Of a stretch of DNA of 42,500 nucleotides, positions 1-42,500 are shown one piece after another (position 1 is the first letter of the stretch; each line of letters starts with the position of its first letter). This DNA comes from Thermoleophilia bacterium. Its GTDB lineage: Bacteria; Actinomycetota; Thermoleophilia; Gaiellales; Gaiellaceae. Under the pieces are notes generated by a model. It saw only the letters and a program-made list of their open reading frames with translations. It was not told the DNA's origin and made no database searches. Made by a program: the position numbers and the translations under genes. Location: assembly GCA_025928515.1 (NCBI GenBank), contig JAICJI010000017.1, forward strand, positions 1 through 42,500. Reading direction: 5' to 3'.

Positions 1-98
1 CCGAAGGCAAGAGTCGCCGCGACGCCACCCGACTCCTCAAGCGCTACCTCGCCCGCCACCTCTACCGACTCCTCGAACAACAACCAGCAATGACTTGA
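1..98 (+). CDS. C-terminal tail of an IS110-type transposase (partial)
   Basis: The reading frame is open from base 3 and ends at TGA 96-98, giving only the last 31 residues of a protein that begins outside the window. The tail (EGKSRRDATRLLKRYLARHL...) is basic and helical. It resembles the C-termini of IS110/IS116/IS902-family transposases, which often end in a GKxxxxAxRxLKRxLAR pattern. With so little sequence this is a family resemblance, not proof. No terminal inverted repeat can be judged, and IS110 elements usually lack them. Any element boundary would lie shortly downstream, before the lipoprotein gene. Confidence 0.5.
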   Translation, partial: EGKSRRDATRLLKRYLARHLYRLLEQQPAMT

Positions 99-117
99 CA
101 AGTCATAGGAGCTTCAA

Positions 118-143
118 TCCGGAACACTGGCCAGGCGAGTGAC
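118..143. repeat. Dispersed 3'-flanking repeat, copy 1
   Basis: About 26 bp containing GGAACACTGGCCAGGCGAG. It matches a second copy at 1414-1444 with one missing C and two substitutions, and more weakly a third copy at 41935-41960. It lies about 55 nt downstream of the stop of the minus-strand lipoprotein gene. Confidence 0.6.
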
Positions 144-197
144 TTAGTGCGTGGAGCGCGAGTAGAAGCGAACGCTTCGCCAGTCGCTAGCGGGCTC

Positions 198-1265
198 TCA
201 GCTTGTGCAGGACGCGATCTTGACTGGCGCCGAGCCGGTGAGCGACACCCGGTAGGTCGGGCCGCACCTCGTGCCGCGCGGCAGGCTAGTGACGACCAGG
301 TGAAGGGAGTCCGGCGCCCAGGAGGCTGTCGGCGAGAAGTTGAGCCTGAGCAGCGTCCGCACCTTCCGCGTTGCCACATTGACGACCGCCAGCTTGCTGG
401 CGCCGTTACGGCCCGCCTGAGCGAAGGCGATATAGCGCCCGTTCGGTGACCAGCCAAACACGCTCTCGACCTTGCCGGGGACGAGTGTCCGGCTCTTGCC
501 ACCGGTTGTGGAGACGAGATGGAGCGAACTCGACGTCCTGCCCTGAACGAGATAGGCGACCTTGGCGCTCGTCGGCGACCGAAGGGGAAGGAGGCCGACC
601 TTCACCAGCTGGCGAAGACTGCTGCCATTGGCGTTCGCCGCCCAGATACCGAGCGACTTGCCGGTCTGGTTCGATGTGAAGCGGCCGAATGCCACCGACA
701 ATCCGTCAGGCGAGAGACTGGGATCGACGTTGCTCAGCTTCTTACCGCCAACCTTGCCGACGACAGCGCCCGTCTGGACGGAATAGATCGTCAGCGGCCC
801 CGCGCAGGTGTCGCAGGAGTCGTAATAGGGTGCGGCTGCAAGACGCGTACCCGCCGGGTTCGTCACGTAGCTGACCGCGCTCGGCCTGGCGATCTGCTGC
901 GGCTTGTTGCCCGGCACGAGGCGGAAGACCGCGCCGCCGCTCTGGTAGAGAATCCCGAACTGCGTCCAGGCGATCAAGCCAGGGGCCTCCGGGCAGTGCT
1001 TTCCACTGCAGGTCGTGTAACGAACCGGCTGCACGTTCGTTCCGTCGCCTCCCATCGTGCAGAGGGCGTGCAAGATGTAGATCGGGTTCCTGTGCTTCAG
1101 CGGAGGCCAGCGCCTTCCGTAGTAGACGATCTGCGTCCCGTCCGGCGACCACAGCGGCTGGCTCACCCAGCCGCAGGGCGAGACGGTCGAAGACGCTGCA
1201 CCGCCGCAGGCAGCTGCGACGCCGGCAAGCACCACAGTCGTCGCCATCAGAAGGCGGGTAATCAT
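198..1265 (-). CDS. Secreted beta-propeller lipoprotein (TolB/WD40-like PD40 repeats)
   Basis: A 355-residue protein with ATG start at 1265. The N-terminus (MITRLLMATTVVLAGVAAACGG) is a signal peptide ending in a lipobox-like AAAC, so it is probably lipid-anchored outside the cell. The body contains repeated PD40/TolB-type blades with SPDG, SPNG and APDS motifs (for example WSPDGTQIVYY, LSPDGLSVAFG, WSPNGRYIAFA). Several Cys pairs lie in the N-terminal half. The domain class is clear but the ligand or role is not; such propellers mediate protein contacts. It is a single gene between two copies of a dispersed repeat. A related secreted propeller occurs at 30022-30933. Confidence 0.75.
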   Translation of the reverse strand: MITRLLMATTVVLAGVAAACGGAASSTVSPCGWVSQPLWSPDGTQIVYYGRRWPPLKHRNPIYILHALCTMGGDGTNVQPVRYTTCSGKHCPEAPGLIAWTQFGILYQSGGAVFRLVPGNKPQQIARPSAVSYVTNPAGTRLAAAPYYDSCDTCAGPLTIYSVQTGAVVGKVGGKKLSNVDPSLSPDGLSVAFGRFTSNQTGKSLGIWAANANGSSLRQLVKVGLLPLRSPTSAKVAYLVQGRTSSSLHLVSTTGGKSRTLVPGKVESVFGWSPNGRYIAFAQAGRNGASKLAVVNVATRKVRTLLRLNFSPTASWAPDSLHLVVTSLPRGTRCGPTYRVSLTGSAPVKIASCTS

Positions 1266-1413
1266 GCCGGGAAGATACTCCCCGCCACTAATTGCGCACT
1301 AATGAAATGCCCTCCTACTTCGTCACGAAAAAGCTAGGACGTGAGGAGGGCGAAGTCAGCCATACCGACAGTGACCGTGGTCGAGGACGGCGGCGCTCGA
1401 GGTTCACGGAGGG

Positions 1414-1444
1414 TCATCCCGGAACACTGGCCCAGGCGAGCGAC
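1414..1444. repeat. Dispersed 3'-flanking repeat, copy 2
   Basis: Contains GGAACACTGGCCCAGGCGAG followed by CGAC; near-identical to 118-143. It begins 19 nt downstream of the cupin gene stop (minus strand), so again sits at the 3' end of a minus-strand gene. The 1266-1462 gap holds no other feature I could support. Confidence 0.6.
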
Positions 1445-1462
1445 CTGGCATCATAAGCGGGA

Positions 1463-1798
1463 TTAGGCGTAGATCCACAGTTCGCGGAACTCATCGTCAA
1501 CGAGCCAGCTGAGATGGCAGCCGCGAGGTAAGGACACGACCACACCGGGTCGAAGCTCGATCGGCTCGCCCTCGTCTACTCGAACCTCCCCGCCCCCTTT
1601 CAGCACGACCAGCGTCTCATCCGCTTCCAGCGAGTACTCGATCTTGCGGCCCGCCGCACCTCCGGGTTTCCACAGGCCGACCATGACCGAGTCTTCGTCT
1701 CGGACCATGCGTACAAGTCCGCCCGTCTCGTCGTCATGCTCCCATCCCTCGTCCGCATCGATGTGTGTAACCAGTGGACGAGCATCTCCCTCCGACAC
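1463..1798 (-). CDS. Small single-domain cupin protein
   Basis: A 111-residue protein starting at GTG 1798. Residues about 40-105 form one cupin barrel: a first motif around YSLEADETLVVLKGGGEVRV and a second around LRPGVVVSLPRGCHLSW. It resembles the DUF861/cupin_3 type, where the usual His ligands are partly replaced; one His is visible in the second motif. Function cannot be assigned; stand-alone cupins bind small molecules or stabilise cofactors. No convincing Shine-Dalgarno sequence precedes this GTG, and an alternative start further in is possible. It is not in an obvious operon. Confidence 0.65.
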   Translation of the reverse strand: MSEGDARPLVTHIDADEGWEHDDETGGLVRMVRDEDSVMVGLWKPGGAAGRKIEYSLEADETLVVLKGGGEVRVDEGEPIELRPGVVVSLPRGCHLSWLVDDEFRELWIYA

Positions 1799-2000
1799 GG
1801 CACGAGCCTAAGCCCGCGGGAGCACGCGAAGCAACTCGGCGCTGAGACCCTGCCGCAGGCGTCATTCCGCGACCCTCGCACGTAGCCGGCCACGGTCTCG
1901 GACGTCATTCCCGAGCAAGGGCTCGCAGCGCGTCCTACCGTTGTCCCCGCCCACGTTGAAAAGCGGCCAATCGAGCGAGGCCGGAGAAGAGGAGGCCACG

Positions 2001-2561
2001 ATGCCGGAGCTACTCGTTGACTTCATCACGTCGCTGGACGGCTATGCGGCCGCGGAGGGCTGGCCGGGCTGGTGGGGGTTGCAAGGCCCCGAATATCTCG
2101 CCTGGCTGGGCGCGCAACCGGAAGCGGACTACGTGGTGCTGATGGGTGCAACCACGTACCGCGTCATGTCCGGATTCTCGGCCGAGGGCGAACCCGGTAC
2201 CGAGGCTCTCGCGGAGATGTCGAAGGTCGTCTTCTCGAGCACCCTGAACGAGCCTCTTTCCTGGCCGAACACACAACTCGTGTCCGAGGACGCGGTGGAG
2301 ACCGTGCGGGAGATGAAAACCACAGGCTCGAAGTCGATGCGCACGATCGGAAGCCTCGCCCTGTGCCGCTCTCTCTTGGAGGCCGGCCTCGTCGACCGGT
2401 TCCGGGTGGTCGTCTTCCCGGTCATCACCGGGAACACCGGCCGGGAGCGGATCTACGACGGCTACCCCGACGTGGCTCTCGACATGATCGGCAGCAAGAC
2501 CTTCGACGGACGCATTCAGTTGCTCGAGTACGTCCCGACCATTCTCGCCGGGCACCGCTAG
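2001..2561 (+). CDS. Dihydrofolate reductase family protein (RibD C-terminal domain)
   Basis: A 186-residue protein. I chose ATG 2001 because GAGGAGG lies just upstream and the family begins here (MPELLVDFITSLDGYAA). The fold is that of the RibD C-terminal/DHFR-like family: FITSLDGYAA at the N-terminus, LMGATTYRVMSGF in the middle, the NADPH-region phrase IGSLALCRSLLEAGLVD, and a C-terminal VVVFPVITGNTGR. Family members reduce pterin-like or other small substrates with NADPH, but most stand-alone actinobacterial copies are uncharacterised. It stands alone between divergently and convergently oriented genes. Confidence 0.82.
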   Translation: MPELLVDFITSLDGYAAAEGWPGWWGLQGPEYLAWLGAQPEADYVVLMGATTYRVMSGFSAEGEPGTEALAEMSKVVFSSTLNEPLSWPNTQLVSEDAVETVREMKTTGSKSMRTIGSLALCRSLLEAGLVDRFRVVVFPVITGNTGRERIYDGYPDVALDMIGSKTFDGRIQLLEYVPTILAGHR

Positions 2562-2746
2562 CCGGCCCCCAAGCACGCCGAGCAGATCGTGCCCCGGCGT
2601 GGATCTCAAGAACGCGGCGGCGCTTTCAGCAGGTCGGCGGTCCAGTTGGCACCTAGCCCGGACTCGCCCGTTGGAGTGCCTTCGACCTCCGCAGCCGCTC
2701 GTGCGCGAGGTTTTTACCATTCGCCGCGGACGGCTCCAACCCTCGC

Positions 2747-3196
2747 TCAGGAGATCGAGGCGAGGTCGGCCTCGATGTGCTTTCGATCCTCCTCGTCGGC
2801 GACCTTGGCGACGGTCTCCAGGCCGAGCGACCGGTAACGGGCAGCCTCCCGCTCGTCGCCCGCCTCATGGTGCGCACGGGCCAGCGCCTCGTAGGCGCCC
2901 GGCAGGTCCCACTCCTCCATCTCGTCCGCGTTGCCCTCCACCAGCGCGAGGCAGCGACGCGCGTGATGGAGCGCGCCTTCCGGTTGGCCGGCGAGCACGT
3001 GGACGCGGGAGCAGAGCCAATGCGACCGCGCGCGGTGCGCCGCGGTGTGCGGGGCCTGCAGCCAGTGGTAGGCGGAGGCGTGAGCCCGGTGGAGCATCTC
3101 GTCGTCCTCGTCGGCCGTCCGGTCCGCTTGCTCGATGAGAGCCCACGTCCCGTTGTAGAGCTCGACGCCGAGCCGGCGATGCTCCTCGGGGGTCAC
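2747..3196 (-). CDS. Hypothetical TPR-like helical protein
   Basis: A 149-residue all-helical protein starting at GTG 3196, with GGAGG about 4 nt upstream. The sequence has two TPR-like helical pairs, around HASAYHWLQAPHTAAHRARS and PGAYEALARAHHEAGDEREA, and is rich in His and acidic residues. No catalytic motif is visible. It lies 16 nt downstream of the acetyl-CoA synthetase stop on the same strand and may be the last gene of that operon. A protein-interaction role is inferred from the fold only. Confidence 0.65.
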   Translation of the reverse strand: MTPEEHRRLGVELYNGTWALIEQADRTADEDDEMLHRAHASAYHWLQAPHTAAHRARSHWLCSRVHVLAGQPEGALHHARRCLALVEGNADEMEEWDLPGAYEALARAHHEAGDEREAARYRSLGLETVAKVADEEDRKHIEADLASIS

Positions 3197-3212
3197 GCCT
3201 CCGATCCTACGT

Positions 3213-5192
<1,980 letters not shown>

Positions 5193-5195
5193 CCG

Positions 5196-5867
5196 CTACA
5201 CCTCCGCTCGTCGGGGCATCGGGGAGCCGATGCGACCGATCGGAGCGGCGCCCACGGGCAGGACGGGCGTCGGCGACATGCCGTTCACGACTCCTGCCGC
5301 TGATGTGTACCACGCGACCGCGGCCGTGACCACACCGCACCAGCCGCCGGCGTGGAGCCACCACTCGCTGCCGCCGTGCGAGAGGTTGAAGAAGCCGATC
5401 GCGAGCACGATCTCGGTGATCTCCAGCGTGAGGAACACGAAGAAGACCGCGAGGCTCACGCGAGCACTCCAGAAGAGCATGTACGTGTTGAAGATCGCGA
5501 AAGCGATCAGGAACCACGCGAGCGCGTTCGTCACGCTGCCGGCAGCGAACGCGGTGCCGAACGACTTCGACAGTGTCGCGAGGGCGACGACCGAGCCGAG
5601 CCCGAGCCAGAAGCCGCCGTACGTCGAGAACGCCGTCGCACCGAAGACGTTCCGGTTCCGGAACTCCCACATGCCCGCGAGAAGCTGGATCGTCCCTCCG
5701 TAGAAGAGTGCCGGCCCGATCCAGATCACGTCGGGGATGAAGCTGGCGTTGTGGCCGCTGAGCAGGAACGTCGTCAACGCGAACGCTCCGAGCCCCAATG
5801 GGGCGGGATCGGCCGCCGGAATGCTCTCGACGAGCGTGGTCGGCCGGTCCTGGGCGAGAACACCCAT
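5196..5867 (-). CDS. satP: GPR1/FUN34/YaaH-family acetate transporter
   Basis: A 223-residue membrane protein with about six hydrophobic helices. The family signature appears as DPAPLGLGAFALTTFLLSG near the N-terminus, close to the NPxPLGL consensus, and the last helix region ends AGGWCGVVTAAVAWYTSAAG. I chose ATG 5867 because AAAAGGAGG precedes it by 9 nt; an upstream extension to 5915 would add a basic, unlikely leader. Family members import acetate/succinate with protons. Direct coupling to acs (3-nt gap) supports acetate uptake. The 115 bp upstream (5868-5982) is locally A/T-richer and probably holds the operon promoter. A paralogue lies at 24061-24828. Confidence 0.88.
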   Translation of the reverse strand: MGVLAQDRPTTLVESIPAADPAPLGLGAFALTTFLLSGHNASFIPDVIWIGPALFYGGTIQLLAGMWEFRNRNVFGATAFSTYGGFWLGLGSVVALATLSKSFGTAFAAGSVTNALAWFLIAFAIFNTYMLFWSARVSLAVFFVFLTLEITEIVLAIGFFNLSHGGSEWWLHAGGWCGVVTAAVAWYTSAAGVVNGMSPTPVLPVGAAPIGRIGSPMPRRAEV

Positions 5868-5982
5868 GCCTCGTTGCCTCCTTTTCGGCGGTCGGCGGGA
5901 TGGCCCCGCGGCCAATCCGTCGGCCTCCGATCTATTTGCGGAGCCTTTACCCGATTTCGCGCGGATTACTCAGGCTTCGCAC

Positions 5983-7122
5983 TCAGGGTTCGAGGTCGTA
6001 CGGGTACTTCGTGAGGTTTTCGGCGCCGCTCTCGGTCACGAGGACGATGTCCTCGAGCCGCACGCCGCCGTAGCCGGCGCGGTAGAGGCCGGGCTCCACC
6101 GTGACGACGTCGCCCGCGACGAGCTTCTTCTCTGCTGCGCGGCCGAGGCTCGGTTCCTCGTGCACCTCGAGGCCCACCCCGTGGCCGAGGCCGTGGAAGA
6201 AGCCGTCGCTGAGCGTCTCGCCGGGCTCTTTCGTCCGCTGCGTCGGCTCGCCGGCTGCCTCGAAGAGCTCGCACGTCCCGTCGAAGATGGCGCGGCAGTC
6301 GGCGCCGGCGCGGATCTCGGTGAGTGCACGGTCGAGTGCCTCCTTGCAGAGGCGGTGCCACTCGCGCACGTCGTCGGGCACCTCGCCCACGACGAACGTT
6401 CGGGTCATGTCGGTGTAGGCGGCCGAGCCGTTGTCGCGAGGGAAGATGTCGACGACGAGCGGCGTGTGCGGCCGGATCGGCCCCGAGCCCATGTCGTGCC
6501 CGACGGCTCCCTGCGCGCCCGGCGCGACGATGTACTCGTCGGCGGTCGTGTCGTGCGAGGCGAAGACGACGTTCAGGTCCGCCTTCACACGCTCGACGGT
6601 GAGCTGCTCTCCGTCGAGCAGGAGCTCGTCGCCCCGGATCTCGGCTCGCCGCAGGAGCTCGCGGCACGCGTCCATGGCCGCCTCGGCGGCGCTCTGCGCC
6701 TTGCGGATTCCCGCGACCTGCGCCTCGGTCTTGGCCCGGCGGCGATCGTCGAAGAGATCCTGGTCGACGCCGAGGTCGACTCCTTCGGCGCGCAGGCGGT
6801 CGGCGAGCCAGACGGGGAAGGTCTCGGGCACCGAAGCCCGCTTCACGCCGATGCTCTCGACCGCGCGGAGCGCGAGCTGCGCAGTCACTTCGCGCGAGCC
6901 GAGCCCCGAATCCATCAGCTCGTCGAAGCCGAGCTCCTCGCGAACGTGCACCTCGAACAGCCCGAGCTCCCGGATCCGGACGGCCTCCATCGAGCTCGTG
7001 AAGATGTGCCTGGTCCCGTTCTGCTCGGCGTAGAGGAACGGATCGGGCACGCCGAGCGGAACCGCGTGCCGCATGTCGGCGGAGCGCAACGAGTCGGCGT
7101 AGATGAGAACCCCGTCGGCCAA
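5983..7122 (-). CDS. M24-family metallopeptidase (Xaa-Pro aminopeptidase-like)
   Basis: About 379 residues from TTG 7122 (LADGVLIYADS); the frame stays open further upstream but that part is low-complexity and overlaps the divergent gene. The N-terminal creatinase-like domain is followed by a pita-bread fold with all five metal ligands: Asp in VVDIFPRD, Asp in YTDMTRTF, His in GLGHGVGLEVHEEP, Glu in VTVEPGLY and Glu in VRLEDIVLVTE. The family removes N-terminal residues ahead of proline using two metal ions. Substrate preference cannot be read. The start codon is the least certain part. Confidence 0.85.
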   Translation of the reverse strand: MADGVLIYADSLRSADMRHAVPLGVPDPFLYAEQNGTRHIFTSSMEAVRIRELGLFEVHVREELGFDELMDSGLGSREVTAQLALRAVESIGVKRASVPETFPVWLADRLRAEGVDLGVDQDLFDDRRRAKTEAQVAGIRKAQSAAEAAMDACRELLRRAEIRGDELLLDGEQLTVERVKADLNVVFASHDTTADEYIVAPGAQGAVGHDMGSGPIRPHTPLVVDIFPRDNGSAAYTDMTRTFVVGEVPDDVREWHRLCKEALDRALTEIRAGADCRAIFDGTCELFEAAGEPTQRTKEPGETLSDGFFHGLGHGVGLEVHEEPSLGRAAEKKLVAGDVVTVEPGLYRAGYGGVRLEDIVLVTESGAENLTKYPYDLEP

Positions 7123-7196
7123 AGCGCCTCGATCGTAGCGACGGGCACGCGGTTCCTCTTCCGCTTCAGTGGCCGAGAGGCGATACTCGCGGCTCG

Positions 7197-8624
7197 ATGG
7201 CGGCGATCGGCGAGAGAGACGATCCGGCGTTCCCGGTCGGAGCTGCGTGCCGGATCGATTCGCGCTCGCCGTGGCGCCAGATTGCCGAGATTCCGGTCGG
7301 TCTCGACCCCGAGGGAATCGCAATCGACAACGCACGGAGGCGCGCGTTCGTGGCGTGCTCGCGCAGCGACTTCGTCTCGGTCGTCGACCTCGAGACGCAC
7401 GAGGTCATCCGCGAGATCGCGACCGGCAACGAACCCATCGACATCGGGCTCGACGAGCAGACGGGGCGCATCTTCACTGCCGATGCGCACTCCGACCAGG
7501 TGACGATCATCGACTCGGCGACGCTGGAGGTCGAGACCGCCGTGCCGGTGGGCGGCTATCCATCCGGCCTCACGCATGTCCCCGACTTCCGCCGCCTCTA
7601 CGTCGGCAACTCGCTCGGCTCGACCATGAGCGTGATCGACCTGGACACGCTCGAGACGGTCGCGACGGTGGACGCGGAACCGGGTGCCGGGGCCATCGGC
7701 GTCGACCAGACGCGCAATCTCGTCGTGTGCGTCAACTTCGTCGCAGCTTCCGCGAATTTCTACGACGCCGAGACGTTCGAGGAAGTGGGCCGCCTCGAGC
7801 TCGGCATAGGGACGTGTGCGATCGGGATAGTCCCCGAGCGAGGCGAGGCGTTCATCGTCAACTCGATCGCCGGCACGGTGTCTCGCGTCGACCTCGACAA
7901 GATCGAGGTCGTGGAGGAGATCCGCACGGGCTCGGCTCCGGTCGGGCTCACCGTCCACCCCTCGCACGACCGGGTGTACGTCACGAACCGCGGAGCCGGC
8001 TCGGTGAGCGTGCTCGGGGTCGCGGACGGGGTCGAGTGGTCGCAGATCCCGGTCGGCGGCGGCCCCGGCGGCGTGGTCGTCGACCCGCACGACGGCCGGA
8101 TCCTCGTCGCCAACGCCGGCAGCCAGACGATGTCGATCGTCGAGGACCTGCTCGCGGGCCGGCCGCCGGCGCCGGTCGTCGAGGAGCCGAGCCCGTGGAT
8201 CGGCAACAAGCTGCCGGCCTTCGCCCTCGAGGATTACCGGTCGGGCGAGCGGCGGACGAACCACGACTGGGCCGAGAAGAAGTACATCCTCAACTTCTTT
8301 GCGTCCTGGTGAGGACCGTGCAACGCGGAGGCGCCGTTCCTCGAGGACGTGCGCGTTCGTGAGGAGTCCCGGTCGGGGCTCGAGATCGTCCTCGTCGACA
8401 TCTGGGAAGGGACGGAGCCCCGCCCCGAGGTCGAGCGCTTCTGCGAGATGTGGGGCATCAAGGGGCCGATCCTGCTCGACCCCGGCCTCGAGCTCGCTTC
8501 CGCGCTCGGCGTGCGCGGCGTGCCGACGAACGTCGTCGTGGACTCCGACGGGACGATCCGCGCCTTCGGAGCCGCCCGCCTCGACGAGCTCGAGCAGGCG
8601 ATCGACGACCTCTACGGCCGCTAG
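7197..8624 (+). CDS. Selenoprotein: YVTN beta-propeller fused to a TlpA/thioredoxin-like domain, Sec at residue 372 (WUGPC)
   Basis: Read through TGA 8310-8312, this is one 475-residue protein. Residues about 25-330 form a YVTN/YncE-type propeller with repeats such as SVVDLETHEVIREIATG and TIIDSATLEVETAVPVG. Residues about 335-475 form a thioredoxin-like domain: a beta strand KKYILNFFASW, then TGA, then GPCNAEAPFLEDV, a cis-Pro loop GVPTN and VVVDSDGTIRAFG. The TGA falls exactly where the first Cys of WCGPC belongs, and the second Cys (375) is intact, so Sec-x-x-Cys is the best reading. The normal stop is TAG 8622-8624. No signal peptide is visible, suggesting cytoplasmic thiol-disulfide redox work. 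The protein partner or substrate is unknown. A standard gene caller would split it into two pieces. Confidence 0.85.
8328..8342 (+). promoter_or_regulatory. Weak SECIS-like hairpin candidate after UGA 8310
   Basis: GAGG (8328-8331) pairs with CCTC (8339-8342) around loop CGCCGTT, which contains the GU that SelB favours. The stem starts 15 nt after the UGA. Four base pairs are weak, and other pairings (CGG/CCG at 8326-8336) compete. I list it only as the best candidate; bacterial SECIS elements vary and this gene's element is uncertain. Confidence 0.3.
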
Positions 8625-9490
8625 GCCAACGCCGCCAGCTCGCGGCCTTCGCGCTCGTTCCGGACGCCGACGATCGCACCGGTCACCGCCGGGTGGGAGA
8701 GCACGAAGTCGAGCGCGCCTCGCGTGACGCTGCCAGCGCCGCGGTCGCGTAGCTCCTCGCGCGTGTCTGCGAGGTCGAGCTCCGCGAACGGATGCGTGCG
8801 ACGAAAGTCGTCCTCGGCGAGGGCGTCGAGCGAGAAGTCGTCGGTGAGGGAGCCGCTCGCGAGCGGCGACCACACGATGACGCCGAGGCCGCGCTCCTGC
8901 GCGAATGGGAGCAACCGCTGCTCGTCGTCGCGGACGAGCGCCGAGTACTGGAACTGGAGGCCCGCGACCGGTCCCACGGCGAGCGCGCGCCCGACGAGCT
9001 CCGGCGGATGGTTCGAGAGCCCGCCGTGGCGCACTTTCCCCTCGGCGACGAGCTCGAGCAGCGTGCCCCAGGACTCCTCGATCGGCACGTTCCGATCGGG
9101 GTCGTGGAACTGGAGCAGGTCGATCCGCTCGCGACGTAGCCGGCGGAGGCTCGCGTCGACGTCGCGCCGGATCCCGCCTGGGCTGAGATCCATGTAGTCG
9201 TCCCCGTCGTCGCGCCGCCAGGTGCCGCACTTCGTGAAGACGAGCACGTCTTCACGGCCGGCGAGCGCGCGTCCGACTACCTCCTCCGCGTGACCCCAGC
9301 CGTAGAACGGCGCCGTGTCGATCCAGTCGACGCCGCCGTCGAGCGCCGCGTGGATCGCCCGGGTCGAATCGTCGTCGTCCTGCGGGCCCCAGTTGACCCA
9401 CCATTCGCCGGGGCGCGAGCCGATCGGCGCGGTGCCGAGGCCGACGCGCGAGATCTCCAGATCGCTCGGGCCGAAGCGGCGCCGTTCCAT
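8621..9490 (-). CDS. Aldo/keto reductase
   Basis: A 289-residue (beta/alpha)8 NAD(P)H-dependent oxidoreductase. Visible features: the N-terminal RRFGPSDLEISRVGLGTAPIG, the catalytic Asp-Tyr part DWIDTAPFYGWGHAEEVVGRAL, the lysine strand VLVFTKCGTW, the active-site His in LLQFHDPD, and the C-terminal cofactor region TGAIVGVRNEREGREL. The start ATG 9490 is preferred over GTG 9517 because the conserved family N-terminus begins just after it and CCGAGG precedes it. It resembles L-fucose/D-threo-aldose-type dehydrogenases, but substrate is not determined. It sits between the two thioredoxin-fold selenoprotein genes on the opposite strand; its stop overlaps the first one's stop in a shared CTAG. 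Confidence 0.88.
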   Translation of the reverse strand: MERRRFGPSDLEISRVGLGTAPIGSRPGEWWVNWGPQDDDDSTRAIHAALDGGVDWIDTAPFYGWGHAEEVVGRALAGREDVLVFTKCGTWRRDDGDDYMDLSPGGIRRDVDASLRRLRRERIDLLQFHDPDRNVPIEESWGTLLELVAEGKVRHGGLSNHPPELVGRALAVGPVAGLQFQYSALVRDDEQRLLPFAQERGLGVIVWSPLASGSLTDDFSLDALAEDDFRRTHPFAELDLADTREELRDRGAGSVTRGALDFVLSHPAVTGAIVGVRNEREGRELAALA

Positions 9491-9521
9491 AGCCTCGGTC
9501 AACGCGCGTACGCTCACGCCT

Positions 9522-10166
9522 ATGCCCGTCCTACGGCCCGAGGAGGAGGAGAAGGTTCGTGGGTGGTTCGCGGAGCTCGAGCGGCCCGTCGAGCTGCTTG
9601 TCGGGCTCGGACCCGAGGAGACGCCGCTCGCCGGCTCCGGAGACGTCGACTTCGGCGCGGAGATGGTTCGCGTCTGCGAAGGCCTCGCCGAGCTCGGCGA
9701 CCGCGTGAGCTGTCGCGTCGAGCAACAGCCGGACGGATTCCCGCGCTTCCCCGCGGTCGCGATCCGACCCGACGGTCGGGACGTGGGTGTCCGCTACGAC
9801 GGGCTGCCGTGGGGCTACGAGCTCGGCTCCCTCGTCGGCGCGGTCGTCGAGGCCGGTCGCTCCGAGCCGTCGCTGCGCCCCGAGTCGATCGCGGCGCTCG
9901 GCGAGCTCGAGCGCGAGCTCGCGCTCGACGTCTTCGTCACGCCGACTTGACCGCACTGCCCGCCGGCCGTGTTGCTGGCGTACCGTTGCGCCCTCGCCTC
10001 CGAGCGTGTGACCGCGACTGCGATCGAGGCGAACGAGTTCCCGCAGCTCTCGCAGGAGCTCGGCGTGTGGGCGGTGCCGCGGGTCGTCGTCGACGGCGAG
10101 CCACGGTGGGACGGCGCGGTGCCCGAGCCGGAGTTTCTCCGCCGGATCCTGGCTCCTGCCGCCTAG
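9522..10166 (+). CDS. Selenoprotein: PDO/glutaredoxin-like protein with Sec at residue 143 (UPHC)
   Basis: Read through TGA 9948-9950, this is a 214-residue protein. The N-terminal half resembles the first thioredoxin unit of archaeal-type protein disulfide oxidoreductases (PAVAIRPDGRDVGVRYDGLPWGYELGSLV matches the PDO pattern in pieces) but lacks a CxxC. The C-terminal unit has the strand LDVFVTPT, then TGA, then PHCPPAVLLAYRCAL, followed by a cis-Pro loop VWAVPRVVVDGE. Homologous PDOs have CPYC or CPHC here, so TGA replaces the first active-site Cys and Cys146 remains. A strong GU-loop hairpin follows the UGA. The stop TAG overlaps the convergent small gene in CTAG. The role is probably thiol-disulfide exchange or peroxide/disulfide reduction; its electron donor is unknown. 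No strong ribosome-binding site precedes ATG 9522. Confidence 0.87.
9961..9980 (+). promoter_or_regulatory. SECIS hairpin of the PDO-like selenoprotein
   Basis: CGCCGGC (9961-9967) pairs with GCTGGCG (9974-9980) with one G-U pair, around loop CGTGTT. The stem begins 10 nt after UGA 9948-9950. Spacing, stem length and a GU in the apical loop match the bacterial SECIS pattern known from E. coli fdhF and seen again in fdhA at 25547. Confidence 0.75.
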
Positions 10167-10333
10167 CCGGTCAGCTTCACCGCCAGCCAGACACCCGCGA
10201 TGCCGCCGAGGCACGCGAGCGCGAGCGAGGCGACGCCGAACGCACTCCCGCCCCAGGCCTCCGGGGCGAAGCCGCCGAGCGTGGAGCCGGCGACGACGAA
10301 CAGCCAGACGACGCGCCGGTCCATGACGCCCAT
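10163..10333 (-). CDS. Small two-helix membrane protein
   Basis: A 56-residue protein from ATG 10333, with GGAG 5 nt upstream. It has two predicted membrane helices joined by a short loop: VVWLFVVAGSTLGGF and LALACLGGIAGVWLAVKLTG. The GGxxP...GGIAGxWLAxKL pattern recurs in small actinobacterial membrane proteins of unknown function (recognition from memory). Its stop overlaps the convergent selenoprotein stop by 4 bp. No function can be assigned. Confidence 0.6.
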   Translation of the reverse strand: MGVMDRRVVWLFVVAGSTLGGFAPEAWGGSAFGVASLALACLGGIAGVWLAVKLTG

Positions 10334-10362
10334 ATCGGCTCCGGCCGGTCGGCTCTCGACCC

Positions 10363-11118
10363 TCACAGGCGCGGGTGGAACCAGCGCACCGGTCCGCGTA
10401 GCGGAGTGTGGAACCTGATCCGGGCGACGACCGGCCCTCGCATCGGGCCGCGGTAGGCGAACACGGCGATCCCGGCGCTATGCGGCAGGAGCTCGCTGCG
10501 CCTGGGGCGCAACGTCGCGAACACACGGCCCCGGCGAGAGAGCAGCAGTCTCAACGCGGAACCGCCGACCTCCTCCGTCACGTTGCCGCGGTTGACGAGC
10601 CGCACGTCGAGCAGGCGGGTCGCGCCGCGACGCTCGACGGTCAGCGACCGCGCATCGAGCCGCCGCACGACTCGTCCCCGGACGCGGAGGACGACGATGA
10701 CGCCGACCCGCAGCCGCACGCGCACATGGCGCACGCCGAGCGGCCGCGTGGTCAGGAGCACGAGCGCCGGGTGATCTCCGGGCATCGCCCCGCGCGGGGG
10801 AGACGCACGCACGTGGAGGACTCCCATCGCACCGGCAGCGATCCGGATTCGCCGCGGCCGCACCCGAAGCCACTCGGCGGCGCCGTCCGTCGGCCGTACG
10901 CGGGGCTTCCCGCGCAGCGAGCGTGCGAAGCCGGCCCGCGAGACGTCGACGAGCACGGCGCGGCGGCTCGGGTTCCGCACCGTGATCGCGGCGGCCGCGG
11001 CGCCCCGCAGAGTCAGGCGCAACGGGCTCGCAGAGAGCCCGAGCCCCGGGCGGGCCGCGGCACCCGGGATGGATGCCGCGGCCACGCCGAGAACCAACGC
11101 TACGAGCGCACGTCTCAC
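10363..11118 (-). CDS. Secreted Ig-fold (fimbrial-chaperone-like) protein of unknown function
   Basis: A 251-residue, very Arg-rich protein with an N-terminal signal sequence (RRALVALVLGVAAASIPGAAA). The body looks like two beta-sandwich domains: one with ITVRNPSRRAVLVDVS and another with VRLVNRGNVTEEVGGS, phrases typical of pilus-chaperone-like or DUF916-like secreted proteins. Its start GTG 11118 overlaps the stop of the upstream lamin-tail protein gene by 4 nt (GTGA), so the two are co-translated. The likely role is an extracytoplasmic partner for that protein; this is inference. Confidence 0.65.
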   Translation of the reverse strand: MRRALVALVLGVAAASIPGAAARPGLGLSASPLRLTLRGAAAAAITVRNPSRRAVLVDVSRAGFARSLRGKPRVRPTDGAAEWLRVRPRRIRIAAGAMGVLHVRASPPRGAMPGDHPALVLLTTRPLGVRHVRVRLRVGVIVVLRVRGRVVRRLDARSLTVERRGATRLLDVRLVNRGNVTEEVGGSALRLLLSRRGRVFATLRPRRSELLPHSAGIAVFAYRGPMRGPVVARIRFHTPLRGPVRWFHPRL

Positions 11119-12170
11119 TTGCCGATCACCGTGAAGGTCAACGTCGCCGTGTAGTGGCCCGCCGGAACTACGGGGAGCGGAGAGACGAACCCGACGCTCG
11201 TCGCGATCGTGTCGCCGCCCGCCGCACTCGGTGCGCCGGTGCCCGCGATCACGAGGTCAGGCGCCGGGGCGATCGGTACCGCTGCGAGGCTGCCGGCTCC
11301 GACACCGATGCCGAGCGGCAGGTCGTGCGGCGCGAACGCCGTGCGGTGAACCGTCACCGAGTAGCCGCTCGAGTCGTTGCTCGTCACCGTCAGGTGCTCC
11401 GGCAGCGGATCCGGCGTCGCACCCGGCACCGCGGCCGGGAAGCTCAGCGTCGGGTGGTCGAGTGCGATCGACAGCAGCGGCTGGACGTCGACGTCGACAC
11501 CCGCCGACCCGCTCGACCCGTTCGGAGGAGGAGCAGCCGAGCAGGGGCTCGCTGTCGCCGACGAGTTCTGTGGATCGGCTGCCGCAGTCGCGAAGTCGGC
11601 CGCGTTGTCGTCGGTATCGGTGCAGCCGGCGCCCGCACGCGCCAGCGCGTTCGTCGCGCTTCCCGCAGGCGCCGCATCGCTGCCCTCGAAGTCGGCAGCG
11701 CTGCCGTACCCGACGAGGTCTTCCAGACCGGCGGCCGACGAGCAGCTTCCGGCGGACGCTCCGCACGAGAGCGCGGTCGCACCACTGACGACCGCGACCT
11801 TGCCGCCGGTCGCGGCGAGGTTCGAGGTGCCGGTCGCGTCCGCCGCCGGCAACACGGCTCCGTTCGCTCCGCCGGAGGCGAGCTGGACGAGGTACCGGCC
11901 GCCCGCTGGGATCGTGCCGCTCAGGGCGGTCTGTTGCCACGACGTGCTGGCGGCGGACGCGTACTGCAGCGTCCAGCCGTCGATCGCGACGTCTCCGGCT
12001 CCGCGGTTGAAGAGCTCGACGTAGTCGTTGGCGTACACCGCACCGCTGTTTCCGCCGGCGGCGAAGACCTCGCCAACGACGATGCTCCCCGAGCCGCTGG
12101 CTCGCGCCGACGCGGCACAGAGCGGCAGGGCGAGAGCCGTGAGCAGGACGAGCAGGTGGATTCGCTTCAT
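11115..12170 (-). CDS. Secreted lamin-tail-domain protein
   Basis: A 351-residue exported protein. I chose ATG 12170 because GGAGG precedes it and a clear signal peptide follows (MKRIHLLVLLTALALPLCAA). Residues about 28-170 form a lamin-tail domain: IVVGEVFAAGGNSG, ANDYVELFNRGAGDVAIDGW, IPAGGRYLVQLASGG, DLVGYGSAADFEG. Then comes a Ser/Ala/Pro-rich linker with Cys, and a C-terminal beta-rich region (LTVTSNDSSGYSVTVHRTAF) ending GHYTATLTFTVIGK. Lamin-tail domains occur in secreted bacterial proteins, often with nucleases, but no nuclease domain is seen here. It is coupled by GTGA to the next gene. Confidence 0.75.
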   Translation of the reverse strand: MKRIHLLVLLTALALPLCAASARASGSGSIVVGEVFAAGGNSGAVYANDYVELFNRGAGDVAIDGWTLQYASAASTSWQQTALSGTIPAGGRYLVQLASGGANGAVLPAADATGTSNLAATGGKVAVVSGATALSCGASAGSCSSAAGLEDLVGYGSAADFEGSDAAPAGSATNALARAGAGCTDTDDNAADFATAAADPQNSSATASPCSAAPPPNGSSGSAGVDVDVQPLLSIALDHPTLSFPAAVPGATPDPLPEHLTVTSNDSSGYSVTVHRTAFAPHDLPLGIGVGAGSLAAVPIAPAPDLVIAGTGAPSAAGGDTIATSVGFVSPLPVVPAGHYTATLTFTVIGK

Positions 12171-12313
12171 GGAGCCTCCGATCGGGGAAAAGATGAACGG
12201 CTCCTTGCTACCGCCCGCCGGGGCGCGGCGACAGTGTCCTTTCCAAAGTCGGCACGGAATCGGCACACATCCGCGCGCGACGCGGGACGCCGGTGGACGG
12301 CTAGATTCAGCGG

Positions 12314-13462
12314 ATGGACGCGCTGGAGCGGGCTGGTGAGGTCGCGGCGTCGTGGGACGAGCGGCTGCGTGCCGACCTTCCCGCCGACCTCGACATCTTC
12401 GACGCCCACACTCACCTCGGCACGGACATCGACGGGATGGTCGGGCGCTACGAGGAGCTCGTGGGCTCCATGGACAAATACGGCATCTCGCGGGCCTTCG
12501 TCTTCTGTCTCGACGAGCCCGACCGGCAGCCGGGCTTCCGCGCCGGCAACGAACGGACGCTCGAGTTCGCGGCTCGCTCCGGCGGCCGCCTCATCCCGTT
12601 CGTGCGGCTCGCGCTCGACGAGGAGCCGATCGAGGAAGCCCGCCGCTGTCTCGACCTCGGCGCGCGCGGGATCAAGCTGCATCCGCGCGCCCAGAAGTTC
12701 CTGCTCAACGACGAGCGGCTCGCGCCGGTCTTCGAGCTCGCCGCCGAACGCCGCGTGCCGATCCTCGTCCACGCCGGCCGTGGCCTGCCCCCGATCGCCG
12801 CCGGGCTCGAGCGGCTCGTCGACGCGTATCCGGGGGCGCAGCTCATCCTCGCCCACGCGGGCATCGCCGACCTCGCGAACCTCGCGAACCGCTTCTCCGG
12901 GAAGCGCGGCGTCTTCTTCGACACGTCGGTGTGGAGCGCGATCGACCTGCTGGGGCTACTGCGGCTCGTGCCGCCGGAGCAGATCGTCTACGCGTCCGAC
13001 TACCCCTACGGCCAGCAGCCGGGCTCGCTGCTCCTGTCGTCGCGCGTCGCCCGCGTCTCGGGCTTCGACGACACGCACCTGCGGGACATGTTCGCCGGCA
13101 ACGCGAACCGCATCGCCGACGGCGAGGAAGCGCTCGAGCCGTCTCAGCCGCAGGGCTCCGACATCCTCGAGCAGCCGCTCGCGCAGGCCCGCATCCACCA
13201 GTACGTCTCGATGGCGATGCCGCTCCTCTTCATCCGCCAGCCGGACGCCTTCGGCGCGCTCGGGCTCGCGCTCAACGCGACGGAGGAGCCGAATGGGGCG
13301 CATCGTGAGACGCTCGAGCAGATTCGCGAGCTGCTCGAGGCCGCGCGCGACCTCTGGCGGACGCTGCCCGAGGCAGACGACGACAGCGAGCGCCGCCTCG
13401 TCGCACGCACGGCCGTCCGCCTGATTCAGATTGCCGACACGGTGGCAGTGACCTCTTCATGA
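12314..13462 (+). CDS. Amidohydrolase-2 family metal-dependent hydrolase
   Basis: A 382-residue TIM-barrel amidohydrolase of the ACMSD/amidohydrolase_2 class. The metal site HxH is in DIFDAHTHLGTD near residue 35. Further barrel motifs are GARGIKLHPRAQKF, VPILVHAGRG, LILAHAGIADL and the C-terminal Asp in YASDYPYG, consistent with the expected H-x-H, H, H, D set. Such enzymes hydrolyse or decarboxylate small ring or carboxylic substrates. The stop overlaps the start of the molybdenum-hydroxylase small subunit (ATGA), which places it in the same pathway; the substrate is unknown. The C-terminal 90 residues are a helical extension beyond the barrel. Confidence 0.83.
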   Translation: MDALERAGEVAASWDERLRADLPADLDIFDAHTHLGTDIDGMVGRYEELVGSMDKYGISRAFVFCLDEPDRQPGFRAGNERTLEFAARSGGRLIPFVRLALDEEPIEEARRCLDLGARGIKLHPRAQKFLLNDERLAPVFELAAERRVPILVHAGRGLPPIAAGLERLVDAYPGAQLILAHAGIADLANLANRFSGKRGVFFDTSVWSAIDLLGLLRLVPPEQIVYASDYPYGQQPGSLLLSSRVARVSGFDDTHLRDMFAGNANRIADGEEALEPSQPQGSDILEQPLAQARIHQYVSMAMPLLFIRQPDAFGALGLALNATEEPNGAHRETLEQIRELLEAARDLWRTLPEADDDSERRLVARTAVRLIQIADTVAVTSS

Positions 13463-13899
13463 GCGCTCTGCGGCTCACGGTGAACGGCGGCGAGCACGTC
13501 CTCGACGTGCCGGTCGGGACGAGCCTCGCCCAGATCCTGCGCGACGAGCTCGGCCTCACCGGCACGAAGATTGCGTGCAACGAGGGGCATTGCGGCGCCT
13601 GCACCGTCCAGATCGACGGCGTCCCGCAGCTGTCGTGCATCACGCTCGCCCACGCGGTCGAAGGCGAGGTGACGACGATCGAAGGGCTCCGGGAGCATCC
13701 GCTCGTCGAGGCGTTCGTCCGCGCCGACGCAGTCCAGTGCGGCTACTGCACGCCCGGCCAGGTCGTGTCCGCCGCCGCGCTCGTCGCGGCCAACCCCCAG
13801 CCGACGCGCGAGGAGATCCGGCACGCGATGGCGGGGAACATCTGCCGCTGCGGCACCTATCCCAAGATCGAGGAGGCGATTCTCAGTTGGCAAGGCTGA
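13459..13899 (+). CDS. Molybdenum hydroxylase small subunit, two [2Fe-2S] clusters
   Basis: A 146-residue CoxS/XdhA-type electron-transfer subunit. The plant-type [2Fe-2S] motif is CNEGHCGACTVQIDG with a further Cys in LSCITL; the second cluster motif is QCGYCTPGQ followed by CRCGTY. Length and spacing match the xanthine dehydrogenase family. The start ATG 13459 overlaps the amidohydrolase stop and its own end overlaps the large-subunit start by 13 nt, so all subunits are translationally coupled. It passes electrons from the molybdenum centre to the FAD subunit. Confidence 0.93.
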   Translation: MSALRLTVNGGEHVLDVPVGTSLAQILRDELGLTGTKIACNEGHCGACTVQIDGVPQLSCITLAHAVEGEVTTIEGLREHPLVEAFVRADAVQCGYCTPGQVVSAAALVAANPQPTREEIRHAMAGNICRCGTYPKIEEAILSWQG

Positions 13900-16100
13900 T
13901 CCGCACCGAGAAAGAGGTCGAGGGACGCTTCGAGGAGGTGTGGATCGTCGTCGAGGAGGATCCGCTCGAGCAGTGGCCGGAAGGCCCGCTCGAGGTCGTC
14001 GGCCGCCCCGCGCCGCGCAAGGACGGGCCCGAGCGCGTGCGCGGCGAGGCCCGCTACACCGCCGACCTCCGGCTGCCGGGGATGCTCCAGGCGGCAGTGC
14101 TGCGCTCGCCGCATGCGCACGCGAAGGTGCGGCGAATCGACCTCGCCCCCGCGCTCGCACTGCCGGGCGTGCGGGCGGCGATCGGCCCCGGCGAGGCGCA
14201 CGGGCTCGAGGAGGAGGCCGGCTTCGCGGGCGCTGCGGTCGCCGCCGTCGCAGCGGACACCTTCGCCCAGGCACGAGCCGCCGTCAAGGCGATCGACGTC
14301 GAGTGGGAGGAGCTCGAGGTCGTGCTCGATCCCGACGACGCCGTCAAGCGCGAGCAGCTCACCGCCGAGCCGCGCACCTACGAGCGCGGCGACGTCGACA
14401 AGGCGTTCGCCGACGCGGACGTCGTCGTGGAGGGGACGTACCGCACGCAGACCGTCCTCCACAACTCGATGGAGACGCACCAGGCGATCTGCGAGTGGCA
14501 GGGTGACACGCTCCACGTCTACATCTCGACACAGTTCATCTGGGGGATCCGGCAGGCGGTCGCCCAGACGCTCGACCTGCCCGAGGACAAAGTGCGGGTC
14601 GTGTGCGAGTTCATGGGCGGTGGCTTCGGCTCGAAGAACGGCCCCGACGAGTACACGTTCGTCGCGGCGGAGCTTGCGAAACGGACCGGACGGCCGGTGC
14701 GCTGCGCACTGACGCGCCGCGAGGAGAACACCTCGGCCGGCAACCGGAACGCTACGATCCAGCGGCTCCGGGCCGGTGCCCGCGGCGACGGCACGATCGT
14801 CGCGTTCGAGGGCGAGTTCAGGAACTCCGTCGGCTGGTCGGGCTGGAACGCGTCGACCGAGGGGCCGATGCGGATGCTCTACGACTGCGAGAACGTCCGC
14901 AGCGTCACCTACGGCGCCAAGCTCAACACCCCGCCGATGAAGGCGTTCCGCGCGCCAGGCTTCGTCGAAGGGACGTTCGGCCTCGAGTGCCTCGTCGACG
15001 AACTGGCGGCGAAGCTCGACGTCGACCCGCTCGAGCTGCGGCGGCGTAACTACGCGGCCTCGAACGAGGGCACGCCGTTCTCGTCCAAGAACCTCGAGGA
15101 CTGCTACCGCATGGCCGAGCCGCACTGGGAACGGCGGCACGAGGTGCGTTCGCGGTCCGACGCGGTCTGGAAGCGCGGGGTCGGGATGGCGAGCCAGATC
15201 TGGTACGGCGGCGGCGGGCCTCCCTCGTATGCGTGGGTGCGCCTCGGCTCCGACGGCCGCGCGACCGTGATCACCGCGATGCAGGACATCGGTACCGGCA
15301 CGCGCACCGCGATGGCGCAGATCGCGGCCGAGGAGCTCGGCATCCCGCTGGAGCATGTCGACGTCGCGCTCGGCGACTCGGCGCGCGGGCCGTATGCCTC
15401 GATCTCGGCCGGCTCGTCGACGTTGCCGTCGATGGGGCCTGCGGTGCGGGCGGCCGCAGCCGACGCGCGCGAGCAGGTCGAGGACATCGCCGAGCAGCGG
15501 GGACTGCCGGCGGACACCCCACTGCAGGAGATCGTCGCCGTGCTGGAGGAGTCGCAGATTCTCGGCAAGGGCGCGCGCGGGCCGAACCCGACGGGGATGA
15601 GCGTCCTCACCTTCGGCGTCCACGTCGTCGAGGTCGCCGTCGACGTCGAGACCGGCGAGGTGAACGTCGAGCGCGTCGCGGCGATCCACGACGTCGGGCG
15701 GATCGTGAATCCGCTCGGTGCCTCGAGCCAGGTCGAAGGCGGCGTGATCCAGGGGATCGGCCACACGCTCTCGGAGGAGCGGCTGCTCGATCCCGAGAGC
15801 GGCCGCATCCTCACCACCTCGCTCGACTCGTACCGGATGCCGACCATCGCGGACGTGCCGGAGATCATCTGCGAATTCGTCGACCGGCCCGACGAGCACC
15901 TGACGAACCTCGGCTCGAAAGGACTCGGCGAGCCGCCGATCGTCCCGATCGCCGCCGCGATAGCGAACGCAATCCGGGACGCAACCGGCGCCGAGGTGCA
16001 CGAGCTCCCGATCTCGCGCGAGGAGATGCTGCGCGCGCTGCGCGAAGCCGAGGAGCGAGCACGTGAGAAGGAGAAGCGTGGAGCTCCTGCGGCCGTCTAG
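13887..16100 (+). CDS. Molybdenum hydroxylase large (Mo-MCD binding) subunit, substrate unknown
   Basis: A 737-residue subunit of the xanthine dehydrogenase/CO dehydrogenase family. I chose TTG 13887 because GAGGAGG lies about 10 nt upstream. Visible motifs: PRKDGPERVRGEARYTADL at the N-terminus, FMGGGFGSKNGPDEY, and near the centre PPMKAFRAPGF, where form I CO dehydrogenases have AYRCSFR and form II AYRGAGR. Hence this is not a canonical CO dehydrogenase. Near the C-terminus GSKGLGEPPI carries the catalytic Glu common to this family. It forms an L2M2S2-type complex with its neighbours. The substrate, probably an aromatic or N-heterocyclic compound or aldehyde, is not readable. Confidence 0.9.
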   Translation: MARLIRTEKEVEGRFEEVWIVVEEDPLEQWPEGPLEVVGRPAPRKDGPERVRGEARYTADLRLPGMLQAAVLRSPHAHAKVRRIDLAPALALPGVRAAIGPGEAHGLEEEAGFAGAAVAAVAADTFAQARAAVKAIDVEWEELEVVLDPDDAVKREQLTAEPRTYERGDVDKAFADADVVVEGTYRTQTVLHNSMETHQAICEWQGDTLHVYISTQFIWGIRQAVAQTLDLPEDKVRVVCEFMGGGFGSKNGPDEYTFVAAELAKRTGRPVRCALTRREENTSAGNRNATIQRLRAGARGDGTIVAFEGEFRNSVGWSGWNASTEGPMRMLYDCENVRSVTYGAKLNTPPMKAFRAPGFVEGTFGLECLVDELAAKLDVDPLELRRRNYAASNEGTPFSSKNLEDCYRMAEPHWERRHEVRSRSDAVWKRGVGMASQIWYGGGGPPSYAWVRLGSDGRATVITAMQDIGTGTRTAMAQIAAEELGIPLEHVDVALGDSARGPYASISAGSSTLPSMGPAVRAAAADAREQVEDIAEQRGLPADTPLQEIVAVLEESQILGKGARGPNPTGMSVLTFGVHVVEVAVDVETGEVNVERVAAIHDVGRIVNPLGASSQVEGGVIQGIGHTLSEERLLDPESGRILTTSLDSYRMPTIADVPEIICEFVDRPDEHLTNLGSKGLGEPPIVPIAAAIANAIRDATGAEVHELPISREEMLRALREAEERAREKEKRGAPAAV

Positions 16101-16902
16101 CCTCGAGGAGCTCGACGGCGGACTCCTCCTCCACGGCGGGACGGAGGTCGTCCCGCTGTTGCGCGAGGGGCTGCTCGAGACGGAGCGGCTGGTCGACGTG
16201 CGCGGCGTCGTGCCGCGCGGCGTCGACGGTGCCGTGATCGGTGCGGGGACGACGCTCGCGGAGCTCGAAGTCGAGCCGGCGATCCCGGACGCGCTGCGCG
16301 AGGCGTGCCGGCTCGCCGCGTCGCCGCAGCTCCGAAGCATGGGCTCGCTCGGCGGCAACCTCCTGCAGGCGACGCGCTGCTGGTACTGGCGGCTCGGCTA
16401 CGACTGCCGCCTCCACGGCGGTGACCGCTGCCACGCGCGGGACGGCGAGCACCGCGAGCACGCGATCTTCGCGAATGAGTTCTGCGCCTCGGCGCATCCC
16501 TCGGATGTGGCGGCTGCCCTCGTCGCGCTCGGAGCGCGAGTGCGGACGAACCAGCGCGAGCTCGCAGTCGAGGAGCTGTACCGCCTGCCGGACGAGGGCA
16601 ACCGGAGCACGACGACGCTCGAAAGCGGCGAGCTCTTGCTCGAGATCGAGCTGCCGCCGGCGGGCGCGAGCGTCTATCTCAAGGCGATGGACCGTAAGCG
16701 GTGGGCGTTCCCGCAGGTCGGCGTCGCCGTCGCGCGGCACGAGGACGGCTCGCCACGGATCGCGCTGGCCGGCGTTGCCCCGATCCCGTGGCGGATCGAA
16801 GGCGTCGACGACCTCGACGCCGCCACTCCGCTCCCGCGGACAGAGTGGAAGGTCCCGCTCGCGCGGGCACTCGTGCGCCGCGCCCTCGCCGCCCTGGCGT
16901 GA
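16078..16902 (+). CDS. Molybdenum hydroxylase FAD subunit with Cys-rich insert
   Basis: A 274-residue CoxM/XdhB-type FAD-binding subunit. I chose GTG 16078, preceded by AAGGAG, over GTG 16063. The FAD loop LLHGGTEVVPL and the second motif SMGSLGGNLLQATRC are present. After this comes an unusual insert of about 40 residues with Cys in RCWYW, YDCRL and DRCHARDGEH, before FCASAHPSDVAAAL. This resembles the loop that carries an extra [4Fe-4S] cluster in 4-hydroxybenzoyl-CoA reductase beta subunits, though Cys spacing differs. An extra cluster is an inference. The gene overlaps both neighbours. Confidence 0.88.
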   Translation: MELLRPSSLEELDGGLLLHGGTEVVPLLREGLLETERLVDVRGVVPRGVDGAVIGAGTTLAELEVEPAIPDALREACRLAASPQLRSMGSLGGNLLQATRCWYWRLGYDCRLHGGDRCHARDGEHREHAIFANEFCASAHPSDVAAALVALGARVRTNQRELAVEELYRLPDEGNRSTTTLESGELLLEIELPPAGASVYLKAMDRKRWAFPQVGVAVARHEDGSPRIALAGVAPIPWRIEGVDDLDAATPLPRTEWKVPLARALVRRALAALA

Positions 16903-17396
16903 TCGCCGCCGTCGTGCTCGCGGCCGGGGCGTCGTCTCGCTACGGGACGCAGCCGCCGAAGCAGGTCGAGTTGCTGCCGCGCGTGCTCTCCTCGTTGCGG
17001 CAGAGCTCCGTCGACGCGATCGTCGTTGTCAGCGGAGCGCACGCGTTGCCGGTCGAGAGCGTCCGGTGCCCCGATTGGGAGCGCGGGCCGGGCGCATCAC
17101 TTCGCTGCGGGCTCGCCGCCTTGCCGCCGAAGACAGAAGCCGCGCTGGTTGTCCTGTCCGACGGGCCCGACCTAGACCCGTGCGCCGTCGACCGCGTCGT
17201 CGACGACTGGCGTACGAACGGCGGTGACGCCGTCGCCGCGACCTACGGAGGAGTCCGCCTCCACCCCGTCCTGCTCGCGCGTGCGGTCTGGGACGACGTG
17301 CCCGACGAGGGCGCGCGGGCGCTGCCGGCCCGGCTCGTCCCCTGCGACGACCTGAGGCCGCCGGGAGACGTCGACTTCAGTCCAGCGGGATCCTGA
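16899..17396 (+). CDS. MobA/MocA-like NTP transferase
   Basis: A 165-residue nucleotidyltransferase starting at GTG 16899, overlapping the FAD-subunit stop (GTGA). The nucleotide-binding N-terminus IAAVVLAAGASSRYG and the motif GASLRCGLAAL fit the MobA/MocA/IspD-like Rossmann class; ALVVLSDGPDLDP carries the metal-binding Asp. MocA makes the cytosine dinucleotide form of the molybdopterin cofactor used by molybdenum hydroxylases, so this gene probably matures the cofactor for the enzyme encoded upstream. It is shorter than typical MocA (about 190-200 aa), lacking some of the middle. Its 3' end overlaps the convergent anti-sigma gene by 20 bp. Confidence 0.8.
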   Translation: MIAAVVLAAGASSRYGTQPPKQVELLPRVLSSLRQSSVDAIVVVSGAHALPVESVRCPDWERGPGASLRCGLAALPPKTEAALVVLSDGPDLDPCAVDRVVDDWRTNGGDAVAATYGGVRLHPVLLARAVWDDVPDEGARALPARLVPCDDLRPPGDVDFSPAGS

Positions 17397-17607
17397 GAGC
17401 GGCGAGCTTCTGCCGGAGCTCGGCCGGCATCTGCTCGTCCGCTGCCTTCCGCACGTAGACCCGCAGGCTCTCCTCGAACTTGTAGCGCCTGCGGCAACCC
17501 TCGCACTCGGCGAGATGCGCCTCCGCCTCATGCAACTCCGCGTCCGTGAGGACGTGGTCCATGTACGGCTGCATCATCTCTTCGCAGTGCGCGCACGGGT
17601 CCTTCAT
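17377..17607 (-). CDS. RsrA-like zinc anti-sigma factor
   Basis: A 76-residue ZAS-domain anti-sigma factor. The zinc motif HxxxCxxC is present as HLAECEGC, with an N-terminal CAHC that in RsrA supplies the redox-active Cys. The following YKFEESLRVYV matches the RsrA layout. RsrA-type proteins hold SigR inactive when reduced and release it on disulfide stress. The start overlaps the sigma-factor stop as ATGA, the standard sigma/anti-sigma pairing. Family identity is strong; redox control is inferred from the Cys arrangement. Confidence 0.85.
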   Translation of the reverse strand: MKDPCAHCEEMMQPYMDHVLTDAELHEAEAHLAECEGCRRRYKFEESLRVYVRKAADEQMPAELRQKLAALRIPLD

Positions 17608-18188
17608 GTCGCCTCCTCCAGGGCCGACTCGGCAAGCTCCCGCTTCAGGATGCGGCGGCCCCGATGGAGCCTCGACATCACGGTGCCGACCGGGATGTCG
17701 AGAATCTGGGCCGCATCCGCGTAGCTGAAGTCGCCGAGGTCGACGAGCACAATGACGTCGCGGAAGTCGTGTGGCACCGCGGAGAGCGCCGTCACGATGT
17801 CGTCCTGCGACAAGCGCTCCACGACCCGGTCCTCGTCGGAGACGCCGTCGTCGTTCTCCGCGAGCCGGTCGTAGAGGTAGTAGTCGTTGGCCTCGAGCGG
17901 CTGCATCTGTGGCGCACGCTGCTGCCGCCGCCCGCGGTCGATGTTGAGGTTGGTGAGGATCCGCAGCAGCCAGGCGCGCATGTTGGTTCCGGGCTGAAAC
18001 GAGCGCCAGCTGCGGAACGCCCGCGCGTACGTCTCCTGCATGAGCTCGTCGGCGTCTTCGCGGGACGACGCGAGGTGGCGGGCGACGCGGTAGACCTGGT
18101 CGGAGAGGGCGAGCGCGTCCTCCTCGAACCGGACGCGGTCGCGGGCCTCGGTCGCGAGCCGCTGCGCGTCTTCCGCATCGGCCTCCAT
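17604..18188 (-). CDS. sigR: SigR-like ECF sigma factor
   Basis: A 194-residue ECF sigma factor from ATG 18188. Region 2 is visible as DADELMQETYARAFRSW and GTNMRAWLLRILTNLNIDRG; region 4 as IVTALSAVPHDFRDVIVLVD and DIPVGTVMSRLHRGRRILKR, close to Streptomyces SigR. It is coupled to an RsrA-like anti-sigma gene. A perfect SigR-type promoter (GGAAT-N18-GTT) lies 37 nt upstream at 18225-18250, so autoregulation is likely. In this class the regulon covers thioredoxins and other thiol-redox genes; I found no second such promoter in this window. Confidence 0.88.
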   Translation of the reverse strand: MEADAEDAQRLATEARDRVRFEEDALALSDQVYRVARHLASSREDADELMQETYARAFRSWRSFQPGTNMRAWLLRILTNLNIDRGRRQQRAPQMQPLEANDYYLYDRLAENDDGVSDEDRVVERLSQDDIVTALSAVPHDFRDVIVLVDLGDFSYADAAQILDIPVGTVMSRLHRGRRILKRELAESALEEAT

Positions 18189-18224
18189 GCGATCAACCGT
18201 ACCAGCGAGGGCCACTCCCTCCGG

Positions 18225-18250
18225 AACGGCGCGGGGAGTGTTGCTATTCC
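18225..18250 (-). promoter_or_regulatory. SigR-type autoregulatory promoter
   Basis: On the minus strand GGAAT (18246-18250) and GTT (18225-18227) are separated by exactly 18 nt, the -35/-10 consensus of SigR-dependent promoters in Streptomyces. It reads into the sigma gene, whose ATG is 37 nt beyond the GTT. Confidence 0.7.
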
Positions 18251-18265
18251 GCCGCCGCGAGCCCG

Positions 18266-18484
18266 CTAGACCGCGGCGAGCTCGGGAAAGCCGGACTTCC
18301 TCAGGCGCTCGACGATCGCGTCGCGGCTCGTCTGCTCGTCGTCCCACGCGAGTGTGACCTGTCCCATCAGGTTCGCATTCGCGCCTTCGAGGCCCTCGTG
18401 GCCCTCGAGCGCGTGGGCGAGGCGCATCACGCACCGCTCGCAGCGGACACCGGAAACCTGGATCGTCTCGGACTGCGTCGCCAC
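18266..18484 (-). CDS. Heavy-metal-associated (HMA) domain protein
   Basis: A 72-residue single HMA domain with ferredoxin-like fold. The metal motif is VRCERC (CxxC) after the first strand IQVSG, followed by ALEGHEGLEGANANLMGQVTLAWDDE, as in CopZ-type chaperones. The usual loop Met before CxxC is absent, so copper specificity is uncertain. GTG 18484 start; only 4 nt separate it from the upstream ligase stop, suggesting one transcript. No metal-transport ATPase is present nearby. Confidence 0.78.
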   Translation of the reverse strand: MATQSETIQVSGVRCERCVMRLAHALEGHEGLEGANANLMGQVTLAWDDEQTSRDAIVERLRKSGFPELAAV

Positions 18485-18488
18485 AGGG

Positions 18489-19394
18489 TCAGCCTACCGT
18501 GAGGGCGGCAATCTCCCGCACCGCTGCCTCGGGCCCGAGCTCGAGCTGGCGCTCTGCCTCCGGACCGCCTCCCTCGCGGCCCGCGACATCGCGCTGTGCC
18601 CCGTATTCCTCTCGGTCGAACGGCCCGCCACCGGTCTCGGCCGCCTCGCGGACGAGCCGCTGCACCTCGGCGGCGAGCTCGGTCGTTCGCCGCAGCGACG
18701 TGGGCTGGTCGAGCACACGCACCTCGAGCGTCCCGTACTCCGGCCGCGGCCAGACGTCCCAGTGCCGGCGCGTGCTGTCGCCGCGCGTCGCCGCCTGCCA
18801 GTCGTCCCAATCGCGCAGCAGCGGCGGCGGGCCACCGGTCGGCATCTCGAAGATGACCTGCGAGCGGATCGAGCGCCAGCCGCTGTCTGCGCCGTCCCAG
18901 AACGGAGAGTTCGCGGACTCGGCCAGGAGCGCGGGGAGCCGCGGCAGCATCCCCTCGAACGCCCGGAGGCAGGTGTCGGGATCGGGCACCGAGACGTGGA
19001 CGTGCAGCCCGCAGATGTGCTGCCGGTAGAGCTTCGGCCCGAGCTTCTCCTCCAGGCGCAGGTAGCGCTCGACCGGTACGAGCGGAACCGGCTCGTGCGC
19101 CGTCGGATGCGAGCCGGTGGCGAGCAGGGCGAGGCCGTGCGCCGCCGCTCGCTCGGCCACCTCGTGCCGCAGGGCGCGCAACTCGGCCTCGGCCTCCGCA
19201 GGTGTGTCGACGACGGTCGTCGTGATCTCGACGAACGACTCGAACAGCTCGGGCTTGATCCGCTCGGTCGCCTTCCCGAACACGCGCGAGAACCCGTCCC
19301 GCGCGGGCTCGAACGTCTCGGCGTCGACGAGCATCAGCTCCTCTTCGATCCCGAGCGACCACGGCGGGGCCGAGCCGAAGCGGCTCAGATCCAC
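18489..19394 (-). CDS. YbdK-like carboxylate-amine ligase (GCS2 family)
   Basis: A 301-residue ATP-dependent ligase of the glutamate-cysteine ligase 2 family. Motifs: SLGIEEELMLVDAETFEP, FVEITTTVVDT, ICGLHVHVSVPD and YGTLEVRVLDQPTSL. YbdK proteins have weak gamma-glutamylcysteine synthetase activity in vitro; the true substrate is unsettled. In actinobacteria related enzymes include EgtA. The protein is shorter than the usual 360-380 residues, lacking part of the C-terminus. Next to a SigR/RsrA pair, a role in making a thiol is attractive but only inferred. GTG 19394 start; the preceding gene ends 12 nt away. Confidence 0.8.
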   Translation of the reverse strand: MDLSRFGSAPPWSLGIEEELMLVDAETFEPARDGFSRVFGKATERIKPELFESFVEITTTVVDTPAEAEAELRALRHEVAERAAAHGLALLATGSHPTAHEPVPLVPVERYLRLEEKLGPKLYRQHICGLHVHVSVPDPDTCLRAFEGMLPRLPALLAESANSPFWDGADSGWRSIRSQVIFEMPTGGPPPLLRDWDDWQAATRGDSTRRHWDVWPRPEYGTLEVRVLDQPTSLRRTTELAAEVQRLVREAAETGGGPFDREEYGAQRDVAGREGGGPEAERQLELGPEAAVREIAALTVG

Positions 19395-19406
19395 GGCCTG
19401 GACCCT

Positions 19407-19769
19407 CTACTTGCCGCGGACGCCGTGCACCGGCCGGCCCGCCGCTTCCCACGCGTAGTACGAAGCGCTCGGGCCGAAGACGACCTCGTAGGAGACGATC
19501 CGCGGGTTACGCCCGACCTCTTTGGCGCGCTGGGCGTGGCGAAGGAGGTTCGGGTCGTCCTGCTCCTCCCAGACGAGCACGAGGTGCGCGGCCGTCATGA
19601 AGGTCGCGACGAAGACGCAACCGGGCGCTGGACACGGGAACGGATCGGTAGAGACACAGAACCAGCCGACGTGCTCGTCGCCGTCCTCCGGCCAGAGCTC
19701 ATCCGCCTCCTCGGGAATGGCCTGCTCCGCCAGCCCCCCACCGCCGGCGTGGATCTCCCCTCGCTCCAC
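19407..19769 (-). CDS. Conserved-looking hypothetical protein with Cys cluster
   Basis: A 120-residue protein with no domain I recognise. It has an acidic N-terminal segment (EEADELWPEDGDEHVGWFC), a compact Cys group CPAPGC near residue 45, a hydrophobic strand CVFVATFMTAAHLVLVW, and a C-terminal SYEVVFGPSASYYAWEAAG. GTG 19769 is the likely start, without a clear ribosome-binding site. It lies 37 nt after mrpD on the same strand and 12 nt before the ligase, so it may belong to either transcript. Confidence 0.55.
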   Translation of the reverse strand: MERGEIHAGGGGLAEQAIPEEADELWPEDGDEHVGWFCVSTDPFPCPAPGCVFVATFMTAAHLVLVWEEQDDPNLLRHAQRAKEVGRNPRIVSYEVVFGPSASYYAWEAAGRPVHGVRGK

Positions 19770-19806
19770 CGGGCAAAGGTAGCGCCAGTGTCCCGCCCGT
19801 CGCTAC

Positions 19807-21597
19807 TCAACGCAGGAGGATCGCCCAGACGCCGCCGGTGACAGCCGTTCCGACCACCACCCACGTGACGTAGTCGCCCACCACTCCGCTGTGCAACGAG
19901 TGGAGGACGCGGACGGGAGGCGCGAGCGCGCGCGGCATCCTGCGGCGGTAGAGGCCGGCGAACGCGAGGCCGAGCGCGAAGATCGTCGCGCCCGACGCGT
20001 AGAGGAGCGAGTCGACCGACGTGTGCTGGATCGTCACAGGCAGGCTCCCTGGCGCGGGCATCGCACGGTCGTGGAGGATCCGGGCTGCGTAGCCGCTCGT
20101 ATCGCGGAAGCGACCCGCCGCGTACTCCGCGCGCTGCCCAAGCCCCGGCACGACGCTGATCGCGACCCCGAGGACGACGGCGACGAGCGCGACTCCCACG
20201 AGGATCGGCCGCCGCACCGCGCGCTCGAGCGGATCCTCTTCGATCGCCCTCCCGAGCAGCTCGTCCTCGTCGTCGCCCCAGCCGAGGAAGATGCGGGCGC
20301 CGGCGCGGAGCAGCGCCGCCCCGGCGAGAGCAGAGCCGAGCCAGAGCAGCGCAGGCACCCACGACCTCCCGAGCTCGCTCGCGCCGTCGTCGATGAGCCC
20401 GTGCCCGAGGTAGATGCCGACGTACGGCGTCCCGATCAGCCCGATCGTTCCGGCGAACCAGGCGACAGCGGGAGCCCAGCAGCCGCGACCGCGGCCCCGC
20501 AAGTGCAGTTCGTCGATCAGCCCGTGATCGACGTGGAGGATCCCCGCGACGAAGAAGAGGCTGGCCGTGAGGAGCGCATGCGCCAGGAACATCAGCTCGG
20601 TCCCGGCCAGTCCCGACGTGTCGAGTAGGCCGATCCCCGCGAGCATGATCCCGATGTGGCAGACGACCGAATAGGCGAGCATCCGCTTCAGGTGCCGCTG
20701 GAGAAAGGCCATCGTCCCCGCGAGCACGGCGGTCACGAGCCCGAGCCACAGGAGCACGTCGCCGACCCCGTGCCCCTGCCCGAAGGGGACGGCGAACACC
20801 GTCCAGTAGAGCCGCGCGACGCCGATCAGGCCGATGTCGGTCATCACGCCGCCGAGGACGGCACAGACCGGAGCAGGCGCGACCGCATACGCGTCCGCCG
20901 CCCAGAGGTGGAACGGGACGACGGCTCCCTTGATGAGGAACCCGCAGAGGAGAAGCGTCATGGCCACGATCACGAGGCCGCCGGCCGGGCCGTGTGCGAG
21001 GGCCTTCCCGATCTGCGCGAGGTTGAGCGCGCCGGTGCGCGCATAGATCAGGGCGATCCCGACCACGAAGAGGTAGCCGCCCAGGGTGTTCGTGATCGCG
21101 AAGTTGACCGCTCCCTGCACGGGGCCGAGCCGCTCGACCTGGAAGCCCGTGAGCGCATAGGCGGCCACCGCCATCAGCTCGAGCCAGACGAAGAGGTTGA
21201 AGAGGTCGCCCGACATCGCGAAGCCGCACATCGCACCGAGCGCGGCGAGCATCAGCGCGTCGAAGAGCCTCGCAGCCTCGCGCAGGAAGGTCAGCGCGTA
21301 GAGCAGCGACAACGTCACCACGATCCCGATCACGACGCACATCCCCGCGGCGAGCGGGCCGACGGCGAAGTCGACGCCGAGTGCGACGCCGTGCTTCGGT
21401 TGCCAACCGCCGAACCAGTGCACGACCTCGTGGTCTTCCGCATGCCAGAGGAGCACGAAGGCGAGCGCGGTCGTCGCGGCCGAGGCGCCGATCACGAGCG
21501 CGTCCTGGACCGGCTGGGGCGTGACGTGGTCGAGGCCCGCGGTCGCGGCCGCCGCGAGCAGCGGGATCGCCACGAGGAGCGGCGGGATCCAGCTCAT
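19807..21597 (-). CDS. mrpD: Mrp/Mbh-type proton-translocating subunit D (ND4/ND5-like)
   Basis: A 596-residue multi-spanning membrane protein of the proton-conducting complex I family. Visible family motifs: GDLFNLFVWLELM with the conserved Glu in a helix, FLIKGAVVPFHLWAADAY with the conserved Lys, and LKRMLAYSVVCHIG. It is longer than typical MrpD/MbhH (about 500), with a C-terminal extension of roughly 90 residues containing at least two more helices. ATG 21597 overlaps the mrpC stop (ATGA). It is the only large antiporter-like subunit in the module; the ND5-like N-terminal part of MrpA is missing. Confidence 0.9.
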   Translation of the reverse strand: MSWIPPLLVAIPLLAAAATAGLDHVTPQPVQDALVIGASAATTALAFVLLWHAEDHEVVHWFGGWQPKHGVALGVDFAVGPLAAGMCVVIGIVVTLSLLYALTFLREAARLFDALMLAALGAMCGFAMSGDLFNLFVWLELMAVAAYALTGFQVERLGPVQGAVNFAITNTLGGYLFVVGIALIYARTGALNLAQIGKALAHGPAGGLVIVAMTLLLCGFLIKGAVVPFHLWAADAYAVAPAPVCAVLGGVMTDIGLIGVARLYWTVFAVPFGQGHGVGDVLLWLGLVTAVLAGTMAFLQRHLKRMLAYSVVCHIGIMLAGIGLLDTSGLAGTELMFLAHALLTASLFFVAGILHVDHGLIDELHLRGRGRGCWAPAVAWFAGTIGLIGTPYVGIYLGHGLIDDGASELGRSWVPALLWLGSALAGAALLRAGARIFLGWGDDEDELLGRAIEEDPLERAVRRPILVGVALVAVVLGVAISVVPGLGQRAEYAAGRFRDTSGYAARILHDRAMPAPGSLPVTIQHTSVDSLLYASGATIFALGLAFAGLYRRRMPRALAPPVRVLHSLHSGVVGDYVTWVVVGTAVTGGVWAILLR

Positions 21598-21938
21598 CCG
21601 GAGACGTCCGCGATGCCGTCGGGATCGACGGTGCCCGAGAGCCGGTGCGCGTCGAGAGCGAGCGCGAGGATGAGCCCGATCACCGCGACGCTCACGACGA
21701 CGTCGGTGAGCGTGAGTGCCTGCACAACGGGATCGACGGCCGTCGTGCCGAGCTTCGTCCCGAGAAAGATCGGCGCGACGCCGTGCTTGACGTAGCCGAC
21801 CGAGAGCAGGAGCACGTAGCTCGACGACTGCGTGACCGTCAGGCAGACGGCGAGGTGGATGAGGTTCTTGCTCGTGGCGATGCCGGCGATCCCGACGAGG
21901 AAGATCCACCCGGCGACGGCATACGGCAGATAGCTCAC
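21594..21938 (-). CDS. mrpC: Mrp subunit C (NuoK-like)
   Basis: A 114-residue three-helix protein of the NuoK/MnhC family: AVAGWIFLVGIAGI, NLIHLAVCLTVTQSSSYVLL and LTLTDVVVSVAVIGLILALA. The ALTLTDVVVSVA phrase is the family hallmark. GTG 21938 overlaps the preceding subunit stop (GTGA) and its end overlaps mrpD. It forms part of the cation-translocation channel core. Confidence 0.9.
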   Translation of the reverse strand: MSYLPYAVAGWIFLVGIAGIATSKNLIHLAVCLTVTQSSSYVLLLSVGYVKHGVAPIFLGTKLGTTAVDPVVQALTLTDVVVSVAVIGLILALALDAHRLSGTVDPDGIADVSG

Positions 21939-22684
21939 GAGCCGGAGTCCTCGGGCTCGAGCGGGACGACGTACGTCTCGAGGAACTCCGCGAAGAGGAG
22001 CACCATCGCGCACGTGACGGCGATCGCGGACGCCCAGTTCAGGATCGCGATGCTGCCGCCTGAAAGCAGCGTGCCGGTCGTGCCGAGACCGAACAGGTTC
22101 GTGAGGAAGGCGGTGCCGGAGGCGAGCGCGGCCAGCCCCACGATCACGTAGCCGCCGGAGCCGAGACTCTCCAGCGGATCGAGCGCGTGCACGTCGCGGA
22201 ACGGCCGGTAGTCGCGGTGGCTGCCGACGACGTACAGGAGCAGGATCGCGCCGGCAGCGAGGACACCACCCTGGAAGCCGCCGCCCGGCGTGATGTAGCC
22301 GAAGGCCATCAGCCAGAGCCCCACGAGAAGCCCGCCGCCGACCATGGCGATGCCGACGAGCCGTGCGGTGTCGTTCGGCAGGCGCCGCGTCCGCCGTTCG
22401 GCCTGCTTCGAGCGCGTCTCGTCGCGGAGCAAGAGCGTCACCCCGACGACGGCGGCGTAGAGGATGAACTCCTCCCCCATCGTGTCGACGCCGCGCACGT
22501 CGAACGTCGTCCCCATCACGACGTTCGTCGTGTGCCGGAGCGGGACGACGACCCGGTTGAGGACGAAGCCGTAGGGGCCGTGGTAGTCGCCGAACGCAGG
22601 CAGCCCCGCCATCGCCCAGGCGAAGAGCGAGCCGAGGCCGAGCAGCCCCGGGCCGAGCACCATCATCCGGATTCGTCTGCTCAC
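21935..22684 (-). CDS. mrpB: Fused MbhE-MnhB subunit
   Basis: A 249-residue protein that joins two modules. Residues about 1-90 resemble the MbhE/extreme C-terminal part of MrpA (TTNVVMGTTFDVRGVDTMGEE). Residues about 105-245 are MnhB: ITPGGGFQGGVLAAGAILLL and NWASAIAVTCAMVLLFAEF. In Pyrococcus-type Mbh complexes these are separate genes. GTG 22684 overlaps the previous gene stop by 4 nt. This arrangement fits a module with a split MrpA. Confidence 0.85.
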   Translation of the reverse strand: MSRRIRMMVLGPGLLGLGSLFAWAMAGLPAFGDYHGPYGFVLNRVVVPLRHTTNVVMGTTFDVRGVDTMGEEFILYAAVVGVTLLLRDETRSKQAERRTRRLPNDTARLVGIAMVGGGLLVGLWLMAFGYITPGGGFQGGVLAAGAILLLYVVGSHRDYRPFRDVHALDPLESLGSGGYVIVGLAALASGTAFLTNLFGLGTTGTLLSGGSIAILNWASAIAVTCAMVLLFAEFLETYVVPLEPEDSGS

Positions 22685-22956
22685 CGCTCGTCGCCGTCCT
22701 TCGTCCGTTCGTGACCACGCACGCGCGCGATGGCCGCGAGGATCACGAGCGGGTAGCCGACGCCCGACACGACGAGCATCGACAGCGCCGGATCGGGCGC
22801 CTCGAGCACGACGAAGAGGAGCACGAGCGAGACGCCGTAGACGCCGTTCACGAGTGCCTGCCTCAGCGGGTCGCGCGTGAGGACGACGAGCGGCGCGCCG
22901 AGCGCGACGAGCCCGAAGGCGACCGCCTGCAGCGGCACGAGCGTCGCGAGCACCAT
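22681..22956 (-). CDS. DUF4040/MbhD-like membrane subunit
   Basis: A 91-residue, three-helix protein matching the MrpA C-terminal/MbhD domain: LVNGVYGVSLVLLFVVLEAPD and SMLVVSGVGYPLVILAAIARV. In Mrp antiporters this segment is the end of MrpA; here it is stand-alone as in Mbh hydrogenases. Start ATG 22956 or the adjacent GTG 22959; both overlap the mrpG stop. Confidence 0.83.
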   Translation of the reverse strand: MVLATLVPLQAVAFGLVALGAPLVVLTRDPLRQALVNGVYGVSLVLLFVVLEAPDPALSMLVVSGVGYPLVILAAIARVRGHERTKDGDER

Positions 22957-23252
22957 CACGGCTCGTCCGGCTCGTCGATGCGCCTCGCGGCCTGCGCGGT
23001 CGCGACCAACAGCGCCGGGTTGAGCAGGAAGAGCAGGCCGACCGCGGCCAGGGCCTGGAGCCCGCCGGCGGACAGATGCTCGCGGACGAGCGCCGCGGCG
23101 AGGATGAGGAACGCGGGCACGCTCGTCGCGGCTCCCACGTAGTGGAGGCGGTCGAACGTCGTGCGCATCACGAGCACGCCGGCGACGCACAGCAGCTCGG
23201 CGGCTACGCCGAGGCCGAGGAGAACGTCGACGGCGAGATCGGACGCGTGCAT
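22956..23252 (-). CDS. mrpG: Mrp subunit G (MnhG/PhaG)
   Basis: A 98-residue three-helix protein: VDVLLGLGVAAELLCVAGVL, RTTFDRLHYVGAATSVPAFL and LFLLNPALLVATAQAARR. The FDRLHYVGAATSVPA and LLNPA phrases are typical of MnhG. ATG 23252 overlaps the mrpF stop (ATGA). Confidence 0.9.
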   Translation of the reverse strand: MHASDLAVDVLLGLGVAAELLCVAGVLVMRTTFDRLHYVGAATSVPAFLILAAALVREHLSAGGLQALAAVGLLFLLNPALLVATAQAARRIDEPDEP

Positions 23253-23503
23253 CAGGTCCAGCGGCCCAGGAAGCGGACGAACACGAGGCCGCCGATCCAC
23301 GATGCGACGGCGGCGGCGATGGCCACGGTGAAGAAGATCGACTGGCCGAGGCCGACGGAGAGACAAACGAGGGTGAGCGTCGCCACCGCTCCCGCCGTCT
23401 CGAGGGCGACGAGCCCGTCGATCGGGCGTCGCAGCGACGCCGCGACGAGCAGGGGCGCGAGCGACGCCAGCAAAACCGTGGCGGCGATGAGGAACGCGTT
23501 CAG
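23252..23503 (-). CDS. mrpF: Mrp subunit F (MnhF)
   Basis: An 83-residue three-helix protein of the MrpF family (RRPIDGLVALETAGAVATLT is the family core, GGLVFVRFLGRW the end). There is no ATG, GTG or TTG at the expected place; CTG 23503 has GGAGGAG about 6 nt upstream and overlaps the mrpE stop as CTGA, so CTG is the probable start. Confidence 0.85.
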   Translation of the reverse strand: MNAFLIAATVLLASLAPLLVAASLRRPIDGLVALETAGAVATLTLVCLSVGLGQSIFFTVAIAAAVASWIGGLVFVRFLGRWT

Positions 23504-23973
23504 ACCGGCTCCTCCGACTTTCGGTGCGGGATCAGGTCGTGGAGGAGAACGCGCTCCGTGTCGGAGTCGATGTCCACGACGTATGCGTTCGGGCTGTACG
23601 ACGCGAGAAGCACCGTCCAAGCGCGGTTCCCGGTACCGCGCGCGGCGGCGCTTTCGCGCTCGATGAGCTCGCCGCGGACGACCCGCCGGCGGAACACGCT
23701 CGCGACGAGCGCCCAGGACACGATCCCGAAGTCGACCACGACCATCCAGAGCGCCTGCGGCACGTCGGCGAGCAGCCGCGGCGGCAACGGCGCGCTGAGC
23801 CCGGTGCGCGTGCGTGCGAACTCGGCCGCGGCGCCCGCAAGCGTCGCCGCGATCGCAGCGGCCACCACCTGTTCCCGGTTCCACTCACCGACCAGGAGCA
23901 GCCAGAGCCAGAAGAGGGCGATCCACCACGCTGCCAAAGCGACGACGTGCTTCACGCGCCGCTGTATCCCCAT
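23500..23973 (-). CDS. mrpE: Mrp subunit E (MnhE)
   Basis: A 157-residue protein with two N-terminal helices (AAWWIALFWLWLLLVG and QVVAAAIAATLAGAAAE) and a soluble domain with VLLASYSPNAYVVDIDSD, typical of MnhE. ATG 23973 is preferred over an upstream TTG. It is the first gene of the seven-gene module, reading away from the formate dehydrogenase genes. The operon promoter must lie between here and the terminator at 24004-24036. Confidence 0.87.
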   Translation of the reverse strand: MGIQRRVKHVVALAAWWIALFWLWLLLVGEWNREQVVAAAIAATLAGAAAEFARTRTGLSAPLPPRLLADVPQALWMVVVDFGIVSWALVASVFRRRVVRGELIERESAAARGTGNRAWTVLLASYSPNAYVVDIDSDTERVLLHDLIPHRKSEEPV

Positions 23974-24003
23974 CCGGGGACGGTGCAAATCACCCGCCGC
24001 GCA

Positions 24004-24036
24004 AGAGACGAGGGCCCCGCGGGAGCCCTCGTCTCT
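24004..24036 (-). terminator. Strong intrinsic-type hairpin after the YaaH-like transporter gene
   Basis: A perfect 12-bp inverted repeat: AGAGACGAGGGC (24004-24015), 9-nt loop, GCCCTCGTCTCT (24025-24036). It begins 24 nt beyond the transporter's TAA on the minus strand and lies before mrpE. No long U-tract follows, as is common in GC-rich actinobacteria. It separates the transporter from the Mrp module. Confidence 0.75.
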
Positions 24037-24060
24037 CGGGCGAACCGTGTTGCAGTTGCG

Positions 24061-24828
24061 TTACTGACCCTGCTTGATGCCGGGCTCCGCCCACGGCAGC
24101 TCGACGGCCTCGAGAGGCTGTCGGCCCGGAACGTTCCGTTCCTTCTTGAAGTGGCCTGTCGGCAGGATCGTCCGCTTCGTCGCTGCCGTCAGGCACATCG
24201 CCAACACCATGTAGGCGGCGAGGCCGGCCGAGGCGACGAACAGGACTCAGCCGGCGCCGAGCCACGTGTTGCCGATCCCGGAGATGAACCAGCCGGCCGC
24301 CGAGAGGCCCGAGCCAACGGCGAGCGTCCAGAGGACGGCCGCGATGCCGATGCTCTCGGTCGTCGCCGCGATCGCGGCGATGCCCGTCATGTACGCGAGC
24401 CCCAGGAACCAGAGCCCGAGGGCGTCGTTCGCGGCGCCGGGAACGGGCGCCGGGATCTTCCCCGCGAGGATGAAGATCTGCAGCAGCCCGAACGCGATCC
24501 AGAACGCGCCCCACATCCCGTGTGCGACTGTCGCGACGACGTCACGCGCCTTGTAGGACCACATGCCGGCAGCGAATTGCGCGATGCCGCCGAACGTCAT
24601 CGCGAACAATCCGACCACGCCGAGGTCCGACCAGTGGCCGAGCCAGCCGGCTTGGATCAGAGCCACCATCATCGTCGCCACCGAGAAGCCCGCGAGGCCG
24701 AGCGCGGACGGCGCCGCGATCGGCTGCAGGAAGACGCGCGGACGGGCGAACCCGTCACGCCAGACGTCCTCGTCGCGGATGGCGACGCCTGCGGAGGCGC
24801 GCTCTCTACGCTGATCGATCGTGCTCAT
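24061..24828 (-). CDS. GPR1/FUN34/YaaH-family transporter interrupted by in-frame TGA
   Basis: From ATG 24828 the family signature APSALGLAGFS and five helices are intact, ending GIGNTWLGAG at TGA 24247-24249. The same frame continues without a shift into the expected last helix (VLFVASAGLAAYMVLAMCLT) and the family-like ending RTILPTGHFKKE, stopping at TAA 24061-24063, 255 codons in all. Compared with the paralogue at 5196, the TGA falls in the AGGW region, where Trp (TGG) is expected nearby. A TGG-to-TGA change (nonsense mutation or sequence error) is the simplest explanation; no good SECIS hairpin follows. It is divergent from fdhA with a 137-bp shared upstream region, suggesting uptake of a small carboxylate such as acetate or formate. 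Confidence 0.7.
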
Positions 24829-24965
24829 GAAGCATCGACCCCTTTCTGCTTCGTTTCATTTACTTCGTAGTACGGTGTTCTCTTCCCATCGGCCGAACCG
24901 AAAAACCTCGGCTTGCATCGGATCCCCGTTTATCCAGGTAGGCACCTAGGAAAGAATCCGTCTCG

Positions 24966-27900
24966 ATGGCACTCGCGAAGCTCCTCGACTCCTGGCCCGC
25001 ATTGCGGCAACTGCGGGAGGGAGATCCGCTGGGCCTCGGCAAGGCGGTGCAGTCGCCGCGGTCGAAGAAGCTCGTGCCCCGCATCGACGAGGCCGACCAC
25101 GTCGTCGAGTCGGTCTGTCCCTACTGCGCGGTGGGTTGCGGCCAGCTCGTCTACGTCAAGGACGGCGACGTCACCCACATCGAGGGCGATCCCGCGTCCC
25201 CGATCTCACGCGGCCGCCTCTGCCCCAAGGGCCAGGCCTCGAAGAGCCTCGTGCAAAGCCCCTTGCGTGAGTACAAGGTGAAGTACCGCCGCCCGTACGG
25301 CACTCGGTGGGAGGAGCTCTCGCTCGACGAGGCGATGGAGATGATCGCCGAGCGGGTCATCCGCACCCGCGCCGAGACGTGGCGGAAGCGGACCGATGGC
25401 GGCGCGCCCGCGAACCGCACGATGGCGATCGGCAACCTCGGCGGCGCGACGCTCGACAACGAGGAGAACTACCTCATCAAGAAGCTGATGACGGGCCTCG
25501 GGATCGTCCAGGTCGAGAACCAGGCCCGCATATGACACAGCTCCACGGTGCCCGGTCTGGGCACCTCGTTCGGACGAGGCGGGGCCACGACGTTCCAGCA
25601 GGACCTGCAGAACTCCGACTGCATCGTGATCATGGGCTCGAACATGGCCGAGAACCACCCGGTGGGGTTCCAGTGGGTGATGGAGGCCAGGGAGCGCGGG
25701 GCGAAGGTGATCCACGTCGACCCGCGGTTCACGCGCACGAGCGCGATGGCGACGAAGCACGTCGGCATCCGCGCCGGTAGCGACATCGCCTTCCTCGGCG
25801 GCATCGCCAACTACATCCTCGAGCACGACCTCTACTTCCGGGAGTACGTCGCGAAGTACACGAACGCGCCCGTGATCATCGACGAGCGGTTCGTCGACAC
25901 CGAGGACGCCGACGGGCTCTTCTCCGGCTGGGATCCCGAGGCAGGCCGCTACGACATCGAGTCGTGGCGCTACGAGGGGATGGAGGTGCACGGCGCGGCC
26001 GGGCAGCGCGGCGAGGGCTTCGAGCCGCGCGGCGAGCAGTCGGGCCACGGCGCCGCAGGCGGCGGGCTGCATCACGGCGAGCCGCCGGTGGAGGATCCGG
26101 AGCTCGAGCATCCGCGCTGCGTCCTCCAGATCCTCAAGCGCCACTACCGCCGCTACACGCCCGAGTTCGTGGCCGAGACGTGCGGCTGCTCGGTCGAGGA
26201 CTTCGTCGAGGTCTGTCAAACGCTCGTCGAGAACTCCGGGCGCGAGCGGACGAGCGCCTTCTGCTACGCGGTCGGCTGGACCCAGCACACGACAGGCGTC
26301 CAGACGATCCGCTCGGCTGCGATCGTCCAGCAGCTGCTCGGCAACATCGGCCGGCCCGGCGGCGGGATCATGGCCCTCCGCGGCCACGCCTCGATCCAGG
26401 GCTCGACGGACATCCCGACGCTCTTCAACATCCTGCCCGGCTACCTGCCGATGCCCCACACGCTGAGCTACTCGAAGCTCGAGAACTTCATCGACGCGAA
26501 CACGTCGCCGACGGGCTGGTGGGGGAACTTCGAGGCGTACTGGGTCAGTCTCATGAAGGCGTACTTCGGCGAGCACGCGACCGTGGAGAACGACTGGCTT
26601 TTCGATCTGCTGCCGCGGATCGACAGCGACAACTCCGCCTATTTCACGGTCCAGCAGATGCTCGCAGGGAACGTGAAGGGCTACATCATCGCCGGTGAGA
26701 ATCCCGCGGTCGGCCATGCCAACGGCAAGGCGCACCGGCTCGGCCTCGCGAAGCTCGACTGGCTCGTCGTGCGCGACATCGTCGAGATCGAGTCCGCCTC
26801 GTTCTGGTACGACAGCCCCGAGATCGAGTCGGGAGAGCTCGAGACGGAGGCGATCGCGACCGAGGTCTTCTTCCTCCCGGCCGCGACGCACACCGAGAAG
26901 GACGGCTCGTTCACGAACACGCAGCGGCTGCTGCAGTGGCACTGGCAAGCGGTCGAGCCGAAGGAGGACTGCCGCTCGGAGCTCTGGTTCTACTTCCACC
27001 TCGGCCGCCTGATCAAGCAGAAGCTCGAGGACTCGGAGGAGGAGCGCGACACGTTGATCAAGGCGCTCCGCTGGGAGTACCCGACCCACTCCCAGATCCA
27101 GGAGCCCGCCGCCGAGGCCGTACTGCAGGAGGTCAACGGCTGGGAGATCGAGAGCGGGAAGTTCCTCTCCGGCTATCCGGAGCTGAAGGACGACGGCTCG
27201 ACGCTCTGCGGCTGCTGGATCTACTCCGGGTGCTTCACGGACGGGGTCAACCAGACTGCGCGCAAGAAGCCGCACTGGGAGCAGGAGAGCTACGTCGCGC
27301 CCGAGTGGGCGTGGGCGTGGCCGGCGAACCGGCGGATCATCTACAACCGCGCCTCGGCCGATCCCGACGGGAACCCGTGGTCCGAGCGCAAGCGCTACGT
27401 CTGGTGGGACGGCGACGAGGGCAAGTGGACCGGCCTCGACGTGCCCGACTTCAAGGAGGACAAGGAGCCCGGCTATGTCCCGCCGGAAGGCTCCGGAGCG
27501 GAGGACGCCATCGCGGGCGACCACCCGTTCATCATGCAGGCCGACGGGCGCGCCTGGCTCTACGTCGCCCAGGGCCTCGAAGACGGCCCGCTCCCGACGC
27601 ACTACGAGCCGCACGAGTCTCCCTTCGACAACCCGCTCTACTCGCAGCGCGCCAACCCGCGCCGGCAGCAGAACAAGGACCTCGCGGAGGATCCGTACAA
27701 CCCGGTGGCCGACGAGCCCGGCTCGGAGATCTATCCCTACGTCGTCACGACGTACCGGCTCACCGAGCACCACACCGCCGGCGGGATGACGCGCACGGTG
27801 CCGTACCTCGCCGAGCTGCAGCCGGAGATGTTCTGCGAGGTCCATCCGGACCTCGCCCGGGAGGTAGGGCTCGAGCACGGCGGCTGGGCGACGATCTACA

Positions 27901-28232
27901 CCTCGCGCTCGGCCATCGAGGCGCGCGTCCTCGTCACCGACCGCATCCGGCCGCTCCGGATGAACGGCCGCGAGGTGCACCAGGTCGGGCTGCCGTATCA
28001 CTGGGGCGGGCGCGGCCTCGTCACCGGCGACTCCGCGAACGACCTCGCGCACATGGCGCTCGACCCGAACGTGCACATCCAAGAGGTGAAGGCATTCACG
28101 TGCGGGATCCGCCCTGGCCGCCGCCCGCGCGGCCCGGAGCTGCCGCGCTTCGTGGCCGAACTGCGCGACCAGGCTCATTCGCGGCGTGAGCAGGACCCAC
28201 GGATCGAGCCCGAGGAAGCGAGGAAGACGTGA
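24966..28232 (+). CDS. fdhA: Formate dehydrogenase catalytic subunit, selenocysteine at residue 190
   Basis: A 1088-residue molybdenum/tungsten bis-MGD enzyme read through TGA 25533-25535. The N-terminal [4Fe-4S] site has Cys51, 54, 58 and 86 (CPYCAVGCG and RLCPKG). The active site reads VENQARI-U-HSSTVPGLGTSFGRGG, the standard place for Sec or Cys in FdhA. Downstream are SNMAENHPVGFQWV, VDPRFTRTSAMA, IGRPGGGIMALRGHASIQGS and the C-terminal MopB domain (YHWGGRGLVTGDSANDLAH). No twin-arginine signal is seen, so the catalytic side is probably cytoplasmic. It oxidises formate to CO2, or reduces CO2. It is coupled to fdhB by GTGA. A gene caller ignoring Sec would split it at 25535. Confidence 0.96.
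25547..25565 (+). promoter_or_regulatory. SECIS hairpin of fdhA
   Basis: GGTGCCC (25547-25553) and GGGCACC (25559-25565) form a perfect 7-bp stem with loop GGTCT. The loop matches the GGUCU of the E. coli fdhF SECIS that SelB binds. The stem starts 11 nt after UGA 25533-25535. Confidence 0.9.
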
Positions 28233-29089
28233 GCGCGCCCGACGGCCTCGTAACCTACGGCGACGAGCAGCAGGAGCGCGTCGGCTTCTTCACCGACACG
28301 TCGGTCTGCATCGGCTGCAAGGCCTGCGAGGTGGCCTGCAAGGAGTGGAATCTGATCCCGGAGGACGGCCTCTCGTGGACGGGCAACTCCTACGACAACA
28401 CCGGCGAGCTCTCGGCCAACACGTGGCGGCACGTCGCCTTCGTCGAGCAGGAGAAGCCGCTCCTGACCAATGGCAACGGCGAGACGGGGCTCCGCTGGCT
28501 GATGGAGTCGGATGTCTGCAAGCACTGCACGCACGCCGCGTGCCTCGACGTCTGCCCGACGGGCTCGCTCTTCCGCACCGAGTTCGGAACGGTCGTGGTG
28601 CAGCAGGACATCTGCAACGGCTGCGGCTACTGCGTGCCTGCGTGTCCGTTCGGCGTCCTCGACAAGCGGCATCTCGCTCCCGCTCCCGACCTCCCTGCCT
28701 TCGCGAAGGAGGACGGCCGCGTCTGGAAGTGCACGCTCTGCTACGACCGCCTCAAGGGTGGGCACGAGCCGGCTTGCGCGAAGGCCTGCCCAACGAAGTC
28801 GATCCAGTTCGGGCCGCTGGACGAGCTGCGGGAGCGCGCCGACGCGCGGCTCGCGAAGCTCGATGCCGAAGGCTGGAACGGCGCGCAGCTGTACGGCCGC
28901 GACCCTGACGACGGCGTGGGCGGCTTCGGCGCCTTCTTCCTGCTCCTCGACGAGCCCGAGGTCTACGGGCTGCCGCCCGACCCGGTGGTGACGACGCGCG
29001 ACCTGCCGGAGATGTGGACGAACATGCTCGCCGCGGCCGGCGCGCTGGTCGTCGGCGTCGCGGCGGCGTTCGTGGGGAGCCGGTCGTGA
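28229..29089 (+). CDS. fdhB: Formate dehydrogenase iron-sulfur subunit
   Basis: A 286-residue ferredoxin-like subunit holding four [4Fe-4S] clusters. Cys motifs in order: CIGCKACEVACKEWN, CKHCTHAACLDVCPTG, CNGCGYCVPACPFG and CTLCYDRLKGG with EPACAKACPTKS. A single C-terminal helix (AAAGALVVGVAAAFVGS) anchors it to the membrane. GTG 28229 overlaps the fdhA stop. It carries electrons from FdhA to the membrane subunit encoded next. Confidence 0.94.
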   Translation: MSAPDGLVTYGDEQQERVGFFTDTSVCIGCKACEVACKEWNLIPEDGLSWTGNSYDNTGELSANTWRHVAFVEQEKPLLTNGNGETGLRWLMESDVCKHCTHAACLDVCPTGSLFRTEFGTVVVQQDICNGCGYCVPACPFGVLDKRHLAPAPDLPAFAKEDGRVWKCTLCYDRLKGGHEPACAKACPTKSIQFGPLDELRERADARLAKLDAEGWNGAQLYGRDPDDGVGGFGAFFLLLDEPEVYGLPPDPVVTTRDLPEMWTNMLAAAGALVVGVAAAFVGSRS

Positions 29090-30015
29090 GCTACGTCACT
29101 GCCGCCGGCACCGAGACACGCTCGTACTACGGCCGGCCGATCATCAAGGAGCCGGTCTGGACGTGGGAGATCCCGACCTACTTCTTCACCGGCGGGCTCG
29201 CGGGCGCCTCGGCGGTGCTGAGCTCGGCCGCGCGGGTGTCGGGCAACGAGAAGCTCGCCCGCACGGCCCTCTACGTCGGCACCGCGGCCGAGCTCGTCTC
29301 GCCGGCGCTGCTCATCTCGGACCTGGGCCGGCCCGAGCGCTTCCACCACATGCTTCGCGTCGTCAAGCCGACCTCGCCGATGAACGTCGGCTCCTGGGTG
29401 CTGCTCGTGAGCGGCGGCGCGTCGACGACGGCTGCGCTGTGCCAACTCCTCGGCCGCTTCACGCCCCTCAGACGCGCAGCCTCGGTCGTCGCCACTCTGG
29501 CCGGCCCTCCGCTCGCGACGTACACCGGCGTCCTCGTCGCGGACACCGCTGTCCCCGCGTGGCACGAGGCCCGCCGCGAGCTGCCGTGGATCTTCGGGGC
29601 GAGCGCGGCCGCGAGCGCGGGCGCTGCGGCCTCGATGTTCGTCGACCCGAGAGACGCAGTCCCGGCGCGGCGTGTCGCGGTCGCCGGCGTCCTGGCCGAA
29701 GGCGCCCTGATGCAGGCGATGGAGCTACGGCTCGGAGCGCTCGGCGACGTCTACCGCCAGGGCCAGGCCGGCAAGCTCTCGTGGGCGGCGAAGGGTCTCG
29801 CGGTCACGGGAGCCGCGCTGCTCGGAACCAAGGGCCGGAAGAGCCGCGCCGCAGCCGTGGCCGGCGGCGCGCTCGTCTGCGCCGGGGAGCTGTGCATGCG
29901 CTGGGCCGTCTTCACCGCCGGCCGCCAGTCGGCGCGCGACCCGAAGTACGTGGTCGAGTCGCAGCGCCGGCGGATCGAGCGAGACGGCACCAAGGCGACG
30001 ACGAAGCCGGCCTAG
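29086..30015 (+). CDS. NrfD/PsrC-type membrane subunit of formate dehydrogenase
   Basis: A 309-residue polytopic membrane protein of the NrfD family. Early motifs are VWTWEIPTYFFTGGLAGASA and LISDLGRPERFHHMLRVV; GRPERFHHM is typical of the quinone-linked NrfD/PsrC class. GTG 29086 overlaps the fdhB stop (GTGA). It probably exchanges electrons with menaquinone; unlike FdnI it has no visible pair of heme-b histidines in conserved helices. The gene ends 6 nt before a convergent gene. Confidence 0.9.
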   Translation: MSYVTAAGTETRSYYGRPIIKEPVWTWEIPTYFFTGGLAGASAVLSSAARVSGNEKLARTALYVGTAAELVSPALLISDLGRPERFHHMLRVVKPTSPMNVGSWVLLVSGGASTTAALCQLLGRFTPLRRAASVVATLAGPPLATYTGVLVADTAVPAWHEARRELPWIFGASAAASAGAAASMFVDPRDAVPARRVAVAGVLAEGALMQAMELRLGALGDVYRQGQAGKLSWAAKGLAVTGAALLGTKGRKSRAAAVAGGALVCAGELCMRWAVFTAGRQSARDPKYVVESQRRRIERDGTKATTKPA

Positions 30016-30021
30016 CGGCGC

Positions 30022-30933
30022 TCACCAGTCCGGTTCGAAGTTCTCGCCCTTCTTCGACGACACGTGGAGGATGTGGCGGATCCCCTGGCCGTTCGGCCGG
30101 ATCTCCTTCACGTAGTCGCCGTACGTGAACACGATCCACCGGCCGTCAGGCGACCAACTCGGCTGCGCGCCGAAGACACCGAGCGAGTGGTAGCGGGTGC
30201 CGGCCGTGTTCACCGTCTCGAGCTTGCCGCGCGAGTTGAAGACGAGATGCCTGCTGTCCGGCGACCAGGCGACGTCGAGCCCCGTCGCCTTGCCGACCGC
30301 GCGAGCCTTGTGCGTCTTCGGCGAGAGGAGGTAGATCCAATCGGGAGCGACGGCGCCGACGAACGCGATCCAGCGGCCGTCGGGCGACCAGACAGGCTGC
30401 GTCGCGCCGGTCGCGAGGCTCGTCAGCCGGCGAACGGCGTGCGTGCGGACGTTCACGTCATACAACTGCTCCAGCCCGCCGTTCTTGTCGGCGAAGGCCG
30501 CGAAGACGAGCTGTTGCCCGTCGGGCGACCACGTCAGGTCGGGCGTGACACCGTTGCCGAAAAGCTGCGGTGCGTTGGTGAAATGCGTCAAAGCGTGCTG
30601 ATTCGTCCCGTCCGCGTTCATCACCCAGACCTGGTCGCTCGTGTGCGGCCTCGGCTTGATGAAGGCGATCTGCTCGTGGTTGGGCGACCACGCCGGCGAG
30701 GTCTCGGTCACCTGGTCGTGGGTGAGGACTCGCAGGCCCGTGCCGTTCGCGGCCACGACCGCGATCTCGCCCTTGCCGCAGTCCGCCGGCTCCGGCCCGC
30801 TGGCGCCCTTCACGATGCAGAAGTGATTCATGCCGAAGACGATCTGGCCTGTCGGCTGCGTCCCGCTGCTTGCGGACGCCGCGCCTGCGAGCAGTGCCAG
30901 GCACGCGAGTGATGTCAGCACGAGGCGTCTCAT
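30022..30933 (-). CDS. Secreted TolB-like beta-propeller protein
   Basis: A 303-residue exported protein with signal peptide RRLVLTSLACLALLAGAASA and PD40-type blades: AWSPNHEQIAFI, TWSPDGQQLVFAAF, VWSPDGRWIAFVG, AWSPDSRHLVFN and SWSPDGRWIVFT. It resembles the lipoprotein at 198-1265 in fold but lacks the lipobox Cys. No partner such as a Pal lipoprotein is nearby. Function unknown; a protein-binding scaffold outside the membrane is likely. Confidence 0.77.
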   Translation of the reverse strand: MRRLVLTSLACLALLAGAASASSGTQPTGQIVFGMNHFCIVKGASGPEPADCGKGEIAVVAANGTGLRVLTHDQVTETSPAWSPNHEQIAFIKPRPHTSDQVWVMNADGTNQHALTHFTNAPQLFGNGVTPDLTWSPDGQQLVFAAFADKNGGLEQLYDVNVRTHAVRRLTSLATGATQPVWSPDGRWIAFVGAVAPDWIYLLSPKTHKARAVGKATGLDVAWSPDSRHLVFNSRGKLETVNTAGTRYHSLGVFGAQPSWSPDGRWIVFTYGDYVKEIRPNGQGIRHILHVSSKKGENFEPDW

Positions 30934-31009
30934 GGACCGGAAGCTAATCCCGAGATGTGATGGCCAAGTAATTCATCGGGAGCTACCGAGCCGCCTCTAG
31001 ACTCGGAGC

Positions 31010-33700
<2,691 letters not shown>

Positions 33701-33785
33701 CGTCGCGTCGAGGCGGCCCCTCGGGATCCGCGCAACTCCCGGGCGCGACGATCCACGCCGAAGGCGATCGCAGCGTGAGCAAGAC

Positions 33786-33800
33786 CGGTACGTAGTACCG
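33786..33800. repeat. Palindromic element, copy 1
   Basis: CGGTAC-GTA-GTACCG, a 6-bp inverted repeat with 3-nt centre, in the convergent acnA/qcrB gap. Its flanks (GAC before, TCAC after) are partly shared with the inverted copy at 33900-33914. Possible operator or RNA hairpin; no function shown. Confidence 0.5.
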
Positions 33801-33899
33801 TCACGAGACCGTCACGACGACACCGACACCGGTGCGAAACCGCCGCTGAGTTAGGCCGGCTCATTTACCGCGGCACGAGGATGTCGTTACCAGTACGTG

Positions 33900-33914
33900 C
33901 GGTACGTGGTACCG
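33900..33914. repeat. Palindromic element, copy 2
   Basis: CGGTAC-GTG-GTACCG, 114 bp from copy 1 and 10 bp beyond the qcrB stop. Read on the minus strand it begins GACCGGTAC like copy 1, so the two face each other. The tandem GTACGTG just before it adds further repetition. Confidence 0.5.
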
Positions 33915-33924
33915 GTCGTCCGGG

Positions 33925-35349
33925 CTAGGACTCGAGCGCGTCCGGATCGCCCGGACGCTCCGCTCCGTGCCGCATTCTCGTGAGCCGCGCCTCTTGCTCG
34001 GCCTCGTGCCGGTCGCGGAGGACGAGCTCGCCCGCCTGCAGTTCCTTGCACGTCCACCAGGCGACGAGCCCGAAGACGACGGGCAGCACCCAGACGACCA
34101 CGCGGTAGACCCAGATCTGTGGCGCGTAGCCGATCCCGAGGGTGACGTCGACGCGATCCGAGGCTCCGGCGAGGAAGACGAGGAAGACCCAGCTGACCAT
34201 CGCGACCCCGATGCCGGTGCGAACAGGCGCGTCGCGGGGCCGGTCGAGGAGGTTGTGGAACGCCTGGTCACCGGTGAAGCGGCGCTCGAGCCATGGCCAG
34301 AAATAGAGGAAGCCGAAGACGACGAGCGGGAAGGCCGCGCCGCCCCAGAACGGGTTCGGCAGGAGCGTGTAGTGGCCGATCGTGAGGTCGAAGCTCGGCA
34401 CGAGTCGCAGGGCACCGATCAGCCAGCCGAGGTACCAGTCCGGTTGCGCGCCGTTCGTCGAGGAGTACGTGTGGAACGGCCCCCAGAGCCAGATCGGATT
34501 GATCTGGACGAGGCCACCAATCAGGAAGAGCACGCCGGCCGTCCCGACCATCAACCCGAGCGACCGCGGCGCCTGACCGGGGAACGCCGGGATGCCCACG
34601 ATCGTCCGCTCGCTCTGCGCCTTCTTCCGCCGGAACTGCGTGTGGTGCCGCATCGCCACGAGCAGCAGGTGCGCGCCCAGCAGCAGCCCGATCAGGATCG
34701 GGAAGATCAGCACGTGCGCGATGTACATGCGCGGCCACAGCTTCGGGCTCCCCGGGAACATCCCGTCGAACAGCCAGTTCATGAGGTTCTGGCCGACGAA
34801 CGGCAGCGAGAGCCCGACCGAGTAGCCGATCACGAGGCCCATCCCGGACATGAGGTCGTCGACGAGCGAGTAGCCGATGTACGCCTCGAGCAGCGACAGC
34901 ATGAGCATCGTCACTCCGAGCCAGTACGTCAGCTCGCGCGGCTTGCGGTAGGCGCCGGTGAAGAAGACGCGGAAGAGGTGGAGGACGATCGCCGCGAGGA
35001 AGACGTTCGCGGCCCAGTGGTGCGTCTGCCGGATGAGCAGGCCGGCGCGCACGGCCAGCGAGAGGTGCAGGACCGACGCGTACGCCTCGCTCATCCTCTG
35101 GCCGTAGAGCGCCGGGTAGTAGTCGCCCCGGAAGACGACCTCCCTCGTGGAGTCGACGAAGAAGAAGGTCAGGTAGATCCCGGTCGCGACGAGGACCATG
35201 AACGCGTACAGCGCGACCTCGCCGAGCAGGAACGACCAGTGGTCGGGGAAGAGGTAGCGAAGCGTCTTGCGCAGGAGCGGCGCGGTCGCGCTGCGCTCGT
35301 CGAGCCAGCGGACGGCGCGGCGGGTCATGGGGGCGCCGCGGCGGCTCAT
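33925..35349 (-). CDS. qcrB: Menaquinol-cytochrome c reductase cytochrome b subunit
   Basis: A 474-residue membrane protein with eight or more helices. Heme-b His pairs are visible in THHWAANVFLAAIVLHLFRV and in the later AHVLIFPILIGLLLGAHLLL. The quinol-site area appears as PDWYLGWLIGALRL, close to the PEWY region of cytochrome b. ATG 35349 overlaps the qcrA stop (ATGA). It is the last gene of the oxidase/bc operon. The C-terminal 40 residues form a charged soluble tail. Confidence 0.93.
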   Translation of the reverse strand: MSRRGAPMTRRAVRWLDERSATAPLLRKTLRYLFPDHWSFLLGEVALYAFMVLVATGIYLTFFFVDSTREVVFRGDYYPALYGQRMSEAYASVLHLSLAVRAGLLIRQTHHWAANVFLAAIVLHLFRVFFTGAYRKPRELTYWLGVTMLMLSLLEAYIGYSLVDDLMSGMGLVIGYSVGLSLPFVGQNLMNWLFDGMFPGSPKLWPRMYIAHVLIFPILIGLLLGAHLLLVAMRHHTQFRRKKAQSERTIVGIPAFPGQAPRSLGLMVGTAGVLFLIGGLVQINPIWLWGPFHTYSSTNGAQPDWYLGWLIGALRLVPSFDLTIGHYTLLPNPFWGGAAFPLVVFGFLYFWPWLERRFTGDQAFHNLLDRPRDAPVRTGIGVAMVSWVFLVFLAGASDRVDVTLGIGYAPQIWVYRVVVWVLPVVFGLVAWWTCKELQAGELVLRDRHEAEQEARLTRMRHGAERPGDPDALES

Positions 35350-36353
35350 GGCTGCGCCTTCCAGATGCGGACGCCCCACCACGAAGGCCCGACCGGGCCG
35401 TCGAAGTTGCCCTTGGCGCGGAGGTAGCCGCTCGAGTCGACGTAGACCGGCAGCAGCGGCAGGTCGCGCCCCGCAGGCCCGAACGTGACCGTGCCGCCGG
35501 TCGCGGGGTCGAAGGTGGAGTAGTGGCACGGGCAGACGAGCGCCGGCCGCGGCTCGTCGGGCTGGAAGAGCGGTGCCCGGTAGAGCGTGATCGCGCAGCC
35601 GGCGTGGGTGCAGATGCGCGAGTAGGCGAGGATCCCGTGCGCGTCGTAGCCCGTGAGGTGCGGCGGCAGGTGGAGCTGATCCGGATCGAGGCGGATCACG
35701 ACGAGCGACGCGGCCATCTGGTCCTTCTCCTCGTCGTTCGTCCCTTCGGGGAAGGCGAGGTAGAAGTTCTTCTTCTCGATATCGGAGGCCTTGTACGGGC
35801 GGCCGTTCTCGTCGACGAGCCGCCGGCCGCGCCGCCAGGGCGTGCGGAGGAAGTCGCCGACGTGGAAGAGCGGCCCGAAGGAGACGGCCGGCGTGAGGAG
35901 AGCGAGGCCGAGCGTCCCGCCTGCTCCGAGCAGGCCGAGCTTGAAGAAGCGCGAGCGCGTGAAGCGCGTGCTGCTCTCGTCGATCAGCTCCGCGATCACC
36001 TGCTGCTCGCCCGGGTGCTCGTGGGGCGGGTACGCCTCGGCGACCTCCTCCTGGGGCACGAGCTTGAGGCCGACGACGACGAGCGCCGCCGCGAGGAAGA
36101 GGAGCGAGAGGCCGATCGTCGCGCCGAGCAGCGGCGTCACCGCGGGCAGCGAGCCCGCGAAGGCGTAGACCAGGATGAAGCCGAGCGCGCTGAGCGACGA
36201 GAGCCCGAGCAGGGCGAGCACGGCGAGCTCCGCAGCGGGGTTCGGCGGCTGCGCCGGCACGATCCGCGTCTCCTCGGGCTTCGGTCTCCGGTGACGGCGC
36301 CGGCCGAGCAACAGCACGAGCCCGGACACGATCCCGTTGCGCAGACGGCTCAC
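35346..36353 (-). CDS. qcrA: Rieske iron-sulfur subunit of the bc complex
   Basis: A 335-residue protein with three N-terminal helices, as in actinobacterial QcrA, and a C-terminal Rieske domain. Cluster ligands are in ICTHAGCAIT and CPCHYSTFD. GTG 36353 overlaps the qcrC stop (GTGA). An RSRFFKLGLLGAGG segment before helix three resembles a degenerate twin-arginine motif, as known for three-helix actinobacterial Rieske proteins. It receives an electron from menaquinol and passes it to QcrC. Confidence 0.93.
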   Translation of the reverse strand: MSRLRNGIVSGLVLLLGRRRHRRPKPEETRIVPAQPPNPAAELAVLALLGLSSLSALGFILVYAFAGSLPAVTPLLGATIGLSLLFLAAALVVVGLKLVPQEEVAEAYPPHEHPGEQQVIAELIDESSTRFTRSRFFKLGLLGAGGTLGLALLTPAVSFGPLFHVGDFLRTPWRRGRRLVDENGRPYKASDIEKKNFYLAFPEGTNDEEKDQMAASLVVIRLDPDQLHLPPHLTGYDAHGILAYSRICTHAGCAITLYRAPLFQPDEPRPALVCPCHYSTFDPATGGTVTFGPAGRDLPLLPVYVDSSGYLRAKGNFDGPVGPSWWGVRIWKAQP

Positions 36354-37141
36354 CGCGAGAGCCTCCGCCCGAGCAGCAGGCACAGCACCAGGAGCGCCGG
36401 GATCGCGAGGAACCACGTCACGAGCCCCTCCGGGACGGGGCCGAGGTAGCCGAGCCCCCAACCGCCCGGCCGGGTCGGCGCGTGCGTGAACTGGACGTAG
36501 CGGACGATCGAGTCGAGCTGCCGGTCGCTGAGCGCGCGCTGCGAGAACCTCGGCATCACGTACGGCCCGATCCGCACCGCCTCCGCGACCTGCCGAGCTG
36601 TCGCCTGCATGAGGTCCGGCGGCAGCCCTCCCTTCACGTAACCGCCCTGAGCGAGGACCTGGTGGCAGCCGGCGCAGTGCTCGGTGAAGAGCGCCTGGCC
36701 CTGCGAGAGGCTTCCGAGCGCGGGCTTCGGCGTCGGGATCGCCGGCCCGCCGAAGGTCGCGACGTACGCGACGAGAGCCTTGATCTGGTGATCGCTGAAG
36801 AGGACTGGCCGGCGGCGCGGCTGCAGCCCCAGGTGACGCAGCGGCATGTAGCCGGTGCGGAGGTAGAAGTCGGCCGCGAGCGCCCCCACGCCGTGCAACG
36901 ACGGCCCGATTCCGCCCTGCTGTCCCTGCTCGCGGCCCGGCCCTTCGCCGGTCGCGTTCGAGGGCTCGTCGTAGCGGCCGGCCGCGTTCCCACCGTGGCA
37001 GGCGAGGCAGTACTGGCCGTAGAGGTGGTAGCCGTAGGCGGCGAGCGGCTCCTTCGGCGTGCCGTGCGGAGTGCCCGCGTCCGCCGCTCCCGGCACGAGC
37101 AGCAGCGCGACCGCGAAGGCGAGGGTCAGGACTGCGCGCAT
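36350..37141 (-). CDS. qcrC: Diheme cytochrome c subunit of the bc complex
   Basis: A 263-residue exported protein: signal peptide RAVLTLAFAVALLLVPGAADA, two heme-c sites CLACH and CAGCH, and a C-terminal anchor WFLAIPALLVLCLLLG. The axial Met of the second heme is likely in YVMPRFSQ. Two-heme QcrC replaces cytochrome c1 plus soluble cytochrome c in actinobacteria and contacts the oxidase directly. Its start lies 16 nt inside the preceding gene. Confidence 0.92.
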   Translation of the reverse strand: MRAVLTLAFAVALLLVPGAADAGTPHGTPKEPLAAYGYHLYGQYCLACHGGNAAGRYDEPSNATGEGPGREQGQQGGIGPSLHGVGALAADFYLRTGYMPLRHLGLQPRRRPVLFSDHQIKALVAYVATFGGPAIPTPKPALGSLSQGQALFTEHCAGCHQVLAQGGYVKGGLPPDLMQATARQVAEAVRIGPYVMPRFSQRALSDRQLDSIVRYVQFTHAPTRPGGWGLGYLGPVPEGLVTWFLAIPALLVLCLLLGRRLSR

Positions 37142-37530
37142 AGCGAGGCGAAGGTCGAGAGGAGCCCGTCCATGAGCACGACGGTGAAGAAGAGGACGTT
37201 CGCGACCATCGCGGCAGTCGCGAAGAAGTGGAGGCGCGTGTAGGGCGTCGCTCCTCCCCAGCGCCCGGCGCCCGGCGGCCCGTCGCCGTAGTTCGTCTCG
37301 CGCGTCGCGAGGAAGACGTGGATCGCCGCGGCCTCGGAGGCGAGGACGAGCAGCGCGGCAGCAGACATGATCGCGAGCTGCCACGTGTCGTAGCCGATAC
37401 CCCAATGCAGGCCTCCCACTTCGCACCGCGCCTCGCCGACCCCGTAGCCGACCACGTGCTGGGCCGCCCAGGCGAGCGGCGCCACGACGACTCCGACCCA
37501 CTGCACCACCGAGAGCCTGCGCGTGCTCAT
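37126..37530 (-). CDS. Unknown three-helix membrane protein in the oxidase operon
   Basis: A 134-residue protein with helices around VQWVGVVVAPLAWAAQHVVG, AIMSAAALLVLASEAAAIHV and FFATAAMVANVLFFTVVLMD. Several His (HH-less: AQHVVG, IHVF, LHFF) and three Cys are spread along it. No family recognised. Its start overlaps the subunit III stop (ATGA) and its end overlaps qcrC by 16 nt. Position argues for an accessory subunit or assembly factor of the bc-caa3 supercomplex. Confidence 0.75.
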   Translation of the reverse strand: MSTRRLSVVQWVGVVVAPLAWAAQHVVGYGVGEARCEVGGLHWGIGYDTWQLAIMSAAALLVLASEAAAIHVFLATRETNYGDGPPGAGRWGGATPYTRLHFFATAAMVANVLFFTVVLMDGLLSTFASLCAQS

Positions 37531-38123
37531 AGGGTCGCCGAGAGGAGGACCCCGATCACGATCAGGGTCAGGAGGTTGACGGCGTGCCAGTAGAAGGCGA
37601 CGACCCGGATCGCGTTGAGCCGGTACGTCGTCAGGCCGCGCAGGAGCTTCCAGAGCAGCCAGACGACGAGCAGGATCCCGAGCGCGACGTGCGCATGGTC
37701 GGCGCCGAGGAGCGTGTAGTAGATCGAGCTGTACGCGTTGTCCTGCGGCGCCGAGCGGTGGAGCTGGGCGACGTAGTCGTGGATCTCGTAGACGAGGTAG
37801 CCACACTGCACGGTGAGCGCCCAGCAGAGGAAGAAGCGCGCCGCCCAGAGGTGCGCGCGTCGCGCCGCCCTCGCCGCGAGCTGCAGCGGCAGGCTCGTCG
37901 TGGCGAGGACGCCCGCCAGGATCAGCGGCACGACGACTCGCGGCTCGGGCGTCCCGGGCGGCGGCCAGTGGGCGTTCGTGAAGCGGAGGTAGTAGTACGT
38001 CCCGATGAAGGTGCCGAAGAGCGTGACCTCGCTCGCGACGACCATCGCCATGCCCCAGAAGCCGACGCCCGAGCCGCGCGGAACGGACCGCTCGGCGATT
38101 CCGCCCGCGACGTAGTCCGTCAC
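37527..38123 (-). CDS. ctaE: Cytochrome c oxidase subunit III
   Basis: A 198-residue protein with five helices, the bacterial short form of COX3. Motifs: GFWGMAMVVASEVTLFGTFIG (conserved Glu in helix) and LLGADHAHVALGILLVVWLL, plus the C-terminal VVAFYWHAVNLLTLIVIGVL. GTG 38123 overlaps the ctaD stop. It stabilises subunit I and its proton uptake. Confidence 0.93.
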   Translation of the reverse strand: MTDYVAGGIAERSVPRGSGVGFWGMAMVVASEVTLFGTFIGTYYYLRFTNAHWPPPGTPEPRVVVPLILAGVLATTSLPLQLAARAARRAHLWAARFFLCWALTVQCGYLVYEIHDYVAQLHRSAPQDNAYSSIYYTLLGADHAHVALGILLVVWLLWKLLRGLTTYRLNAIRVVAFYWHAVNLLTLIVIGVLLSATL

Positions 38124-40012
38124 GCCACAGCCTCCTCCGGCTCTTCGCCGTGCCAGCCGAGCAGCGCGAGCACGACGCCGGCGAGCCCGAAGCAGAACCC
38201 GAGCCAGAGGTGCAGGAGCAGGAGGATGAACACGATCGCCAGCGCGAGGGCGAGGACGATCGGCCACGGCGAGTCGTGCGGCATCTCGACGATCTCCGCC
38301 CACCAGCCGTCGACAGGAGAGCTCACGGGCTGCTCGTGCCCCTGCTCGAGCACCATGATTCCCTCGGCGAGCTTGCGCCGGTCCTCGGCCCGGTCCTCGT
38401 AGTCCCAGTTCGCGTACGCGCTCGAGACCTTCGGGATGACCGCGAAGTTGTATTCGGGTGGCGGCGACGGGATCGTCCATTCCAGCGTCGCCCCATGCCA
38501 GGGATCCGGCCCCGCGGGCGCGCCGCGGAACCAGCTGACGACGAGGTTCACGAGCAGCACGACGATCCCGACCGTCGTGATGTACGAGCCGATCGTCTCC
38601 GCGAGGTTGTCCGGCCCCCAGCCGAGCCCGCCCGGGTACGTGTACTGGCGCCGCGGCATCCCCTCGAGCCCGACGATGTGCATCGGGAAGAAGAGGAGGT
38701 TCGTCCCGATGAAGATGATCCAGAAGCTGATCTGGCCGGGCAGCTCGAAGTAGAGCTTCCCCGTCACCTTCGGGAACCAGAAGTACAGCCCGCCGAAGAT
38801 CGGGAAGACCGCGGCCCCGAAGATGATGTAGTGGAAATGGGCGATGACGAAGTAGGTGTCCGTCACCTGCTGGTCGAACGGCACCGCGAGGAACATGATC
38901 CCGGTCAGCCCGCCGGCGACGAACATGAAGATGAAGCCGGCGATGAAGAGCAGCGGCGTCTTGAACTGCGCTTGGCCGGTGACGAAGGTCATGCACCAGG
39001 CGAAGACCTGGATCGTGCTCGGGATCACCACCACTCCGGTCGCGGCGGCGAAGAAGACGACGGTCACGGTCGGCATCCCCGTCGCGAACATGTGGTGGGC
39101 CCAGACACCGAAGCCGATGAAAACGACGAGCAGCTCGGCGACGGCGACGAGGGGGAAGGCGACGACGCGACGCTGCGTGAAGGCGGGGATGATCTCCGTC
39201 GCGATCCCGAAGGCGGGGACGATGAGGATGTAGACCTCGGGGTGGCCGAAGATCCAGAACAGGTGCTGCCAGAGCAGCACCGAGCCTCCCTTCGCGACGT
39301 CGAAGAAGTGGGTGCCGACGTTGCGATCGAGGAAGAGAAAGATCGAGTCGGCGGTCAGAGAGGGCAGCGCGATCAGGAGTCCGAAGGAGGCCGCGAGGAA
39401 CGCAAAGCAGAAGAGCGGCATCCGGTTGAACGACATCCCCGGCGCCCGCAGCTTGAGGATCGTCACGATGAAGTTCCCCGCGGTCAGGCTCGACGAGATC
39501 CCGTTGAAGATGATCCCGAGGCAGTAGAAGTCGATTGCGTGGCCGGGGTCGTACTTCGCGTTCGCGAGAGGCAGGTAGTCGAACCAGCCGGCGTTCGGCG
39601 CCTGGCCGATGAAGAGGCTCGTATAGACGAAGATCCCCGAGCCGAGGAAGACCCAGTAGCTCAGCGCGTTGAGGCGGGGAAAGGCCATGTCCCGCGCGCC
39701 GATCATCAGCGGCAGTAGGTAGTTCCCGAACGCTCCCGTCGTCATCGGGATGATGAAGAAGAAGATCATCGTCACCCCGTGCATCGTGAAAAGCTCGTCG
39801 TAGGTGGCCGGGCCGACGAGGTGCTGATTCGGCTGGATCAGCTGCGTGCGCATGATCAACGCCTCGGCTCCGCCCGCCGCGAAGAGCACGAGCGTCGTCC
39901 AGAAGTAGAGAAGCCCGATCCGCTTGTGGTCGGTCGTCATCACCCAGCCGAGCACGCCGGGCCGCGACTGCCACATGCGCCCGAGGCGCTCCTCGTACGC
40001 CGCGGCGCTCAG
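38120..40012 (-). CDS. ctaD: Cytochrome c oxidase subunit I with C-terminal two-helix extension
   Basis: A 630-residue heme-copper oxidase subunit. Heme a ligand in MHGVTMIFFF; CuB ligands and the cross-linked Tyr in FGHPEVYILIVPAFG, which marks the A1 subfamily; CuB His pair in WAHHMFATG; heme a3/a ligands in AHFHYIIFGA. After the usual end (about residue 510) come PPPEYNFAVIPKVSS and two additional helices (VLALALAIVFILLLLHLWLG, FCFGLAGVVLALLGW), like a fused subunit IV. The probable start is CTG 40012 with GGAGGG upstream, overlapping the ctaC stop (CTGA); no conventional start codon lies at the expected place. Confidence 0.93.
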   Translation of the reverse strand: MSAAAYEERLGRMWQSRPGVLGWVMTTDHKRIGLLYFWTTLVLFAAGGAEALIMRTQLIQPNQHLVGPATYDELFTMHGVTMIFFFIIPMTTGAFGNYLLPLMIGARDMAFPRLNALSYWVFLGSGIFVYTSLFIGQAPNAGWFDYLPLANAKYDPGHAIDFYCLGIIFNGISSSLTAGNFIVTILKLRAPGMSFNRMPLFCFAFLAASFGLLIALPSLTADSIFLFLDRNVGTHFFDVAKGGSVLLWQHLFWIFGHPEVYILIVPAFGIATEIIPAFTQRRVVAFPLVAVAELLVVFIGFGVWAHHMFATGMPTVTVVFFAAATGVVVIPSTIQVFAWCMTFVTGQAQFKTPLLFIAGFIFMFVAGGLTGIMFLAVPFDQQVTDTYFVIAHFHYIIFGAAVFPIFGGLYFWFPKVTGKLYFELPGQISFWIIFIGTNLLFFPMHIVGLEGMPRRQYTYPGGLGWGPDNLAETIGSYITTVGIVVLLVNLVVSWFRGAPAGPDPWHGATLEWTIPSPPPEYNFAVIPKVSSAYANWDYEDRAEDRRKLAEGIMVLEQGHEQPVSSPVDGWWAEIVEMPHDSPWPIVLALALAIVFILLLLHLWLGFCFGLAGVVLALLGWHGEEPEEAVA

Positions 40013-41043
40013 CGCAATCCCTCCAGGTACGCGACGAGCGCGTCGAGCTTCGAGCCGGTCAGGTGGAAGTCCGGCATCTGGTTCCCCGGCTTGAGGTGCT
40101 GCGAGTCGACGATCCAGCGCGCGAGGTAGCTCCGCGAGTTCGGGATGAGCACGCCGGCGAGCGTGGTGCGGCTCGCGAGATGGGTGAGGTCGGGGCCGAC
40201 GAAACCCCGCGCGCTCGTGCCGCGGATCGCGTGACAGCTCGAGCACGGGCCACTCAGGAAGGCGTCCTCGCCACGCCGTGCGAGCGCCGTCGTCGGCGCC
40301 GGGGCGGGCGCAGACTGCTTCCTCAACCACGCGCGGAACTGGGTCTTCGGCTGGACGAAGACGAGCATCCCCATGTGCGCGTGCTGGAGCCCGCAGAACT
40401 CGGCGCACTGACCGCGGTAGACGCCGACCTTGTCCGCGTAGAGGAGGATCCGGTTCTGCCGGCCCGGGATCGTGTCGATCTTCCGGTTCAGCTCGGGAAC
40501 CCAGAAGCTGTGGATGACGTCCGCGGTCGTCGCCACGAGGTTGACGCGCGTGTCGACGGGAATGTGCAGCTCGTCCGCCGTGACCGCCTTCGTCCCCGGA
40601 TACCTGAACGCCCAGTACCACTGATGGCCGACGGCGTCGACGGTCATGGCCGTACTGGACGCCGCGGGTGCCTGGGTCACGTTGAGGACCGCCCAGTCGC
40701 CGACGATGAAGAGCGCGAGGATCACCATGAGCGGGAAGACGACGCCTCCGCCGATCACGACGAACCAGGCGGGCTTCTCCCCCGGATGCGGGTCGGCGGG
40801 GTCGGTAGCGCGGAAGCCGCGCCGCCTGCGCGTCACCCACGCCCACACGAGCAGCCCGGTCACGAGCGCGAGACCGCCGAAGGCGATGCCCGTCATCACC
40901 CAGAAGAGGTTCGAGATGTCGCTCGCCGCGTGACTGTGCGGCGCCAGCGTGTTCTGCGAGCCGCCGCAGCCTGCGAGCAGCGTCGGCAGGAGCAGCGCAG
41001 CCGCCGCGATTCTCCCGCGCCACGTCCTCCTCCGAGTCGCCAA
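40009..41043 (-). CDS. ctaC: Cytochrome c oxidase subunit II fused to cytochrome c
   Basis: About 344 residues from TTG 41043; a GTG at 41115 would overlap ctaG. The lipobox is LLAGC near residue 26. Two helices anchor it. The CuA site shows HSFWVPE and GQCAEFCGLQHAHMGM. A C-terminal cytochrome c domain has CSSCH and an axial Met likely in NQMPDF. The fusion is typical of caa3 oxidases and accepts electrons from QcrC or a soluble cytochrome. It is the first gene of the oxidase/bc operon. Start codon uncertain. Confidence 0.9.
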   Translation of the reverse strand: MATRRRTWRGRIAAAALLLPTLLAGCGGSQNTLAPHSHAASDISNLFWVMTGIAFGGLALVTGLLVWAWVTRRRRGFRATDPADPHPGEKPAWFVVIGGGVVFPLMVILALFIVGDWAVLNVTQAPAASSTAMTVDAVGHQWYWAFRYPGTKAVTADELHIPVDTRVNLVATTADVIHSFWVPELNRKIDTIPGRQNRILLYADKVGVYRGQCAEFCGLQHAHMGMLVFVQPKTQFRAWLRKQSAPAPAPTTALARRGEDAFLSGPCSSCHAIRGTSARGFVGPDLTHLASRTTLAGVLIPNSRSYLARWIVDSQHLKPGNQMPDFHLTGSKLDALVAYLEGLR

Positions 41044-41090
41044 CTCCGAAAACGGGTACCCGTGCGGTCTGGACGAAAAACCGTGACCCG

Positions 41091-41915
41091 ATGAACACCT
41101 GGAACTTCGATCCACTCGAGCTGTGCGTGCTGGCGCTCGTCGGCGTGCTCTACTGGCGGCGGGCGAGGACGCTCTCGCGGCGCGGCCGGCCGGTGCCGCA
41201 GCTGCGCGTCGCGGCCTTCGCCGCCGGACTGCTGACGCTCGTCGCGGCGCTCGTCTCTCCGCTGGACACGATCGCCGAGGAGCGGCTGTTCTCGGTGCAC
41301 ATGCTCCAGCACCTGCTCCTGGGCGACGTCGGCGCGCTTCTCCTCGTGCTCGGCCTCGACGGCCGGCTGCTGCAGCCGCTGCTCCGCGTGCCGCTCATCC
41401 ACCGGCTGCGAGTGCTTGCCCATCCGCTCGTCGCGCTGCCGCTCTGGGCCGTGAACTTCGTGGTCTGGCACCTGCCGGCGCTGTTCGACGCGGCGCTCCG
41501 GAACGACGCGATCCACGCGCTCCAGCACTCGCTCTTCGTCGCGCTCGGGATGCTGCTGTGGGCCGCGCTCGTCGAGCCGCTGCCGGGCCCGGCGTGGTTC
41601 ACGGCCCCGTGGAAGATCCCCTACGTCGTCGGGATGTGGCTTGTGATGCTCGTCCTCTCGCAGGTGTTCATCTGGTCGAGCCACGTCTACTACGCGCCGT
41701 ACGCGCACGACGCGACGCTGTGGGGGCTCGGCCATCTCGCCGACCAGAAGGCCGGCGGCGGCGTGATGCTCGTCGAGAGCGCGCTGACGATGCTCCCCGC
41801 GCTCGTCTGGGTGCTGCTGCGCGTGCTACGAGAGAGCGAAGCGCGGCAACGCCTGGTCGACGCGGGAGTCGCGCCGGCGACCGCAACCCGAGCAGCCCGC
41901 TACGGCCGAGCCTGA
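41091..41915 (+). CDS. ctaG: CtaG-family cytochrome c oxidase assembly protein (caa3 type)
   Basis: A 274-residue protein with about seven helices of the caa3_CtaG family (PF09678 type). Motifs: LVSPLDTIAEERLFSVHMLQ followed by HLLLGDVGALLLVLG, VVWHLPALFDAALRN, and SHVYYAPYAHDATLWGLGHL with a DQKAGGGVML end. These His-rich helices fit a metal-handling role in CuB insertion. It is divergent from ctaC with about 47 bp between starts, so the pair is probably co-regulated. Confidence 0.9.
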   Translation: MNTWNFDPLELCVLALVGVLYWRRARTLSRRGRPVPQLRVAAFAAGLLTLVAALVSPLDTIAEERLFSVHMLQHLLLGDVGALLLVLGLDGRLLQPLLRVPLIHRLRVLAHPLVALPLWAVNFVVWHLPALFDAALRNDAIHALQHSLFVALGMLLWAALVEPLPGPAWFTAPWKIPYVVGMWLVMLVLSQVFIWSSHVYYAPYAHDATLWGLGHLADQKAGGGVMLVESALTMLPALVWVLLRVLRESEARQRLVDAGVAPATATRAARYGRA

Positions 41916-41934
41916 GCAGAGGTGACGGTCAGGT

Positions 41935-41960
41935 GAGAGGACGCTGGCCCAGCCGAGCGC
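41935..41960. repeat. Dispersed 3'-flanking repeat, diverged copy 3
   Basis: Contains GACGCTGGCCCAGCCGAGCG, matching copies 118-143 and 1414-1444 at most positions. It lies 3 nt beyond the stop of the minus-strand lipoprotein remnant, again at a 3' end. Confidence 0.4.
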
Positions 41961-41963
41961 GGG

Positions 41964-42343
41964 CTAGCTCAGGCTACGCAGCGCCTTCCAAACCTGTGAG
42001 CGAAACCGCTGCTCCCACATGACCGTCAGATTTGCCTTGTTCGTTCGATGCTCTGAACCACCCACGACACTCACCAACTCGCCGGACTTGGGGCCAACGA
42101 ATACGTCGACCTGGAGTCCGTCACCATTGTCGAGACAGACAAATCCCGAACCACACGCCCACGCGCCCTGTGAAGTGCAACTCCGTGGGCATTGAAGGCC
42201 GCTACGACTTGCTTTGCGGAGTACTCGGATTGTGGCCGATGAGCCGATCCGCACGCAGAGAGCACGAAGAGAGCTCCGATCACCGCCGTTGCGCCAACGA
42301 GTCTCACGCTCGGGATTTTGGCTGAGCGGGGCTGAATTGCCAA
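41964..42343 (-). pseudogene. Frameshifted small lipoprotein gene
   Basis: From ATG 42343 one frame gives a signal peptide with lipobox (IGALFVLSACGS) and EYSAKQVVAAFNAHGVALH, a pattern seen in small actinobacterial lipoproteins. That frame then turns unconvincing, while an overlapping frame supplies a better C-terminal part (FVCLDNGDGLQVDVFVGPKS, then NLTVMWEQ and the stop at 41964). The switch appears to occur between about 42130 and 42180, implying an indel or sequence error. Function unknown. To its right, 42344-42500 shows no gene or structure I could support. Confidence 0.5.
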
Positions 42344-42500
42344 TCCGGCCCGCCATTCCTTCAGGGGTCGGTAAGACTCGGCGAGGGTGTCTGTCTGGGA
42401 CGCTCGCCAGCCTGGTTGTCGCCGTGTGGGGTGTGACTCGTCAGGGGTTTGGCCGCTTGGTCGTGCCTTGGGAATGAACTGTCCGCTCGTGCGCGGCGGC

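Follow-up and report, generated by a model that had tools for sequence, protein, structure and literature searches.

The locus and its reading frame

The window, a 42,500-nucleotide stretch of DNA, contains the following features.

9522-10166, plus strand: gene for a predicted Sec-containing protein resembling protein disulfide oxidoreductases (PDOs) and the AhpF N-terminal domain (NTD); 214 aa when read through TGA, stop TAG 10164-10166
9588-9695, plus strand: N-terminal thioredoxin-like unit of that protein, first strand through first helix (residues 23-58), the place of the CxxC in sampled PDOs of the phylum; no CxxC in this protein
9948-9950, plus strand: putative UGA selenocysteine codon, residue 143 of the UPHC motif; TGA in 18/18 homologues, Cys in other members
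9961-9980, plus strand: predicted bSECIS hairpin, stem CGCCGGC/GCTGGCG, loop CGTGTT (rules in PMC13188914 and comparison across genomes)
7197-8624, plus strand: upstream neighbour, a predicted selenoprotein with a YVTN beta-propeller and a TlpA/redoxin part, FFASW-U-GPC, TGA 8310-8312
8621-9517, minus strand: aldo/keto reductase gene that separates the two selenoprotein genes, both in the window and in G093
24966-28232, plus strand: predicted formate-dehydrogenase-alpha-like selenoprotein, IUHSS at the Sec site, TGA 25533-25535

The frame at 9522-10166 contains a single in-frame TGA and is then open up to the TAG. In the read-through product this codon lies in the context LDVFVTPT-U-PHCPPAVLL, at the first Cys position of the C-terminal active site (VTPT-U-PHC). 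The whole 214-aa protein is matched by TIGR02187 (PDO_seleno_TRX, NCBIfam; E 1.3e-44), with a score of 152 bits that falls below the curated membership cut-off of 185 bits; clade mates scored 139-143 bits. It is also matched by the NCBIfam AhpF model (E 1.2e-19), and Pfam Thioredoxin_3 matches its C-terminal unit.

Conservation across the UGA codon

A survey of 103 genomes of the same GTDB family yielded 17 full-length homologues besides the window's own, and the codon for U143 is TGA in all 18. A search of the same GTDB family and order turned up no Cys form of the PDO-like protein. In an alignment of 17 sequences VTPT-U-PHCPPAVLLA is invariant, and so, downstream of the TGA, are V182, V185-P186 (the cis-proline region), V189, G198, E202 and F205. 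Because residues on the far side of the TGA are invariant, translation must go on past it. Other families of the phylum gave 13 homologues, ten with TGA and three with Cys at the site, the latter as CPYC (L067) or CPNC (L076, L077). In several lineages an in-frame UGA is flanked on both sides by conserved coding sequence, the pattern by which a selenoprotein is recognised.

An earlier sequence-only reading of the window had put Sec in place of the first Cys in a CPHC motif and proposed a comparison with Cys-carrying relatives. The in-frame, universally retained TGA and the existence of CPYC and CPNC forms in the phylum both bear it out. It had also held that relatives ending at the same position would speak against Sec; the outcome here is ambiguous, as the relatives do have TGA, yet their frame is conserved well beyond it. 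These sequence comparisons confirm the observation of an in-frame TGA at 9948-9950, which is very probably a genuine selenocysteine codon. With a Sec site invariant in 18 genomes and Cys forms elsewhere in the phylum, the protein makes a clean test case for the question of why Sec is retained in preference to Cys.

The bSECIS hairpin

After a 10-nt spacer (9951-9960) there follows a 7-bp stem (9961-9967/9974-9980) with one G-U pair, closed by a 6-nt loop, CGTGTT, that has G at loop position 2 and U next. The distance from UGA to loop is 17 nt and the MFE of the hairpin is -11.4 kcal/mol. These values fit the bSECIS rules published in PMC13188914: a loop of 3-9 nt with G in the first two positions, a stem of 4-16 bp, a distance of 16-37 nt from the UGA and an MFE <= -7.5. 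Of the 725 TGAs in the window, 25 reached an equal hairpin score, and 4.1% of recodings that keep the peptide but change its codons synonymously did so too; taken alone, the hairpin is therefore no more than suggestive. The folding energy of the 48-nt hairpin stretch is ordinary (z -0.68) and was therefore left out as evidence.

Among the 18 genomes, mean pairwise codon identity is 0.94 over the seven codons of the hairpin (+4 to +10) against 0.58 over 42 other conserved degenerate codons, a difference (Mann-Whitney p = 9e-5) that is indicative only because the 18 rows are related. In other actinobacterial families the stem sequence differs but pairing is kept (GCGCUGU-CGUG-ACAGCGC, GGGCGGU-CGUG-ACCGCCC and CGCCGU-CGUG-ACGGCG), and the loop sits 3 nt further from the UGA than in the window's clade. 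The hairpin goes beyond chance because the TGA is kept throughout the family, the synonymous sites are near-frozen and pairing survives changes of sequence. A 7-bp hairpin beginning 10 nt after the UGA, with GU in its loop, had been described as clear; the geometry stood, and the word "clear" did not, statistically, for the hairpin alone. It is the comparative evidence, rather than the isolated hairpin, that decides for Sec recoding.

Selenocysteine machinery

The window's source genome, a 79%-complete assembly, has a tRNA-Sec(UCA) gene (Rfam 59.2 bits, over the cut-off; ARAGORN agrees) together with selA (517.6 bits), selB (328 bits) and selD (322.3 bits), each of which exceeds its cut-off. 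The selA, selB and tRNA-Sec genes lie within about 9 kb on one strand (L008, G000:C41:62000-78609), and selD is on another contig. Among the 18 PDO genomes selA was not found in four (G091, G093, G043 and G047), all 71-88% complete, and was present in all five other PDO genomes that are at least 90% complete. An Rfam scan of the window returned no match, and no tRNA genes were found within it.

Predicted fold and the single redox centre

An AlphaFold2 model built from seven close sequences reached a pLDDT of 88 and a pTM of 0.88; the other four models were lower (38-69). In the predicted model the whole chain forms two fused thioredoxin folds, as in PDOs and the AhpF NTD, and structural matches (Z 27-29) span about 200 residues, with Z values of 28.8 for A. 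aeolicus PDO, 27.9 for P. furiosus PDO and about 27 for the AhpF NTD. In the alignment with P. furiosus PDO, VFVTPTCPYCP stands opposite VFVTPTUPHCP. The predicted double fold, the structural matches to PDOs and the TIGR02187 match uphold the proposal of a PDO-type protein.

The N-terminal unit is devoid of CxxC in 18/18 family homologues. This leaves the Sec couple as the one redox centre of CxxC type, in agreement with the earlier claim of a sole centre. By contrast, all 13 sampled Sec/Cys PDOs from other families of the phylum, each over the TIGR02187 cut-off, keep an N-terminal motif (CETC, CEYC, CEFC, CISC, CWYC or CHEC). The archaeal type of two-site PDO, with CxxC in both thioredoxin units, is not what we find here; the N-terminal CxxC is also missing in three sampled AhpF proteins. 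For the sequences compared, the view holds that the soil-actinobacterial branch lost the second active site usual in PDOs and is left with selenium in its only redox centre. The protein would then be a naturally pared-down PDO with one Sec centre, in a soil actinobacterial lineage with Sec in disulfide chemistry.

Alternative explanations

A standard gene finder would close the ORF at TGA 9948-9950, and if the codon were a true stop, the product would be a truncated protein of 142 residues, or the locus would be a pseudogene or an assembly error. We regard this as highly improbable, given that 18 separately assembled genomes have the same TGA codon, that the active site and cis-Pro region downstream are fully conserved, that the genome has full Sec machinery and that a protein cut short here would have no redox site left. 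Sequencing or assembly error in particular was rejected on the TGA count, the downstream conservation and the machinery. A genome-wide code change, by which TGA would specify another amino acid, has nothing in its favour beyond the read-through itself. The dedicated tRNA-Sec(UCA), SelA, SelB and SelD contradict it, as does the placement of the three window TGAs examined, each where a catalytic Cys or Sec belongs (UPHC, UGPC and the Sec site of the formate dehydrogenase), and a code change was rejected on these grounds as having next to no probability.

Another explanation accepts Sec and concerns the identity of the protein, which might be a detached AhpF NTD, not a PDO, with electron donation to an AhpC-type peroxiredoxin as its sole role. 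Such an origin would fit the missing N-terminal CxxC, shared with the sampled AhpF proteins, the about equal match to AhpF-NTD structures (Z 27 vs 28 for PDO) and the NCBIfam AhpF match (1.2e-19). However, TIGR02187 fits far better (1.3e-44), and in a midpoint-rooted tree the clade groups with standalone Sec/Cys PDOs, and a branch of length 2.29 (support 100/100) divides it from the AhpF NTDs sampled; the clade's own branch is only moderately supported (56/77). A detached AhpF NTD is thus unlikely, and we favour a standalone Sec-containing oxidoreductase of PDO type.

Neighbouring selenoprotein genes

The TGA of the propeller-TlpA gene is kept in 11/11 full-length homologues (the window's own included), all of the same genus. 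In five relatives (G087, G088, G090, G094 and G095) this gene immediately precedes the PDO gene on the same strand, the two being at most about 20 nt apart; the PDO gene directly behind a second selenoprotein gene is new here. The linkage hints at a functional pair. As it is limited to part of one genus, the partnership is not general. The adjoining gene points to a possible Sec-to-Sec pathway for electrons, and we tentatively entertain, while rather doubting, a dedicated two-selenoprotein relay in one genus, with a single Sec-x-x-Cys centre in each protein. The propeller plus TlpA arrangement was not found among the selenoprotein families in the portion of the table of the review PMC13188914 that was covered, and none of the papers searched brings YVTN together with both selenoprotein and selenocysteine.

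With the formate dehydrogenase counted in, the window has three selenoprotein genes. Automatic annotation in which every TGA closes an ORF would cut the genes at 9522-10166 and 7197-8624 short, losing both active sites.

An M24-family peptidase gene (5983-7335, minus strand) adjoins the propeller-TlpA gene in the window, and an M24-family peptidase gene stands divergently beside the PDO gene in G086, G092, G099 and G015. A PDO C-terminal fragment in G094 (L038, G094:C48:31785-31979, minus strand; KPVVLLAYRC...), 86% identical and without the UPHC motif, lies about 1.3 kb from the intact PDO copy and looks like a partial duplication.

Proposed mechanism

Comparative computation established, as set out above, the recoding signal, the Sec machinery, the predicted fold, the lone active site and the linkage of the genes. 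From these we propose that 9522-10166 very probably encodes a cytosolic Sec thiol-disulfide oxidoreductase, with a hairpin-directed UGA and a lone U143/C146 couple, that works as an AhpF-NTD-like electron shuttle; its cytosolic location, electron donor, substrates and partner are what we infer. With the hairpin at 9961-9980 as the signal, SelB and Sec-tRNA(Sec) would insert selenocysteine at UGA 9948-9950. The first thioredoxin fold, its CxxC lost, would be structural, and the second would hold the only redox couple, the selenenylsulfide/selenolthiol U143-P-H-C146, with electrons most likely shuttled as in the AhpF N-terminal domain. The U-x-x-C site may be reduced by a flavoprotein of thioredoxin-reductase type; a thioredoxin reductase over the cut-off in the window's genome is a possible electron source. 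Electrons would then pass to protein disulfides or peroxidatic partners, among which the TlpA-like selenoprotein encoded alongside the PDO gene is plausible.

Comparison with known systems

For Carboxydothermus and Symbiobacterium, Sec forms are on record under the name "homolog of AhpF, amino-terminal domain" (PMC1794560), and Table 1 of PMC13188914 has an entry "homolog of AhpF N-terminal domain (Grx-like domain protein)" for a selenoprotein family with UxxC, which is TIGR02187. The window protein has in common with these selenoproteins the double thioredoxin fold and a single Sec at the first position of UxxC. It differs from the TIGR02187 family in that its branch scores below the cut-off (152 vs 185 bits) and is without the N-terminal CxxC. 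The protein would accordingly be of modest novelty, a divergent branch, on sequence grounds, of an already published selenoprotein, the term variant being judged within this phylum only.

The archaeal and Aquifex PDOs (1a8l, 1j08, 2ayt and 2ywm) share the fold over the full chain (Z about 28; 26-31% identity), and 1a8l and 1j08 have a similar active-site context, VTPTCPYCP; in contrast to these PDOs, the window protein has Sec for Cys and no N-terminal CxxC. The AhpF NTD (1zyn, 5h29 and 6il7) likewise consists of two thioredoxin folds of which the second alone is redox-active, whereas the window protein is standalone, has no flavin domain and carries a CPHC-type site with Sec where sampled actinobacterial AhpF has CQNC.
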